Of a stretch of 38,483 nt of DNA, positions 1-38,483 are shown one piece after another. Made by a program: the position numbers and the translations under genes. Source of the stretch: a virus; IMG/VR virus record IMGVR_UViG_3300042480_001415, positions 1 through 38,483 of that record; one strand, 5' to 3'. The notes below the pieces were generated by a model, which was not told the DNA's origin, ran no database searches, and worked only from the letters and a program-made list of their open reading frames with translations. The first letter of the stretch is position 1. The number at the start of each line of letters is the position of its first letter.

Positions 1-110
1 TTGGTCAAGTCAGCGGGCACGCTCATGTAGACCACCGACGTGTCGCCACACGCGCGTCGATGCATCTTGTGGAGAGCCTCGTGCAGCTTTGCGATGGTCG
101 GCTTGCTCAT
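1..110 (-). CDS. Partial left copy of the 77-aa hypothetical protein
   Basis: This is the 5' part of the gene seen complete at 38034-38267. It starts at ATG 110, overlaps the stop of the DUF5675 gene by 4 bp (ATGA), and runs off the window at base 1. In the circular genome it continues into the right-hand copy, so it is not a separate gene. The encoded N-terminus (MSKPTIAKLHEALHKMHRR) is identical in both copies. Confidence 0.85.
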   Translation of the reverse strand, partial: MSKPTIAKLHEALHKMHRRACGDTSVVYMSVPADLT

Positions 111-326
111 ACGTGGGAGACGACGAGTTCGACCGACTCCGACCGACGCCGGGCCGCGTCGAGCTGGGCGAAGAGGTCGACGTACGCGGCGCGCGACTCG
201 GTCACCTGGTACTCGCCCGCGTTCAGCAGGAGCACGTGCCGCCCCGGCAGCAGGCACCCCTCGGTGTCGTCCTTCGTGTTGCCCGCGTGAATGCGGATGC
301 CGCTGAAGCCGGGCACGTCCATCACG
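1..326. repeat. Left copy of the 326-bp terminal direct repeat
   Basis: This stretch recurs at 38158-38483. I find two mismatches: T at 128 versus C at 38285, and C at 257 versus G at 38414. Both fall in the DUF5675 gene and are synonymous (GAA/GAG for Glu, GGG/GGC for Gly). The repeat either marks a circular genome assembled with an overlap or is a real terminal redundancy. The differences favour overlap between population variants. Confidence 0.95.
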
Positions 327-529
327 AGGGGCATGTCGACGCCGAAGCGCGGCGAGTGGGTGATTTCCACTCGGTACTTGCCCTCGGGAATGGCCGTCTG
401 CCGCGGCACCTTCACGCCGGGCGCACGGGCGGTGTCCTCAAGCATGAAGCAGGCGTGCACGCCGTCAATGCGCAGCACGCTCACGGTGCATCGGGGCGTC
501 AGCACCACGCGAATGAGCTCGAGCTTCAC
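107..529 (-). CDS. DUF5675 family protein
   Basis: A 140-aa protein starting at GTG 529, overlapping the upstream stop by 4 bp. It matches the DUF5675 pattern as I know it: an N-terminal strand region, IPEGKYRVEITHSPRFG (about residues 48-64), then a VPGFSGIRIHAGN block (about 72-84) and a GCLLPGRH loop (about 91-98). These proteins are frequent in phage lysis regions and their biochemical role is not established. Here the gene follows two small membrane proteins, which makes a lysis or wall-related function plausible. No lysozyme, amidase or peptidase active site can be recognised. Its 3' part lies in the terminal repeat, so a truncated second copy occurs at the right end. Confidence 0.8.
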   Translation of the reverse strand: MKLELIRVVLTPRCTVSVLRIDGVHACFMLEDTARAPGVKVPRQTAIPEGKYRVEITHSPRFGVDMPLVMDVPGFSGIRIHAGNTKDDTEGCLLPGRHVLLLNAGEYQVTESRAAYVDLFAQLDAARRRSESVELVVSHV

Positions 530-894
530 GGTCCACCGTCCTTCGCTGGGGCCTCGAGCCGCTCTTGGCGCTGGCCGGTCATCACGGCCTTGTAGAGAGC
601 GCGAATGTCCCGCTGCACCTCGGTCACGTCAGCCTTGATGGCCGCGTGCACGTCGGCGGAGTCGCGCTCGTGTCGCTGCAGGCGCACCTCGAGCTCGGCC
701 GCCTGCTTCGCTGTGGCGGTGACGCCGGCGTCGACCTGGGTCCGCACCACCTGCGCGAGTGCGTGCTGCCCATAGAGTACGGCCCCGCCGATGACGATGG
801 CGAAGGCCGCCAACATCATGGCCTCGCGCCCGAGAGCGCGCTTCACAGTGACCGCGAACATCTCGGGGATGCTGGGCGTCTTCTCGTCGCTCAC
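526..894 (-). CDS. Single-span membrane protein with coiled coil, candidate holin/spanin-type lysis protein
   Basis: A 122-aa protein starting at GTG 894 inside a GTGA overlap. It has a short polar N-terminus, one hydrophobic segment at about residues 25-48 (MMLAAFAIVIGGAVLYG), and then a long charged helix rich in Glu, Gln, Arg and Ala (about 55-110) that looks like a coiled coil. This is the outline of inner-membrane spanin subunits and of some phage membrane-helix lysis proteins. It lies between the holin-like gene and the DUF5675 gene in one tight unit. No lipobox protein (outer-membrane spanin) is nested in it that I can see. The lysis role is inferred from topology and position only. 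Confidence 0.6.
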   Translation of the reverse strand: MSDEKTPSIPEMFAVTVKRALGREAMMLAAFAIVIGGAVLYGQHALAQVVRTQVDAGVTATAKQAAELEVRLQRHERDSADVHAAIKADVTEVQRDIRALYKAVMTGQRQERLEAPAKDGGP

Positions 895-1103
895 GGGCTC
901 ACCTTGGGGCGCTGGGCGAAGGACTCGGCCACGCGGCTGCCGCTGTACGTGCCGACGAGCGAGACGAGGGCGATGCAGTACTCACCCCAGCCCGCGCCGT
1001 TGCCGGTGCGCGCGACCACGAAGAGGAAGACGAGCGTCAGCACGCCCATTCCGATGAGCGCGAGGTGAAGCTTGGAGCTGCGCCAGCCACTGCGAGCATT
1101 CAC
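891..1103 (-). CDS. Small two-helix membrane protein, candidate holin
   Basis: Seventy residues from GTG 1103. I chose this start because GTG overlaps the previous stop (GTGA) and has GATGGGGG upstream. A longer reading frame reaching 1250 is only the antisense of real coding sequence. A charged N-terminus (NARSGWRSSK) is followed by hydrophobic segments at about 12-32 (LHLALIGMGVLTLVFLFVVA) and about 40-58 (GEYCIALVSLVGTYSGS), then a polar tail. Size, two helices and a place in a tight cluster of membrane proteins fit a class II holin. No specific family is recognised. Confidence 0.65.
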   Translation of the reverse strand: MNARSGWRSSKLHLALIGMGVLTLVFLFVVARTGNGAGWGEYCIALVSLVGTYSGSRVAESFAQRPKVSP

Positions 1104-1270
1104 GGATGCACCCCCATCAGCGCGATGCCCAACACCAGCAGCACGAGGCCAACGGCAGTGCGACGGCTTGCGCGCCTCTCGGCGGGCTCGAGACACCGCT
1201 CTTCGTGGCCCCAGCGGAGGCGCCGCAGACGCCCGCCGCAGGTCGAGCACATCGCCTCATAGCGACCCAT
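1100..1270 (-). CDS. Small zinc-ribbon-like tail-anchored membrane protein
   Basis: Fifty-six residues from ATG 1270. It begins MGRYEAMCSTCGGRLRR with CxxC at residues 8-11, has a further Cys near 26, a basic stretch (RRASRR), and ends in a single hydrophobic helix (about 39-53, AVGLVLLVLGIALMG). It overlaps the holin-like gene by 4 bp and is the first gene of the lysis-like cluster, 23 bp downstream of one copy of a motif found at three gene borders. The function is unknown. A membrane-anchored Cys-bearing peptide could regulate the holin, but that is a guess. Confidence 0.55.
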   Translation of the reverse strand: MGRYEAMCSTCGGRLRRLRWGHEERCLEPAERRASRRTAVGLVLLVLGIALMGVHP

Positions 1271-1292
1271 GGAAGGCAGGGTGGAGCGCAAC

Positions 1293-1313
1293 TGGACCGC
1301 CCAGCTACACCCT
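1293..1313 (-). promoter_or_regulatory. Gene-border motif, copy 1 of 3
   Basis: Plus-strand TGGACCGCCCAGCTACACC (one G-to-C change from copies 2 and 3). On the minus strand it reads GGTGTAGCTGGGCGGTCCA. It contains the TAG stop of the repeat protein gene and precedes the 56-aa membrane protein gene. Role unknown: it could be a protein-binding site, a processing site or a conserved recombination border. Confidence 0.6.
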
Positions 1314-1805
1314 CCGACGTCGCCCGGAGCTGAGTCGCCAGCGGCGAAGCTCGTTGTTGGGCGGCGCGTACGGGGCTCCGTGCGCCACGAAGAAGGCCGC
1401 CACCGAAGGCCCCGGCAGCGTGGCGGAGACTTCCGCCGTGATGCTGCTCGCAAAGGTGGCGCTGATGTTCGACGACGGGGCCGGGAGCGTCGCCGACAGG
1501 GCGACGGCCACGCCGTGGGCGCCACCGATGGCGACACCAGGCGCAGGCAGGGTCGACGACAGGGCCGCGCTGACGCCGTGCGCCGCAGCAATGCTTGAGC
1601 TCGGCGCCGGCAGCGTGCTCGAGATGGCGGCGGAGACGCCGTGCGACGCAGAGAGAGCGCTGGTGGGCGCAGGCAGCGTCGAGCTGACAGCCGCAGCGAC
1701 GCCATGGGCCGCGGCAATGCTCGACGTCGGCCCCGGAAGGGTCGAACTGATGTCGGCGGTGACAGAACCGCCGCCCGTGCCGACCAGCGCAAGGAGGAGC
1801 GACAC
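1305..1805 (-). CDS. Protein with tandem 21-residue SSTLPAP repeats, probable virion or tail-appendage protein
   Basis: A 166-aa protein starting at GTG 1805 with GGGAGG six bases upstream. After about 18 residues it is built from near-identical 21-residue units, each reading roughly (I/V/L)SSTLPAP-x-SxIAAAHGVxAA. I count five clear units between residues 19 and about 124, plus a degenerate sixth containing STLPGP. The C-terminus is basic (RRWRLSSGRRRRV). It follows the large fibre-like gene by 20 bp, so a role as a tail appendage or decoration is likely. No family recognised; the regular Pro/His pattern suggests a solenoid or an elongated repeat fold. Confidence 0.6.
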   Translation of the reverse strand: MSLLLALVGTGGGSVTADISSTLPGPTSSIAAAHGVAAAVSSTLPAPTSALSASHGVSAAISSTLPAPSSSIAAAHGVSAALSSTLPAPGVAIGGAHGVAVALSATLPAPSSNISATFASSITAEVSATLPGPSVAAFFVAHGAPYAPPNNELRRWRLSSGRRRRV

Positions 1806-1825
1806 GGCGGACCTCCCTCAGCTGC

Positions 1826-3256
1826 TCAGATGAAGACGGCGTCGAAGGTCACGATGAACATGATGACGCCCGTCGTCGTGACCGTGCCCACGTTCTTGGC
1901 GGCAATGGCGACGAATTCGCCCGGAAGCACCGCGATGGGGTTGGCGAAAGCCATGTACTGCCCACCCACTGAGCCGAGCGTGCCGACCGCCGCGTTGAGC
2001 GCAAGCGTCTCGAGCCCGATGGGCAGGCGCCGCGGGGCCTTGGTGGTCGCACCTTCGGCCGTGGCCAGCGACAGGGCCGTGTGGCCGTAGCAGAACGAGT
2101 ACTCGTAGAGCACCGGGCCGCCCGCCAGCACCGTGGTGACGATGCTCTGAATGCGCACGCCCTTGATGAGCAGCGTCTTGGCGGGGATGGCGCTGGTAGG
2201 CAGGGGATTCTGGTAGCTGCAGACGATGCCGTCGGTGTTGGCGGCCAGCGTCGGAAGCGCAGCGAACTGCCCGCCCAACCCCGAGCCCAGCGCCGCGGTG
2301 GTGTTCGTCATCGCGGCGCCAGCACCCGGCGCCAGCGAGTTGGTGAGCAGCGCGGTGCTGCCCATGGTGTGGCCCGTCTGCCCCTGCGAGCCGTGCTTCC
2401 CGCCGATGGCCATGAGCGTGGGCGTGTCGATGGCGAGCCCGACGGCGTCCTGCAACCCGACGCAAAGGTAGCCGATGCGCAGCTGCACGGCGAGCGACGG
2501 CACGCCGCTGTTGTACACGCGCGCGAAGAAGGGCTGAGCGGGCGCGTAGACCGGAAAGCCAGCGGTGACGGGCGTCGAGATGACGGCCTGCACCACGCCA
2601 TTGATGGCGAAGAAGACACGATCGTTCTCGACCGTGATTTTGTAGCGGTGCATCACGTTGTCGGCCGGCGCTGTCAACGGCCCGCTCTGCACCTCGGTGC
2701 CGTTGACGTTGATGACCGCGAGCAGCTGGCCCGACGCGTTGTACCGGAAGAAGGCGCCGTCAGTGGGGGCCGCCGTGCCGGTCGCAATGCCGAAACCCAT
2801 CTCGACCACGCAGTTGTTCTGCGGCGGCTGAGTCAGCAGCGCATCGAACGTCGTGTAGGTCGCGAGATCCGCGAAGAAGGGAAGGTGCGCATACGTCGAG
2901 ACGCGCGCCACCGTGGCTGTGGTGGTGAGGTTGGATGCGTTGAGGTTGAGCGTGCCGCCCGCTGTCGTCACCGTCATCGTCGTGACCGGCGCCGTGAAGA
3001 CGGCGGAGTTCAACGTGGTGTTGTTGAAGAACTCGTTGAGCAACGCGACCGGCTGCCCGACCGAGAGGCGCCCCTGAGCCGACGTGCGAATCTCTTCGAC
3101 GAGAATCCCGGCAGGGTCCCCGCTCCCCGAGAGCTCGCCGGCGAGTTGCACGAAGCCCGCCTGATTCGGAATGACGGGCAGCGCTACCTTGAGGTTGTTG
3201 TTGGAGTCGACCTCAGCGAGGTTGCTCGTGCCGCGAATGTTGGTGTCCAACGCCAT
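1826..3256 (-). CDS. Putative tail fibre / receptor-binding structural protein
   Basis: A 476-aa protein from ATG 3256, with GAGGAG nine bases upstream. It is rich in Thr, Ala, Asn and short beta-prone segments. It opens with MALDTNIRGTSNLAEVDSNN, a start type typical of phage tail or head fibre proteins. The middle (about 85-270) reads like a jelly-roll or concanavalin-like carbohydrate-binding region (VVEMGFGIATG..., FAINGVVQAVI). The C-terminal part (about 345-476) again reads as beta sandwich. It is the largest gene at the distal end of the late operon, where receptor-binding proteins usually lie. The function is inferred from composition and position. Confidence 0.55.
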   Translation of the reverse strand: MALDTNIRGTSNLAEVDSNNNLKVALPVIPNQAGFVQLAGELSGSGDPAGILVEEIRTSAQGRLSVGQPVALLNEFFNNTTLNSAVFTAPVTTMTVTTAGGTLNLNASNLTTTATVARVSTYAHLPFFADLATYTTFDALLTQPPQNNCVVEMGFGIATGTAAPTDGAFFRYNASGQLLAVINVNGTEVQSGPLTAPADNVMHRYKITVENDRVFFAINGVVQAVISTPVTAGFPVYAPAQPFFARVYNSGVPSLAVQLRIGYLCVGLQDAVGLAIDTPTLMAIGGKHGSQGQTGHTMGSTALLTNSLAPGAGAAMTNTTAALGSGLGGQFAALPTLAANTDGIVCSYQNPLPTSAIPAKTLLIKGVRIQSIVTTVLAGGPVLYEYSFCYGHTALSLATAEGATTKAPRRLPIGLETLALNAAVGTLGSVGGQYMAFANPIAVLPGEFVAIAAKNVGTVTTTGVIMFIVTFDAVFI

Positions 3257-3267
3257 GGTGTGTCTCC

Positions 3268-3558
3268 TCAGTCAGCCCAGACGAACTGCAGGGTGAATTG
3301 CCCGGTGAGCTTCTCGGTGCTGCGGGCGTAGATGGTGAAGCCGGTGCCAGAAACGACGTCGCCGCACGAGAGACCGGTGAAGAGCGCCGCGTACGAGTGG
3401 TCGTTCACTGAGTGACTCGCCGACGTGCTGCGCATGAAGAAGGCCTCGACCTTCGCGCTGCCGCCGATGCCCGTGACGCCGGTGACGACGACAGAGGCCT
3501 CATTCGCCCCAGGCATCGCGCCGAAGTCGATGGTGGCGGTGCCGGTGCCCGATGCCAT
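3268..3558 (-). CDS. Small beta-rich structural protein
   Basis: Ninety-six residues from ATG 3558. It begins MASGTGTATIDFGAMPGANEASVVVTG, a pattern common in short phage virion proteins with an Ig-like or beta-sandwich fold, and ends TGQFTLQFVWAD. It sits between the fibre-like gene and two other small structural genes with gaps of about 11 bp. No enzyme motif is seen; a minor tail or fibre-associated protein is the best guess. Confidence 0.55.
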   Translation of the reverse strand: MASGTGTATIDFGAMPGANEASVVVTGVTGIGGSAKVEAFFMRSTSASHSVNDHSYAALFTGLSCGDVVSGTGFTIYARSTEKLTGQFTLQFVWAD

Positions 3559-3569
3559 TCAGCCCTCCG

Positions 3570-3761
3570 TCAGCCAGCCCTGTTCGGGACCGGCAGCACC
3601 GTGACGGGCTTCACCAGCTGCTGCGGCTCGTTCTGCTGGGCCAGCACGACGCCCTTCGCGAGCTCGAGCATGCCCAGCGCCAACACCTTGTCGGTGGGGC
3701 CGCTGAAGGTGAGCTGCCCATCGCGGGTAAACTCGATGGTGATGCGAATCGCCTGGCTCAT
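3570..3761 (-). CDS. Small hypothetical protein of the tail-fibre cluster
   Basis: Sixty-three residues from ATG 3761, overlapping the preceding stop by 4 bp (ATGA). The N-terminal half has two beta-prone strands (AIRITIEFTRDGQLTFSG) and the rest is one predicted helix followed by a short Pro/Val tail. It is not recognised. Translational coupling to the 131-aa structural protein suggests a shared virion role. Confidence 0.5.
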   Translation of the reverse strand: MSQAIRITIEFTRDGQLTFSGPTDKVLALGMLELAKGVVLAQQNEPQQLVKPVTVLPVPNRAG

Positions 3762-4153
3762 GCGCCACCTTCCGGGAAGCTCCAGCTGTTGATTTGCACG
3801 GGCCCGCCCGCCACCAGCGCCAGCGTGTTGATGTTCATGTCGGCGCCCGACACGCCCACCGTGCCCTGAAGCACCGCAACGCCCGCCGAGGTGGTGACGC
3901 GCCAGTAGCCCGCAGTGCCCGTGGCGCTCGCGTTGACGTTGGCTGGCAGGGTCGGCGACAGCGTTCCGCCAGATGCCGCAGGAGCGAATGGGCTGCCCAG
4001 CGTGTGCTCGGCCAGCAACGTCCCAGACTGCGCAGTCGCCACGTCGGCAGGCAGCGAGCCGGTGAGAATGCGCAGACGCCCGCCGCTCCCCACTGCCGCC
4101 GTCACTGCGTCTGCACGCGCGTTGCGAGCTGCCATGGAGAGCTGCAGGGCCAT
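3758..4153 (-). CDS. Putative minor structural protein
   Basis: A 131-aa protein from ATG 4153. It begins with the helix MALQLSMAARNARADAVTAAVG and continues into Gly/Ala/Thr-rich beta strands (LRILTGSLPADVATAQSGTLLAEHTL). I know this arrangement from phage proteins of unknown function encoded among tail-tip genes. It is the first leftward gene after the lipoprotein moron and is preceded by copy 2 of the gene-border motif, 22 bp upstream. Confidence 0.55.
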   Translation of the reverse strand: MALQLSMAARNARADAVTAAVGSGGRLRILTGSLPADVATAQSGTLLAEHTLGSPFAPAASGGTLSPTLPANVNASATGTAGYWRVTTSAGVAVLQGTVGVSGADMNINTLALVAGGPVQINSWSFPEGGA

Positions 4154-4174
4154 GCCGGGTTTGTCCGCCGCAGG

Positions 4175-4193
4175 TGGACCGCCGAGCTACACC
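4175..4193 (-). promoter_or_regulatory. Gene-border motif, copy 2 of 3
   Basis: Plus-strand TGGACCGCCGAGCTACACC, identical over its 19 bases to copy 3 at 22284. On the minus strand it stands 22 bp before the ATG of the 131-aa gene, in the divergent gap shared with the rightward lipoprotein gene. Confidence 0.6.
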
Positions 4194-4244
4194 GCTGAAC
4201 GGGTGTCGCGTGGCGCGTCGGCTCGTAGGCGGTAGGGTTGGAGC

Positions 4245-4646
4245 ATGACTGGTCGAGTTCTTGTCCTGGCGGTGGTGATGGCTGGGTGCGCCCCCATCGA
4301 CGGCTCCACGTGCGAGGAGGAGGCAGCGACGCAGTGTGACGGGGCGCGCGTCGCGTACTGCGAGCGCGCCAGCCTGGGCGGCCTGAAGTGGAAGGCGTAC
4401 GACTGTCCGAGCGGGTGCGATTCACTCAAGGCAAGGAAGTGTGACTGGAACGGGGTCGACGCCGGCGCCGCATGTCCGGCCAACCAGGCGTCGCAGGCGA
4501 ACTGCCCGGGCGATGGCCGCCTCATGCTTTGTCTGTCGGCCGACGATGGCGGCGTGTGGGTCGACGCCCCGTGCGAGCGGTGCGTGGCCGGCGCACCAAC
4601 GAGCTCCGTTCTGAACTGCAACGGCATTTCGTGCGCCTGCCGTTAG
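4245..4646 (+). CDS. Cys-rich secreted lipoprotein, probable moron
   Basis: A 133-aa protein on the strand opposite to all neighbours, from ATG 4245 with TTGGAG just upstream. Residues 1-15 (MTGRVLVLAVVMAGC) form a short lipoprotein signal with a lipobox ending at Cys15, so the mature protein should be lipid-anchored. The mature part holds many Cys residues (CEEEAATQC, CPSGC, CERC, CAC at the end), implying disulphides outside the cytoplasm. Its TAG stop overlaps the stop of the convergent minus-strand gene. Reverse orientation and an independent start are the usual signs of a moron expressed from the prophage. Surface exclusion or host-envelope modification is possible but not shown. Confidence 0.75.
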   Translation: MTGRVLVLAVVMAGCAPIDGSTCEEEAATQCDGARVAYCERASLGGLKWKAYDCPSGCDSLKARKCDWNGVDAGAACPANQASQANCPGDGRLMLCLSADDGGVWVDAPCERCVAGAPTSSVLNCNGISCACR

Positions 4647-5164
4647 GTTGAAGGTCGCTCGCCCCACACAGCAAGAGAGAAGTTGAAGTCCGTGCGTGCC
4701 CACGAGGGAGCCCGCTCCCACGTCGAGACGATGACCAGCGACCCGCTCGGCCCGCTAGAGATAAAGCACGTCGCCTTCCGCTCGACACCCGTAGTTGCTC
4801 GAGGCGTGGCCACACAGAAGAAGTTCTGCGAGGTCGCGAGGTAGATTCGCCACTGCCCCGTGCCGATGCGCTGCGGTGCGATGGTTCCGAAGATGCCGCC
4901 AGAGAGGCTGGCCCCCAGCGAAGGCGTGATGCCCGACGTACTGTCGATGAAGAAGTCAGCGGTCGCGCGCGCGATGAGGATGTCGTTGTGCTTGCCCGGC
5001 ACGTTCCTTTGCCAGAACGGCGAGCCTGCAGTCGCCGACGTCGGCACGAGGTGTTTCAATTCGTAGATGTCGAGCACCGCCTCGCCGTTGTCGTTCGCCT
5101 GGTTGAGCGACTGGAAGCCTACCGCATGGTCCCGCACCGTCTTCGGAAGCTTGACGTACGTCAT
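4643..5164 (-). CDS. Putative tail-tip or fibre-associated structural protein
   Basis: A 173-aa protein. I take ATG 5164 because it overlaps the upstream stop (ATGA); the longer open frame to 5299 is antisense noise. Beta-prone throughout, with an aromatic C-terminal block (WARTDFNFSLAVWGE). The same pattern closes the upstream 329-aa protein (WARADRTFSAAMFG), so the two may share a C-terminal domain. Position after the tail hub-like gene suggests a tail-tip component. Confidence 0.55.
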   Translation of the reverse strand: MTYVKLPKTVRDHAVGFQSLNQANDNGEAVLDIYELKHLVPTSATAGSPFWQRNVPGKHNDILIARATADFFIDSTSGITPSLGASLSGGIFGTIAPQRIGTGQWRIYLATSQNFFCVATPRATTGVERKATCFISSGPSGSLVIVSTWERAPSWARTDFNFSLAVWGERPST

Positions 5165-6150
5165 GCCGTCACCCCGAACATTGCCGCCGAGAAGGTGCGG
5201 TCGGCCCGCGCCCAGTTCGTCCCGTCGAAGGCGTAGATGTAGAAGCGAAACTTTGACGTCCCCGCGCCCGTGCCGAAGCCCGCGCCGTTGATGACGCACA
5301 GCTCGTTCGGCGTCGCCGGCTGCACCTCGGGGAAGCAGGCCATCGTGTTGAGCGAGGTGAAGTTGCCGTCCATGAAGACGTCGATGACGCCGAGCGACAC
5401 GCGAGACACCGAAGCAACGCCGTCAGCCCACACGCGCGTGTACGCCGTGGGCGCGTACGTGAAGAAGCCCACCGCCTTGGCGATGCGGTTGACGTTGTGC
5501 GCGCCGGCCGCCGTGTGCTCGAGCAGCGAGGCCTTGCGGATGATGCCCTGATTCTGAGCAAGGGCGCTCCAGTCGGTGGCCGCTTCGGTGAGCCAGTCGC
5601 GGCGGCGCTTCAGCGTGCGGCTGAGCAGCAACGACGTACTGTGGGGCTGAGCCGGCGCATGTACCGCGACGTCGACGTTTCGATTGACCGCCGCCCATGC
5701 GTCGCCCGACCCCAGGGCACTGGTGAGCCACTCGACGCGGAGCCGCACAGAGGTCGCCGACACCGTCTCTGTGGTGATGAGGTGGGGCTTTGCCTCGATG
5801 CCCGAGCCGCAGACGTTCGCGAGCACACTCGAGAGAAATTTGCCGCTCGCGTCCGTAGGGATGAACCCCGAGGTGACATTGAGCGTGTACTCGCCGGTGG
5901 CTGGGCGAGCGAGCGTGCCGCCGCCGTACGCCGTGTCGAAGAGGTGACCCGTGGGCGGGGAGCCGTCGACCATGTGCCCCAGCACCCAAGGGATTTCCTG
6001 CGCGTTGTGCTCCCCGTCGCTGAAGTGCTCCGCGCGTGCGAGCTCGTCGATGGCCTCCGCGTTCACCTGCAGCTGATTGACGGTGCCCGGCCCGAGCGGC
6101 TCCTGTCGGGCAAAGGCATTTAGCGGTGTGTAGCGGAACGGAGGCGGCAT
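5161..6150 (-). CDS. Putative tail-tip / fibre protein
   Basis: A 329-aa protein from ATG 6150, five bases after the large tail protein. The N-terminus (MPPPFRYTPLNAFARQEPLGPGT) followed by a helix (NQLQVNAEAIDELARAE) is typical of phage tail-fibre attachment regions. The remainder is beta-rich, with a conserved-looking closing segment (FDGTNWARADRTFSAAMFG) that resembles the end of the next gene product. No enzymatic motif is visible. The role is inferred from its place between the hub-like and distal fibre genes. Confidence 0.55.
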   Translation of the reverse strand: MPPPFRYTPLNAFARQEPLGPGTVNQLQVNAEAIDELARAEHFSDGEHNAQEIPWVLGHMVDGSPPTGHLFDTAYGGGTLARPATGEYTLNVTSGFIPTDASGKFLSSVLANVCGSGIEAKPHLITTETVSATSVRLRVEWLTSALGSGDAWAAVNRNVDVAVHAPAQPHSTSLLLSRTLKRRRDWLTEAATDWSALAQNQGIIRKASLLEHTAAGAHNVNRIAKAVGFFTYAPTAYTRVWADGVASVSRVSLGVIDVFMDGNFTSLNTMACFPEVQPATPNELCVINGAGFGTGAGTSKFRFYIYAFDGTNWARADRTFSAAMFGVTA

Positions 6151-6154
6151 GGTG

Positions 6155-8587
6155 TCACCCTGAGATGAGGCGGTTGCCCGTTGCGGTGTCTGAGGTGGTG
6201 CCGCTGGCGTTCGTCACCTTGCCGTACATGGCGCCGCCGCTCGGGTAGTTGCTCGGATCGCTGATGGCCGTCGGGTACGTTGTCGCCCCGCGCTGAATCG
6301 ACCAGTCGGCGTTGATCACTATGCCCGTGGGGATGGCTGCAGCGGCCCCCGTCTCGTCCACAACCGTCACTTGGAACGTGGCTGAAATGGTGACGATTCG
6401 AAACGCTGCGTTGCGCGTGAAAACGTCGTCGGCCTGCGTCGAATCACGGAGGATGAGGATGTCGCCGACCTGCACTCCCATCGTCGTGAGGTTGATGGTG
6501 CCTGTGAACTCCACGAGGTCAGAGCCGTCGGTGCTGGCGCTCCCGGTCAGCACGCCCTTGCTGCGCACGAGCAGCGTCTCGTCGTCGAGCAGGTACTGGC
6601 GCTCGTCGCTCGCGTCCTGCCGCCAGATGGCCTCAATCTCCACGGAATCGTCGCCGCTGGCGTAGGTGAGCCCCTCAATCTGAAACCACGTCTTTGCGTA
6701 CGGGCCGCCAATGCTGGGCCCACGGGTCCACGTGAAGGCGAAGTAGCTGCCGAGATCGAGCAGCATCACGCGGATGTTCGTCTTGAAGCGGATTCGAGGG
6801 CGGGCCTCGGTGTCGATGCTGGTGCGCCAACCAAAGGGCGAGCGGGCCTGTTGCCGGTAGGGGCGCCAGCCCTGCTCGTACTTCGCTTCGATGATGCGGT
6901 CGGCGAGCGCGATGCCCGCCCCCGCCGTCAGGGTCGCAAAGTCGAAGGGCCCCGCGTAGGCAGGCATCGTCATGCCTTCGGCTTCGTAGATTTTCCCGCC
7001 TGTGAAGAAGATGCGGTTGGCCGGGGAGAAGCGCTCGCCATCGCCCGGGATGTCGTCGACGACATCGCGCACCTGCGTCTCCGGGATGTCAATGAGGGCC
7101 GCCGCCTGCGTCGCGATGGTGAAGTCACGCACGTCGCTCGAGAAGGCAAAGAGGCCATCGTTGTTGATAAAGACATCGATGTCGCTCGACTGCGCCAGCG
7201 CGGTGATGACGGCTCGAAGCGAGGGAGGGCGGTACCACGAGTCGGGGCGGCGGTCGGTCCACGGCGCGACGACGCCGGCGCACGCAGCGTTCGGACACCC
7301 CCTGCGAATGCGCCCGCGCGAGACGGCGTCCACCGTCACGGCCGCATCGCTGTAGTGCGTGGCGAGATCCGTCAGAACGTCGGTCGCGTGCTGCACTGCG
7401 CTGACGGTGTGCGTGCGCGCGGAGAGCGGGAAGCCCTGAACGTACCATGCCGTGACGCCAGCGGCGGCGTTGCCGTACTGGATGTTGGATGCGTTGTTCG
7501 ATGCGTAGTCGCGCATCTTGTAGACGGCGGTCGGCGGGTAGCCGCCCTGCCATTCGTTGGCGAAGTCGGTCGACTCGTAGGTGATGGCGCCGTTGGTGCC
7601 CGTGGCCGGGTTCTGACGGTCGACCGCCTTGCCACCAAACAGCCAATACAAGCCGCTCGTCATGTTGCCGACATTCCCGAGGTCGGCTCGCACAACGAGA
7701 TAGATGATTTTGAACGTCTTGCTGCCGACCGTGATTGAGGGGCTGCGCTCGACGCTCCACACAGTCGTGGGCGCGCCACCCCCGCTGGTGACGGTCCTGG
7801 GGACGTCGTAGAGGCCTCCGGGGACAGCAGGAGTGCCAGCCCAGTTGATCCGCAGCGCGGTGATTTCTGTGCTCGAGGCCGCCCCGGCGTCTGTCGTGCA
7901 GCAGATGGGGACGATGACCTTGTTCTGGTACGCCGCGTCCACCGTCCCGAGCGGGATGAGATGTGGGAAGGCGCGCACCCAGTCCTCACCGAAGGCGAGT
8001 TGAACCGGCGTGGACTCTTCTCCGTCGAGCACATCGGGGCGGCCGTAGCCATTCTTCAGCGGGTTGTTCGCCGTCGTGCCGACTGCCGCCCAGTTGTCGA
8101 GCGTGGGCAGTGACGCGGCCTCGGCCAGCCGCCCCATGATGTCGTCGCCGAGTTGCAGCGTCACCTTGGAGTCGTCGCGGCGCGGCGGCTCCGAGAGCAT
8201 GAAGGTCCCGAGAGAGCGCGTGTCGGCCGTGCCCACGGGGTTGCTGACTTCGTAGAGCGCGAGGTACAGCTTGATGCGCACCTTCATTGCGGTGGCGATG
8301 TTCGGCCGCCCACACAGCCAATCGAGCCCGCCGTCGGCGTTGTCGAGGACGAGCTCGCACGTCGCAGACGTGGCCACGCGACTCTGCCCGAAGCCGCGCC
8401 GCACCGGAGACAACGAGAGCACGCGACTCGCGCGGCCCTGGGCGTTGGGCCTCGAGGTCGGGCTGCCCCCGTAAAGCCCTGCCTTGTCGGCGTACCGCGC
8501 CTCCATCGTGACGAAGTTGTCGAGCGACATGTCGACGAGAATGGCGCGACCGATGCCTTCGGTGGCGAGGAGGGAGGCAAGACTCAC
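6155..8587 (-). CDS. Large tail protein, probable tail hub / tip (Tal-like)
   Basis: An 810-aa protein from GTG 8587, overlapping the previous gene by 4 bp. It is the second gene after the tape measure, the usual place of the tail hub or tail-associated protein in siphophages. Early residues (ILVDMSLDNFVTMEARYADKAG) and the following ATCELVLDNADGGLDWL block look like baseplate-hub domains. The middle contains several Cys residues (residues about 227-228 as CC, and around 425), and the C-terminal third is beta-rich. I see no peptidase or lysozyme motif. Tail hub is the best functional guess. Confidence 0.6.
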   Translation of the reverse strand: MSLASLLATEGIGRAILVDMSLDNFVTMEARYADKAGLYGGSPTSRPNAQGRASRVLSLSPVRRGFGQSRVATSATCELVLDNADGGLDWLCGRPNIATAMKVRIKLYLALYEVSNPVGTADTRSLGTFMLSEPPRRDDSKVTLQLGDDIMGRLAEAASLPTLDNWAAVGTTANNPLKNGYGRPDVLDGEESTPVQLAFGEDWVRAFPHLIPLGTVDAAYQNKVIVPICCTTDAGAASSTEITALRINWAGTPAVPGGLYDVPRTVTSGGGAPTTVWSVERSPSITVGSKTFKIIYLVVRADLGNVGNMTSGLYWLFGGKAVDRQNPATGTNGAITYESTDFANEWQGGYPPTAVYKMRDYASNNASNIQYGNAAAGVTAWYVQGFPLSARTHTVSAVQHATDVLTDLATHYSDAAVTVDAVSRGRIRRGCPNAACAGVVAPWTDRRPDSWYRPPSLRAVITALAQSSDIDVFINNDGLFAFSSDVRDFTIATQAAALIDIPETQVRDVVDDIPGDGERFSPANRIFFTGGKIYEAEGMTMPAYAGPFDFATLTAGAGIALADRIIEAKYEQGWRPYRQQARSPFGWRTSIDTEARPRIRFKTNIRVMLLDLGSYFAFTWTRGPSIGGPYAKTWFQIEGLTYASGDDSVEIEAIWRQDASDERQYLLDDETLLVRSKGVLTGSASTDGSDLVEFTGTINLTTMGVQVGDILILRDSTQADDVFTRNAAFRIVTISATFQVTVVDETGAAAAIPTGIVINADWSIQRGATTYPTAISDPSNYPSGGAMYGKVTNASGTTSDTATGNRLISG

Positions 8588-9411
8588 GAGCCCACCTCAC
8601 GACCCAGCCCCACGAGCGTCAGGCTGTCGATGCCAAAGAGGCGGAAGTCATTCTCCGTCCATCCGAGCGTGTCCTGAAACTTGCCCCACAGGCACTGCAG
8701 CGCTGCAGAGGTGGCCGCTGTTGCGGTCGACTCAATGAAGTCGATGAAGAGGACGTTGATGGCGCCGCCTCGCGTGGCGCGCCACATCGCCATCACCTCG
8801 TTGCGCTGCGACGTCCCCTGTAGGTCGACGAAGGGCAACGACACGGTCCGAATGGGGCCACCTACGAAGGTGCTGCGCACGTTGCCGGTGCGCGACTCGT
8901 TGCGATTCTGCACGTAGCGCTCGGACTCTCCACTGCCGTACACGGGGTCTCGAGAGAGGACGCCGATGGTGGTGAGCGCCAGCAGCTCGCCCAGCGTGAC
9001 GGTGAGCGTCCCGGTATGCGTGAACGTCAGCCGCCAGTAGCGACGCGAGACGGCGGGGAACTGCAGCACCGTGTCCTTCTGGTACGGCTCGTCGACGTTG
9101 AGGGTGGACGCCGCCTTCGCCGTTCCCGTGCCCGTCGTGAAGCCCGCGTCGCTCGCGTAGGTGACGGCCACCAAGCCGGCCGCCGCAGCCAGGTTGTGGT
9201 TGAGCAACGCAAAGCCCGAGAGACTCACCGCCGCGCCGAGGTCGATGGTGAGCGTCTGCCCGCTGGCCTGCGGCGTCGCGCTGCCGGCCACGAGTTCATC
9301 CATCACGCCGTCGTTGAGGCGCGCGCGGTTGTCCGTGAAGCCGCTGCTCCACGTGAACGAAGTGGCAGCGAGGCCAGCGAGCGCCTGCGTTACGGAGAAT
9401 CCGCGGCTCAT
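8584..9411 (-). CDS. Tail protein with discoidin-like domain, probable distal tail component
   Basis: A 275-aa protein from ATG 9411, overlapping the tape measure stop (ATGA). Residues about 50-145 look like a galactose-binding/discoidin-like fold: LTIDLGAAVSLSGFALLNHN, then paired strands and RRYWRLTFTHTGTLTVTLGE. The C-terminal half (about 150-275) contains ESERYVQNRNES and WRATRGGAINVLFID. It is directly downstream of the tape measure, so it should be the distal-tail or first tip protein. Similar discoidin-like modules are known in phage tail tips and may bind sugars; binding here is not shown. Confidence 0.6.
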   Translation of the reverse strand: MSRGFSVTQALAGLAATSFTWSSGFTDNRARLNDGVMDELVAGSATPQASGQTLTIDLGAAVSLSGFALLNHNLAAAAGLVAVTYASDAGFTTGTGTAKAASTLNVDEPYQKDTVLQFPAVSRRYWRLTFTHTGTLTVTLGELLALTTIGVLSRDPVYGSGESERYVQNRNESRTGNVRSTFVGGPIRTVSLPFVDLQGTSQRNEVMAMWRATRGGAINVLFIDFIESTATAATSAALQCLWGKFQDTLGWTENDFRLFGIDSLTLVGLGREVGS

Positions 9412-11309
9412 CCCGGCACCATGCCCATCAGGCCGACGTTGCCGCGCCCGGCCCGAATCGCGCGACGCAAGCCCAACCCGAAGTCAGACTCCACCGACTC
9501 GGCCACCGACTTCGCGTTGAGCGCCGAGACGTTGACGGTGAGGCTGGGCCCGCCCTTCGCCGCCGAGTCGACGCCGCCCTTGCCGCCCATGCGCTGCACC
9601 TCGTTCCTCGAGAGGACGCGCTCGCCCGACTGAAGAATGGCCGCGTGCTCGTCGGCGCCAATCCACGAGCCGGAGTGGTACCGGGGCAGCGTCGCCTCGT
9701 CGCCCACCCAGCCGCCCGAGTGGAACTTCTTGGGCATGTTGCCGCGGCTCCGGTTGGAGCGGCTCATCTCGCCGAAGCCCGCCTGAATGCCCATCGAGCC
9801 GAGGTTGCCGATGGCCGCGCCGAGAGCGGGCATGCCGTACGCCGTGCCGATGGCTGAGGCTGCGATGCTGAAGACGGCCGAGAGGATGGAGCCGACGAAT
9901 TGCGCCGCGTCGAACTCGCCGCCGTCGGCCAGCTTCGCGAGTTGGTCGCTCAGTGCGTTGACGAAGGCCGCGCCGATTTGGTCACCGGTGGCCTTCCACT
10001 GGCGCTCCTTCGCTTCGATGCTCTGTCGGGCCTCTTGCGTGGCGCGCTTCTCGGCCTCCTCCTCGGCCTTGAGCATGTCCTCGGTTGCCTTGCGCTCCAT
10101 CGCGGACTGCTGCTTCCACGAGTCGAGAGCCGCCTTCTCCTGGGCGTCGTGGTACTTCTGCCGCTCGGCGAGCGCCTGCGCGTACATCTGCCGGTCCGCC
10201 TCGAGCGCCTCCTCGTTCTGCTGCTGGATGAGCACCGACTGCTCGGCCATGCCGTCCTTCACGGCCGCCGTCTCCTCCTGCACGTACTCCTTCGTCAGCG
10301 TGAGGCTCTTCTTCGCGGCCTCCGCCGCCGCGTCGTGCATGCCCTTGTTCGTGGTGCCGGTGACGGAGGGAAGCGTCAGCTCCTTACTCTTGCCGACGAG
10401 GGCATCGAGCTTCGCCTGCGCCCGGTCCATGTCCTCGGTGAACATCTTGATGATGGTGTCGGACTGGCCCTCCATCATCGCTTCGTTCAGCTCGTACTGC
10501 GCATCAGTGAGCGCCTGCTTCGCGTTGGCGAGGTCGAGCGCACGAATCTTCTCGTCGAGCTCACCACGCGAGCGCTTCTGCGTGATGAACTCGTCCATCT
10601 CGCGCAGCGCCGAGGTGAGCGCCCCGACGGCCCCCGCCTCCTGCATGAAGCCCGCGATGGACTCGCCGATGCTCTTCTGCAGGTCGTCGAAGGCGAGCCC
10701 CGCGCCACGCAGCGAGCCGGTGAGCGACTCCGCGTCAGCGGTAGCCGCCCCGCCGAACTTCGCGTTGAGCGCTGCCACCGCCGCGGCGAGGTCCTTCCCC
10801 TTGTCGCCCGTCTCCGTGAAGTGAACACCCAGCTTCGCGAGACCCACGCCGCCCGACTCGACGTTGCGAATGAGGTCCTGCGTCGCGCCGACGGCGTCCT
10901 GCCCGGTGGCCGCCGCGTAGTTGAGGATGGCCTCTTCGACTTCCTTCGTCGCCGCGCCGACACCGCCCCACTGCGTGAGCAGAATCTCCGACTGCTTGAT
11001 GATGTCGTCGTCGACCGCGTACAGCCGCGAGAGGGCTTCCGCCTGGTCGTCCAGCACGTCGGCGTAGTCGCCGGCCGCTCGAGCGAGCTGCCGCTGCACG
11101 CGCTCCGACTCGGCGTAGGCCTTCACCGCATCGACGCCGAAGCGCACCACCATCTCAGCGGCCGCCTTGGCGACATTCGCCAGCTCCTGCCACTTCACCA
11201 CCGACTTGCCGACGTCGTCGCCGAGCTCGCCGACAGCGCCCCCCGCCTCGTTGAAGGCACCGACGGCGCCGCTTGCATCGCCGTTGAGTCGAATCTCGAT
11301 GTCAGACAC
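9408..11309 (-). CDS. Tail tape measure protein
   Basis: A 633-aa protein from GTG 11309, overlapping the upstream gene by 8 bp. The N-terminal 130 residues are helical (IRLNGDASGAVGAFNEAGG..., VAKAAAEMVVRFG). A tail-tape-measure-like region follows (SEILLTQWGGVGAATKEVEEAI, about 105-130), then a long coiled coil (about 360-450). A hydrophobic segment comes at about 465-520. The C-terminus has the FHSGGWVGDEA...ILQSGERVLSRNEV signature I know from many siphophage tape measures. By the usual rule of about 0.15 nm per residue, 633 residues imply a tail near 95 nm. No sheath or contractile-tail genes are present. Confidence 0.85.
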   Translation of the reverse strand: MSDIEIRLNGDASGAVGAFNEAGGAVGELGDDVGKSVVKWQELANVAKAAAEMVVRFGVDAVKAYAESERVQRQLARAAGDYADVLDDQAEALSRLYAVDDDIIKQSEILLTQWGGVGAATKEVEEAILNYAAATGQDAVGATQDLIRNVESGGVGLAKLGVHFTETGDKGKDLAAAVAALNAKFGGAATADAESLTGSLRGAGLAFDDLQKSIGESIAGFMQEAGAVGALTSALREMDEFITQKRSRGELDEKIRALDLANAKQALTDAQYELNEAMMEGQSDTIIKMFTEDMDRAQAKLDALVGKSKELTLPSVTGTTNKGMHDAAAEAAKKSLTLTKEYVQEETAAVKDGMAEQSVLIQQQNEEALEADRQMYAQALAERQKYHDAQEKAALDSWKQQSAMERKATEDMLKAEEEAEKRATQEARQSIEAKERQWKATGDQIGAAFVNALSDQLAKLADGGEFDAAQFVGSILSAVFSIAASAIGTAYGMPALGAAIGNLGSMGIQAGFGEMSRSNRSRGNMPKKFHSGGWVGDEATLPRYHSGSWIGADEHAAILQSGERVLSRNEVQRMGGKGGVDSAAKGGPSLTVNVSALNAKSVAESVESDFGLGLRRAIRAGRGNVGLMGMVPG

Positions 11310-11577
11310 CGGCCGCCTCCTGTCGCAAGTACGCCTTCACCACTGCCGCCTCGCTCCGCATGAACGCCAGCCCGTCAGCGATGCGCTTCGGCCACGAGTC
11401 CCACACGCCGCCCGAGAAGGGGGGCGCGTCAACCCACTGCGACGTCGAGCGCCACACCGCCACGATGTCGGCCACCTTCGCGTGGGCCTCGTCGATGTCG
11501 ACGAGCGCGAGGTGACGCGGCTGGGGAGCGGCGGGCTTGCCGTCCCTCCACTGCGGTGTCAGCCCGAAGAAGCCCAT
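11302..11577 (-). CDS. Tail assembly protein, possible gpT-like frameshift partner
   Basis: Ninety-one residues from ATG 11577, with GGGAGG about 11 bp upstream. It lies between the probable tail chaperone and the tape measure, where lambda-type phages encode the frameshift extension gpT. The frame is -1 relative to the upstream gene and stays open back to at least position 11700, so a -1 frameshift could join both products. I did not find a canonical X XXY YYZ heptamer in the overlap, so independent initiation is equally possible. The sequence (MGFFGLTPQWRDGKPA, then helical) is otherwise unrecognised. Confidence 0.6.
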   Translation of the reverse strand: MGFFGLTPQWRDGKPAAPQPRHLALVDIDEAHAKVADIVAVWRSTSQWVDAPPFSGGVWDSWPKRIADGLAFMRSEAAVVKAYLRQEAAGV

Positions 11578-11597
11578 CGCCTGGTCTGCCTCCCACT

Positions 11598-12053
11598 TCA
11601 GCGGGCGCCCGTCTGCTTCGCGGCCTTCGCGGGCCTCTGGTCGCCCGTAGAGCGCGCCCCACCAGAGGACCGCAGCGAGAAAAGCTCGTCGGGCCCGGCC
11701 AGCGAATTGAAGCTGGTCAGCGCCGCGCTCAAGTCACGCAGCGCGCCCAGCCCCCGGTCCGCCATCGTCGAGACGAGCGCCACGTAGTCGCCGAAGGTGG
11801 CCAGCGGCTGGCCATCGACGGCGTGCGGCCCCTCGAAGACGCGCACGTACGGCGTCAGCGCCTCGGCCATGGCCGCGCGCACCCCGTCGACGGTGTCGGC
11901 CGTGCGAATGGCGGCGAAGACGCCCTCGAGTTGCTCCGCCGTCAGGCCCGCCGCCAACTCGAGGAAGAGCACCGGCCCGCCCTCGAGCTCTCGATTCTCC
12001 CCGATGTCGGGAGCCCACTTCTTCCAGCTCCACCTGCGCGTGAGCGTCGCCAT
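11598..12053 (-). CDS. Probable tail assembly chaperone (gpG-like)
   Basis: A 151-aa protein from ATG 12053. It is mostly helical and acidic to neutral (FLELAAGLTAEQLEGVFAAIRTADTVDG), with a basic C-terminal tail (ARSTGDQRPAKAAKQTGAR). It sits between the tail tube and the tape measure, the invariant position of tail chaperones in siphophages. The identification rests on synteny, size and helical character. Confidence 0.6.
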   Translation of the reverse strand: MATLTRRWSWKKWAPDIGENRELEGGPVLFLELAAGLTAEQLEGVFAAIRTADTVDGVRAAMAEALTPYVRVFEGPHAVDGQPLATFGDYVALVSTMADRGLGALRDLSAALTSFNSLAGPDELFSLRSSGGARSTGDQRPAKAAKQTGAR

Positions 12054-12060
12054 GTGCGCC

Positions 12061-13281
12061 TCAGGTCAAGACGATGTTGAACGCGTCGTTGCCGTTGCCC
12101 GTGCCGCCGCGCACCCGGAGCGAGACGTCGACGATGGCGATGTCCGACGCCGTGTCGGGCGGGTTGAAGGTGACAATCTCGCAGTTGGGCGCGTTGAACG
12201 TGACGATGCCGCCCGCGCCGGTGCCCTGCACGAGAGCGAGCGCGAGGTTGGGGCGAGCCGTGGCCTTGCCCATCATCGACACCGCGTCACCGCTGAGCAC
12301 CATCTGCATCTGCACCTTCACCGCGGTGCGCGTGTACTTCGCGCCCTGCGAGTAGCGGCTGCCCGTCTCGGGCTCGAGCAGGTCCATGCCGGTGGTGATG
12401 TCGACCGACCAGCTGCGCACGCGCGTCGCCACGCCGCCGAGCGTCACCGTCGAAACGGGCTCCGCGATGGGCGAGCCGGTGAAGGTGGGCGTCGGGCGGA
12501 ACGGCACGAGGGGCTGCGCAGTGTGTGCCGCCGCGGTGGAGCCGAGCGCGCCACGCACGATGGTGGCCGACGTGCCGCCCGGCGTGCAGGCCGTCACCTG
12601 AATGACTTCGGCCTCACACTGGTAGTACCCAAGGCCGAGCCGGTACGACTCTTCGGCCGTGATGGTGAGCGACGTCACCACGCCAGAGGCGAGGGTGATG
12701 GAGTCGATGCGGCCCAGCACGCCCGCCTGCCCGGCCGCCGTCGTCTTGCCGATGCCCACGCCCGCGAACTTGGCCATCAACTCGGAGCCGCCGCCCTCGA
12801 GGCGCAGCGACTTCGCGACGCAGCCGCGCAGCACTTCGGCCTCGTGCACCGCCAGGCCGTTACCGAGGAAGCGCGTCAGCGACACGCCGGCGAAGGCCCC
12901 GCCCTCGAGCGGCTGCCCGGGCGCGGTGATGGTGACGTTCGAGCCGCCGTTGATGGTGTGCAGCAGGCCCGCCGAGCGGAGGAAGGGCAGCAGCGGAGAG
13001 GCCGTGTCGACCGCCGCGCGGCTCTTCATCGACGTGTCGAAGGTCCACTCGCGAGGCATCACGCGCCCCTCGACGAAGCCCGACGTCTCGTCACGGCCGA
13101 CGGCGCGGTCCTGCTTCGCGCGTACGATGCCGGCTTCAGCGCCGCCCAGGCTGCAGGCGATGGCCTCGACGGCCAGCAGCCCGTAGGCCGCAGTCGACGC
13201 AGGGGCAGGGGTGACGCCGAGAGTCGTCTCGGTCGCGGCGAGGACCAGCTCGTCCCAGGCATTCACAGGGTTGGCAGACAT
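12061..13281 (-). CDS. Major tail tube protein
   Basis: A 406-aa protein from ATG 13281, with AAGGAAG upstream. Just upstream of the chaperone and tape measure genes, it has the composition of a tail tube subunit: beta-rich, opening with NAWDELVLAATETTLGV, and closing with a strand-rich block (VDVSLRVRGGTGNGNDAFNIV). The middle contains repeated Thr/Ser/Val strands. At 406 residues it is longer than the usual 150-250, so it may carry an extra surface domain. Tail terminator or adaptor is less likely given gene order. Confidence 0.65.
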   Translation of the reverse strand: MSANPVNAWDELVLAATETTLGVTPAPASTAAYGLLAVEAIACSLGGAEAGIVRAKQDRAVGRDETSGFVEGRVMPREWTFDTSMKSRAAVDTASPLLPFLRSAGLLHTINGGSNVTITAPGQPLEGGAFAGVSLTRFLGNGLAVHEAEVLRGCVAKSLRLEGGGSELMAKFAGVGIGKTTAAGQAGVLGRIDSITLASGVVTSLTITAEESYRLGLGYYQCEAEVIQVTACTPGGTSATIVRGALGSTAAAHTAQPLVPFRPTPTFTGSPIAEPVSTVTLGGVATRVRSWSVDITTGMDLLEPETGSRYSQGAKYTRTAVKVQMQMVLSGDAVSMMGKATARPNLALALVQGTGAGGIVTFNAPNCEIVTFNPPDTASDIAIVDVSLRVRGGTGNGNDAFNIVLT

Positions 13282-13293
13282 GGGTGCTTCCTT

Positions 13294-14673
13294 TCATTCG
13301 GGCCGCTGGAAGACGCGGACGTTGATGGTGAGTCGGGCGGTGTCGAACAGCACGCCAGGCACTTCGCTCAGCGCGAGCGGGTCCCCGGAGATGACGGTGT
13401 CGGTGAGGCTGGCCAGCTGAATGTCACCGGCTCGGCCGAGGTAGCTGCCTTCGGTGGTGAGCAGCAGCTCGCGCACCGCACGCACGCAGGAGGAAATCAT
13501 CTCGCGGCTTCGGTGCGGCGGGGCCGCAGCACTGAAGGGGCGCCAGATGTCGGTGGTGATGGCGACGTTGAATGTGTCGCGGCGCAGGCCCGGGTGTGTC
13601 GGCCGCGTGGTGCGGTTGCCGAGCAGCACCCAGAAGCCTTGGCCCATGTCGGGCGCAGTGAGGGGGCGCCCGTCGACGACGCCACGCCACGAGGGCGAGA
13701 CGAGGGCGCCGGCCTCGACGTGCTCCCCGCCCTCAGCCCAGCCCAGCGCCGCGTTGCCACCCGTGGGACCGAGGTCGCGAGCCACCAGCGCCACCGAGGG
13801 CGCACCCACGGCAGGCGCGAGCGTGCTGGTGAGCTGCACGCGCCCGGCGAAGTCGACCGACGCGGTGAGGTTGGGCACCGACGCCGCGTTGATGTCGTTG
13901 GCGATGGTGTTGGCTGACACCGCGCCGCCGCTGGTGAGCGTCACCTCGACGGGCGTGGCACCCTGCGACACCGACGAGAGCCGCAGCTTCGCGCCGCTGG
14001 GCACCACGAAGGGGCCGGCGAGGGCCGACTTGAGCACCGCGGGGCGCAGCGCGTTCAGCTGGGCCACCTTGGCCGGCAGGTAGCGCAGCAGGTACTCGCG
14101 CACGGCGGTGATGGCCAGCGCGTCAGGCTGCAGCCCGGGCGAGGCGCTGATGACGGTGCCGCCGCCACCCGAGACGAGCGGCTCCGTGTCGTAGGACCAG
14201 AAGGGCTGCGCGCTGCCCGTGGGCCCGAGAATGACGCCGACCGCCCCCGCCGCGAGGTCGCCCGCTGCCGGCGTGAAGGCGAAGAGGCTGGTCGAGCCGC
14301 CCGGCACGGGCGTCACGGTGAGGCTGGTGCCGCTGTACCCGGCCACCGTCGGCGCAGCGCCCGCCCACAGCGTGCCGTCGGGGTTGGTCACCACCACAGC
14401 GTCGAACTGGTTGCTGCCGTCGGGCAGGTACACGGGCACGGCCCAGTACCGGGGGAGGTTGCCCGCGCCGAAATCGACGAGCACCACCGTGCCCGCCAGT
14501 TCGTCTGCGTCGCTCGCGTTGATGCGCCACACGCCGGGCGCAGAGGCCACAGGCGTCACGCTGGGCGCGGTGCGAACGTTGCCCGCCCGGTCCCATGCAG
14601 ACACACCGGGGCTGCCGCTGGTGAGCGGTGCGCCGGTCGAGTCGACAACAGGGACGGTGCGGGCGTCAGCCAT
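13294..14673 (-). CDS. Putative neck/tail structural protein
   Basis: A 459-aa protein from ATG 14673. The N-terminal 90 residues resemble an Ig-like virion domain (VPVVDSTGAPLTSGSPGVSAWDRAG). The central part is Gly/Thr-rich and beta-prone. The last third contains helices and a segment (FNVAITTDIWRPFSAAAPPHRSREM) compatible with a tail completion or terminator protein. It lies between the small and fibre-like neck genes and the tail tube gene. I cannot assign a family; tail completion is the best guess by order. Confidence 0.5.
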   Translation of the reverse strand: MADARTVPVVDSTGAPLTSGSPGVSAWDRAGNVRTAPSVTPVASAPGVWRINASDADELAGTVVLVDFGAGNLPRYWAVPVYLPDGSNQFDAVVVTNPDGTLWAGAAPTVAGYSGTSLTVTPVPGGSTSLFAFTPAAGDLAAGAVGVILGPTGSAQPFWSYDTEPLVSGGGGTVISASPGLQPDALAITAVREYLLRYLPAKVAQLNALRPAVLKSALAGPFVVPSGAKLRLSSVSQGATPVEVTLTSGGAVSANTIANDINAASVPNLTASVDFAGRVQLTSTLAPAVGAPSVALVARDLGPTGGNAALGWAEGGEHVEAGALVSPSWRGVVDGRPLTAPDMGQGFWVLLGNRTTRPTHPGLRRDTFNVAITTDIWRPFSAAAPPHRSREMISSCVRAVRELLLTTEGSYLGRAGDIQLASLTDTVISGDPLALSEVPGVLFDTARLTINVRVFQRPE

Positions 14674-14676
14674 GGC

Positions 14677-14913
14677 TCAGGGGTTCGCGGCGAGCCACGC
14701 CTGAAAGCGGGTGACGACCAACGCATCGCGCTGGTCGGTGAAGGTCTGCGTCTGAACGGTGGTGACGGTGGTGTCGGCCGTCGCCTTGTCGTGCAGAGCG
14801 GCGAGCTCGTGCAGCGTGTTGATGGCCTCGGCCAAATTCTCGCGGAAAGTGGCGGTGCCCTCGCTGTAGAGCGCGACCGCGAGGGTGGTGGCCTGCTGTT
14901 TCGGAGTGGGCAT
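14677..14913 (-). CDS. Small helical hypothetical protein
   Basis: Seventy-eight residues from ATG 14913, preceded by GAGGAA. Mostly one long amphipathic helix (ATTLAVALYSEGTATFRENLAEAINTL and following, about residues 8-40), then Thr-rich and helical segments ending TRFQAWLAANP. It lies between a fibre-like gene and a structural gene with very short gaps. It is not recognised; it could be a small virion accessory or chaperone for the neighbouring fibre-like protein. Confidence 0.5.
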   Translation of the reverse strand: MPTPKQQATTLAVALYSEGTATFRENLAEAINTLHELAALHDKATADTTVTTVQTQTFTDQRDALVVTRFQAWLAANP

Positions 14914-14920
14914 GTGTTCC

Positions 14921-16075
14921 TCAGAGGATGTTGGAGACCTGCCAGCTGAACGGGAGGGCTGCGGTGGCGTTGGCCGTGCCGCTCACGGTGAATGAGCCGG
15001 CAGCGGGGACCGCAATCAACTCTTTGCAGGTCGCATCGCGCGCGTGCTGCGTGATGATCACACGCGACGCTGCGGTGACGAGCGAGTTCGTGATGACGAC
15101 CGACGAAGCACCGATGGCGATCGCGCTCTTCCCGGTCGGCTTGTTGATAGTCGCGGCACCGGGCGTGCCGGTTGAGTCGGTGCCCCACTGGTCGAGCGCG
15201 CCGAGTCGTGTCTTGAGGTAGACGGTTGCGCCCACGGAAAACTCGTAGCCGAACTCGCTCACCGCGTAGCCGTCGCTGAATCGGAGCCCGAAGTAGGTCG
15301 AGGTATTGTTGCCGAAGCGCAGCGACCCGGTGCCCGGCGCAGCCTCGATCTGCCACGACACGCCCGGCGTACCGTTGTCCCACTTGATAGCGTTCGATGA
15401 AGCGCCCCAGAACGTCAAGCCTCCCTTCTGAAAGAAGGCGCGCTCCACTTCGGTACCGCCTACACCGGTGCGCACTGAGAGCAGCTTCGCGCCCGCGTTG
15501 ACGGTGCCATCGGCAACCGACGTGCCGACCTTGGTCGCAACGTCAGAAGCGCCAGCGCCCGTCTGCCCGAACAACTGCACGCCGACAGCGTTTGCTGCCT
15601 TGAAAACACCTGCATCACTCGTGAACTGACCCGAGCACCCCGCCGCGCCCGTGCCGGGGAAAAGTCCGAGATATGCGGCCGCACCGTTCCAGATGCCCGC
15701 CATACCGTCGCCTGTGCGGTACTGGAGTTTGACTCCGCCGCCGTCGCCATTGAACTCGAACGCCTGCGTGCTCGTCATGGCCGGGCCATTCTTGTTGACC
15801 CAGAATTTCTCTGTTTCCGATCCGCCAAGACCAGTGCGCACAGTCAGCAGTTTTGCGGTCGCGTTGGTTGATGCTTCTGAAGTGCTGGTGCCGACCTTCA
15901 CGACGACGTCGCTCGCGCCCGTGCCGTTCGTGTTGAACAGGCTCGCGACCTGAATGCCCGCGCTGGCGATGATGGTGGAGAGGAACGTCTTCACGCCCTG
16001 CACTTGCTGCGCGATGGTGTTCAGGAACCCGCGCAACGTGCCGGAGGCGTCGGGCGGGGCAGAGGGAGTGCTCAT
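14921..16075 (-). CDS. Fibre-like beta-structured protein inserted in the head-tail junction cluster
   Basis: A 384-aa protein from ATG 16075, overlapping the gpG-like gene by 4 bp. The N-terminus is helical (FLNTIAQQVQGVKTFLSTII). Two related blocks at about residues 53-95 and 174-215 share GASDV, KVGTS, AKLL-VRTG and E-E spacing, indicating an internal duplication. The C-terminus (SSVVITNSLVTAASRVII and following) has the closing pattern I know from phage spike and tail-fibre tips. Its location among neck genes rather than at the tail end is unusual. It could be a neck whisker, head fibre or transplanted spike. Confidence 0.6.
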   Translation of the reverse strand: MSTPSAPPDASGTLRGFLNTIAQQVQGVKTFLSTIIASAGIQVASLFNTNGTGASDVVVKVGTSTSEASTNATAKLLTVRTGLGGSETEKFWVNKNGPAMTSTQAFEFNGDGGGVKLQYRTGDGMAGIWNGAAAYLGLFPGTGAAGCSGQFTSDAGVFKAANAVGVQLFGQTGAGASDVATKVGTSVADGTVNAGAKLLSVRTGVGGTEVERAFFQKGGLTFWGASSNAIKWDNGTPGVSWQIEAAPGTGSLRFGNNTSTYFGLRFSDGYAVSEFGYEFSVGATVYLKTRLGALDQWGTDSTGTPGAATINKPTGKSAIAIGASSVVITNSLVTAASRVIITQHARDATCKELIAVPAAGSFTVSGTANATAALPFSWQVSNIL

Positions 16076-16641
16076 CGTCGACCTCTGCCGGTGAGGGTGG
16101 GCGCGTCATCGTCGTTGCCCTTCACCTCGAGCACGCCGTTGCTGCCCTCGCGCACGGCCTCGCGCACGCCTGCAGCGATGGCCGACTGCAGGCCCCGCTC
16201 GAAGTCGTCGGCGAAGTCGAACACCGCGCGCGCCGGCATCTTCGCCGTGCCCGTCTGGTGGTAGCTGGCCCACGGCACGCCGACGGTGCCGAACGTCAGC
16301 TCGTTGCCCGTCACGTCACGCCGCGCGTTGGGCCCCGACTGCGTGAGGCCCGCCCGGAGTGCGCCACTGCGCTCGAGCAAGGGCTTGCCCGGGTAGTTGG
16401 CCTGCTTCCACTTCGCGTAGGCCACCGAGAGCGGCGCCCAGCTGCCTGAGCTGCCACGCCCGCGCGCGTCGAACTGCTTCGCCACCGACGACTCCATCAG
16501 CGGAATCAGCTTCGGCAGCACGTGCTTGCCGACGTTCGCCAGCTCTGCGCCCGCTCGCTCGACAGCGGCGGAGAAGCGACGCAGCCCGGCATCAGGCACA
16601 CCGCCCACCTGGTACTCGACGCTGACGACGATGGCGCTCAC
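16072..16641 (-). CDS. Phage virion morphogenesis protein, Mu gpG-like (HK97 gp10-like)
   Basis: A 189-aa protein from GTG 16641 in a GTGA overlap. Motifs typical of the Mu gpG / virion-morphogenesis family are present: WAPLSVAYAKWKQANYPGKPLLERSGALRAGL (about residues 68-99), then FGTVGVPWASYHQTG (about 117-131). These proteins act at the head-tail junction or in tail completion. The C-terminal tail (NDDDAPTLTGRGRR) is low complexity. It lies immediately after a head-completion candidate, which fits. Confidence 0.8.
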   Translation of the reverse strand: MSAIVVSVEYQVGGVPDAGLRRFSAAVERAGAELANVGKHVLPKLIPLMESSVAKQFDARGRGSSGSWAPLSVAYAKWKQANYPGKPLLERSGALRAGLTQSGPNARRDVTGNELTFGTVGVPWASYHQTGTAKMPARAVFDFADDFERGLQSAIAAGVREAVREGSNGVLEVKGNDDDAPTLTGRGRR

Positions 16642-17117
16642 AGCTCGTCCTTTCGACGCAGAACGGGGATGGCGTCGGACGCGTCCTCGTCGGAGCCGAC
16701 GTCAATCAGCAGCTCGGAGATGTGGTCGGTCGGCCCGTCGGGCTCACTCGCTCCCACCGTGGCCCCCTCCCCGAGCCAGTCGGCGTTCGACTCGTCCACC
16801 CCTTCGAACCACTCGCTCACTTCGGCGCGCCAGGCTTTGGCCACCTCGGGGTCAACGCCCGTCATGTCGCGGGCGATGCGCAGCGCCACCATCATGCGCA
16901 GCTGCTGGCGGCAGCTGACGAAGGCCTCGGTGTTGGCGTCGTCCTCGACGGTGGTGTTCGCCGCGCGAAGGGCGGCGCCGAGACGACCGGCCGCTTCGGC
17001 GATGGCCTCTCCGATGGCCGCTTCCGACGGACGCGACGACGCGGTCCACGCATCGGCGTTGGGGAAGTGGTGCGAGCGGACGGACTCAGCCGTCACGCCG
17101 AAGAGTTGAAGTGCCAT
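16638..17117 (-). CDS. Putative head-tail adaptor / head completion protein
   Basis: A 159-aa helical protein from ATG 17117. Helices at about 30-55 (EAAIGEAIAEAAGRLGAALRA), 60-90 and 95-110, followed by an acidic tail (SEPDGPTDHISELLIDVGSDEDASD). Size, helicity and order (capsid, small protein, this, gpG-like) fit a gp6- or gpFII-type connector. No specific family motif is recognised, so the call is by synteny. Confidence 0.55.
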   Translation of the reverse strand: MALQLFGVTAESVRSHHFPNADAWTASSRPSEAAIGEAIAEAAGRLGAALRAANTTVEDDANTEAFVSCRQQLRMMVALRIARDMTGVDPEVAKAWRAEVSEWFEGVDESNADWLGEGATVGASEPDGPTDHISELLIDVGSDEDASDAIPVLRRKDEL

Positions 17118-17134
17118 CGCCGAAGGGCCTCACG

Positions 17135-17311
17135 TCACTTCGAGTCGGACTTCTTCTCGGCCTTCTTCAGCTCGAGGTAGTGGCCGGTCGGGTCCATCTT
17201 CTCGGCCTGCTCCTTCGACAGCTCGAGCTCGTCGCCCACCTTCTTGGTGACGCGCTCGCCCTTGGGGCCCAGCACGACGACGCTGCCGTTCTTCACGATG
17301 TAGAGGCTCAT
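17135..17311 (-). CDS. Short basic-tailed protein downstream of the capsid terminator
   Basis: Fifty-eight residues from ATG 17311, ending at 17135. Begins MSLYIVKNGSVVVLGPKGER, then VTKKVGDELELSKEQAEKMD, and ends in a Lys/Glu-rich helix (LKKAEKKSDSK). The pattern of a beta hairpin, a DELELSKEQA turn and a helix recurs in small phage proteins encoded directly after major capsid genes. It is the first gene after a strong hairpin, so it may be read at a lower level than the capsid. Function unknown. Confidence 0.65.
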   Translation of the reverse strand: MSLYIVKNGSVVVLGPKGERVTKKVGDELELSKEQAEKMDPTGHYLELKKAEKKSDSK

Positions 17312-17341
17312 GGGTTTCTCGGTGTGGTGTGGAAAGACGAA

Positions 17342-17373
17342 GAGCGCGCGGCCTCAGCGGGCACCGCGCGCTC
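17342..17373 (-). terminator. Intrinsic-type terminator after the major capsid gene
   Basis: Read on the minus strand, GAGCGCGCGG pairs perfectly with CCGCGCGCTC (10 bp) around a 12-base loop and is followed by TTCGTCTTTCC. It lies seven bases after the capsid stop. It probably ends part of the abundant capsid transcripts so that neck and tail genes are expressed less. Confidence 0.7.
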
Positions 17374-17380
17374 AGTCACG

Positions 17381-18346
17381 TCAGTTGACGTTGTCGATGC
17401 GGTAGCCGGCGATGGCCTTGCCCGAGCCCGCCGAGTCGACCGCGCCGAACTGCAGGTCGTACCACCAGCCCTGGTAGAGGTACTTCATGCCCTCTTCCGC
17501 GCCTTCGGCCATCACGAGGTCCCGCTTCGTGTAGATGCCCGTCTTGACGGTGAAGTTGTTGGCGAACGACATCTGCCGCAGGCCCTGACGGCCCGACACG
17601 AAGCAGACGGCGAAGTCGCCCCACATGTCGGCGAGCGCATCCGCCGACGCGCCTTCCACGGCGGTCGTCGACGTCGCGCCGCACACGAGGATGCGCTTGA
17701 AGCCGAGCAGCGCGGCGATGGCCTGGTCGCTGGGCGTCATGCCGTTCGTGTACTGGAGGCGGTTGACAATCTGCGCGTTGGTGCGCAGGTGCTCCATCGT
17801 CACCCACGACACCGCGAGGGTGTCCGGCTCGGTGCCGCACTTGGTGCGGACCGCCAGACGCATCGTCTTCGCGTCGTCGATGGGCTTGCCGCCCGCCGCG
17901 CTCCACTCGAGACCGCCGCCGAGGGTGGAGGTGAGGCCGGTCGCGAAGTTGGCCGCGGCGACCTTGTTGATCATGTCGCGCTCCTTCGCCATCAGCAGCT
18001 TCGACGTGATGGTTTCGGCGGCGTCGAACTCGAGGTCCGCCACGGCCGCGTCGAAGTCGCGCTCGTCGCTCGGGTCGATGCGCGCGCCGTGCTCACGGAG
18101 CTCGCAGAGGCCCGACGTCTTGAACACGCCCCAGTCGGAGATGTTCGAACGCGCCTTGGTCGACTTCTTCACCACGGCCTCGCGCTTGTGGCTGAGGTCG
18201 TACTGGTACTTCGTGTACTGCGCCGTCTTCACGGGTTGAGGGGGGAAGACGAGGTCGGCGATGAAGTCCTTTCGGTCGACCATCACCTTCTGGGAGTAGT
18301 TGCTGACCGGGTCGGTCGTCTTGAACAGCGAGCCGTCGAGAGCCAT
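17381..18346 (-). CDS. Major capsid protein
   Basis: A 321-aa protein from ATG 18346, with AAGGAC about 10 bp upstream. It follows protease/scaffold and decoration genes and precedes connector genes, the fixed place of the major capsid. It starts MALDGSLFKTTDPVSNYSQK. A charged helix follows (about 95-120), then an HK97-like mix with VTMEHLRTNAQIVNRLQY (about 182-199) and TNGMTPSDQAIAALLGFKRI. The C-terminus contains YLYQGWWYDLQFGAVDSAG. The family looks like the Mu/F116-type capsid group paired with DUF935 portals. The identification rests on synteny and overall pattern. Confidence 0.75.
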   Translation of the reverse strand: MALDGSLFKTTDPVSNYSQKVMVDRKDFIADLVFPPQPVKTAQYTKYQYDLSHKREAVVKKSTKARSNISDWGVFKTSGLCELREHGARIDPSDERDFDAAVADLEFDAAETITSKLLMAKERDMINKVAAANFATGLTSTLGGGLEWSAAGGKPIDDAKTMRLAVRTKCGTEPDTLAVSWVTMEHLRTNAQIVNRLQYTNGMTPSDQAIAALLGFKRILVCGATSTTAVEGASADALADMWGDFAVCFVSGRQGLRQMSFANNFTVKTGIYTKRDLVMAEGAEEGMKYLYQGWWYDLQFGAVDSAGSGKAIAGYRIDNVN

Positions 18347-18398
18347 CTGAGTGAGTCCTTCTGAAAGCGGGTTGGTGAGAGGGTGGAAGAGAAAGCCA

Positions 18399-18417
18399 CT
18401 CGAGCCAGAAGCCCGAG
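18399..18417 (-). other. Small hairpin between decoration and capsid genes
   Basis: On the minus strand CTCGGGC pairs with GCTCGAG (7 bp with one G-T) around TTCTG, within the 81-bp gap before the capsid gene. No T-tract follows, so mRNA stabilisation or processing is more likely than termination. Confidence 0.35.
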
Positions 18418-18427
18418 CGGCAGAGCA

Positions 18428-18820
18428 TCAGGGGACGACCGGGCCGCGGGTGTTCGGCGTCTTCAGCCTGATGGAGACCATCTCGCCGGCAGCCGCCGCC
18501 GCAGGACCGACCATCTTCCCGTGGGCGACGTTGCCCGTGGCCGCCGTGACAGCGCGACCCGACGCGTCGGAGGTGACTTCGGCGCCGGCCGCGATGATGC
18601 CGCCCGCCTCGATGACGGCCACGCCGTCGGTCTGAATCTCAAGCGCGCCGCCGACGGTGGACTGGCCCTCGGTCGCGACGCCGTCCGCGATTTCCGAGGC
18701 CGCCGCCACCTGCGTGGCGACGAAGTTGGCAGCCGTGAAGCGCACGAAGCGACGGCGCGTGATGGCCGCCGACGCGTAGCCGGTGAGAGACGAAACGCCC
18801 TGGTTGTTGGTGAGGCTCAT
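18428..18820 (-). CDS. Capsid decoration/head protein (DUF2190-like)
   Basis: A 130-aa beta-rich protein from ATG 18820. It begins MSLTNNQGVSSLTGYASAAITRRRFVRFTA. Residues about 75-115 (IEAGGIIAAGAEVTSDASGRAVTAATGNVAHG) show the Gly/Ala strand pattern I associate with DUF2190-type capsid cement proteins: a parameter-like strand, then GxVTSDxxGRAV. It sits directly upstream of the major capsid gene, the usual place for such cement proteins. Confidence 0.65.
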   Translation of the reverse strand: MSLTNNQGVSSLTGYASAAITRRRFVRFTAANFVATQVAAASEIADGVATEGQSTVGGALEIQTDGVAVIEAGGIIAAGAEVTSDASGRAVTAATGNVAHGKMVGPAAAAAGEMVSIRLKTPNTRGPVVP

Positions 18821-18882
18821 GTGGTTTTCCTTGTGAGGGTGGGTGAGGCCGCGCCCTCACAAGCGCGCGGCGGGTGAGAGAT

Positions 18883-19476
18883 TCAGGCCTCGGGCGCCGG
18901 GCGCTTCGACTTCGCGCTCGACGACGCGGCCAGCTTCAGCAGCTCCGGCTTCTCCGCCGCGAGACGCTTGCGGGCCTCGGAGTAGGTGAGGCCCGGGGTG
19001 TCCTTGCGGATGCGCTCGAGCTCGTCGTCGAGCTGCTGCGTCACCTGCTCAGGGGCCACGGCCTCGTCGCCACCCTTGCCGCGGATGCCGACCTCGCCAA
19101 CGGGCACGATGGGCGTCGCCGCACCGAAGTGCTTCTTGGCGAACTCCATGCCCATCTTCAGGCAGATTTCCTTCGCGCTCTCGCGGTTCGCCGGGAGCAG
19201 CTTCTTCTCGCTCTCGAGCTTGACGAGGAAGGCGTCGACTTCGACGCCGAGGGCGTCCGACTTCGCCTTGGCGAGGTCGGCCTCGAGCTTCACGACAGTC
19301 TCGCGGGCCGCGGCCAGCTCCACCTTCAGCGGCTTCGAGGTGAACTCGACCTTCTCGTTCATCTCGTTGCCCAGTTTCAGGTTGTCCGCCTTCAGCTTGC
19401 GGACCGCCTCGGCGAGGGCTTCATCGGTGGTGACTTCGGGCATGGCGAAAAGCGACAGCAGCAACGTGCGCAGCAT
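18883..19476 (-). CDS. Nested scaffold protein (internal start in the protease gene)
   Basis: A 197-aa in-frame product from ATG 19476. The start has AGGAGAAC placed about 3-6 bp upstream, one of the best ribosome-binding sites in this cluster. It begins MLRTLLLSLFAMPEVTTDEAL and includes the whole coiled-coil scaffold (VRKLKADNLKLGNEMNEK...). Mu, lambda and related phages make scaffold from an internal start of the protease gene, so this is expected for the family; I infer it here from the ribosome-binding site. Confidence 0.65.
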   Translation of the reverse strand: MLRTLLLSLFAMPEVTTDEALAEAVRKLKADNLKLGNEMNEKVEFTSKPLKVELAAARETVVKLEADLAKAKSDALGVEVDAFLVKLESEKKLLPANRESAKEICLKMGMEFAKKHFGAATPIVPVGEVGIRGKGGDEAVAPEQVTQQLDDELERIRKDTPGLTYSEARKRLAAEKPELLKLAASSSAKSKRPAPEA

Positions 19477-20007
19477 GGTGTTCTCCTGGGAAGGGTGAGG
19501 CGTGGATGAGGGTGCTCGGCCTGCCGCCACGCGAGGCAGGTCGAAAAGGAAGGGCTGATTCAGCAGCGCAGCGCCCAACAGCGTCGGGCCCTGGCGCTTG
19601 CCGGTGGTGGTGTCCCAGCCGTCGAGGGCGAAAGAGGGCGAGAGGCACCGCAGCTCGTCAGCGAGAATCCGCGCGCGGGCCGCAGCGGTCCACTTGATGA
19701 GCCCGTAGAGCCCGTCGTCGCGCAGCTCGAGCCCCTCAATCCACCCCGAAGCGATGGAGGTGGGGCTTTCGTCGTCGTGCCAGTAGTCGACCGGCAGGGG
19801 CGCCTTGTTGATGCGCTCCCAGTTGGCCACCATCTTCGCGAGGAACTCCCGCGACATGGTGATGGAGCCACCGGGGAAGTCGGGGCGGAACCGCTTCACG
19901 CCCACGGGGAACAGCATGTTCCACTTCGGAGCGTCGTCTCCGAGCGGAGCCAGCGCCTGCGAGTCGAAGCGCACCACATCGCGCTCACCAGAAGCCATGC
20001 GCGTCAT
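18883..20007 (-). CDS. Mu gpI-like prohead protease with fused scaffold region
   Basis: A 374-aa protein from ATG 20007, overlapping the portal stop (ATGA). The N-terminal 170 residues match the Mu protease I pattern. There is RPDFPGGSITMSREFLAKMVANW, then LPVDYWHDDES (about residues 73-83, with the His of the catalytic region), ASGWIEGLELRDDGLYG, and LRCLSPSFALDG. The C-terminal half is a long charged coiled coil (about 190-300) with a basic end (SAKSKRPAPEA), as expected for a scaffold. An internal ATG allows a separate scaffold product. Confidence 0.8.
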   Translation of the reverse strand: MTRMASGERDVVRFDSQALAPLGDDAPKWNMLFPVGVKRFRPDFPGGSITMSREFLAKMVANWERINKAPLPVDYWHDDESPTSIASGWIEGLELRDDGLYGLIKWTAAARARILADELRCLSPSFALDGWDTTTGKRQGPTLLGAALLNQPFLFDLPRVAAGRAPSSTPHPSQENTMLRTLLLSLFAMPEVTTDEALAEAVRKLKADNLKLGNEMNEKVEFTSKPLKVELAAARETVVKLEADLAKAKSDALGVEVDAFLVKLESEKKLLPANRESAKEICLKMGMEFAKKHFGAATPIVPVGEVGIRGKGGDEAVAPEQVTQQLDDELERIRKDTPGLTYSEARKRLAAEKPELLKLAASSSAKSKRPAPEA

Positions 20008-22262
20008 TCGTCACCTGCCTCTTTCTTGCGGAACAGCAGCAGACAGCGGCACTTGTCGCGCCCGTCGCAGTTGCGGTCCGGTGGAGTGAGGCGGTCATGC
20101 GCGGGGGAGTCGAACTCCGCCGTCTGCCCGTCGGCCGCCTCGCACGTGGGGCACGTGTTGGTGTCCAGCACCGCGCTGCGCTCGACCTCGTCGACGCCGC
20201 CAATGAGGCGCGCAGCCTCGTCACGGCCCACGTTCCAGATGCGCGTCGTGACGCTGCCCGCGTCGGCCTTGAAGGCCCCCGTCTCAATCTGCTTCACGAC
20301 GGTGCGCGCGACGACTTCGCCGGCGCTGCCTCCCGTGCGCACGACGTCGACGGCCTCGCGCTCGAGCTCGCCACGCAGCCGCGCCACCATGCGACGCACC
20401 AGCCCCTTCTCGGACTGCTGCACCACCTGCTCGGCCTTCACGACGGCCTCGTCGAGCTCTTCCTCTTCCTGCATCTTCACCAGGCGCTGCGGGACGGTGG
20501 CGCGCAGCTCCTTCGCCACCTGACGCGCACCCAGCTGGCGCAGCTGCGCGTGGTACTCGGTCACGGCCTTCTCGAGGCGCGCGGTGTCGAACTGCATGGT
20601 GGCGACTTCGTCGGGGTTGCCGTCCTGCATCGCCGCGGTGATGGCGGGGCCAGCGGCCACCAGCATCTCCGCGATGATGGGGCGCACGCGCTGCTCGAAC
20701 TCCACCGGCGCCGCGTCGAGCGCCTGCGCCATGGCGACGAGGTCAAGCTTCATCTCCGACGGGCGGAGCGGCCGCGAGGGCACGAAGGGGCGCGCGCTCA
20801 TCTTCTTGGGCGCGTCGTCGACCTCTTCGCCCTCGTCTTCGTCTTCTTCGGCTTGCTCACCTGCACCACCGAAGGGCGGGGCCATGACGGGCGCGCGGGC
20901 CGCCTTCGCCTCGAGGGCCTCTTCGCGTGCCTCGTGGTCGATGGGCGCGAAGCCGAGGTCCTCACGCACCACGTTCTCATCATCGAGCGTGACGGTGAGG
21001 AGTCCCGTGGCCACGGCCTTCGTTGCAGCGTCGAGGCGCGCACCAGGCGACAGCTGCGGGCGCTTCAGCGTGATGGTCAGCTTCGGGTACTCGCTCTGCG
21101 GCCCGAAGTTGGCGTCCACCAGCTTCTTGACGGCGCCCGTGTACGCGCGCGAGCCGACGCCGTTCCACACGGCCTCCAGCTCCGAGACGACACCCTGCAC
21201 GAAGGCGAAGCTCTGCCCGTCGTGCGTGTCGCCGACAGCACGAGAGCCCGTGCCGTTGATGCCGAGCGACAACTGCTGCGCCTGCACGATGGTGAGGATG
21301 CAGGAGCCGAGCTGCTGCCACGCGTCGAGCACGTGGCCCTTGTTCGCGCCGGGCGAGTACACCCACTCGATGCTCCAGCCGAAGGGCATCACCACCGCGG
21401 CGTTCTCGTGGAACACCAGATTCTCGAGCAGGCGCTGCAGCTTCTTGCGCTGGCCGTCCGTCAGCTTCGCGGCACGGTCCGACGACGAGACGGCCGTGGG
21501 AATGCCCGCGCCCTCGCGCACGAGACTGATGCCCGCCAGCTTGAGCAGCTGCTCCTGAATCTTCGCGAGGTACCAGACAGGGCGCCACACGCTGTAGCCG
21601 GCGAAGTTGTTGCCCCGCCGCTTCCAGCTGAAGAGGGCCAGCTTCGCCGCGGGGATGTCGTACGTGCCCCACGCGCCGGTGTCGTCGGGCCCCTGCTGGC
21701 GAACGAAGGAGAGCTCTCCGCCCGCGAGGTGCCAGCCCTGATGCGCCACCGTCGAGGGCAGGCGCTCGGCCATGCGCACGATGCCGAGGCCGCGGCCACC
21801 GGGCAGCGTCTCGTGCTGCACGTCGTCCCACACCAACTCGTGCAGCGAGAAGCCGGGCGTCAGGCCTTCGGTCATCTGCTGATTCACCGCAGCGACACCG
21901 GGCTCCATCTTCTCGGTGAGGGCCCACTTCACGAAGTCGGCGTGTCGCTGCCCGTCGGCCACCTTCTCCGAGGCCTTCACGCCGATGCGCGCGTCGCGGA
22001 TGTGCCCGCCGATGAAGTCCATCCCCATCGCGACGAAGGGGTTGGTGCGGAGCAACTTCTCGTACTCGCCCCAGCTGCGAGAGCCGGGCGTGCCGTACGC
22101 GGCTTCGTGCAACAGGCGGTTGTTGTTCTCCGCCTGAATGTCGCCGGAGTAGTTGCCGATGCCGTCGACGCCGAGTTCGCCCGGCAGGGGCGCTTCGGGC
22201 GCAGGGGCACCCGCAGCCAAGCGCGTCACACGGCCCTTGCTGGCGCTTCGCTTGGTGCCCAC
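20004..22262 (-). CDS. Portal protein (DUF935, Mu gp29-like) with C-terminal MuF-like head-morphogenesis domain
   Basis: A 752-aa protein, apparently from GTG 22262. The N-terminal 460 residues follow the DUF935 portal pattern (YEKLLRTNPFVAMGMDFI, FSLHELVWD, RRGNNFAGYSVWRPVWYLAKIQEQLLKLA, LGFAP). A Glu/Asp-rich linker (about 485-505) follows. The C-terminal 250 residues are helical and end in a MuF-like motif: RIWNVGRDEAARLI, then SAVLDTNTCPTCEAADGQ and PPDRNCDGRDKCRCLLLF with conserved Cys pairs. Mu encodes gp29 and gp30 (MuF) as separate genes; here they appear fused. The start codon lies within the 3' arm of a hairpin (22260-22281), so the start is less certain. Confidence 0.85.
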   Translation of the reverse strand: MGTKRSASKGRVTRLAAGAPAPEAPLPGELGVDGIGNYSGDIQAENNNRLLHEAAYGTPGSRSWGEYEKLLRTNPFVAMGMDFIGGHIRDARIGVKASEKVADGQRHADFVKWALTEKMEPGVAAVNQQMTEGLTPGFSLHELVWDDVQHETLPGGRGLGIVRMAERLPSTVAHQGWHLAGGELSFVRQQGPDDTGAWGTYDIPAAKLALFSWKRRGNNFAGYSVWRPVWYLAKIQEQLLKLAGISLVREGAGIPTAVSSSDRAAKLTDGQRKKLQRLLENLVFHENAAVVMPFGWSIEWVYSPGANKGHVLDAWQQLGSCILTIVQAQQLSLGINGTGSRAVGDTHDGQSFAFVQGVVSELEAVWNGVGSRAYTGAVKKLVDANFGPQSEYPKLTITLKRPQLSPGARLDAATKAVATGLLTVTLDDENVVREDLGFAPIDHEAREEALEAKAARAPVMAPPFGGAGEQAEEDEDEGEEVDDAPKKMSARPFVPSRPLRPSEMKLDLVAMAQALDAAPVEFEQRVRPIIAEMLVAAGPAITAAMQDGNPDEVATMQFDTARLEKAVTEYHAQLRQLGARQVAKELRATVPQRLVKMQEEEELDEAVVKAEQVVQQSEKGLVRRMVARLRGELEREAVDVVRTGGSAGEVVARTVVKQIETGAFKADAGSVTTRIWNVGRDEAARLIGGVDEVERSAVLDTNTCPTCEAADGQTAEFDSPAHDRLTPPDRNCDGRDKCRCLLLFRKKEAGDE

Positions 22263-22281
22263 GTCGCGAAGCTGCGACGTG
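22260..22281 (-). promoter_or_regulatory. Hairpin over the portal start codon
   Basis: Perfect 8-bp inverted repeat: CACGTCGC, six-base loop AGCTTC, GCGACGTG (minus strand). The GTG start of the portal gene is the last three bases of the 3' arm. No good Shine-Dalgarno is visible upstream, so the hairpin may limit initiation, or the true start may be further in. Confidence 0.5.
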
Positions 22282-22283
22282 AG

Positions 22284-22304
22284 TGGACCGCCGAGCTACA
22301 CCCT
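22284..22304 (-). promoter_or_regulatory. Gene-border motif, copy 3 of 3
   Basis: Plus-strand TGGACCGCCGAGCTACACC, followed by CT. On the minus strand it follows immediately after the TerL stop and precedes the portal hairpin by two bases. Matches copy 2 over 19 bases and copy 1 over 20 of 21. Confidence 0.6.
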
Positions 22305-23701
22305 CAGAGGTCCATGTCTCGCAGGTACTCCTTGCCGGGCAGCTTGCGGGGCTTTGTTCCGATTTTCGCGTCGCTCTCGTTGTCGAGCTCATCGAAGGCT
22401 GCGACGGCTGCGTCGATGAAGTCGTCGCGCTTGTCGTTGACGCCGGTGAAGGCCGCGTGCTCCGCGAGGAAGTCGTTGAGCCAGGGCGCGTGCTTCGGCA
22501 CCAGCACGTGCCCGCGATTCCACGCCGCCGAGTACCGCTGCGCGCGGATGAACTTGTCCTCCTTCGCGATTTCCCCGCGCACCGGGATGGCGTTGTCGCC
22601 GTCGTCGAGCAGCTCTGCGGCACCCGACTCGGACGATGCGACGTACCAGCGCCACGTCATCGTCGGCTCGGCGTCATGCACGGTGCGAAGCCGCGCCTTG
22701 AAGTGCGCCATCGGTGCGCGGCCGCGCCACGCGTCGACGACGTAGAAGTACTTCCCGCTGCGCACCATCTTCACGAAGGCGCTGAAGTCGGCGCGCTTCT
22801 TCTGCGAGTACGCCGAGTCGACGCCGCCCGCAGCCCGGTACACTTCGGGCGCCGTCGACCATGCGTGCGGGTCCTCGAAGAGGCGCTCGCCTCGGACGCG
22901 GGGCTGGCCCTGGTACAGCGACGCCGCGGTGTACTCGCCGACCTCCTCGAGCCGCGCGCGCATCGCCTCGGTGGGCCATCGCTCCGGCCACAGCGCGGTG
23001 CCTGATTCTTCGTCGGGGACGCGCACGCCGTCGACGTCGCGACCAAGCGCGGGGAGGTTGATGTTCTCGAAGCCCTCGTTGGCGACGAGCTGGCCGATGA
23101 GGTCGTCCGGGTGCCAACGCGTCGCGAAGACGAAGACGCTCCCGCCCGGCTCGATGCGCGTCATGAGCACGTCGCGGAACCAGTCCATGAGGCGGTCGCG
23201 GTAGATGGCCGACTCCGCCTCGAGTCGATTCTTCGTCGGGTCATCAACGATGGCGATGTCGACACCGAAGCCGGTGAGGGGGCCACCGACACCGCCTGCG
23301 AGAAGCCCGCCACCCTCGGGCGTGCGCCACTCGTTGATGTTGCCCTCGATGAGCAGGCCCTCGGCCTTGCATAGCGCGCGCGCCTTGCGGCTGCCCTTGC
23401 GCGAGAGGCGTTCGCCGTACGTCGAGTAGCTGAGCGTCAGCTCGGGGCGACGTCGCAGCGCGAAGGCGGGGACGTGAAAGACGCTCTCGCTCTTCGCGTG
23501 CCGTGGCGGTGCAGAGCAGCACACGCGCTGCGGCACGCCTTCGACGGCCAGCTCGAACCGACGCAGCAACGGCGCGAGGTGCGTGGGCGGGAGGAACTTC
23601 GGCGACAGCTTCGGAATGAAGCGCACGAGGTCGCGCAGCTCGAGCTCTGCCTCAAGCTCGGCTGCATCAGGCACGCCCTCGAGTTGCAGCACGTCGCTCA
23701 C
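22304..23701 (-). CDS. terL: Terminase large subunit (ATPase and nuclease)
   Basis: A 465-aa protein from GTG 23701 in a GTGA overlap with the DUF5681-type gene. It packages DNA by ATP hydrolysis and cuts concatemers. The Walker A-like motif CSAPPRHAKSE is at residues 62-72, with K70. The Walker B-like DIAIVDDP lies at about 148-155, followed by the coupling segment FATRWHPDD (about 192-200). The C-terminal RNase H-like nuclease begins GGVDSAYSQKKRADFSAF (Asp295) and closes with KRDDFIDAAVAAF near 430. Length is normal for this class. The packaging mode (cos or headful) cannot be read from the protein alone. Confidence 0.9.
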   Translation of the reverse strand: MSDVLQLEGVPDAAELEAELELRDLVRFIPKLSPKFLPPTHLAPLLRRFELAVEGVPQRVCCSAPPRHAKSESVFHVPAFALRRRPELTLSYSTYGERLSRKGSRKARALCKAEGLLIEGNINEWRTPEGGGLLAGGVGGPLTGFGVDIAIVDDPTKNRLEAESAIYRDRLMDWFRDVLMTRIEPGGSVFVFATRWHPDDLIGQLVANEGFENINLPALGRDVDGVRVPDEESGTALWPERWPTEAMRARLEEVGEYTAASLYQGQPRVRGERLFEDPHAWSTAPEVYRAAGGVDSAYSQKKRADFSAFVKMVRSGKYFYVVDAWRGRAPMAHFKARLRTVHDAEPTMTWRWYVASSESGAAELLDDGDNAIPVRGEIAKEDKFIRAQRYSAAWNRGHVLVPKHAPWLNDFLAEHAAFTGVNDKRDDFIDAAVAAFDELDNESDAKIGTKPRKLPGKEYLRDMDL

Positions 23702-24060
23702 GTCGACTCGCGGGCCTTCTGGATGGCGATGAGCATGGCCAGCTCGTCCTTGCTGAGCCTCTTCGGGTCGATGACGAGGGTGCGCAGCGGCTTGCCGTCG
23801 GGGTCTCCCACCAGCAGAGTCTGCGCATCGGGCATGGTCTTCTTGAGCAGCCCGAGCACGATGCTGCCGGCCGTCTTGAGGTCGCCCATCGCCTCGGCCT
23901 TCTCTGCGAGGTCCTTCGCCTTCTCGTAGAGCACGAGGGTGTCGGCCGCGAGCGCCTCCTTCAGCTCCGAGGGCAGCTTCGGTCGGCCGCCCGGGTTGCC
24001 CGACTCGCCGGGCTTGAAGGGCTTCCCTCGCTTCGCTGTTTTCCCGCTGTTCTCAGCCAC
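23698..24060 (-). CDS. DUF5681-domain protein, probable terminase small subunit
   Basis: A 120-aa protein from ATG 24060, overlapping TerL by 4 bp. The N-terminal motif KPFKPGESGNPGGRPKLP (about residues 13-30) is the DUF5681 signature (KPGQSGNPxGRP type), found in many phages just upstream of the large terminase. A helical region follows (about 32-75) and then a short C-terminal domain (LVGDPDGKPLRTLVIDP). Location and domain support a DNA-recognition subunit of the packaging motor. Confidence 0.75.
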   Translation of the reverse strand: MAENSGKTAKRGKPFKPGESGNPGGRPKLPSELKEALAADTLVLYEKAKDLAEKAEAMGDLKTAGSIVLGLLKKTMPDAQTLLVGDPDGKPLRTLVIDPKRLSKDELAMLIAIQKAREST

Positions 24061-24322
24061 AACGCACCTCGCCCTTTCGTGCCACCCGTCCGAACGTCTG
24101 CCCGGTGTTGCGCCAGGCTCGACCAGTCACCAGCTGCTGCCACACGCGCGAGGCCAGCACCTTGCTCCGGCTGCACCCGAGTCGCTTCGCCGTGTCGCGC
24201 GTCGACTCGCCCTCGGCGAAGGCCTTGGCCACCTCGTTGTCGAACTGCCGCACGCGCTTGCTTCGCTCGAGCGCTGCGTCTCGCGCGTCTTCTCGGCGGC
24301 GCTCGTCTTCTCGTCGGCTCAT
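24053..24322 (-). CDS. Small helix-turn-helix protein upstream of the terminase genes
   Basis: Eighty-nine residues from ATG 24322, chosen for the GGAGG box and the 4-bp overlap with the methyltransferase stop. A highly charged N-terminal helix (SRREDERRREDARDAAL) is followed by a helix-turn-helix-like stretch at about residues 40-60 (STRDTAKRLGCSRSKVLASR). The charged helix plus HTH could equally be a second small terminase component or a late-gene regulator. Overlaps the DUF5681 gene by 8 bp. Confidence 0.6.
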   Translation of the reverse strand: MSRREDERRREDARDAALERSKRVRQFDNEVAKAFAEGESTRDTAKRLGCSRSKVLASRVWQQLVTGRAWRNTGQTFGRVARKGEVRCG

Positions 24323-24897
24323 GCGCGCCTCCACACCAGCAGGGCTGAGGGGAAGTCGGCGCTGCCCACTGCCACGCCGTTGGACCCAGGCTGCGCGTAC
24401 GCCTGACGCCCGGGTGGGAAGTAGCAGTCGAGCCGGTGGCCGAATTGTTTGGCGCGACCGTCGCGGAAGGGCTCAACGAGCTCTTGCCAGAAGGGCTGCT
24501 CGTGCCGGTTGCCGGGGAGAACGAAGGCGATGATCAGATCGATGCCGAATCGCATGGCTCCGGCGAGCGTCTCCAAGACCTTCAAGAGCCACGCTTCGAT
24601 GTCGTCGAAGGGAGGGTTCACGAAGATGCACCACGTCCAGACAGGCGGGTGGCGATGCTGGCCCTGAAAGCCCGGCGGCAACCACGACTGCGCGAGCCCA
24701 TCGACCCCCGCGCTCCCCGCATAGGGCAGCAGCGAGAACCAGCGCGGCGCGTGGTGGCTCTCGGCATCGGCCGCAGCGTCGAGGTCCCACGCGTCGACGC
24801 CAGCCTTCGACTTGATCCACGCCATGAACTCACGCGTCGTGTAGCGCCGGTTTGGGTCTTCAACGCGAGTCTCAGGGAACATGTCGAGCGCGGTCAC
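24319..24897 (-). CDS. Phage DNA N6-adenine methyltransferase (Dam family)
   Basis: A 192-aa protein. I chose GTG 24897, inside a GTGA overlap with GAGGTGG just upstream; the open frame reaching 25239 is not coding before that. It would methylate adenine in the phage DNA. The pattern is that of phage Dam (PF05869): WDLDAAAD near residue 37, PRWFSLL, then IFVNPPFDDIEAWL with the catalytic NPPF tetrad at about 94-97, and a later hydrophobic strand (LIIAFVLPGN). No partner endonuclease is encoded nearby, so this is an orphan enzyme, probably for protection against host restriction or for regulation. Confidence 0.85.
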   Translation of the reverse strand: MTALDMFPETRVEDPNRRYTTREFMAWIKSKAGVDAWDLDAAADAESHHAPRWFSLLPYAGSAGVDGLAQSWLPPGFQGQHRHPPVWTWCIFVNPPFDDIEAWLLKVLETLAGAMRFGIDLIIAFVLPGNRHEQPFWQELVEPFRDGRAKQFGHRLDCYFPPGRQAYAQPGSNGVAVGSADFPSALLVWRRA

Positions 24898-25112
24898 TTG
24901 CCACCTCGAGCATGAAGCGCGAGCAGGTCCGGGTTGCCCTCGGCTCGCAGCTTCGCCTCGAGCGCCGCCATCGCTTCGTCGTTCCTGTGAACGACCTCGA
25001 GCAACACGCGACAGATGCGCTTCACCGCCTCGTCGCTGAGCCCGGTGCCCTTCTCGACATGCGAGCGCGCGTCTCGCTCGGCCTCTCTCAAATCTCGCCA
25101 CGTGTTGCTCAT
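24894..25112 (-). CDS. Small helical hypothetical protein
   Basis: Seventy-two residues from ATG 25112, overlapping the HU-like stop. Almost entirely charged helix (WRDLREAERDARSHVEKG, then DEAVKRICRVLLEVVHRND). No family is recognised. It is embedded in a coupled early operon between an HU-like protein and a methyltransferase, so a DNA-metabolism accessory is likely. Confidence 0.55.
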   Translation of the reverse strand: MSNTWRDLREAERDARSHVEKGTGLSDEAVKRICRVLLEVVHRNDEAMAALEAKLRAEGNPDLLALHARGGK

Positions 25113-25378
25113 CGTGAACCTCCGAAGTTCTTCGACTTGTGGAAACCGACACCGATGGTCTGCGGAAGCTGAATCTCCGAGCCATCGACAGGGGACAGCA
25201 CGCGGCGCGCCTTGCGTGTGCGCCGGCGGAACACGCCAAAGCCAGGCACCGAGAAGCGACCGTCGCTCATCGTGCGCATCGCGAGCTCGGCAAACGCGGC
25301 ATCGAGCAAGTGCCGCGAGCGCCTGATGGTGAGCCCGTGGCGCTCAGCGAAGAGGCGAACGAAGGTGTCCCAGCTCAC
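25109..25378 (-). CDS. HU/IHF-like DNA-binding protein
   Basis: Eighty-nine residues from GTG 25378 in a GTGA overlap. An N-terminal helical pair (WDTFVRLFAERHGLTIRRSRHLLDAAFAEL) leads into the HU signature: FSVPGFGVFRRRTRKARRVLSP, which corresponds to GFGxFxxxxRxARxGRNP. A beta arm and C-terminal PQTIGVGFHKSKNF follow. It should bend DNA, possibly in integration, replication or packaging. Length is normal for HU. Confidence 0.8.
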   Translation of the reverse strand: MSWDTFVRLFAERHGLTIRRSRHLLDAAFAELAMRTMSDGRFSVPGFGVFRRRTRKARRVLSPVDGSEIQLPQTIGVGFHKSKNFGGSR

Positions 25379-25818
25379 GAGAGCCTCCGCATGTGCATCG
25401 CGCAGTACGTCTCAATGCGGGCTCCCCAGGGCCCACGCTCTTCGTCGGCGATGAATGTCACCCGCCGGTCGCGGTCGTTCACCCCGAGCAGGTCAGCGAC
25501 GCCGTCGACCAGCGCCTTGCATGCCATGCCGACGTTGTCGTGCGAGTCGAGGCCTTGCCCGGGCGACACACGCACGACGCGCACCACGAGCCCGTGCTCA
25601 GCCAGGCAGCCACGTAGGTCGGCCCGGTGAGCTGCCAGCGCGAGCTGCGCGGCCATGCGGTGAGCCTTCGAGCGCTTCGCCCGAGGTGCCCAGTGGTTGG
25701 CCCGGTGGTCGTTCGCCCTCGACTCAAGGCGGAGGGGGAGCTCGACCGCCAGCTCGGGTTCGGCGCCGTCGAGGTGCTCGAGCGCCGCGAGAAGGCGCTG
25801 CTTCGAGGGGGAAATCAT
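25375..25818 (-). CDS. rusA: RusA-like Holliday-junction resolvase
   Basis: A 147-aa protein from ATG 25818. The central part has the RusA pattern: a basic region (NHWAPRAKRSKAHRMAA), then a strand (VVRVVRVSPGQGLDSHDN) with the paired Asp/Asn of LDSHDNVGMACKALVDGVADLLGVNDRDRRV (residues about 90-120), which matches D-x-D-N...KA..D...G...DD. In phages RusA-like enzymes resolve recombination or replication junctions. It fits with the RecT and YqaJ recombination genes on the other strand. Confidence 0.7.
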   Translation of the reverse strand: MISPSKQRLLAALEHLDGAEPELAVELPLRLESRANDHRANHWAPRAKRSKAHRMAAQLALAAHRADLRGCLAEHGLVVRVVRVSPGQGLDSHDNVGMACKALVDGVADLLGVNDRDRRVTFIADEERGPWGARIETYCAMHMRRLS

Positions 25819-26288
25819 GCCGCCCTCCGCGTCTGCTCAATCATCGCCTTGGCCCACGCGACCTCGGGCGCTTCGTCGCTGCAGGTGTCGCAGCGATGCC
25901 AGGGGTCGCGGTCGTGCACGCATCGCCCCTCCCAGCCATCGGCCAGCGCCCGCCGCGCAGTCAGCGCGTTGGACGGGCAGTCGAAGCCGCCATCGACCGT
26001 GTGCCCCTCGGTCAGCGAGGCAATCTTCAGGAGCGCCTCGGCTAGGGCGCGCTCTCGCCGCGAGACGGACGCGAGCTGGGTGCGGAGCAACGCGTTGTCG
26101 AATCGCAGCTTGCGCTCTTCCTCGGTCGGCTTGCGGCACTCGCCGTGCGTTGCCTTGAACTTCGCGAAGGCGAAACACAGCGAGTCCCACTCGTGGCGCG
26201 GTCCGCCGTCGAGTTGCGTCACCTCACAGCAGTGCTCGCAGAAGAACTGCGAGTTGCCCGTGTCGAGCTTGATGTGTTCGTGACTCAC
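25815..26288 (-). CDS. Putative zinc-binding hypothetical protein
   Basis: A 157-aa protein from GTG 26288 (GTGA overlap). The N-terminus has FFCEHCCEV (CxxCC) and the C-terminus CVHDRDPWHRCDTC, so two probable metal sites frame a helical centre (RKLRFDNALLRTQL...RERALAEALLKIASL). It is not recognised. Several other proteins of this operon also carry Cys pairs. Confidence 0.55.
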   Translation of the reverse strand: MSHEHIKLDTGNSQFFCEHCCEVTQLDGGPRHEWDSLCFAFAKFKATHGECRKPTEEERKLRFDNALLRTQLASVSRRERALAEALLKIASLTEGHTVDGGFDCPSNALTARRALADGWEGRCVHDRDPWHRCDTCSDEAPEVAWAKAMIEQTRRAA

Positions 26289-26557
26289 GCCGCCCTCGCC
26301 TTCGCACTGGCCCATGCCTGCGTGCGCCTAGTGGCCTCGGCGCAGTACGCGCGGTGGTGTGCCTCGACGTCGGTGATGAGCGTCGGATCATCGGGCTGCC
26401 CCAGCGCGGCGTTGATGGCCCCGCTGCTGAACGCGTCGTCTCGGTGCCACGCGGCGTTGCACTGGTGGCACACCGGCACACCCCACACGTCGCCGGCGTG
26501 CTCGGGGGCGGCACAGCGGGCGCAGCTCGTCTTCGGCTTGCTCTTCGCGAAACTCAT
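26285..26557 (-). CDS. Small zinc-ribbon protein
   Basis: Ninety residues from ATG 26557 (ATGA overlap with the replication gene). Two CxxC pairs, SCARCAAPEH and VCHQCNAAWH, at about residues 11-35 form a zinc ribbon. The rest is polar. No known family; probably nucleic-acid binding or a structural metal site. Confidence 0.6.
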   Translation of the reverse strand: MSFAKSKPKTSCARCAAPEHAGDVWGVPVCHQCNAAWHRDDAFSSGAINAALGQPDDPTLITDVEAHHRAYCAEATRRTQAWASAKARAA

Positions 26558-27318
26558 GCGGACCTCGGCAGGTAGTTGTTCCACTTCGAAACGAAGGCCT
26601 CGAACGGGGCGGGTGGCGCAGCGGCGCGCCAGTGCTTGTCCGTGGCGAAGCGCTGGAAGGCCTCGCCCAGCACCGCGACGTCAGCCACGGCCCGCGCTTC
26701 GCTCCACCAGCGCGACAGCGTCACCGGGCTGGGCCACTTCTGCGGCGGGTAGCCCAGGCTGCGCCTGACGAGCTCGGCAGCGCGCCAGAAGTCCTTCGCG
26801 TCCCATGCCTCGATGCACTCGACGTCGGGTTGCTCGACGTGGAACGCCGCGATGGGCGCACCGGCATCATCAGTTGATGATTCTTTCTGTGTCTGTGTCT
26901 GTGTCTTCATCTGGCGCGCCGGTTCCGGCGTGACTCGCGCCGGGTTCGCGCCGGGTTCCGGCACGGCATCGCCTGTGATTCGGTACTTGGCTTTCTTGCC
27001 GCTGTTCTTCTCCCAAGCGCGGATGTACCGGTCGAGCCCGCGCACCCGGAGCTGCGGCGAGGTGGCCACCATTCCAACCCGTTGAAGTTCCGAGACGAGC
27101 CGGTCCACGTCGGCGACCGGCCAGCCCACCGCTGCCGCCAAAAGAGCGGAGTCCGGCACGAACCCGCGGAAGTCCCCGTCGGGGGCGATTTCGAGGGACC
27201 ACTGCCACAGCGCCATGCCGATGCCGATGCCCTGCGTCTCGGGCACGCCCAGCAGACGCGCCAGCAGTCGGCACCGGGTGAGTCCGTCTTGATCAACCTG
27301 CAGCCAGGGGAGCCTCAT
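26554..27318 (-). CDS. Probable phage replication initiator / primosomal protein
   Basis: A 254-aa protein from ATG 27318 (ATGA overlap). The N-terminal domain (about 1-105) looks like the winged-helix region of DnaD/replication-initiator-type phage proteins: LPWLQVDQDGLTRCRLLARLLG, GMALWQWSLEIAP, VDRLVSELQRVGMV, LDRYIRAWEKNSGKKAKY. A low-complexity Thr/Gln linker (about 140-155, MKTQTQTQKE) leads to a C-terminal helical domain (AFVSKWNNYLPRS at the end), as in proteins that load the host helicase. No helicase, polymerase or primase gene is present, so the phage must use host machinery. Confidence 0.65.
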   Translation of the reverse strand: MRLPWLQVDQDGLTRCRLLARLLGVPETQGIGIGMALWQWSLEIAPDGDFRGFVPDSALLAAAVGWPVADVDRLVSELQRVGMVATSPQLRVRGLDRYIRAWEKNSGKKAKYRITGDAVPEPGANPARVTPEPARQMKTQTQTQKESSTDDAGAPIAAFHVEQPDVECIEAWDAKDFWRAAELVRRSLGYPPQKWPSPVTLSRWWSEARAVADVAVLGEAFQRFATDKHWRAAAPPAPFEAFVSKWNNYLPRSA

Positions 27319-27527
27319 GCTGCGTTCCTCATCGCGTTGTTCAACTCGCGTCGAAGCTCGGGGAGCACCTTCTCGAGCTCGTGCTCGATGGCCTCCAGAG
27401 CCTTCAGGCGAGCGAGGTTGGTGGGGTAGCTGCCGAGGGCGGCCACCTTGGTCTTCGCTGCGCGCACGCCCTGCAGGGCCTTGCGGACCCCGGCGATGCG
27501 CTCGTGCCAGACGTCGAGGGCGCTCAC
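27315..27527 (-). CDS. Small helical hypothetical protein
   Basis: Seventy residues from ATG or GTG at 27527, helical throughout (LDVWHERIAGVRKALQGVRAAKT, then LARLKALEAIEHELEKVLPEL). It overlaps both neighbours by 4 bp, implying translational coupling to the replication protein gene. Unknown function. Confidence 0.5.
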   Translation of the reverse strand: MSALDVWHERIAGVRKALQGVRAAKTKVAALGSYPTNLARLKALEAIEHELEKVLPELRRELNNAMRNAA

Positions 27528-27823
27528 GCGGCACCGCCCTTCGACAGCTTCGCGAGGAGGCCGAGCGCGTCATCGCGCTCCTTCTGCGCGTACGCAGCCG
27601 CCCGCTGCGCGTCGTCCCTGTCTTCGCGGGCCTCGTTCAGCGCCGTCTCCGCCCTCTCGGCGCGCACCCGCCACGCGTCGCGCTCGAGGTGGGCCCGCTG
27701 AAGCTCCAGCTCCAACTCGGTGAGCCCCTGCTCGCCACCGGCAGCAGAGCGGCGTGCGAGCTCGCAGTGCGTGCAGCCCCAGCCCTCGCAGTGGTGGCAG
27801 GTCACCTTCTGGGTGGCGTTCAT
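27524..27823 (-). CDS. Zinc-finger plus coiled-coil protein
   Basis: Ninety-nine residues from ATG 27823, which overlaps the upstream stop; a longer frame upstream is antisense. The N-terminus VTCHHCEGWGCTHCEL gives two CxxC pairs (about residues 8-19), then a long charged coiled coil (ELELELQRAHLERDAWRVRAE, to about 90). It may bridge or bind nucleic acid; no family recognised. Confidence 0.55.
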   Translation of the reverse strand: MNATQKVTCHHCEGWGCTHCELARRSAAGGEQGLTELELELQRAHLERDAWRVRAERAETALNEAREDRDDAQRAAAYAQKERDDALGLLAKLSKGGAA

Positions 27824-28044
27824 CGAACACCTCCGAAGAGCCCGAGCTGCCCGGCCTTCTGAATGCGCTCGAGCGCCTCGACCTTGAGCAGCAGGCACGC
27901 TCCCTGGGAGCCGTCGGGCGCCTGGTCGAGCTGCACCCGCACGTACTCGGGCCAGCTCGCATCGCGGGCGGTCGGCTCGACGACGATGCCGGTGCGATTG
28001 GTGAAGTAGCTGTCGGTGTGGCGAACGGTGGTGCCGGGCGTCAT
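27820..28044 (-). CDS. Small beta-barrel-like hypothetical protein
   Basis: Seventy-four residues from ATG 28044 (ATGA overlap with the methyltransferase stop). Pattern of a small SH3-like or KOW-type fold: TPGTTVRHTDSYFTNRTGIVVEP, then WPEYVRVQLDQAPDGSQ. Not assigned to a family. Confidence 0.5.
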   Translation of the reverse strand: MTPGTTVRHTDSYFTNRTGIVVEPTARDASWPEYVRVQLDQAPDGSQGACLLLKVEALERIQKAGQLGLFGGVR

Positions 28045-29747
28045 GCGGCCTCCAGCGCGCGCGTGGCGTTGGCCTTCACGACGGCTTCAGCGACCTCGGG
28101 GCACACGCTGTTCCCGATGAGTCGAACCTGTGCCGACTTCGTCTTCGCCGCGCTGAGGTCGTACCCCTCGGCGAAGCGGCCGAACTGTGCGCGCAGCAAC
28201 TCGTGCGGCTCGAGCATGCGCATGCCGATGTCGGTGATGACGTGCTCGACGCCCGCGATGGTGACGAGCCCGAAGCGATCCTTCGTGACGACGGTGCGGA
28301 GCGGCTCGCGCACGTCCTGCCCGACGTCGCCGCTGCCGTAGTAGGCCGCGAGGAACGCGCGCACCTCGGCGATGTGATTCCCACCGGCGGTGACGGTGGG
28401 GAGTGGGGCCTCGACGTCAGCGCCCGCGCACTCGCCGCGGAGCTTGATGAGGGTGCTCGTGACCAGGCTGTGGTGGTCCTTCGTCGTGACGGTGCTGACT
28501 CTCTCGCGCATCGGCGTGCCGACCACGCCGCCGAAGTGCTTCGCGAGGAACGCCGACACGAGCGCGTGCTTTTGGCCCTGAGCCATCACCGTGCCGAGCG
28601 GCTCGTGGAGGTCGAGGTGGCGCGGTCGCTGGCCCTTTCTCTCGCCGTACCCGGTCTGAATGAGCGTGGGAGCAACGAGGGCGTGACCCCGGCGTGCCGC
28701 GGTGACCGTCGAGAGCGGTCGAGCAGCGTCTTCGACGCGGTCGCCGCCGCTGTGGTTGACCTTCATGATCACGGGCGTGACCACGCAGCGGTCGTTCTTC
28801 GCCGTGATGGTGCCCACGGGAGCGTTGCCCGCCGTCGGGGCGCTCTCGCCAGCTCGACCGCCACAGCCAGCAACGAACGGCGACACGAGCGCGTGCCGGG
28901 CCTTCGTGGTCACGGTGGCGATGGGCTGGTCGATGCCCGAGGTCGCGTGGGTGCTCGACTGGTGGTCGATGGTGATGACGAACGGGTCAGCCGCCTCGAG
29001 CACGAAGCGACGAATGCCGGCGGCGATGCGTCGAAGCGTCTTGTCGGCGAGAGGGCGCTTGCGCTCGAAAATGCTCGGGCACGGGAGGGACCAGTCGATG
29101 CACTCCGCGGCGGTGTGGAAGGGCAGGCGACCGGGGCCGTGCGTCGGCTCAGGCCAGACGATGGGGCGGCCGTCGCATCGGGCGACCACGAAGAGGCGCT
29201 TCCGCTTCGTCGGTGCGCCAAACTCCGAAGCGTCAAGCACCTTCCACTCGACCTGGTAGCCGAGCAACTCGAGCCGCACCTTCCAGCGGTTGAAGAGCTC
29301 GCCCGCGCGCTCCTTGATGGGGAAGCCGTTGCGGTCGAGCGGGCCCCAACCGAGGAACTCGCGCACGTTCTCGACGAAGATGCGCGTGGGCTTCACGGCC
29401 TGCGCCCACTGCACGACCACCTCGGCGAGCGAGCGGATGTTCTGCTTCCGCGGCTTGCCGCCCTTCGCCACCGAGAAGTGGGTGCAGTCGGGCGACGCCC
29501 ACAGCACGTCGACCTTCTTGCCCGACGTCGCGATGCGCGGGTCCACCTCGAAGACGTCGGTGGTGTAGTGCTTCGTCGCCGGGTGGTTGGCCTCGTGCAC
29601 CGCGATGGCGGTGGGTGAGTGGTTGATGGCCACGGAGACCGAGCGACCGAGAGCAGCCTCGAGCCCGGTGCTCGCGCCGCCGCCACCGGCGAACAGGTCG
29701 ATGACCAGTCCGTTGCGGCTGTCGATGAAGCGAGGGGGCGCGCTCAT
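28041..29747 (-). CDS. DNA (cytosine-5) methyltransferase with tandem-repeat target-recognition region
   Basis: A 568-aa protein from ATG 29747. Motif I VIDLFAGGGGASTGLE (about residues 15-30) binds SAM. The catalytic motif IV reads WASPDCTHFS (Cys88), where most C5 methyltransferases have PPC. ENVREF (about 126-131) is motif VI, and TKRKRLFVVA replaces QxRxR. Between about residues 260 and 490 come about six copies of a repeat of roughly 45 residues with the core P-x-x-TVT-x-x-x-x-x-ALV, in place of a usual target-recognition domain. Motifs IX-X (MRMLEPHELLRAQFG, RLIGNSVCPEVAEAV) are intact. It should modify cytosines in phage DNA, probably to block host restriction. Confidence 0.9.
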   Translation of the reverse strand: MSAPPRFIDSRNGLVIDLFAGGGGASTGLEAALGRSVSVAINHSPTAIAVHEANHPATKHYTTDVFEVDPRIATSGKKVDVLWASPDCTHFSVAKGGKPRKQNIRSLAEVVVQWAQAVKPTRIFVENVREFLGWGPLDRNGFPIKERAGELFNRWKVRLELLGYQVEWKVLDASEFGAPTKRKRLFVVARCDGRPIVWPEPTHGPGRLPFHTAAECIDWSLPCPSIFERKRPLADKTLRRIAAGIRRFVLEAADPFVITIDHQSSTHATSGIDQPIATVTTKARHALVSPFVAGCGGRAGESAPTAGNAPVGTITAKNDRCVVTPVIMKVNHSGGDRVEDAARPLSTVTAARRGHALVAPTLIQTGYGERKGQRPRHLDLHEPLGTVMAQGQKHALVSAFLAKHFGGVVGTPMRERVSTVTTKDHHSLVTSTLIKLRGECAGADVEAPLPTVTAGGNHIAEVRAFLAAYYGSGDVGQDVREPLRTVVTKDRFGLVTIAGVEHVITDIGMRMLEPHELLRAQFGRFAEGYDLSAAKTKSAQVRLIGNSVCPEVAEAVVKANATRALEAA

Positions 29748-29953
29748 CGGGAACCCCCGCGCACCATCACCACCGCGTAGTCAGCGCGCTGGCCGGTGCA
29801 GATGACACGGCACTGCCGCTCCGCCACGTGCCGCGCAGGCGAGCCGCCCAGCACCACGCCATCGAAGCGCACCACGCGGAAGCGCTCGGACGTCGCCTTG
29901 TCGTAGTCGCGAGGCGCCTTCGTCTTGTTGAGGAACTTCGCGAAGCCGCTCAT
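29744..29953 (-). CDS. Small hypothetical protein
   Basis: Sixty-nine residues from ATG 29953 with GGAGG upstream. Begins MSGFAKFLNKTKAPRDYDKATSER, then strand-like VVRFDGVVLGGSPARHV and RVICTGQRADYAVVMV. It is the first leftward gene after the divergent lipoprotein gene and is coupled to the C5 methyltransferase. Unknown. Confidence 0.55.
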   Translation of the reverse strand: MSGFAKFLNKTKAPRDYDKATSERFRVVRFDGVVLGGSPARHVAERQCRVICTGQRADYAVVMVRGGSR

Positions 29954-30819
29954 TGACGGACCTCCGCGTGAGAGGAATTCTCTCGACCATGCGAACGCTC
30001 GTGCTGGTGCTGGCTGTGGTTGCCGTGGGGTGCAGAAGGCACGCCGTCAGCGTCGTCGTGCCGAACACGCCCGAAGGCCTCGCATGCGAGCGCCAGTGCC
30101 TCGGCATCTTCCACGCGTGCCAGGGCGGGCGCGGCAGCAACGCGAAGGTCTGCCGGAAGGAGTACGACGGGTGCCTTGAGACGTGCCCCGGCGCCATGTT
30201 CAGCGACGGCAGGCGCGCCCGTGGCTCCATGACTCAGCCCAACGGAACGCCCGCTCTTGCTCCTGTTCCGCCGCCCCTCGTGTTCGAGCCCTTGCCCATG
30301 CCCGTCGCCGATGGTGGCGTTCCGAAGTGCGTCGCCAGCGAGAGCCCCGAGTGGGCCGGTGCCAGTGCCGTCAGGAAGAAGGAACTGCTCGACGCGTGCC
30401 GGTGAGCGACGCTGGCAGTTGACCTGGTGGCTGACGGGCTCGAGGTGCGCGGGGTTCACGCAGTGACGCACCCGGCAGCGGTGGTCGAGCGTCAGCCCCT
30501 CGGGCACCGGCCCGTGCTCAAGCTCCCACGCGATGCGGTGCGCGTAGCCAATGAGTGACGTGCGCCCCTTGCGGGAGCCGAGCGAGAGCACGGCATAGCC
30601 GCAGTTGTTGAGCGCGGCCGTCCACAACCAGCAGCCCGTGTTGGGCTCAGGCGTGAACTTCGAAGCGAAGCGCTCTGCGATGTCGCCCGACGCCAGCGCG
30701 AGCAGGCTCGGCTTGATGGCGTTGAGCGTAACCGGGTGACGCCCGTTCAGTTCCGCGCGTGGTGGGCTTGTGGTGGGCTGACGGTGATCAGCAGTGGAAG
30801 GCTGTGACTCGTTCAGCAC
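29950..30819 (-). CDS. HNH endonuclease, probably with 3' end replaced by the lipoprotein gene
   Basis: A phage-type HNH domain is clear over about 30400-30720: ERFASKFTPEPNTGCWLWTAALNNCGYAV, then GYAHRIAWELEHGPVPEGL, and LDHRCRVRHCVNPAHLEPVSHQVNCQR, with the H, N and H residues in order. The start is uncertain: GTG 30819 is the nearest candidate, and further upstream the frame runs into attP. The frame stays open to 29950, but after residue NCQRRSPAR it is pure antisense of the lipoprotein gene, whose stop lies exactly there (30405). The usual C-terminal part of this family is missing. The moron has probably truncated the gene. Confidence 0.6.
   Translation of the reverse strand: MLNESQPSTADHRQPTTSPPRAELNGRHPVTLNAIKPSLLALASGDIAERFASKFTPEPNTGCWLWTAALNNCGYAVLSLGSRKGRTSLIGYAHRIAWELEHGPVPEGLTLDHRCRVRHCVNPAHLEPVSHQVNCQRRSPARVEQFLLPDGTGTGPLGALAGDALRNATIGDGHGQGLEHEGRRNRSKSGRSVGLSHGATGAPAVAEHGAGARLKAPVVLLPADLRVAAAPALARVEDAEALALACEAFGRVRHDDADGVPSAPHGNHSQHQHERSHGRENSSHAEVRQ
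29989..30405 (+). CDS. Cys-rich secreted lipoprotein, second moron
   Basis: A 138-aa protein from ATG 29989, preceded by GAGAGGAA. Residues 1-15 (MRTLVLVLAVVAVGC) form a lipoprotein signal with Cys15 as the lipid anchor, nearly the same signal as the lipoprotein at 4245. The mature part has a Cys-rich section (CERQCLGIFHACQGG, CRKEYDGCLETC) and then a Pro-rich stretch (TPALAPVPPPLVFEPLPMP). It is encoded against the direction of the surrounding leftward genes, between the C5 methyltransferase unit and the HNH gene. Expression from an own promoter in the lysogen and a role at the host surface are inferences. Confidence 0.75.
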   Translation: MRTLVLVLAVVAVGCRRHAVSVVVPNTPEGLACERQCLGIFHACQGGRGSNAKVCRKEYDGCLETCPGAMFSDGRRARGSMTQPNGTPALAPVPPPLVFEPLPMPVADGGVPKCVASESPEWAGASAVRKKELLDACR

Positions 30820-30964
30820 CCTCGTTTCCGAGGGGAATTGCAGTGACCCTAAGGGGATTCGAACCCCTGTTACCGGCTTGAAAGGGCTGTCACCTTCTGA
30901 CTTCATGGATTCATTCTGCATGGTTGGCCTCGTTCTGAAAACCGGTGGTGGGCGCGTGGTGGGC
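30759..30964. other. attP: attP: tRNA-Glu 3' half core with four integrase arm-type sites
   Basis: The core (30844-30884) read on the minus strand is the 3' half of a tRNA-Glu gene: anticodon loop CTTTCAA (anticodon TTC), 3' anticodon stem GCCGG, TAAC, T-arm AGGGG-TTCGAAT-CCCCT, then TAGGGTC and A. The 5' half is not tRNA. Around the loop, plus-strand GTTACCGGC and GGCTGTCAC are imperfect inverted repeats flanking the 7-bp TTGAAAG at 30878-30884, a good crossover. The 9-mer GTGGTGGGC occurs at 30759, 30770, 30945 and 30956, in two pairs each spaced 11 bp, about 60-65 bp from the core on both sides. The integrase gene starts 20 bp beyond. Confidence 0.8.
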
Positions 30965-30984
30965 ACGAAAGACAAGGGTGGCTT

Positions 30985-32055
30985 GTGGCTGTGAAGTGGA
31001 AGCGGGTCGATTCATGGGAGGGCGGCTACGTGCGGCAGCGAGTCGACGAGTCGGGGAAGCCGACCGGCGCGCCGGTGTTCGTCATTGAGAAAGAGATCCA
31101 CGGCGCACGCTTTCACGTGAGCACGCGGTGCACCGACCGGCAGCGCGCGATGCGGCACCTGGTTCGTTTCGAAGCCGACCCGAGCACGTACACCCCGGCA
31201 GGCAGCGACGCGCGATTGCCCGACGTTCGTCTCACAGCGCAGCTCGTCGGCGAGTACCGCGCGTTCCAGCTCGAGAAGGGCATCACGTCGGAATGGGCCG
31301 CCGAGGTGGTTCGCTGCCTCGCCGACTGGATTGACGCGCTGGGGCCCGTCGACCTGCGAAAGGTCTCCCTGCACCAGCACCTGAAGCCGGCGCTCGAGGC
31401 TTGGCCGAAGCGTCGCAGTCAGCGCATCAAGGCGCTGAAGGGGTTCTTCAAGTGGCTGCGCACGGAGAAGGGGCTGATCAAGCACGCGGAAGACGCGACA
31501 CTCGACCTCCGCGTCCCGCAGGCACGCCCCGAGAAGTTCCGACGCCGAAAGGTCGTCGCGCACGAAGACGTGCAGGCCGCGCTGCTCAAGCTCAAGCCGC
31601 CCTTCAGCGACATCCTGCACGTGCTCGCGGGCACCGGCCTTCACGTGAGCGAGATTCGCAGGCTGGTGCTCGGACAGGGCGAGGTGGTCGAGACCACCAA
31701 AGAGAGACCTGTCGCCGTGATTCTCGTTCGGCAGAAGTCGGGCGAGATGACGCGAGCTCGCCTTGAATACCCCGAGTACCTGGACTCGATGCGCCGACTG
31801 ATGGCGCGCGGCAGCTTCCCGAACCGCATGGGCCTCGCTCGAGCCATGAAGGCCGCCTGCGATGCGGCAGGCGTGCCTCGCTTCGGCATGGGCGTGATGC
31901 GCCACTCGTTCCTCACGTGGGCGCACGAAGACGGCGCGGAGATGGGCGCACTGAAGGAAGCCGCCAACCACCGAACCGAAGCGACGACGCGACGCTTCTA
32001 CGTCGACGCCGCGATTCCGGTTGGCGTGCTCCCGATTCGACGACTTCAGCGCTGA
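30985..32055 (+). CDS. int: Tyrosine recombinase integrase
   Basis: A 356-aa protein from GTG 30985, just beside attP. The N-terminal 75 residues can be the arm-binding domain and residues about 80-170 a helical core-binding domain (LVGEYRAFQLEKGITSEWAAEVV..., KALKGFFKWLRTEKGLI). The catalytic domain shows TGLHVSEIRRL (His220 where Arg I is expected), the beta-hairpin Lys (VRQKSGE, K251), GMGVMRHSFLTW (Gly303 in place of the first box-II His; Arg306), ANHRTEATTRRFYV (His329 and nucleophile Tyr339). Two of the usual catalytic residues therefore differ. It is transcribed rightward, against the leftward early unit, and its 3' end overlaps the excisionase gene by 10 bp. Confidence 0.9.
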   Translation: MAVKWKRVDSWEGGYVRQRVDESGKPTGAPVFVIEKEIHGARFHVSTRCTDRQRAMRHLVRFEADPSTYTPAGSDARLPDVRLTAQLVGEYRAFQLEKGITSEWAAEVVRCLADWIDALGPVDLRKVSLHQHLKPALEAWPKRRSQRIKALKGFFKWLRTEKGLIKHAEDATLDLRVPQARPEKFRRRKVVAHEDVQAALLKLKPPFSDILHVLAGTGLHVSEIRRLVLGQGEVVETTKERPVAVILVRQKSGEMTRARLEYPEYLDSMRRLMARGSFPNRMGLARAMKAACDAAGVPRFGMGVMRHSFLTWAHEDGAEMGALKEAANHRTEATTRRFYVDAAIPVGVLPIRRLQR

Positions 32056-32420
32056 CGAAGAAGGGCGCGAGCGGCCGCTGCTTCCGCGCTGGTGGCCTTC
32101 ACCATCGCCTTGCGCTTCATCGCCTTGGCCTGCAGCACGGCCCGCGTCTTGGCCGCGACCGGCTTCTGACCGTGCTCCGGCATCGCAGCGGAGCGACGCG
32201 GCGTCAGAAGACGCTGCACCTCGGACAACGGCACGCGCGGCTTGCTCGACACCATCACCACCAGCAGCTCGCCGCGCCGAATCATCCGCCGCAACGTCTG
32301 TTCCGACACCGCCAACCGCTTCGCCGCCTCGCTCGGCTTCAGCGCCGAGACGACCGGCGCACCCAACTCCTCCCGCACGACCTGCCTCAACAGCGCCAGC
32401 AGCTTCCCCTCGTCCATCAT
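32046..32420 (-). CDS. Excisionase-like helix-turn-helix protein
   Basis: A 124-aa protein from ATG 32420 with AAGGAAG upstream. Residues about 28-70 form a MerR/HTH_17-type DNA-binding fold: LKPSEAAKRLAVSEQTLRRMIRRGELLVVMV, then PRVPLSEVQRLL. The C-terminal half is basic and Ala-rich (KAMKRKAMVKATSAEAAAAR). It is convergent with the integrase and overlaps it by 10 bp. Proteins of this type often act as recombination directionality factors, so excisionase is the best guess; a transcription factor role is also possible. Confidence 0.65.
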   Translation of the reverse strand: MMDEGKLLALLRQVVREELGAPVVSALKPSEAAKRLAVSEQTLRRMIRRGELLVVMVSSKPRVPLSEVQRLLTPRRSAAMPEHGQKPVAAKTRAVLQAKAMKRKAMVKATSAEAAAARALLRQR

Positions 32421-32439
32421 GTGGTGCTTCCTTGCGGTG

Positions 32440-32481
32440 CATGGGCTTCCTCAGTGCCCATGGCGACGGACTGCCGTCCGT
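32440..32481. promoter_or_regulatory. Two adjacent hairpins upstream of the excisionase-like gene
   Basis: CATGGGC (32440-32446) pairs with GCCCATG (32456-32462), and ACGGAC (32466-32471) with GTCCGT (32476-32481). Both lie in the 140-bp gap between the candidate regulator and the excisionase-like gene on the leftward transcript. They could modulate read-through or translation. No T-tract follows. Confidence 0.4.
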
Positions 32482-32560
32482 GGGCAACGTCATAGCCGTG
32501 GTGACTGACAAGTGACTGGTTCCGCGAAGTTGCGTCAGCGCCCAGCAACGGGCGCGGCGC

Positions 32561-32863
32561 TCACTTCGCCTTCTTCGCTTCGGCAATCAGGCGAGCGATG
32601 ACCTTGTTCATCTCTTCGTCGGTCTTCGGCTCGCCGCCCAGCTCAGCAAATGCGGCCTCGAGCGAGGCGTCGATGAGACGACGCGCACCCTCGGCTTCCG
32701 TCCACTCTTTCCCCTCGGGGTTCTGCACGCGGTCGAGCGCAGTCCACACCTGAAGCAGTCGCGTGAATCGCTGCGCCTGGGGCTTGGTGAGGAAGGTCGT
32801 CACGCGCTCCGAGTACGTCTCTTTGGGTCGGTAGAGCGGCGCCACGACTTCGGACTCAACCAT
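32561..32863 (-). CDS. Leftward switch gene, candidate regulator of unknown family
   Basis: One hundred residues from ATG 32863, chosen because GGCGGAG lies five bases upstream. An alternative ATG at 32908 (115 aa) has no Shine-Dalgarno and would be nearly leaderless relative to the predicted promoter. The protein is basic and helical after residue 20: YSERVTTFLTKPQAQRFTRLLQVW, then WTEAEGARRLIDASLEAAFAEL and EEMNKVIARLIAEAKKAK. No helix-turn-helix is recognisable. Being the first gene of the leftward promoter in the switch, it is a candidate repressor or anti-repressor. Confidence 0.6.
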   Translation of the reverse strand: MVESEVVAPLYRPKETYSERVTTFLTKPQAQRFTRLLQVWTALDRVQNPEGKEWTEAEGARRLIDASLEAAFAELGGEPKTDEEMNKVIARLIAEAKKAK

Positions 32864-32917
32864 CGCTGCTCCGCCTGCGCCACTGAACATCCTTGCCGGT
32901 GCATTCATGGTGACTCA

Positions 32918-32947
32918 CGTATGGCACACAGTTGTGTCGAAAGTCAA
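32918..32947 (-). promoter_or_regulatory. Leftward switch promoter (PL-like)
   Basis: On the minus strand, TTGACT (32947-32942), a 17-base spacer containing ACACAACTGTGTG, and CCATAC (or CATACG with 18) as the -10. It is the mirror of the rightward promoter, with the same -35 and an operator-like half-site pair in the spacer. It would drive the candidate regulator gene. Confidence 0.65.
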
Positions 32948-32992
32948 CACTGGCAAACACGAGGTTGTGTTGACTTCGACACAACGTTGTGT
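32926..32992. promoter_or_regulatory. Switch operators: GTTGTGT / ACACAAC repeats
   Basis: ACACAACGTTGTGT (32979-32992) is a perfect 14-bp palindrome. Further half-sites GTTGTGT occur at 32931-32937 (facing ACACA at 32926) and at 32964-32970 (with AACAC 5' of it). A larger inverted repeat joins TTGTGTCGAAAGTCAACAC on the left to GTGTTGACTTCGACACAA on the right. Operators lie inside both promoter spacers. Confidence 0.75.
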
Positions 32993-32998
32993 AACTAT
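32970..32998 (+). promoter_or_regulatory. Rightward switch promoter (PR-like)
   Basis: TTGACT at 32970-32975, a 17-base spacer holding the perfect palindrome, and AACTAT at 32993-32998 as -10 (TAACTA one base earlier also possible). It would drive the rightward operon from 33097, with an untranslated leader of about 90 bases. Confidence 0.65.
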
Positions 32999-33096
32999 CT
33001 TCTCACGGTCGACGTTGACCGGACGGCGGGCGGGCAGGGCGTGAGTGGCGAGCGGCAGTTGCCGAGTCGGTTCTCGAAGTGACCGGGTGAAGACAG

Positions 33097-33444
33097 ATGA
33101 ACGCATTGACTCGTGGTGAGTCGTACGCAGTGCGCACGGTGCGCGAAGAGGTGTACGGCGCGCGCACCGCTCTCGAAACGCTGAGCAAACGCCTCGCATC
33201 CGTCGACCTCGGCGAGATGCACTCACACGCGCGCTGGGAAGAACTGGCTCAGGCCGCCGCCAACGTGGCGCGCCTCGACGACGTGCTCGAGTCGTTGCTC
33301 GAAGGCAAAGAGGTGCTCGAGCTGCACGCGAAGCTGGCCTACGAGTTGACCGGCGCGGTGTGCCGCGACGAGCAGCGGCTGAGCGCGCAGTGCGACCGGC
33401 GCGCCCTCGCCCACGTCCTTCGCATGCTGGAGCGCGTCCTGTGA
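33097..33444 (+). CDS. First gene of the rightward early operon, hypothetical helical protein
   Basis: A 115-aa protein from ATG 33097. It is helical and charged: SYAVRTVREEVYGARTALETLSKRL, then WEELAQAAANVARLDDVLESLL and CDRRALAHVLRMLERVL. No DNA-binding motif is evident. First genes after such a promoter are often regulators or early takeover proteins. It is coupled to the next gene by GTGA at 33441. Confidence 0.6.
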   Translation: MNALTRGESYAVRTVREEVYGARTALETLSKRLASVDLGEMHSHARWEELAQAAANVARLDDVLESLLEGKEVLELHAKLAYELTGAVCRDEQRLSAQCDRRALAHVLRMLERVL

Positions 33445-33965
33445 GCGCGTGGGCGACGTCGAAGTGCCGCATCATCACCGAGGCCGAGCTGATGCTCGAA
33501 GGGCCCATCAAGGGCGAGCTGACCCTTGAAGAGGTGTACCGCTCCGCGCGCGCCGTCGCGCTGTGCAAGGTGTGCGGCTGCCTCCGCCTGAAGCGGGAAC
33601 TCGTCGAGACGCGCATCATGGGCGTGCGCTGCATCGACGAGAAGATGTGCATGCGCCGGGGCGAGGTCGACCACGACGACGGGCGCGGTGAGGCAACGAC
33701 GCGCGCCGAGCGCCCGAAGTGGCACCGCACGGGCACAGCTCCGAAGGTGGACGTGGCTTCGACCTGGTGCCGCTGCGGGAAGTGCAGCCGCCTCTACAAC
33801 CCACGCAACTGGGAGCTGCTGACGCTGGTCGACGCCAGCGACGAAGAGCAGGGGGACCTCGTCATTCACTCCGTGACGAAGCGCTGCCTGTGCGGCGAGT
33901 CGCTGCGCGTCACCTCGGAGCGGCTGCGGGGGACGAGCGTCTACGTGAAGGCGGGTGCGCCGTGA
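33441..33965 (+). CDS. Zinc-binding hypothetical protein
   Basis: A 174-aa protein from GTG 33441 (GTGA overlap); a longer frame starting earlier is antisense. Three Cys clusters: LCKVCGCLRL (about residues 41-50), WCRCGKCSRL (about 109-118) and KRCLCGES (about 147-154). They suggest one or two zinc ribbons. It lies between the first early gene and the recombination genes. Function unknown. Confidence 0.6.
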   Translation: MSAWATSKCRIITEAELMLEGPIKGELTLEEVYRSARAVALCKVCGCLRLKRELVETRIMGVRCIDEKMCMRRGEVDHDDGRGEATTRAERPKWHRTGTAPKVDVASTWCRCGKCSRLYNPRNWELLTLVDASDEEQGDLVIHSVTKRCLCGESLRVTSERLRGTSVYVKAGAP

Positions 33966-34225
33966 CGACCATCGCCGAAATTCTGGAGCACGTCGAAGAG
34001 GCTATTCGCGCGGAGACGAAGGAGCAGGCCTCGCTCGCGAAGTCCCTCATCGCGGCGAAGCTGGCGCCGCTCACCGGCGAGTCGATGCAGGCGGCCTTCG
34101 ATGCGCTGCGCACGAACATCGACACGCCGCTGCGGCTGGGCAACGTGGTGCGGCATCACGTCAGTGTGCCCGAGCGCGAGCATCGCGCGCCGCTGCGGCT
34201 GGTGGAGACCAACGATGTTGACTGA
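33962..34225 (+). CDS. Small hypothetical protein upstream of the exonuclease
   Basis: Eighty-seven residues from GTG 33962 (GTGA overlap). Begins MTTIAEILEHVEEAIRAETKEQ, then a helical stretch and a polar C-terminus. Its 3' end overlaps the YqaJ start by 11 bp. Not recognised; small accessory proteins are common upstream of phage exonuclease genes. Confidence 0.5.
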   Translation: MTTIAEILEHVEEAIRAETKEQASLAKSLIAAKLAPLTGESMQAAFDALRTNIDTPLRLGNVVRHHVSVPEREHRAPLRLVETNDVD

Positions 34226-35096
34226 GGCACAGCTCGAAGAGCGCAAGACGGGCATCGGCGGCTCTGAGGTGGGAGCCATTCTCGGGGAGTCGCGGTTCGC
34301 CGCACCCTTCGATGTGTGGCTCTCGAAGGTGCACGGGTGGCGGCTGGAAGAGACGGACGACATGCGGCGCGGCTCGTTTCTCGAGGACGGCATCGCGCGC
34401 TGGTACGCGCAGCGGTACGGGCACGACCTCTCGCGCCTCAGCGAGTGCAAGACGCTCCGTCACCGGCTGCATCCGTGGGCGCTCTGCACGTCAGACCGCA
34501 TGGTGACAGCCCCCGCTGGTCGCGAGCTGCTGCTCTCCATCAAGTCGCCCCGGCGTGGTGGTGGCGAATGGGGCGACGCGGGAACGGACCAGGTTCCGCC
34601 CGAGTACCTCCTGCAGCTCCAGTGGGAGTGGGCGATTCACGCGAGCCACGGCATGCACCTCGAGGAGACGATGCACCTCGCCGCGCTGCTCGATGGCGAC
34701 CTCGAGGTGTTCATCATCAAGGCCGACGTCGAGCTTCAGCGGTGGATGCTGGAGGCGGCGGGCGCGTGGTGGGAGCGGCACGTCGTGCAAGGCGTGCAGC
34801 CCGAGCTCGACGGCAGCAGTCAGGCGCGCGCGTGGCTGCAGCGTCGCTTCAACGCGAACAACGCCGCGTTCCGCGAGGCCACGCCGCAAGAGGCGACGCG
34901 GATGCTGGCGCTGGAGTTGGTCGAGCGCGACGTGAAGCAGCTCGAGGTCGAAGCCGAGACGCTGCGCAACGAGTTGAAGCTTTTGATGGGCGAGACGACG
35001 CGCATCACTGGCCCGAATGGGCGCATCGATTGGAAGTCGAACGTGAAGCAGGTCCGCAGTTTCAAACCGAAGTGGAACAAGGAGCAGTCACCATGA
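34215..35096 (+). CDS. YqaJ-type phage exonuclease
   Basis: A 293-aa protein from ATG 34215. It resects double-stranded ends so that RecT can anneal strands. The YqaJ/lambda-exo hallmark RKTGIGGSEVGAILGESRF is at about residues 10-28. A catalytic core follows: RRGSFLEDGIARWYA (Glu near 56), CTSDRMVTAP (Asp), LLLSIKSPRRGG (Lys near 109). The C-terminal third is helical (LELVERDVKQLEVEAETLRNELK) and may be the RecT-contact part. ATGA overlap joins it to recT. Confidence 0.85.
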   Translation: MLTEAQLEERKTGIGGSEVGAILGESRFAAPFDVWLSKVHGWRLEETDDMRRGSFLEDGIARWYAQRYGHDLSRLSECKTLRHRLHPWALCTSDRMVTAPAGRELLLSIKSPRRGGGEWGDAGTDQVPPEYLLQLQWEWAIHASHGMHLEETMHLAALLDGDLEVFIIKADVELQRWMLEAAGAWWERHVVQGVQPELDGSSQARAWLQRRFNANNAAFREATPQEATRMLALELVERDVKQLEVEAETLRNELKLLMGETTRITGPNGRIDWKSNVKQVRSFKPKWNKEQSP

Positions 35097-35950
35097 GCGA
35101 GGCGATTCAGAAGAGCGAAGCGGGTGCGGTGCAGGCGGCGAAGCCGAAGGACGCGGCGATGACGCTGAAGGACCTGCTGGTGTCCAACCAGAAGGCCATC
35201 ACGTCGCTGGTGCCCGAGCACCTGACGCCCGAGCGGCTGATGCGGGTGGCCGTCAACTGCGTGGCGAAGACGCCGGGGCTGCAGAAGTGCACGCCCACGT
35301 CGCTGCTGCAGTGCGTGATGGCGGCGGCCGAGGTGGGGCTCGAGCCCGGTGGCGTGCTGGGTCAGTTCTACCTGGTGCCCATGGGCAACGTGGCGACGCC
35401 CATCATCGGGTACCGCGGCCTGCTGGAGCTGGCGCGGCGCAGCGGCCAAATCGCCAGCATCCGCGCGGTGGTGGTGCGCGAGAAGGACCGCTTCCGCATG
35501 ACCGAGGGCATCGAGCAGACCCTCGACCACGAGCCCTTCCTCGACGGGGACGCCGGGCCGATGAAGTACGTCTACGCGGTTGCGAAGCTGCGCGACGGCT
35601 CCGTGCAGGTCGAGGTGATGTCGCGTGCGCAGGTGGACGGCATTCGCGCTCGCAGCCGCGCGGGCAGCTCGGGGCCGTGGGTGACTGACTACGACGAGAT
35701 GGCGAAGAAGACGGTGCTGCGCCGCCTCTCGAAGTGGCTGCCGCTCGCGACGGAGCGCTGGGAGAAGGCGCTCGAGCTGGACAACGGCGACTACGTCGAC
35801 GGCGAGGCGGTGCAGGCCACCGAGGCGACCGTCTCCGAGTTGGTGTCGGTGAAGGAGCGCGTGAAGGCGCGCCGCCAGCTCATCACCGACGCCCCGCCGG
35901 TCAACATGCCGCCCGAGGAAGAGCAGCCTCCCGCGCCTGACGCCGCCTGA
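35093..35950 (+). CDS. recT: RecT-family single-strand annealing recombinase
   Basis: A 285-aa protein from ATG 35093. RecT-like signature at about residues 48-97: LMRVAVNCVAKTPGLQKCTP, SLLQCVMAAAEVGLEPG, GQFYLVPMGN, IIGYRGLLELARRSG. It pairs with the YqaJ exonuclease in a coupled operon to recombine phage DNA ends, for example for circularisation or gene exchange. The C-terminus is acidic and Pro-rich (NMPPEEEQPPAPDA). Confidence 0.9.
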   Translation: MSEAIQKSEAGAVQAAKPKDAAMTLKDLLVSNQKAITSLVPEHLTPERLMRVAVNCVAKTPGLQKCTPTSLLQCVMAAAEVGLEPGGVLGQFYLVPMGNVATPIIGYRGLLELARRSGQIASIRAVVVREKDRFRMTEGIEQTLDHEPFLDGDAGPMKYVYAVAKLRDGSVQVEVMSRAQVDGIRARSRAGSSGPWVTDYDEMAKKTVLRRLSKWLPLATERWEKALELDNGDYVDGEAVQATEATVSELVSVKERVKARRQLITDAPPVNMPPEEEQPPAPDAA

Positions 35951-35985
35951 CCTTTCACCCCTGGCATTCCGCCGGGGAGCCGAAG

Positions 35986-36023
35986 CGCGCCGTGCAGCAG
36001 TCAGCCCTCGACTGCACGGCGCG
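35986..36023 (+). terminator. Hairpin after recT
   Basis: CGCGCCGTGCAG pairs perfectly with CTGCACGGCGCG (12 bp, 14-base loop). No T-tract follows, so termination is uncertain. It could also protect or process the transcript ahead of the tRNA genes. Confidence 0.5.
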
Positions 36024-36064
36024 ACACCACCGCTGGCCCGGCGTTCGGCGAGGGCGAAGTTCCG

Positions 36065-36133
36065 GGGCTCATTTCTGGCGAGGGGCGCGGCTGATCACCG
36101 CGCTGAGCGAGGTTCGATTCCTCGGGGCCCCAC
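36065..36133 (+). tRNA. tRNA-Ile(GAT), weak D-arm
   Basis: Acceptor GGGGCTC with GGGCCCC (7 pairs, one G-U), anticodon stem CGCGG/CCGCG around CTGATCA (anticodon GAT), variable CTGAG, T-arm CGAGG-TTCGATT-CCTCG, then A. The D-arm is poor (four-base loop, two G-U pairs). Position 37 is C, unusual for a tRNA. The gene may be degenerate or a phage-type minimal tRNA. Confidence 0.65.
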
Positions 36134-36163
36134 ACACCCGCAGCACTCACCCAAGAGGCAACA

Positions 36164-36481
36164 ATGGTTCACACGTTTGGCAATTCGATTCACTCGCTGT
36201 TCCGCACCGGCGCTCACCACCCCAACAGCGCCAACGGCTGGCACGGGCTGGCTCCGCGCGGGAACCTCTCGTTCGGCGCGTTGCGCACGGTGTCGGCGAA
36301 CCAGCCGCGCCCCATCTCGCCGAGCGCCATCAACCACAACGAGCAGCCGTGGCAGAAGGCCGCGCGCAAGCAGGCGAAGCGGGCCGAGTCGCACCTCGGA
36401 TGGAACGATCGCCGCATCGCTCGCGAGAAGCGCAAGGCCGAAGCCTCGCAGGTTGCCTCCATCGCGGAACGGTGGAGCTGA
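36164..36481 (+). CDS. Hypothetical protein between two tRNA genes
   Basis: A 105-aa protein from ATG 36164, 31 bp after the tRNA-Ile gene and ending 8 bp before the tRNA-Trp gene. Sequence: MVHTFGNSIHSLFRTGAHHP, a polar middle, and a basic helical C-terminus (KAARKQAKRAESHLGWNDRR). The basic end hints at nucleic-acid binding. No family recognised. Confidence 0.5.
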   Translation: MVHTFGNSIHSLFRTGAHHPNSANGWHGLAPRGNLSFGALRTVSANQPRPISPSAINHNEQPWQKAARKQAKRAESHLGWNDRRIAREKRKAEASQVASIAERWS

Positions 36482-36489
36482 CGCACCAA

Positions 36490-36560
36490 ACGGACGTGGC
36501 TCGAAGGTCGAGCAGTGCTCTCCAAAAGCACCGGTGAGGGTTCGATTCCCTCCGTCCGTG
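36490..36560 (+). tRNA. tRNA-Trp(CCA)
   Basis: Seventy-one bases. Acceptor ACGGACG/CGTCCGT (7 Watson-Crick pairs), D-stem GCTC/GAGC with a seven-base loop, anticodon stem GTGCT/AGCAC around CTCCAAA (anticodon CCA), variable CGGT, T-arm GAGGG-TTCGATT-CCCTC, discriminator G; CCA is not encoded. All stems pair; the D-loop is short. Confidence 0.85.
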
Positions 36561-36636
36561 ACGCCGCTCGCACAGGGCTCCGCAGTCGGTCTTCCACCCG
36601 GTCGGCCGGCTGCGGTTTCACCTTTGGAGGAAGCAC

Positions 36637-36750
36637 ATGAGCTGCGTGAGCCAGCAGGGCGGGTGCCCTGCTCGGTATCGCGCGGCGCTGCTCGCGCTTG
36701 AGAGGGCCGAACGGCTCGCCCTGGTGCTGCTCGCTGAGCGCACGGAGTAG
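36637..36750 (+). CDS. Small ORF with strong ribosome-binding site
   Basis: Thirty-seven residues from ATG 36637 with TGGAGGA a few bases upstream, ending TAG 36750. It encodes MSCVSQQGGCPARYRAALLA and then a Leu/Ala/Glu helix. The Shine-Dalgarno is among the best in the rightward operon. Next gene starts 10 bp on. No homolog recognised. Confidence 0.5.
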   Translation: MSCVSQQGGCPARYRAALLALERAERLALVLLAERTE

Positions 36751-36759
36751 AGTGAGGCG

Positions 36760-36975
36760 ATGCGGCTCGACGAGAGGCGGTGCGAGGTGTGCGGCGGCCC
36801 CGTCGACCACGAGCAGACCTCGACGCATCACGCCCGGGTCGTCTGGCTGTGCACCGCCGACGGGCTCGACTTTCACGCGCGGGAGAGTGAATGGCGCTGG
36901 GCCTCGTCCACGGCGGAATGCCTCGAAAGAATCGCCACTTGGGTAGCTGTGACACGAGCTGTCACACCCGCCTGA
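36760..36975 (+). CDS. Small zinc-ribbon protein
   Basis: Seventy-one residues from ATG 36760. CEVCGG (CxxC, about residues 8-11), then DHEQTSTHHARVVWLCTADG and a C-terminal helix. One CxxC pair with later Cys and His residues could bind zinc. Its last codons overlap a small hairpin (GTGACA/TGTCAC, 36949-36965) that may end the upstream transcript. Confidence 0.55.
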   Translation: MRLDERRCEVCGGPVDHEQTSTHHARVVWLCTADGLDFHARESEWRWASSTAECLERIATWVAVTRAVTPA

Positions 36976-36986
36976 CACGCTGCGTC

Positions 36987-37038
36987 GGTCGAATTTTGCG
37001 ATATCGTGTTGACGGGAGGTCGAATAACGCGATATCTA
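36987..37038 (+). promoter_or_regulatory. Operator-bearing promoter of the RHH operon
   Basis: TTGACG (37009-37014), 18-base spacer, TATCTA (37033-37038). Two direct repeats flank and overlap it: GGTCGAATTTTGCGATATCG at 36987-37006 and GGTCGAATAACGCGATATCT at 37018-37037, starts 31 bp apart (three turns). The second covers the -10 region. The downstream ribbon-helix-helix protein is the natural candidate autorepressor. Confidence 0.6.
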
Positions 37039-37087
37039 TTTATCCACGGACGGCGCAGTGAGGCCGACGCACACACGGAGAGAGCAA

Positions 37088-37312
37088 ATGGCGACCAAGA
37101 CCACCACCACCACCACCACCACCGTCACCACCATGGACGAACTGACCAGCGACGTCGTCCACCTGGTGGGCCACGACGGCAGCAGCGACATCCGCACCAT
37201 CGTCGAACAGGCCGTCTCTGACGGTGTCACCAGCGCGCGCGAGATCGCCGCCATCGTCCGCGAGGCCCGTGCCGAGTGGGCGGCTGAGCAGAAGCGAGAA
37301 CGTGCGCAGTGA
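37088..37312 (+). CDS. Hypothetical protein with N-terminal poly-Thr tract
   Basis: Seventy-four residues from ATG 37088, with GAGAGAG upstream. An in-frame (ACC)8 run at 37100-37123 encodes eight Thr residues at positions 5-12. A second ATG at 37133 (MDELTSDVV) would skip the tract. The rest is helical (SDIRTIVEQAVSDGVTSAREIAAIVREARAEW). It is coupled to the RHH gene by GTGA. The trinucleotide run could vary in length without changing frame. Function unknown. Confidence 0.55.
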   Translation: MATKTTTTTTTTVTTMDELTSDVVHLVGHDGSSDIRTIVEQAVSDGVTSAREIAAIVREARAEWAAEQKRERAQ

Positions 37313-37509
37313 GCCCCATCAAGAAGCCAAAGCGAGGCCGCCCCGTAGGCAGCGGTGAGCAGCTCGTCGAGGCAAAGGTGCTCGTGAGTGGGCCCAAAGA
37401 ATTACTCGACGCCGCCAGTGAGGCGGCCGAACGTGAGGGCGTGAGCGTGCGCGAGTGGTGGCGGCGAGCTGCGCGCGAGCGGCTCGACGCCGTCAGAACT
37501 CGCCGCTGA
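37309..37509 (+). CDS. Ribbon-helix-helix regulator with AT-hook
   Basis: Sixty-six residues from GTG 37309 (GTGA overlap). The N-terminus KKPKRGRPVGSG is an AT-hook-like DNA-binding motif. A predicted beta strand (VEAKVLVSG) and two helices (KELLDAASEAAEREG, VSVREWWRRAARERL) fit a CopG/Arc-type ribbon-helix-helix. It probably binds the direct repeats upstream of its operon. Ends convergently with the minus-strand gene, overlapping by 17 bp. Confidence 0.65.
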   Translation: MSPIKKPKRGRPVGSGEQLVEAKVLVSGPKELLDAASEAAEREGVSVREWWRRAARERLDAVRTRR

Positions 37510-38032
37510 CGCTGAGCCCTGCAGCGCCCTGAGTCGAGCCCCACGCACCGAGACTGAAGGGCCCGATGATGCGCCGCTCAACCTGCACCCCAAGCACCAA
37601 GGGCCCGGCGATGGTCAGCGCCGGTGGCGTCCACGCAGCACCTGCCAACACGCCCACCCGCCAGTCTGGCCTCGATGTGGTCACCTTCGCCGTCTCCGCG
37701 CGGGTGTCGGCCTTCCGGTCGACGTCGCGGGCGAGCTCGGCGCGCTCGGTCTCCTGCTCGCTGCGCTTCTCGAGCACGGTGCCGTCGGGGCTGGTGGTCT
37801 TCTCGACGTAGACGACCCGGTCCTTCGCGCGGTGCCAGCGCTCGACCGTCTTCTCGCGCGTCACGGTGAGCACGAAGGCGTGCTCTTCGACCAGCTCGAG
37901 CGCGTTCATGCGGCCGATGCCGAAGCCGGTGAAGCCTGCGGCGCCGGCGACCACCACCGCAACCCGGGCAACGCGCCAGGCAGGAAGCGGGGCGATCCAG
38001 CGGTCGAAGCTCTGAAGGCGGAGGTGGTCCAC
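37493..38032 (-). CDS. Membrane-anchored coiled-coil protein, candidate spanin-like
   Basis: A 179-aa protein from GTG 38032; a longer open frame upstream is antisense. A hydrophobic helix at about residues 20-42 (VARVAVVVAGAAGFTGFGIG) anchors it. A charged coiled coil follows (VTREKTVERWHRAKDRVVYV, then KRSEQETERAELARDVDRKAD). The C-terminal 60 residues are strand-rich (RVGVLAGAAWTPPALTIAG, RIIGPFSLGAWGSTQGAAG, ending VSGEF). One helix plus an extracytoplasmic coiled coil and a beta-rich end fits a cell-envelope bridge such as a spanin, but the family is unknown. Last gene of the leftward lysis-like cassette in the circular genome. Confidence 0.55.
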   Translation of the reverse strand: MDHLRLQSFDRWIAPLPAWRVARVAVVVAGAAGFTGFGIGRMNALELVEEHAFVLTVTREKTVERWHRAKDRVVYVEKTTSPDGTVLEKRSEQETERAELARDVDRKADTRAETAKVTTSRPDWRVGVLAGAAWTPPALTIAGPLVLGVQVERRIIGPFSLGAWGSTQGAAGLSVSGEF

Positions 38033-38033
38033 G

Positions 38034-38267
38034 TCAGAGCGGCCCGTCGAGGAGCGCGAAGCCGCTCGCCCTACGAATGGCGTTGAGCTGCTCACGGTCG
38101 CGCGCGCGGTAGGCCTCGAGTTCTCCGAGCGCGTCCGAGAGCAACAGGTCGGCATCCTTGGTCAAGTCAGCGGGCACGCTCATGTAGACCACCGACGTGT
38201 CGCCACACGCGCGTCGATGCATCTTGTGGAGAGCCTCGTGCAGCTTTGCGATGGTCGGCTTGCTCAT
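38034..38267 (-). CDS. 77-aa hypothetical protein of the lysis-like cassette (complete copy)
   Basis: Seventy-seven residues from ATG 38267 (ATGA overlap with the DUF5675 stop). Helical N-terminus MSKPTIAKLHEALHKMHRR, then a short CGDTSVVYMSVPADLTKD stretch and a helical acidic C-terminus (ALGELEAYRARDREQLNAI). Unknown function. The 5' part lies in the terminal repeat and is also at the left end. Confidence 0.6.
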   Translation of the reverse strand: MSKPTIAKLHEALHKMHRRACGDTSVVYMSVPADLTKDADLLLSDALGELEAYRARDREQLNAIRRASGFALLDGPL

Positions 38268-38483
38268 ACGTGGGAGACGACGAGCTCGACCGACTCCGAC
38301 CGACGCCGGGCCGCGTCGAGCTGGGCGAAGAGGTCGACGTACGCGGCGCGCGACTCGGTCACCTGGTACTCGCCCGCGTTCAGCAGGAGCACGTGCCGCC
38401 CCGGCAGCAGGCAGCCCTCGGTGTCGTCCTTCGTGTTGCCCGCGTGAATGCGGATGCCGCTGAAGCCGGGCACGTCCATCACG
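38158..38483. repeat. Right copy of the 326-bp terminal direct repeat
   Basis: Same as 1-326 apart from C at 38285 and G at 38414, both synonymous in the DUF5675 gene. Contains the start of the 77-aa gene and the 3' part of the DUF5675 gene. Confidence 0.95.
38264..38483 (-). CDS. Partial right copy of the DUF5675 gene
   Basis: The last 72 codons of the DUF5675 gene, cut at its 5' side by the window end; the gene is complete at 107-529. The amino-acid sequence is identical in the overlapping part, since both base differences are silent. Confidence 0.85.
   Translation of the reverse strand, partial: VMDVPGFSGIRIHAGNTKDDTEGCLLPGRHVLLLNAGEYQVTESRAAYVDLFAQLDAARRRSESVELVVSHV

Follow-up and report, generated by a model that had tools for sequence, protein, structure and literature searches.

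The window analysed here, 38,483 bases with about 68% GC, spans one complete IMG/VR virus record. In it, two genes, gL (leftward) and gR1 (rightward), diverge across a gap of 188 bp (Table 1); at the level of open reading frames, codon-position GC of both is coding-like. From gR1 onward to the RecT gene, the ends of the rightward genes overlap. On the left, the gene of an excisionase-family protein follows gL after a gap of 140 bp and is convergent with the integrase gene; still further left, the minus strand encodes portal, terminase, protease and major head proteins. The divergent control region of a temperate tailed phage is thus located between integration/excision genes and early RecE/RecT recombination genes.

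Table 1. Features of the divergent region and of the genes on either side of it
Feature	Position	Strand	Evidence or remark
Putative attP core	30844..30877	-	34 nt resembling the tRNA-Glu 3' part, upstream of integrase
Tyrosine recombinase (integrase)	30985..32055	+	phrog_1, 5.9e-10; PF00589, 1.1e-4, below its cut-off
Excisionase-family / HTH_17 DNA-binding protein	32046..32420	-	124 aa; candidate regulator and directionality factor
gL, orphan ORF	32561..32908	-	Candidate regulator; 115 aa, or 100 aa from ATG at 32863
Very weak left -10	32918..32924	-	CCATAC at 17 bases (1/6) or CATACG at 18 bases (3/6)
Operator-like site A	32924..32937		Left promoter spacer; perfect heptamer GTTGTGT, other half degenerate
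Large inverted repeat, left arm	32925..32950	+	Local self-alignment, fold
Left -35-like TTGACT	32942..32947	-	Sequence, weight-matrix scan
Operator-like site B	32957..32970		Abuts/overlaps right -35; one perfect heptamer, other half 5/7
Large inverted repeat, right arm	32967..32991	+	Local self-alignment, fold
Right -35-like TTGACT	32970..32975	+	Sequence, weight-matrix scan
Operator-like site C	32979..32992		Right promoter spacer; perfect 14-bp palindrome ACACAACGTTGTGT
Weak right -10-like AACTAT	32993..32998	+	17-base spacer; 3/6
gR1, orphan, first rightward gene	33097..33444	+	115 aa; predicted helical, low confidence
gR2, overlapping rightward gene	33441..33965	+	CxxC-rich; zinc-ribbon-like by eye
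gR3, overlapping rightward gene	33962..34225	+	ORF
RecE-like exonuclease	34215..35096	+	phrog_434, 4.7e-50; 49% identical to that of record L003
RecT-like annealing protein	35093..35950	+	phrog_148, 1.3e-76; PF03837, 6e-46

Temperate gene set and flanking genes

The temperate context consists of the integrase, the excisionase and a putative attP recognised from sequence only. The putative attP core is present at one place in the window, its tRNA identity was judged by eye, and a search of genome contigs revealed no host match. The excisionase-family protein scored 31.5 bits against HTH_17 (cut-off 27) and 35.3 against TIGR01764 (cut-off 28.8), and matched phrog_66 (E 3.6e-9), whose members are annotated "excisionase and transcriptional regulator". 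No other protein near the region has a recognised DNA-binding domain of a regulator type. No relatives of the integrase or of the excisionase-family protein were found in viral contigs.

Three other features of the phage were observed. ARAGORN called tRNA-Ile(GAT) at 36064-36133 and tRNA-Trp(CCA) at 36490-36560, of which only the latter reaches the threshold of Rfam. A large DNA methyltransferase-like ORF (28041-29747) has a PHROG match with E 1.8e-93; the matched stretch of the profile is far shorter than that of the protein, which suggests an inserted segment or domain. L032 (IMGVR_UViG_3300034166_001928), a 24.5-kb contig from another metagenome, encodes a portal protein 100% identical to that of the window and probably represents the same phage population, although window positions 32400-33500 have no match anywhere in it.

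gL had no match in PHROGs, Pfam, NCBIfam, phages, viral contigs or genome contigs, and the one match in plasmids was at chance level. The profile libraries and viral contigs likewise revealed no profile or relative of gR1. The alternative gL start codon is preceded by a ribosome-site-like motif, GGAG. Profile searches of both proteins detected no helix-turn-helix (HTH), ribbon-helix-helix, CI, Cro or Mor match, in agreement with the sequence-only reading, which had noted the lack of a recognisable HTH. The flanking genes therefore do not show the HTH repressor and antirepressor or Cro of a CI/Cro or CI/Mor switch. Single-sequence structure models reached pLDDT 64 (gL) and 54 (gR1). The low-confidence gL model is all-helical with no strand; it gave no meaningful fold match, and no DNA-binding fold was detectable in it. 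A ribbon-helix-helix of the Arc/Mnt or CopG type had been suspected by eye from WTEAEGARRLIDASLEAAF in gL. This candidate was rejected as unsupported: PF01402 and PF03869 gave no match at E<=10, and the low-confidence model lacks a strand. A weak match of gL to PspA/Vipp1 was set aside as generic amphipathic-helix similarity. The leader at 33003-33110 folds worse than shuffles as RNA (z = +1.7), and an RNA structure there was rejected as a candidate. Directly past the gL stop codon, the minus strand has a hairpin, GCGCCC-GTTGCT-GGGCGC (32544-32561), with no T run, which may limit read-through into the excisionase gene.

Inverted repeat, putative promoters and operator-like sites

As the sequence-only reading had stated, TTGACT is present on both strands inside a large inverted repeat. 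Both boxes lie within a perfect 10-bp inverted repeat, AAGTCAACAC / GTGTTGACTT, which extends to CACACAGTTGTGTCGAAAGTCAACAC / GTGTTGACTTCGACACAACGTTGTG if a single bulged base and two mismatches are allowed and the outer part common to both arms is included. In local self-alignment, the 26/25-bp repeat scored 19, the highest value among the 81-bp stretches tested across the window (next highest, 15), and none of 1000 Markov shuffles matched this score. The single-strand DNA fold of the repeat region had z = -5.1. The stretch near 32926-33005 is the most AT-rich 80 bases of the window (56%). Heptamer ACACAAC/GTTGTGT occurs four times in the 38,483 bases, and every copy falls within 32931-32992; when the same AT-rich spacer was Markov-shuffled 1000 times, four copies of any one heptamer within 62 bp appeared in 7 of the shuffles. 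The elements claimed earlier for both spacers are thus present and confined to this region. The perfect 14-bp palindrome is also there; by itself it is unremarkable, because two further 14-bp palindromes and one of 18 bp are found elsewhere in the window. These findings demonstrate that the mirror-image control region is real and non-random.

The -35 boxes are good on both sides and the -10 boxes are weak. A consensus scan of the region revealed no sigma-70 promoter. When the window was scanned with a non-curated weight matrix that approximates E. coli frequencies, the right promoter ranked fourth, mostly through its -35, and the left promoter 22nd. The earlier description of a plausible -10 on both strands was generous: the right hexamer is poor, matching at three of six positions at 17 bases, and the left is very poor, with one of six at that spacing or three of six at 18 bases. 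Judged from these motifs, the right promoter is likely to be active, and activity of the left promoter is doubtful.

The repeated dyad sites A, B and C overlap both putative promoters. Dyad mismatches number 0 in C, 1-2 in B and 2-3 in A, and the outer half of A is shifted by 2 bp. The centres of A, B and C are spaced by 33 and 22 bp, i.e., 3.1 and 2.1 helical turns, so the sites lie on nearly one face of the DNA. In both spacers an ACACAAC element lies 3 or 4 bases past the -35, in identical orientation relative to its promoter. The repeated sites very probably bind a repressor.

Searches for the operator patterns in viral contigs gave no match. When viral contigs were searched for the operator behind a -35, the single match fell within a coding gene, in a phage unrelated to this one, and was rejected as chance; the intergenic DNA had only chance-level matches to phages. 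No relative with these operators was found among the viral contigs and phages searched. Another operator-like promoter region is present in the window at 36987-37036, upstream of two small ORFs (37088-37312 and 37309-37510). A 19-bp direct repeat, GGTCGAATnnnGCGATATC, is present there in two copies, 84% alike and spaced by 31 bp, one of which is in the spacer of TTGACG-18-TATCTA. This region and the one studied here (32918-32998) have GTGTTGAC in common.

Comparison with known control regions

In control of the P2/186 type (Cox or Apl), a small excisionase-type HTH protein is encoded at the divergent region and could serve both excision and repression; the early operon of P2 begins with cox, which faces the repressor gene. 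The window resembles these phages in having an excisionase-type HTH gene, with a putative dual role, at its divergent region; however, this gene lies on the opposite side from the RecE/RecT operon.

The construction of the region appears closest to that of mycobacteriophage BPs and, more loosely, to those of S. aureus phi13 and TP901-1. BPs has divergent promoters, Prep and PR; a palindromic operator of 12 bp separates the -35 of PR from its -10, there is a second, degenerate half-site, and another site is present at Prep (PMC4557955). The BPs 33-34 intergenic region (Prep/PR, OR, ORep) and the window's region are both short, with divergent promoters, a palindromic operator in the early lytic spacer, a degenerate second half-site, and an extra site at the other promoter, the promoters and operators of the window being putative. 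They differ in operator sequence (CGACATATGTCG in BPs). The BPs repressor uses an HTH and its immunity is integration-dependent, whereas in the window the flanking gene has no HTH profile and the putative attP lies upstream of int, with about 2 kb between it and the region. In phi13, the divergent genes cI and mor share three CI operators, of which one has a half-site that deviates and is weaker (PMC8516035). The CI-Mor regions of TP901-1 and phi13 share with the window divergent genes and, between these or close by, three operators (operator-like sites in the window) that consist of inverted half-sites and differ in quality; however, the window has no CI-type or Mor-type protein, and the half-sites are AGTTCAYR in those phages and ACACAAC here.

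The nearest record by RecT is L003 (IMGVR_UViG_3300033493_000006), whose RecE and RecT are 49% and 63% identical to those of the window. It also has a divergent region before the RecE/RecT operon, with an inverted pair, CAGAGTACGCC / GGGGTACTCTG (3232-3242 / 3284-3294); however, its operator sequence, flanking genes and leftward operon are unlike those of the window, and it shows no DNA similarity to the window's region. Operator specificity is often exchanged between related phages in such regions. The comparison of operators in related phages that had been proposed from the sequence gave no match, the L003 pair being a different one. Within L003 3226-3397, a rightward TTGCCT-17-TACTCT has its -10 inside the inverted pair CAGAGTAC/GTACTCTG, and a mirror copy of this pair is on the leftward side.

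Proposed regulation of the two putative promoters

An operator between -35 and -10 normally causes repression by hindrance. Given that the element is identically placed in the two promoters, a single regulator should repress them both. The two sides would then have to differ in degree: perfect C plus B on the rightward side, degenerate A on the leftward side. The sequence-only reading had proposed a lysis-lysogeny switch, and mutually exclusive promoters are unsupported by this geometry. We favour, at a probability of roughly 55%, a divergent early control region in which one phage-encoded regulator represses both promoters, the rightward most strongly. This regulator would bind sites A, B and C, with affinity presumably decreasing from C through B to A. 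C, in the rightward spacer, and B, over the -35, would jointly keep gR1-gR2-gR3-recE-recT, the early operon, silent. Site A matches least well and would repress the leftward unit, with gL and perhaps the excisionase gene, more weakly. That unit would most likely also encode the regulator, as gL or the excisionase-type HTH protein, so that the regulator limits its own level.

This reading is favoured by the strongest inverted repeat, the region-only heptamer, the AT-richest 80 bp, the rise in dyad mismatches from C to A, the likeness in construction to the BPs and phi13 regions, and the position of int and the excisionase gene on the left and of RecE/RecT on the right. Against it are the empty consensus scan, the very poor left -10, the displaced outer half of A, the failure to find an operator-bearing relative, and the lack of a detected DNA-binding fold in gL. 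A repressor sharing a transcript with excisionase would also be unusual for lysogeny, and the 140-bp gap leaves their co-transcription putative.

A serious rival to the switch is coordinate repression of two lytic operons, which we consider possible but clearly less probable than the favoured reading. Both promoters would be lytic (excisionase leftward, recombination rightward) and would be silenced by one repressor through the same element, as in a collapsed version of lambda PL/OL and PR/OR. Candidates for this repressor are gR1, the excisionase in a role like that of P2 Cox, and the product of a gene elsewhere. The shared position and orientation of the element predict the same sign of control at both promoters, the leftward unit encodes a protein of a family annotated for excision and transcriptional regulation, and the different operator-like promoter at 36987-37036 could belong to another regulator. 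However, gL is located where an immunity repressor gene is usually found, and the unequal number and quality of sites suggest unequal control. Repression that differs in degree fits a repressor from the leftward unit that holds the early operon off and tunes itself; it also fits coordinate repression of two lytic units.

Concerning the regulator, the sequence-only reading was right that gL and gR1 lack an HTH; it overlooked the HTH protein beside them. Because this candidate of a known type adjoins gL on the left, the case for a new repressor type is weak. A role of gL as a DNA-binding repressor whose fold is undescribed, with contiguous inverted heptamers ACACAAC/GTTGTGT as its target and autoregulation by way of the weaker site, is improbable. 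Still less probable is binding by a host regulator or nucleoid protein, which would link the phage to the physiology of its host. In favour of this, neither flanking gene matches a DNA-binding profile and the phage regulators named are candidates; however, every phage protein is still a possible binder, and regulators of such regions in temperate phages are usually encoded adjacent to them. A DNA or RNA hairpin in place of protein operators (single-strand initiation site, terminator or attenuator) is the least likely explanation, given that the good single-stranded fold and a terminator-like match on the minus strand (32985-32964) are set against a near-chance terminator count in the region (1 vs 0.7 expected), the extra heptamer of site B, which a hairpin leaves unexplained, and the position of the repeat upstream of both putative start points, so that neither divergent transcript carries all of it.

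As a phage regulatory region, this one is ordinary in kind and new in sequence; the earlier observation was largely right and its interpretation is plausible. The phage has almost no sequenced relatives, and its control region is otherwise of a routine kind. For a temperate phage whose host is GC-rich, the finding would yield an operator sequence together with a few regulators that can be put to the test.
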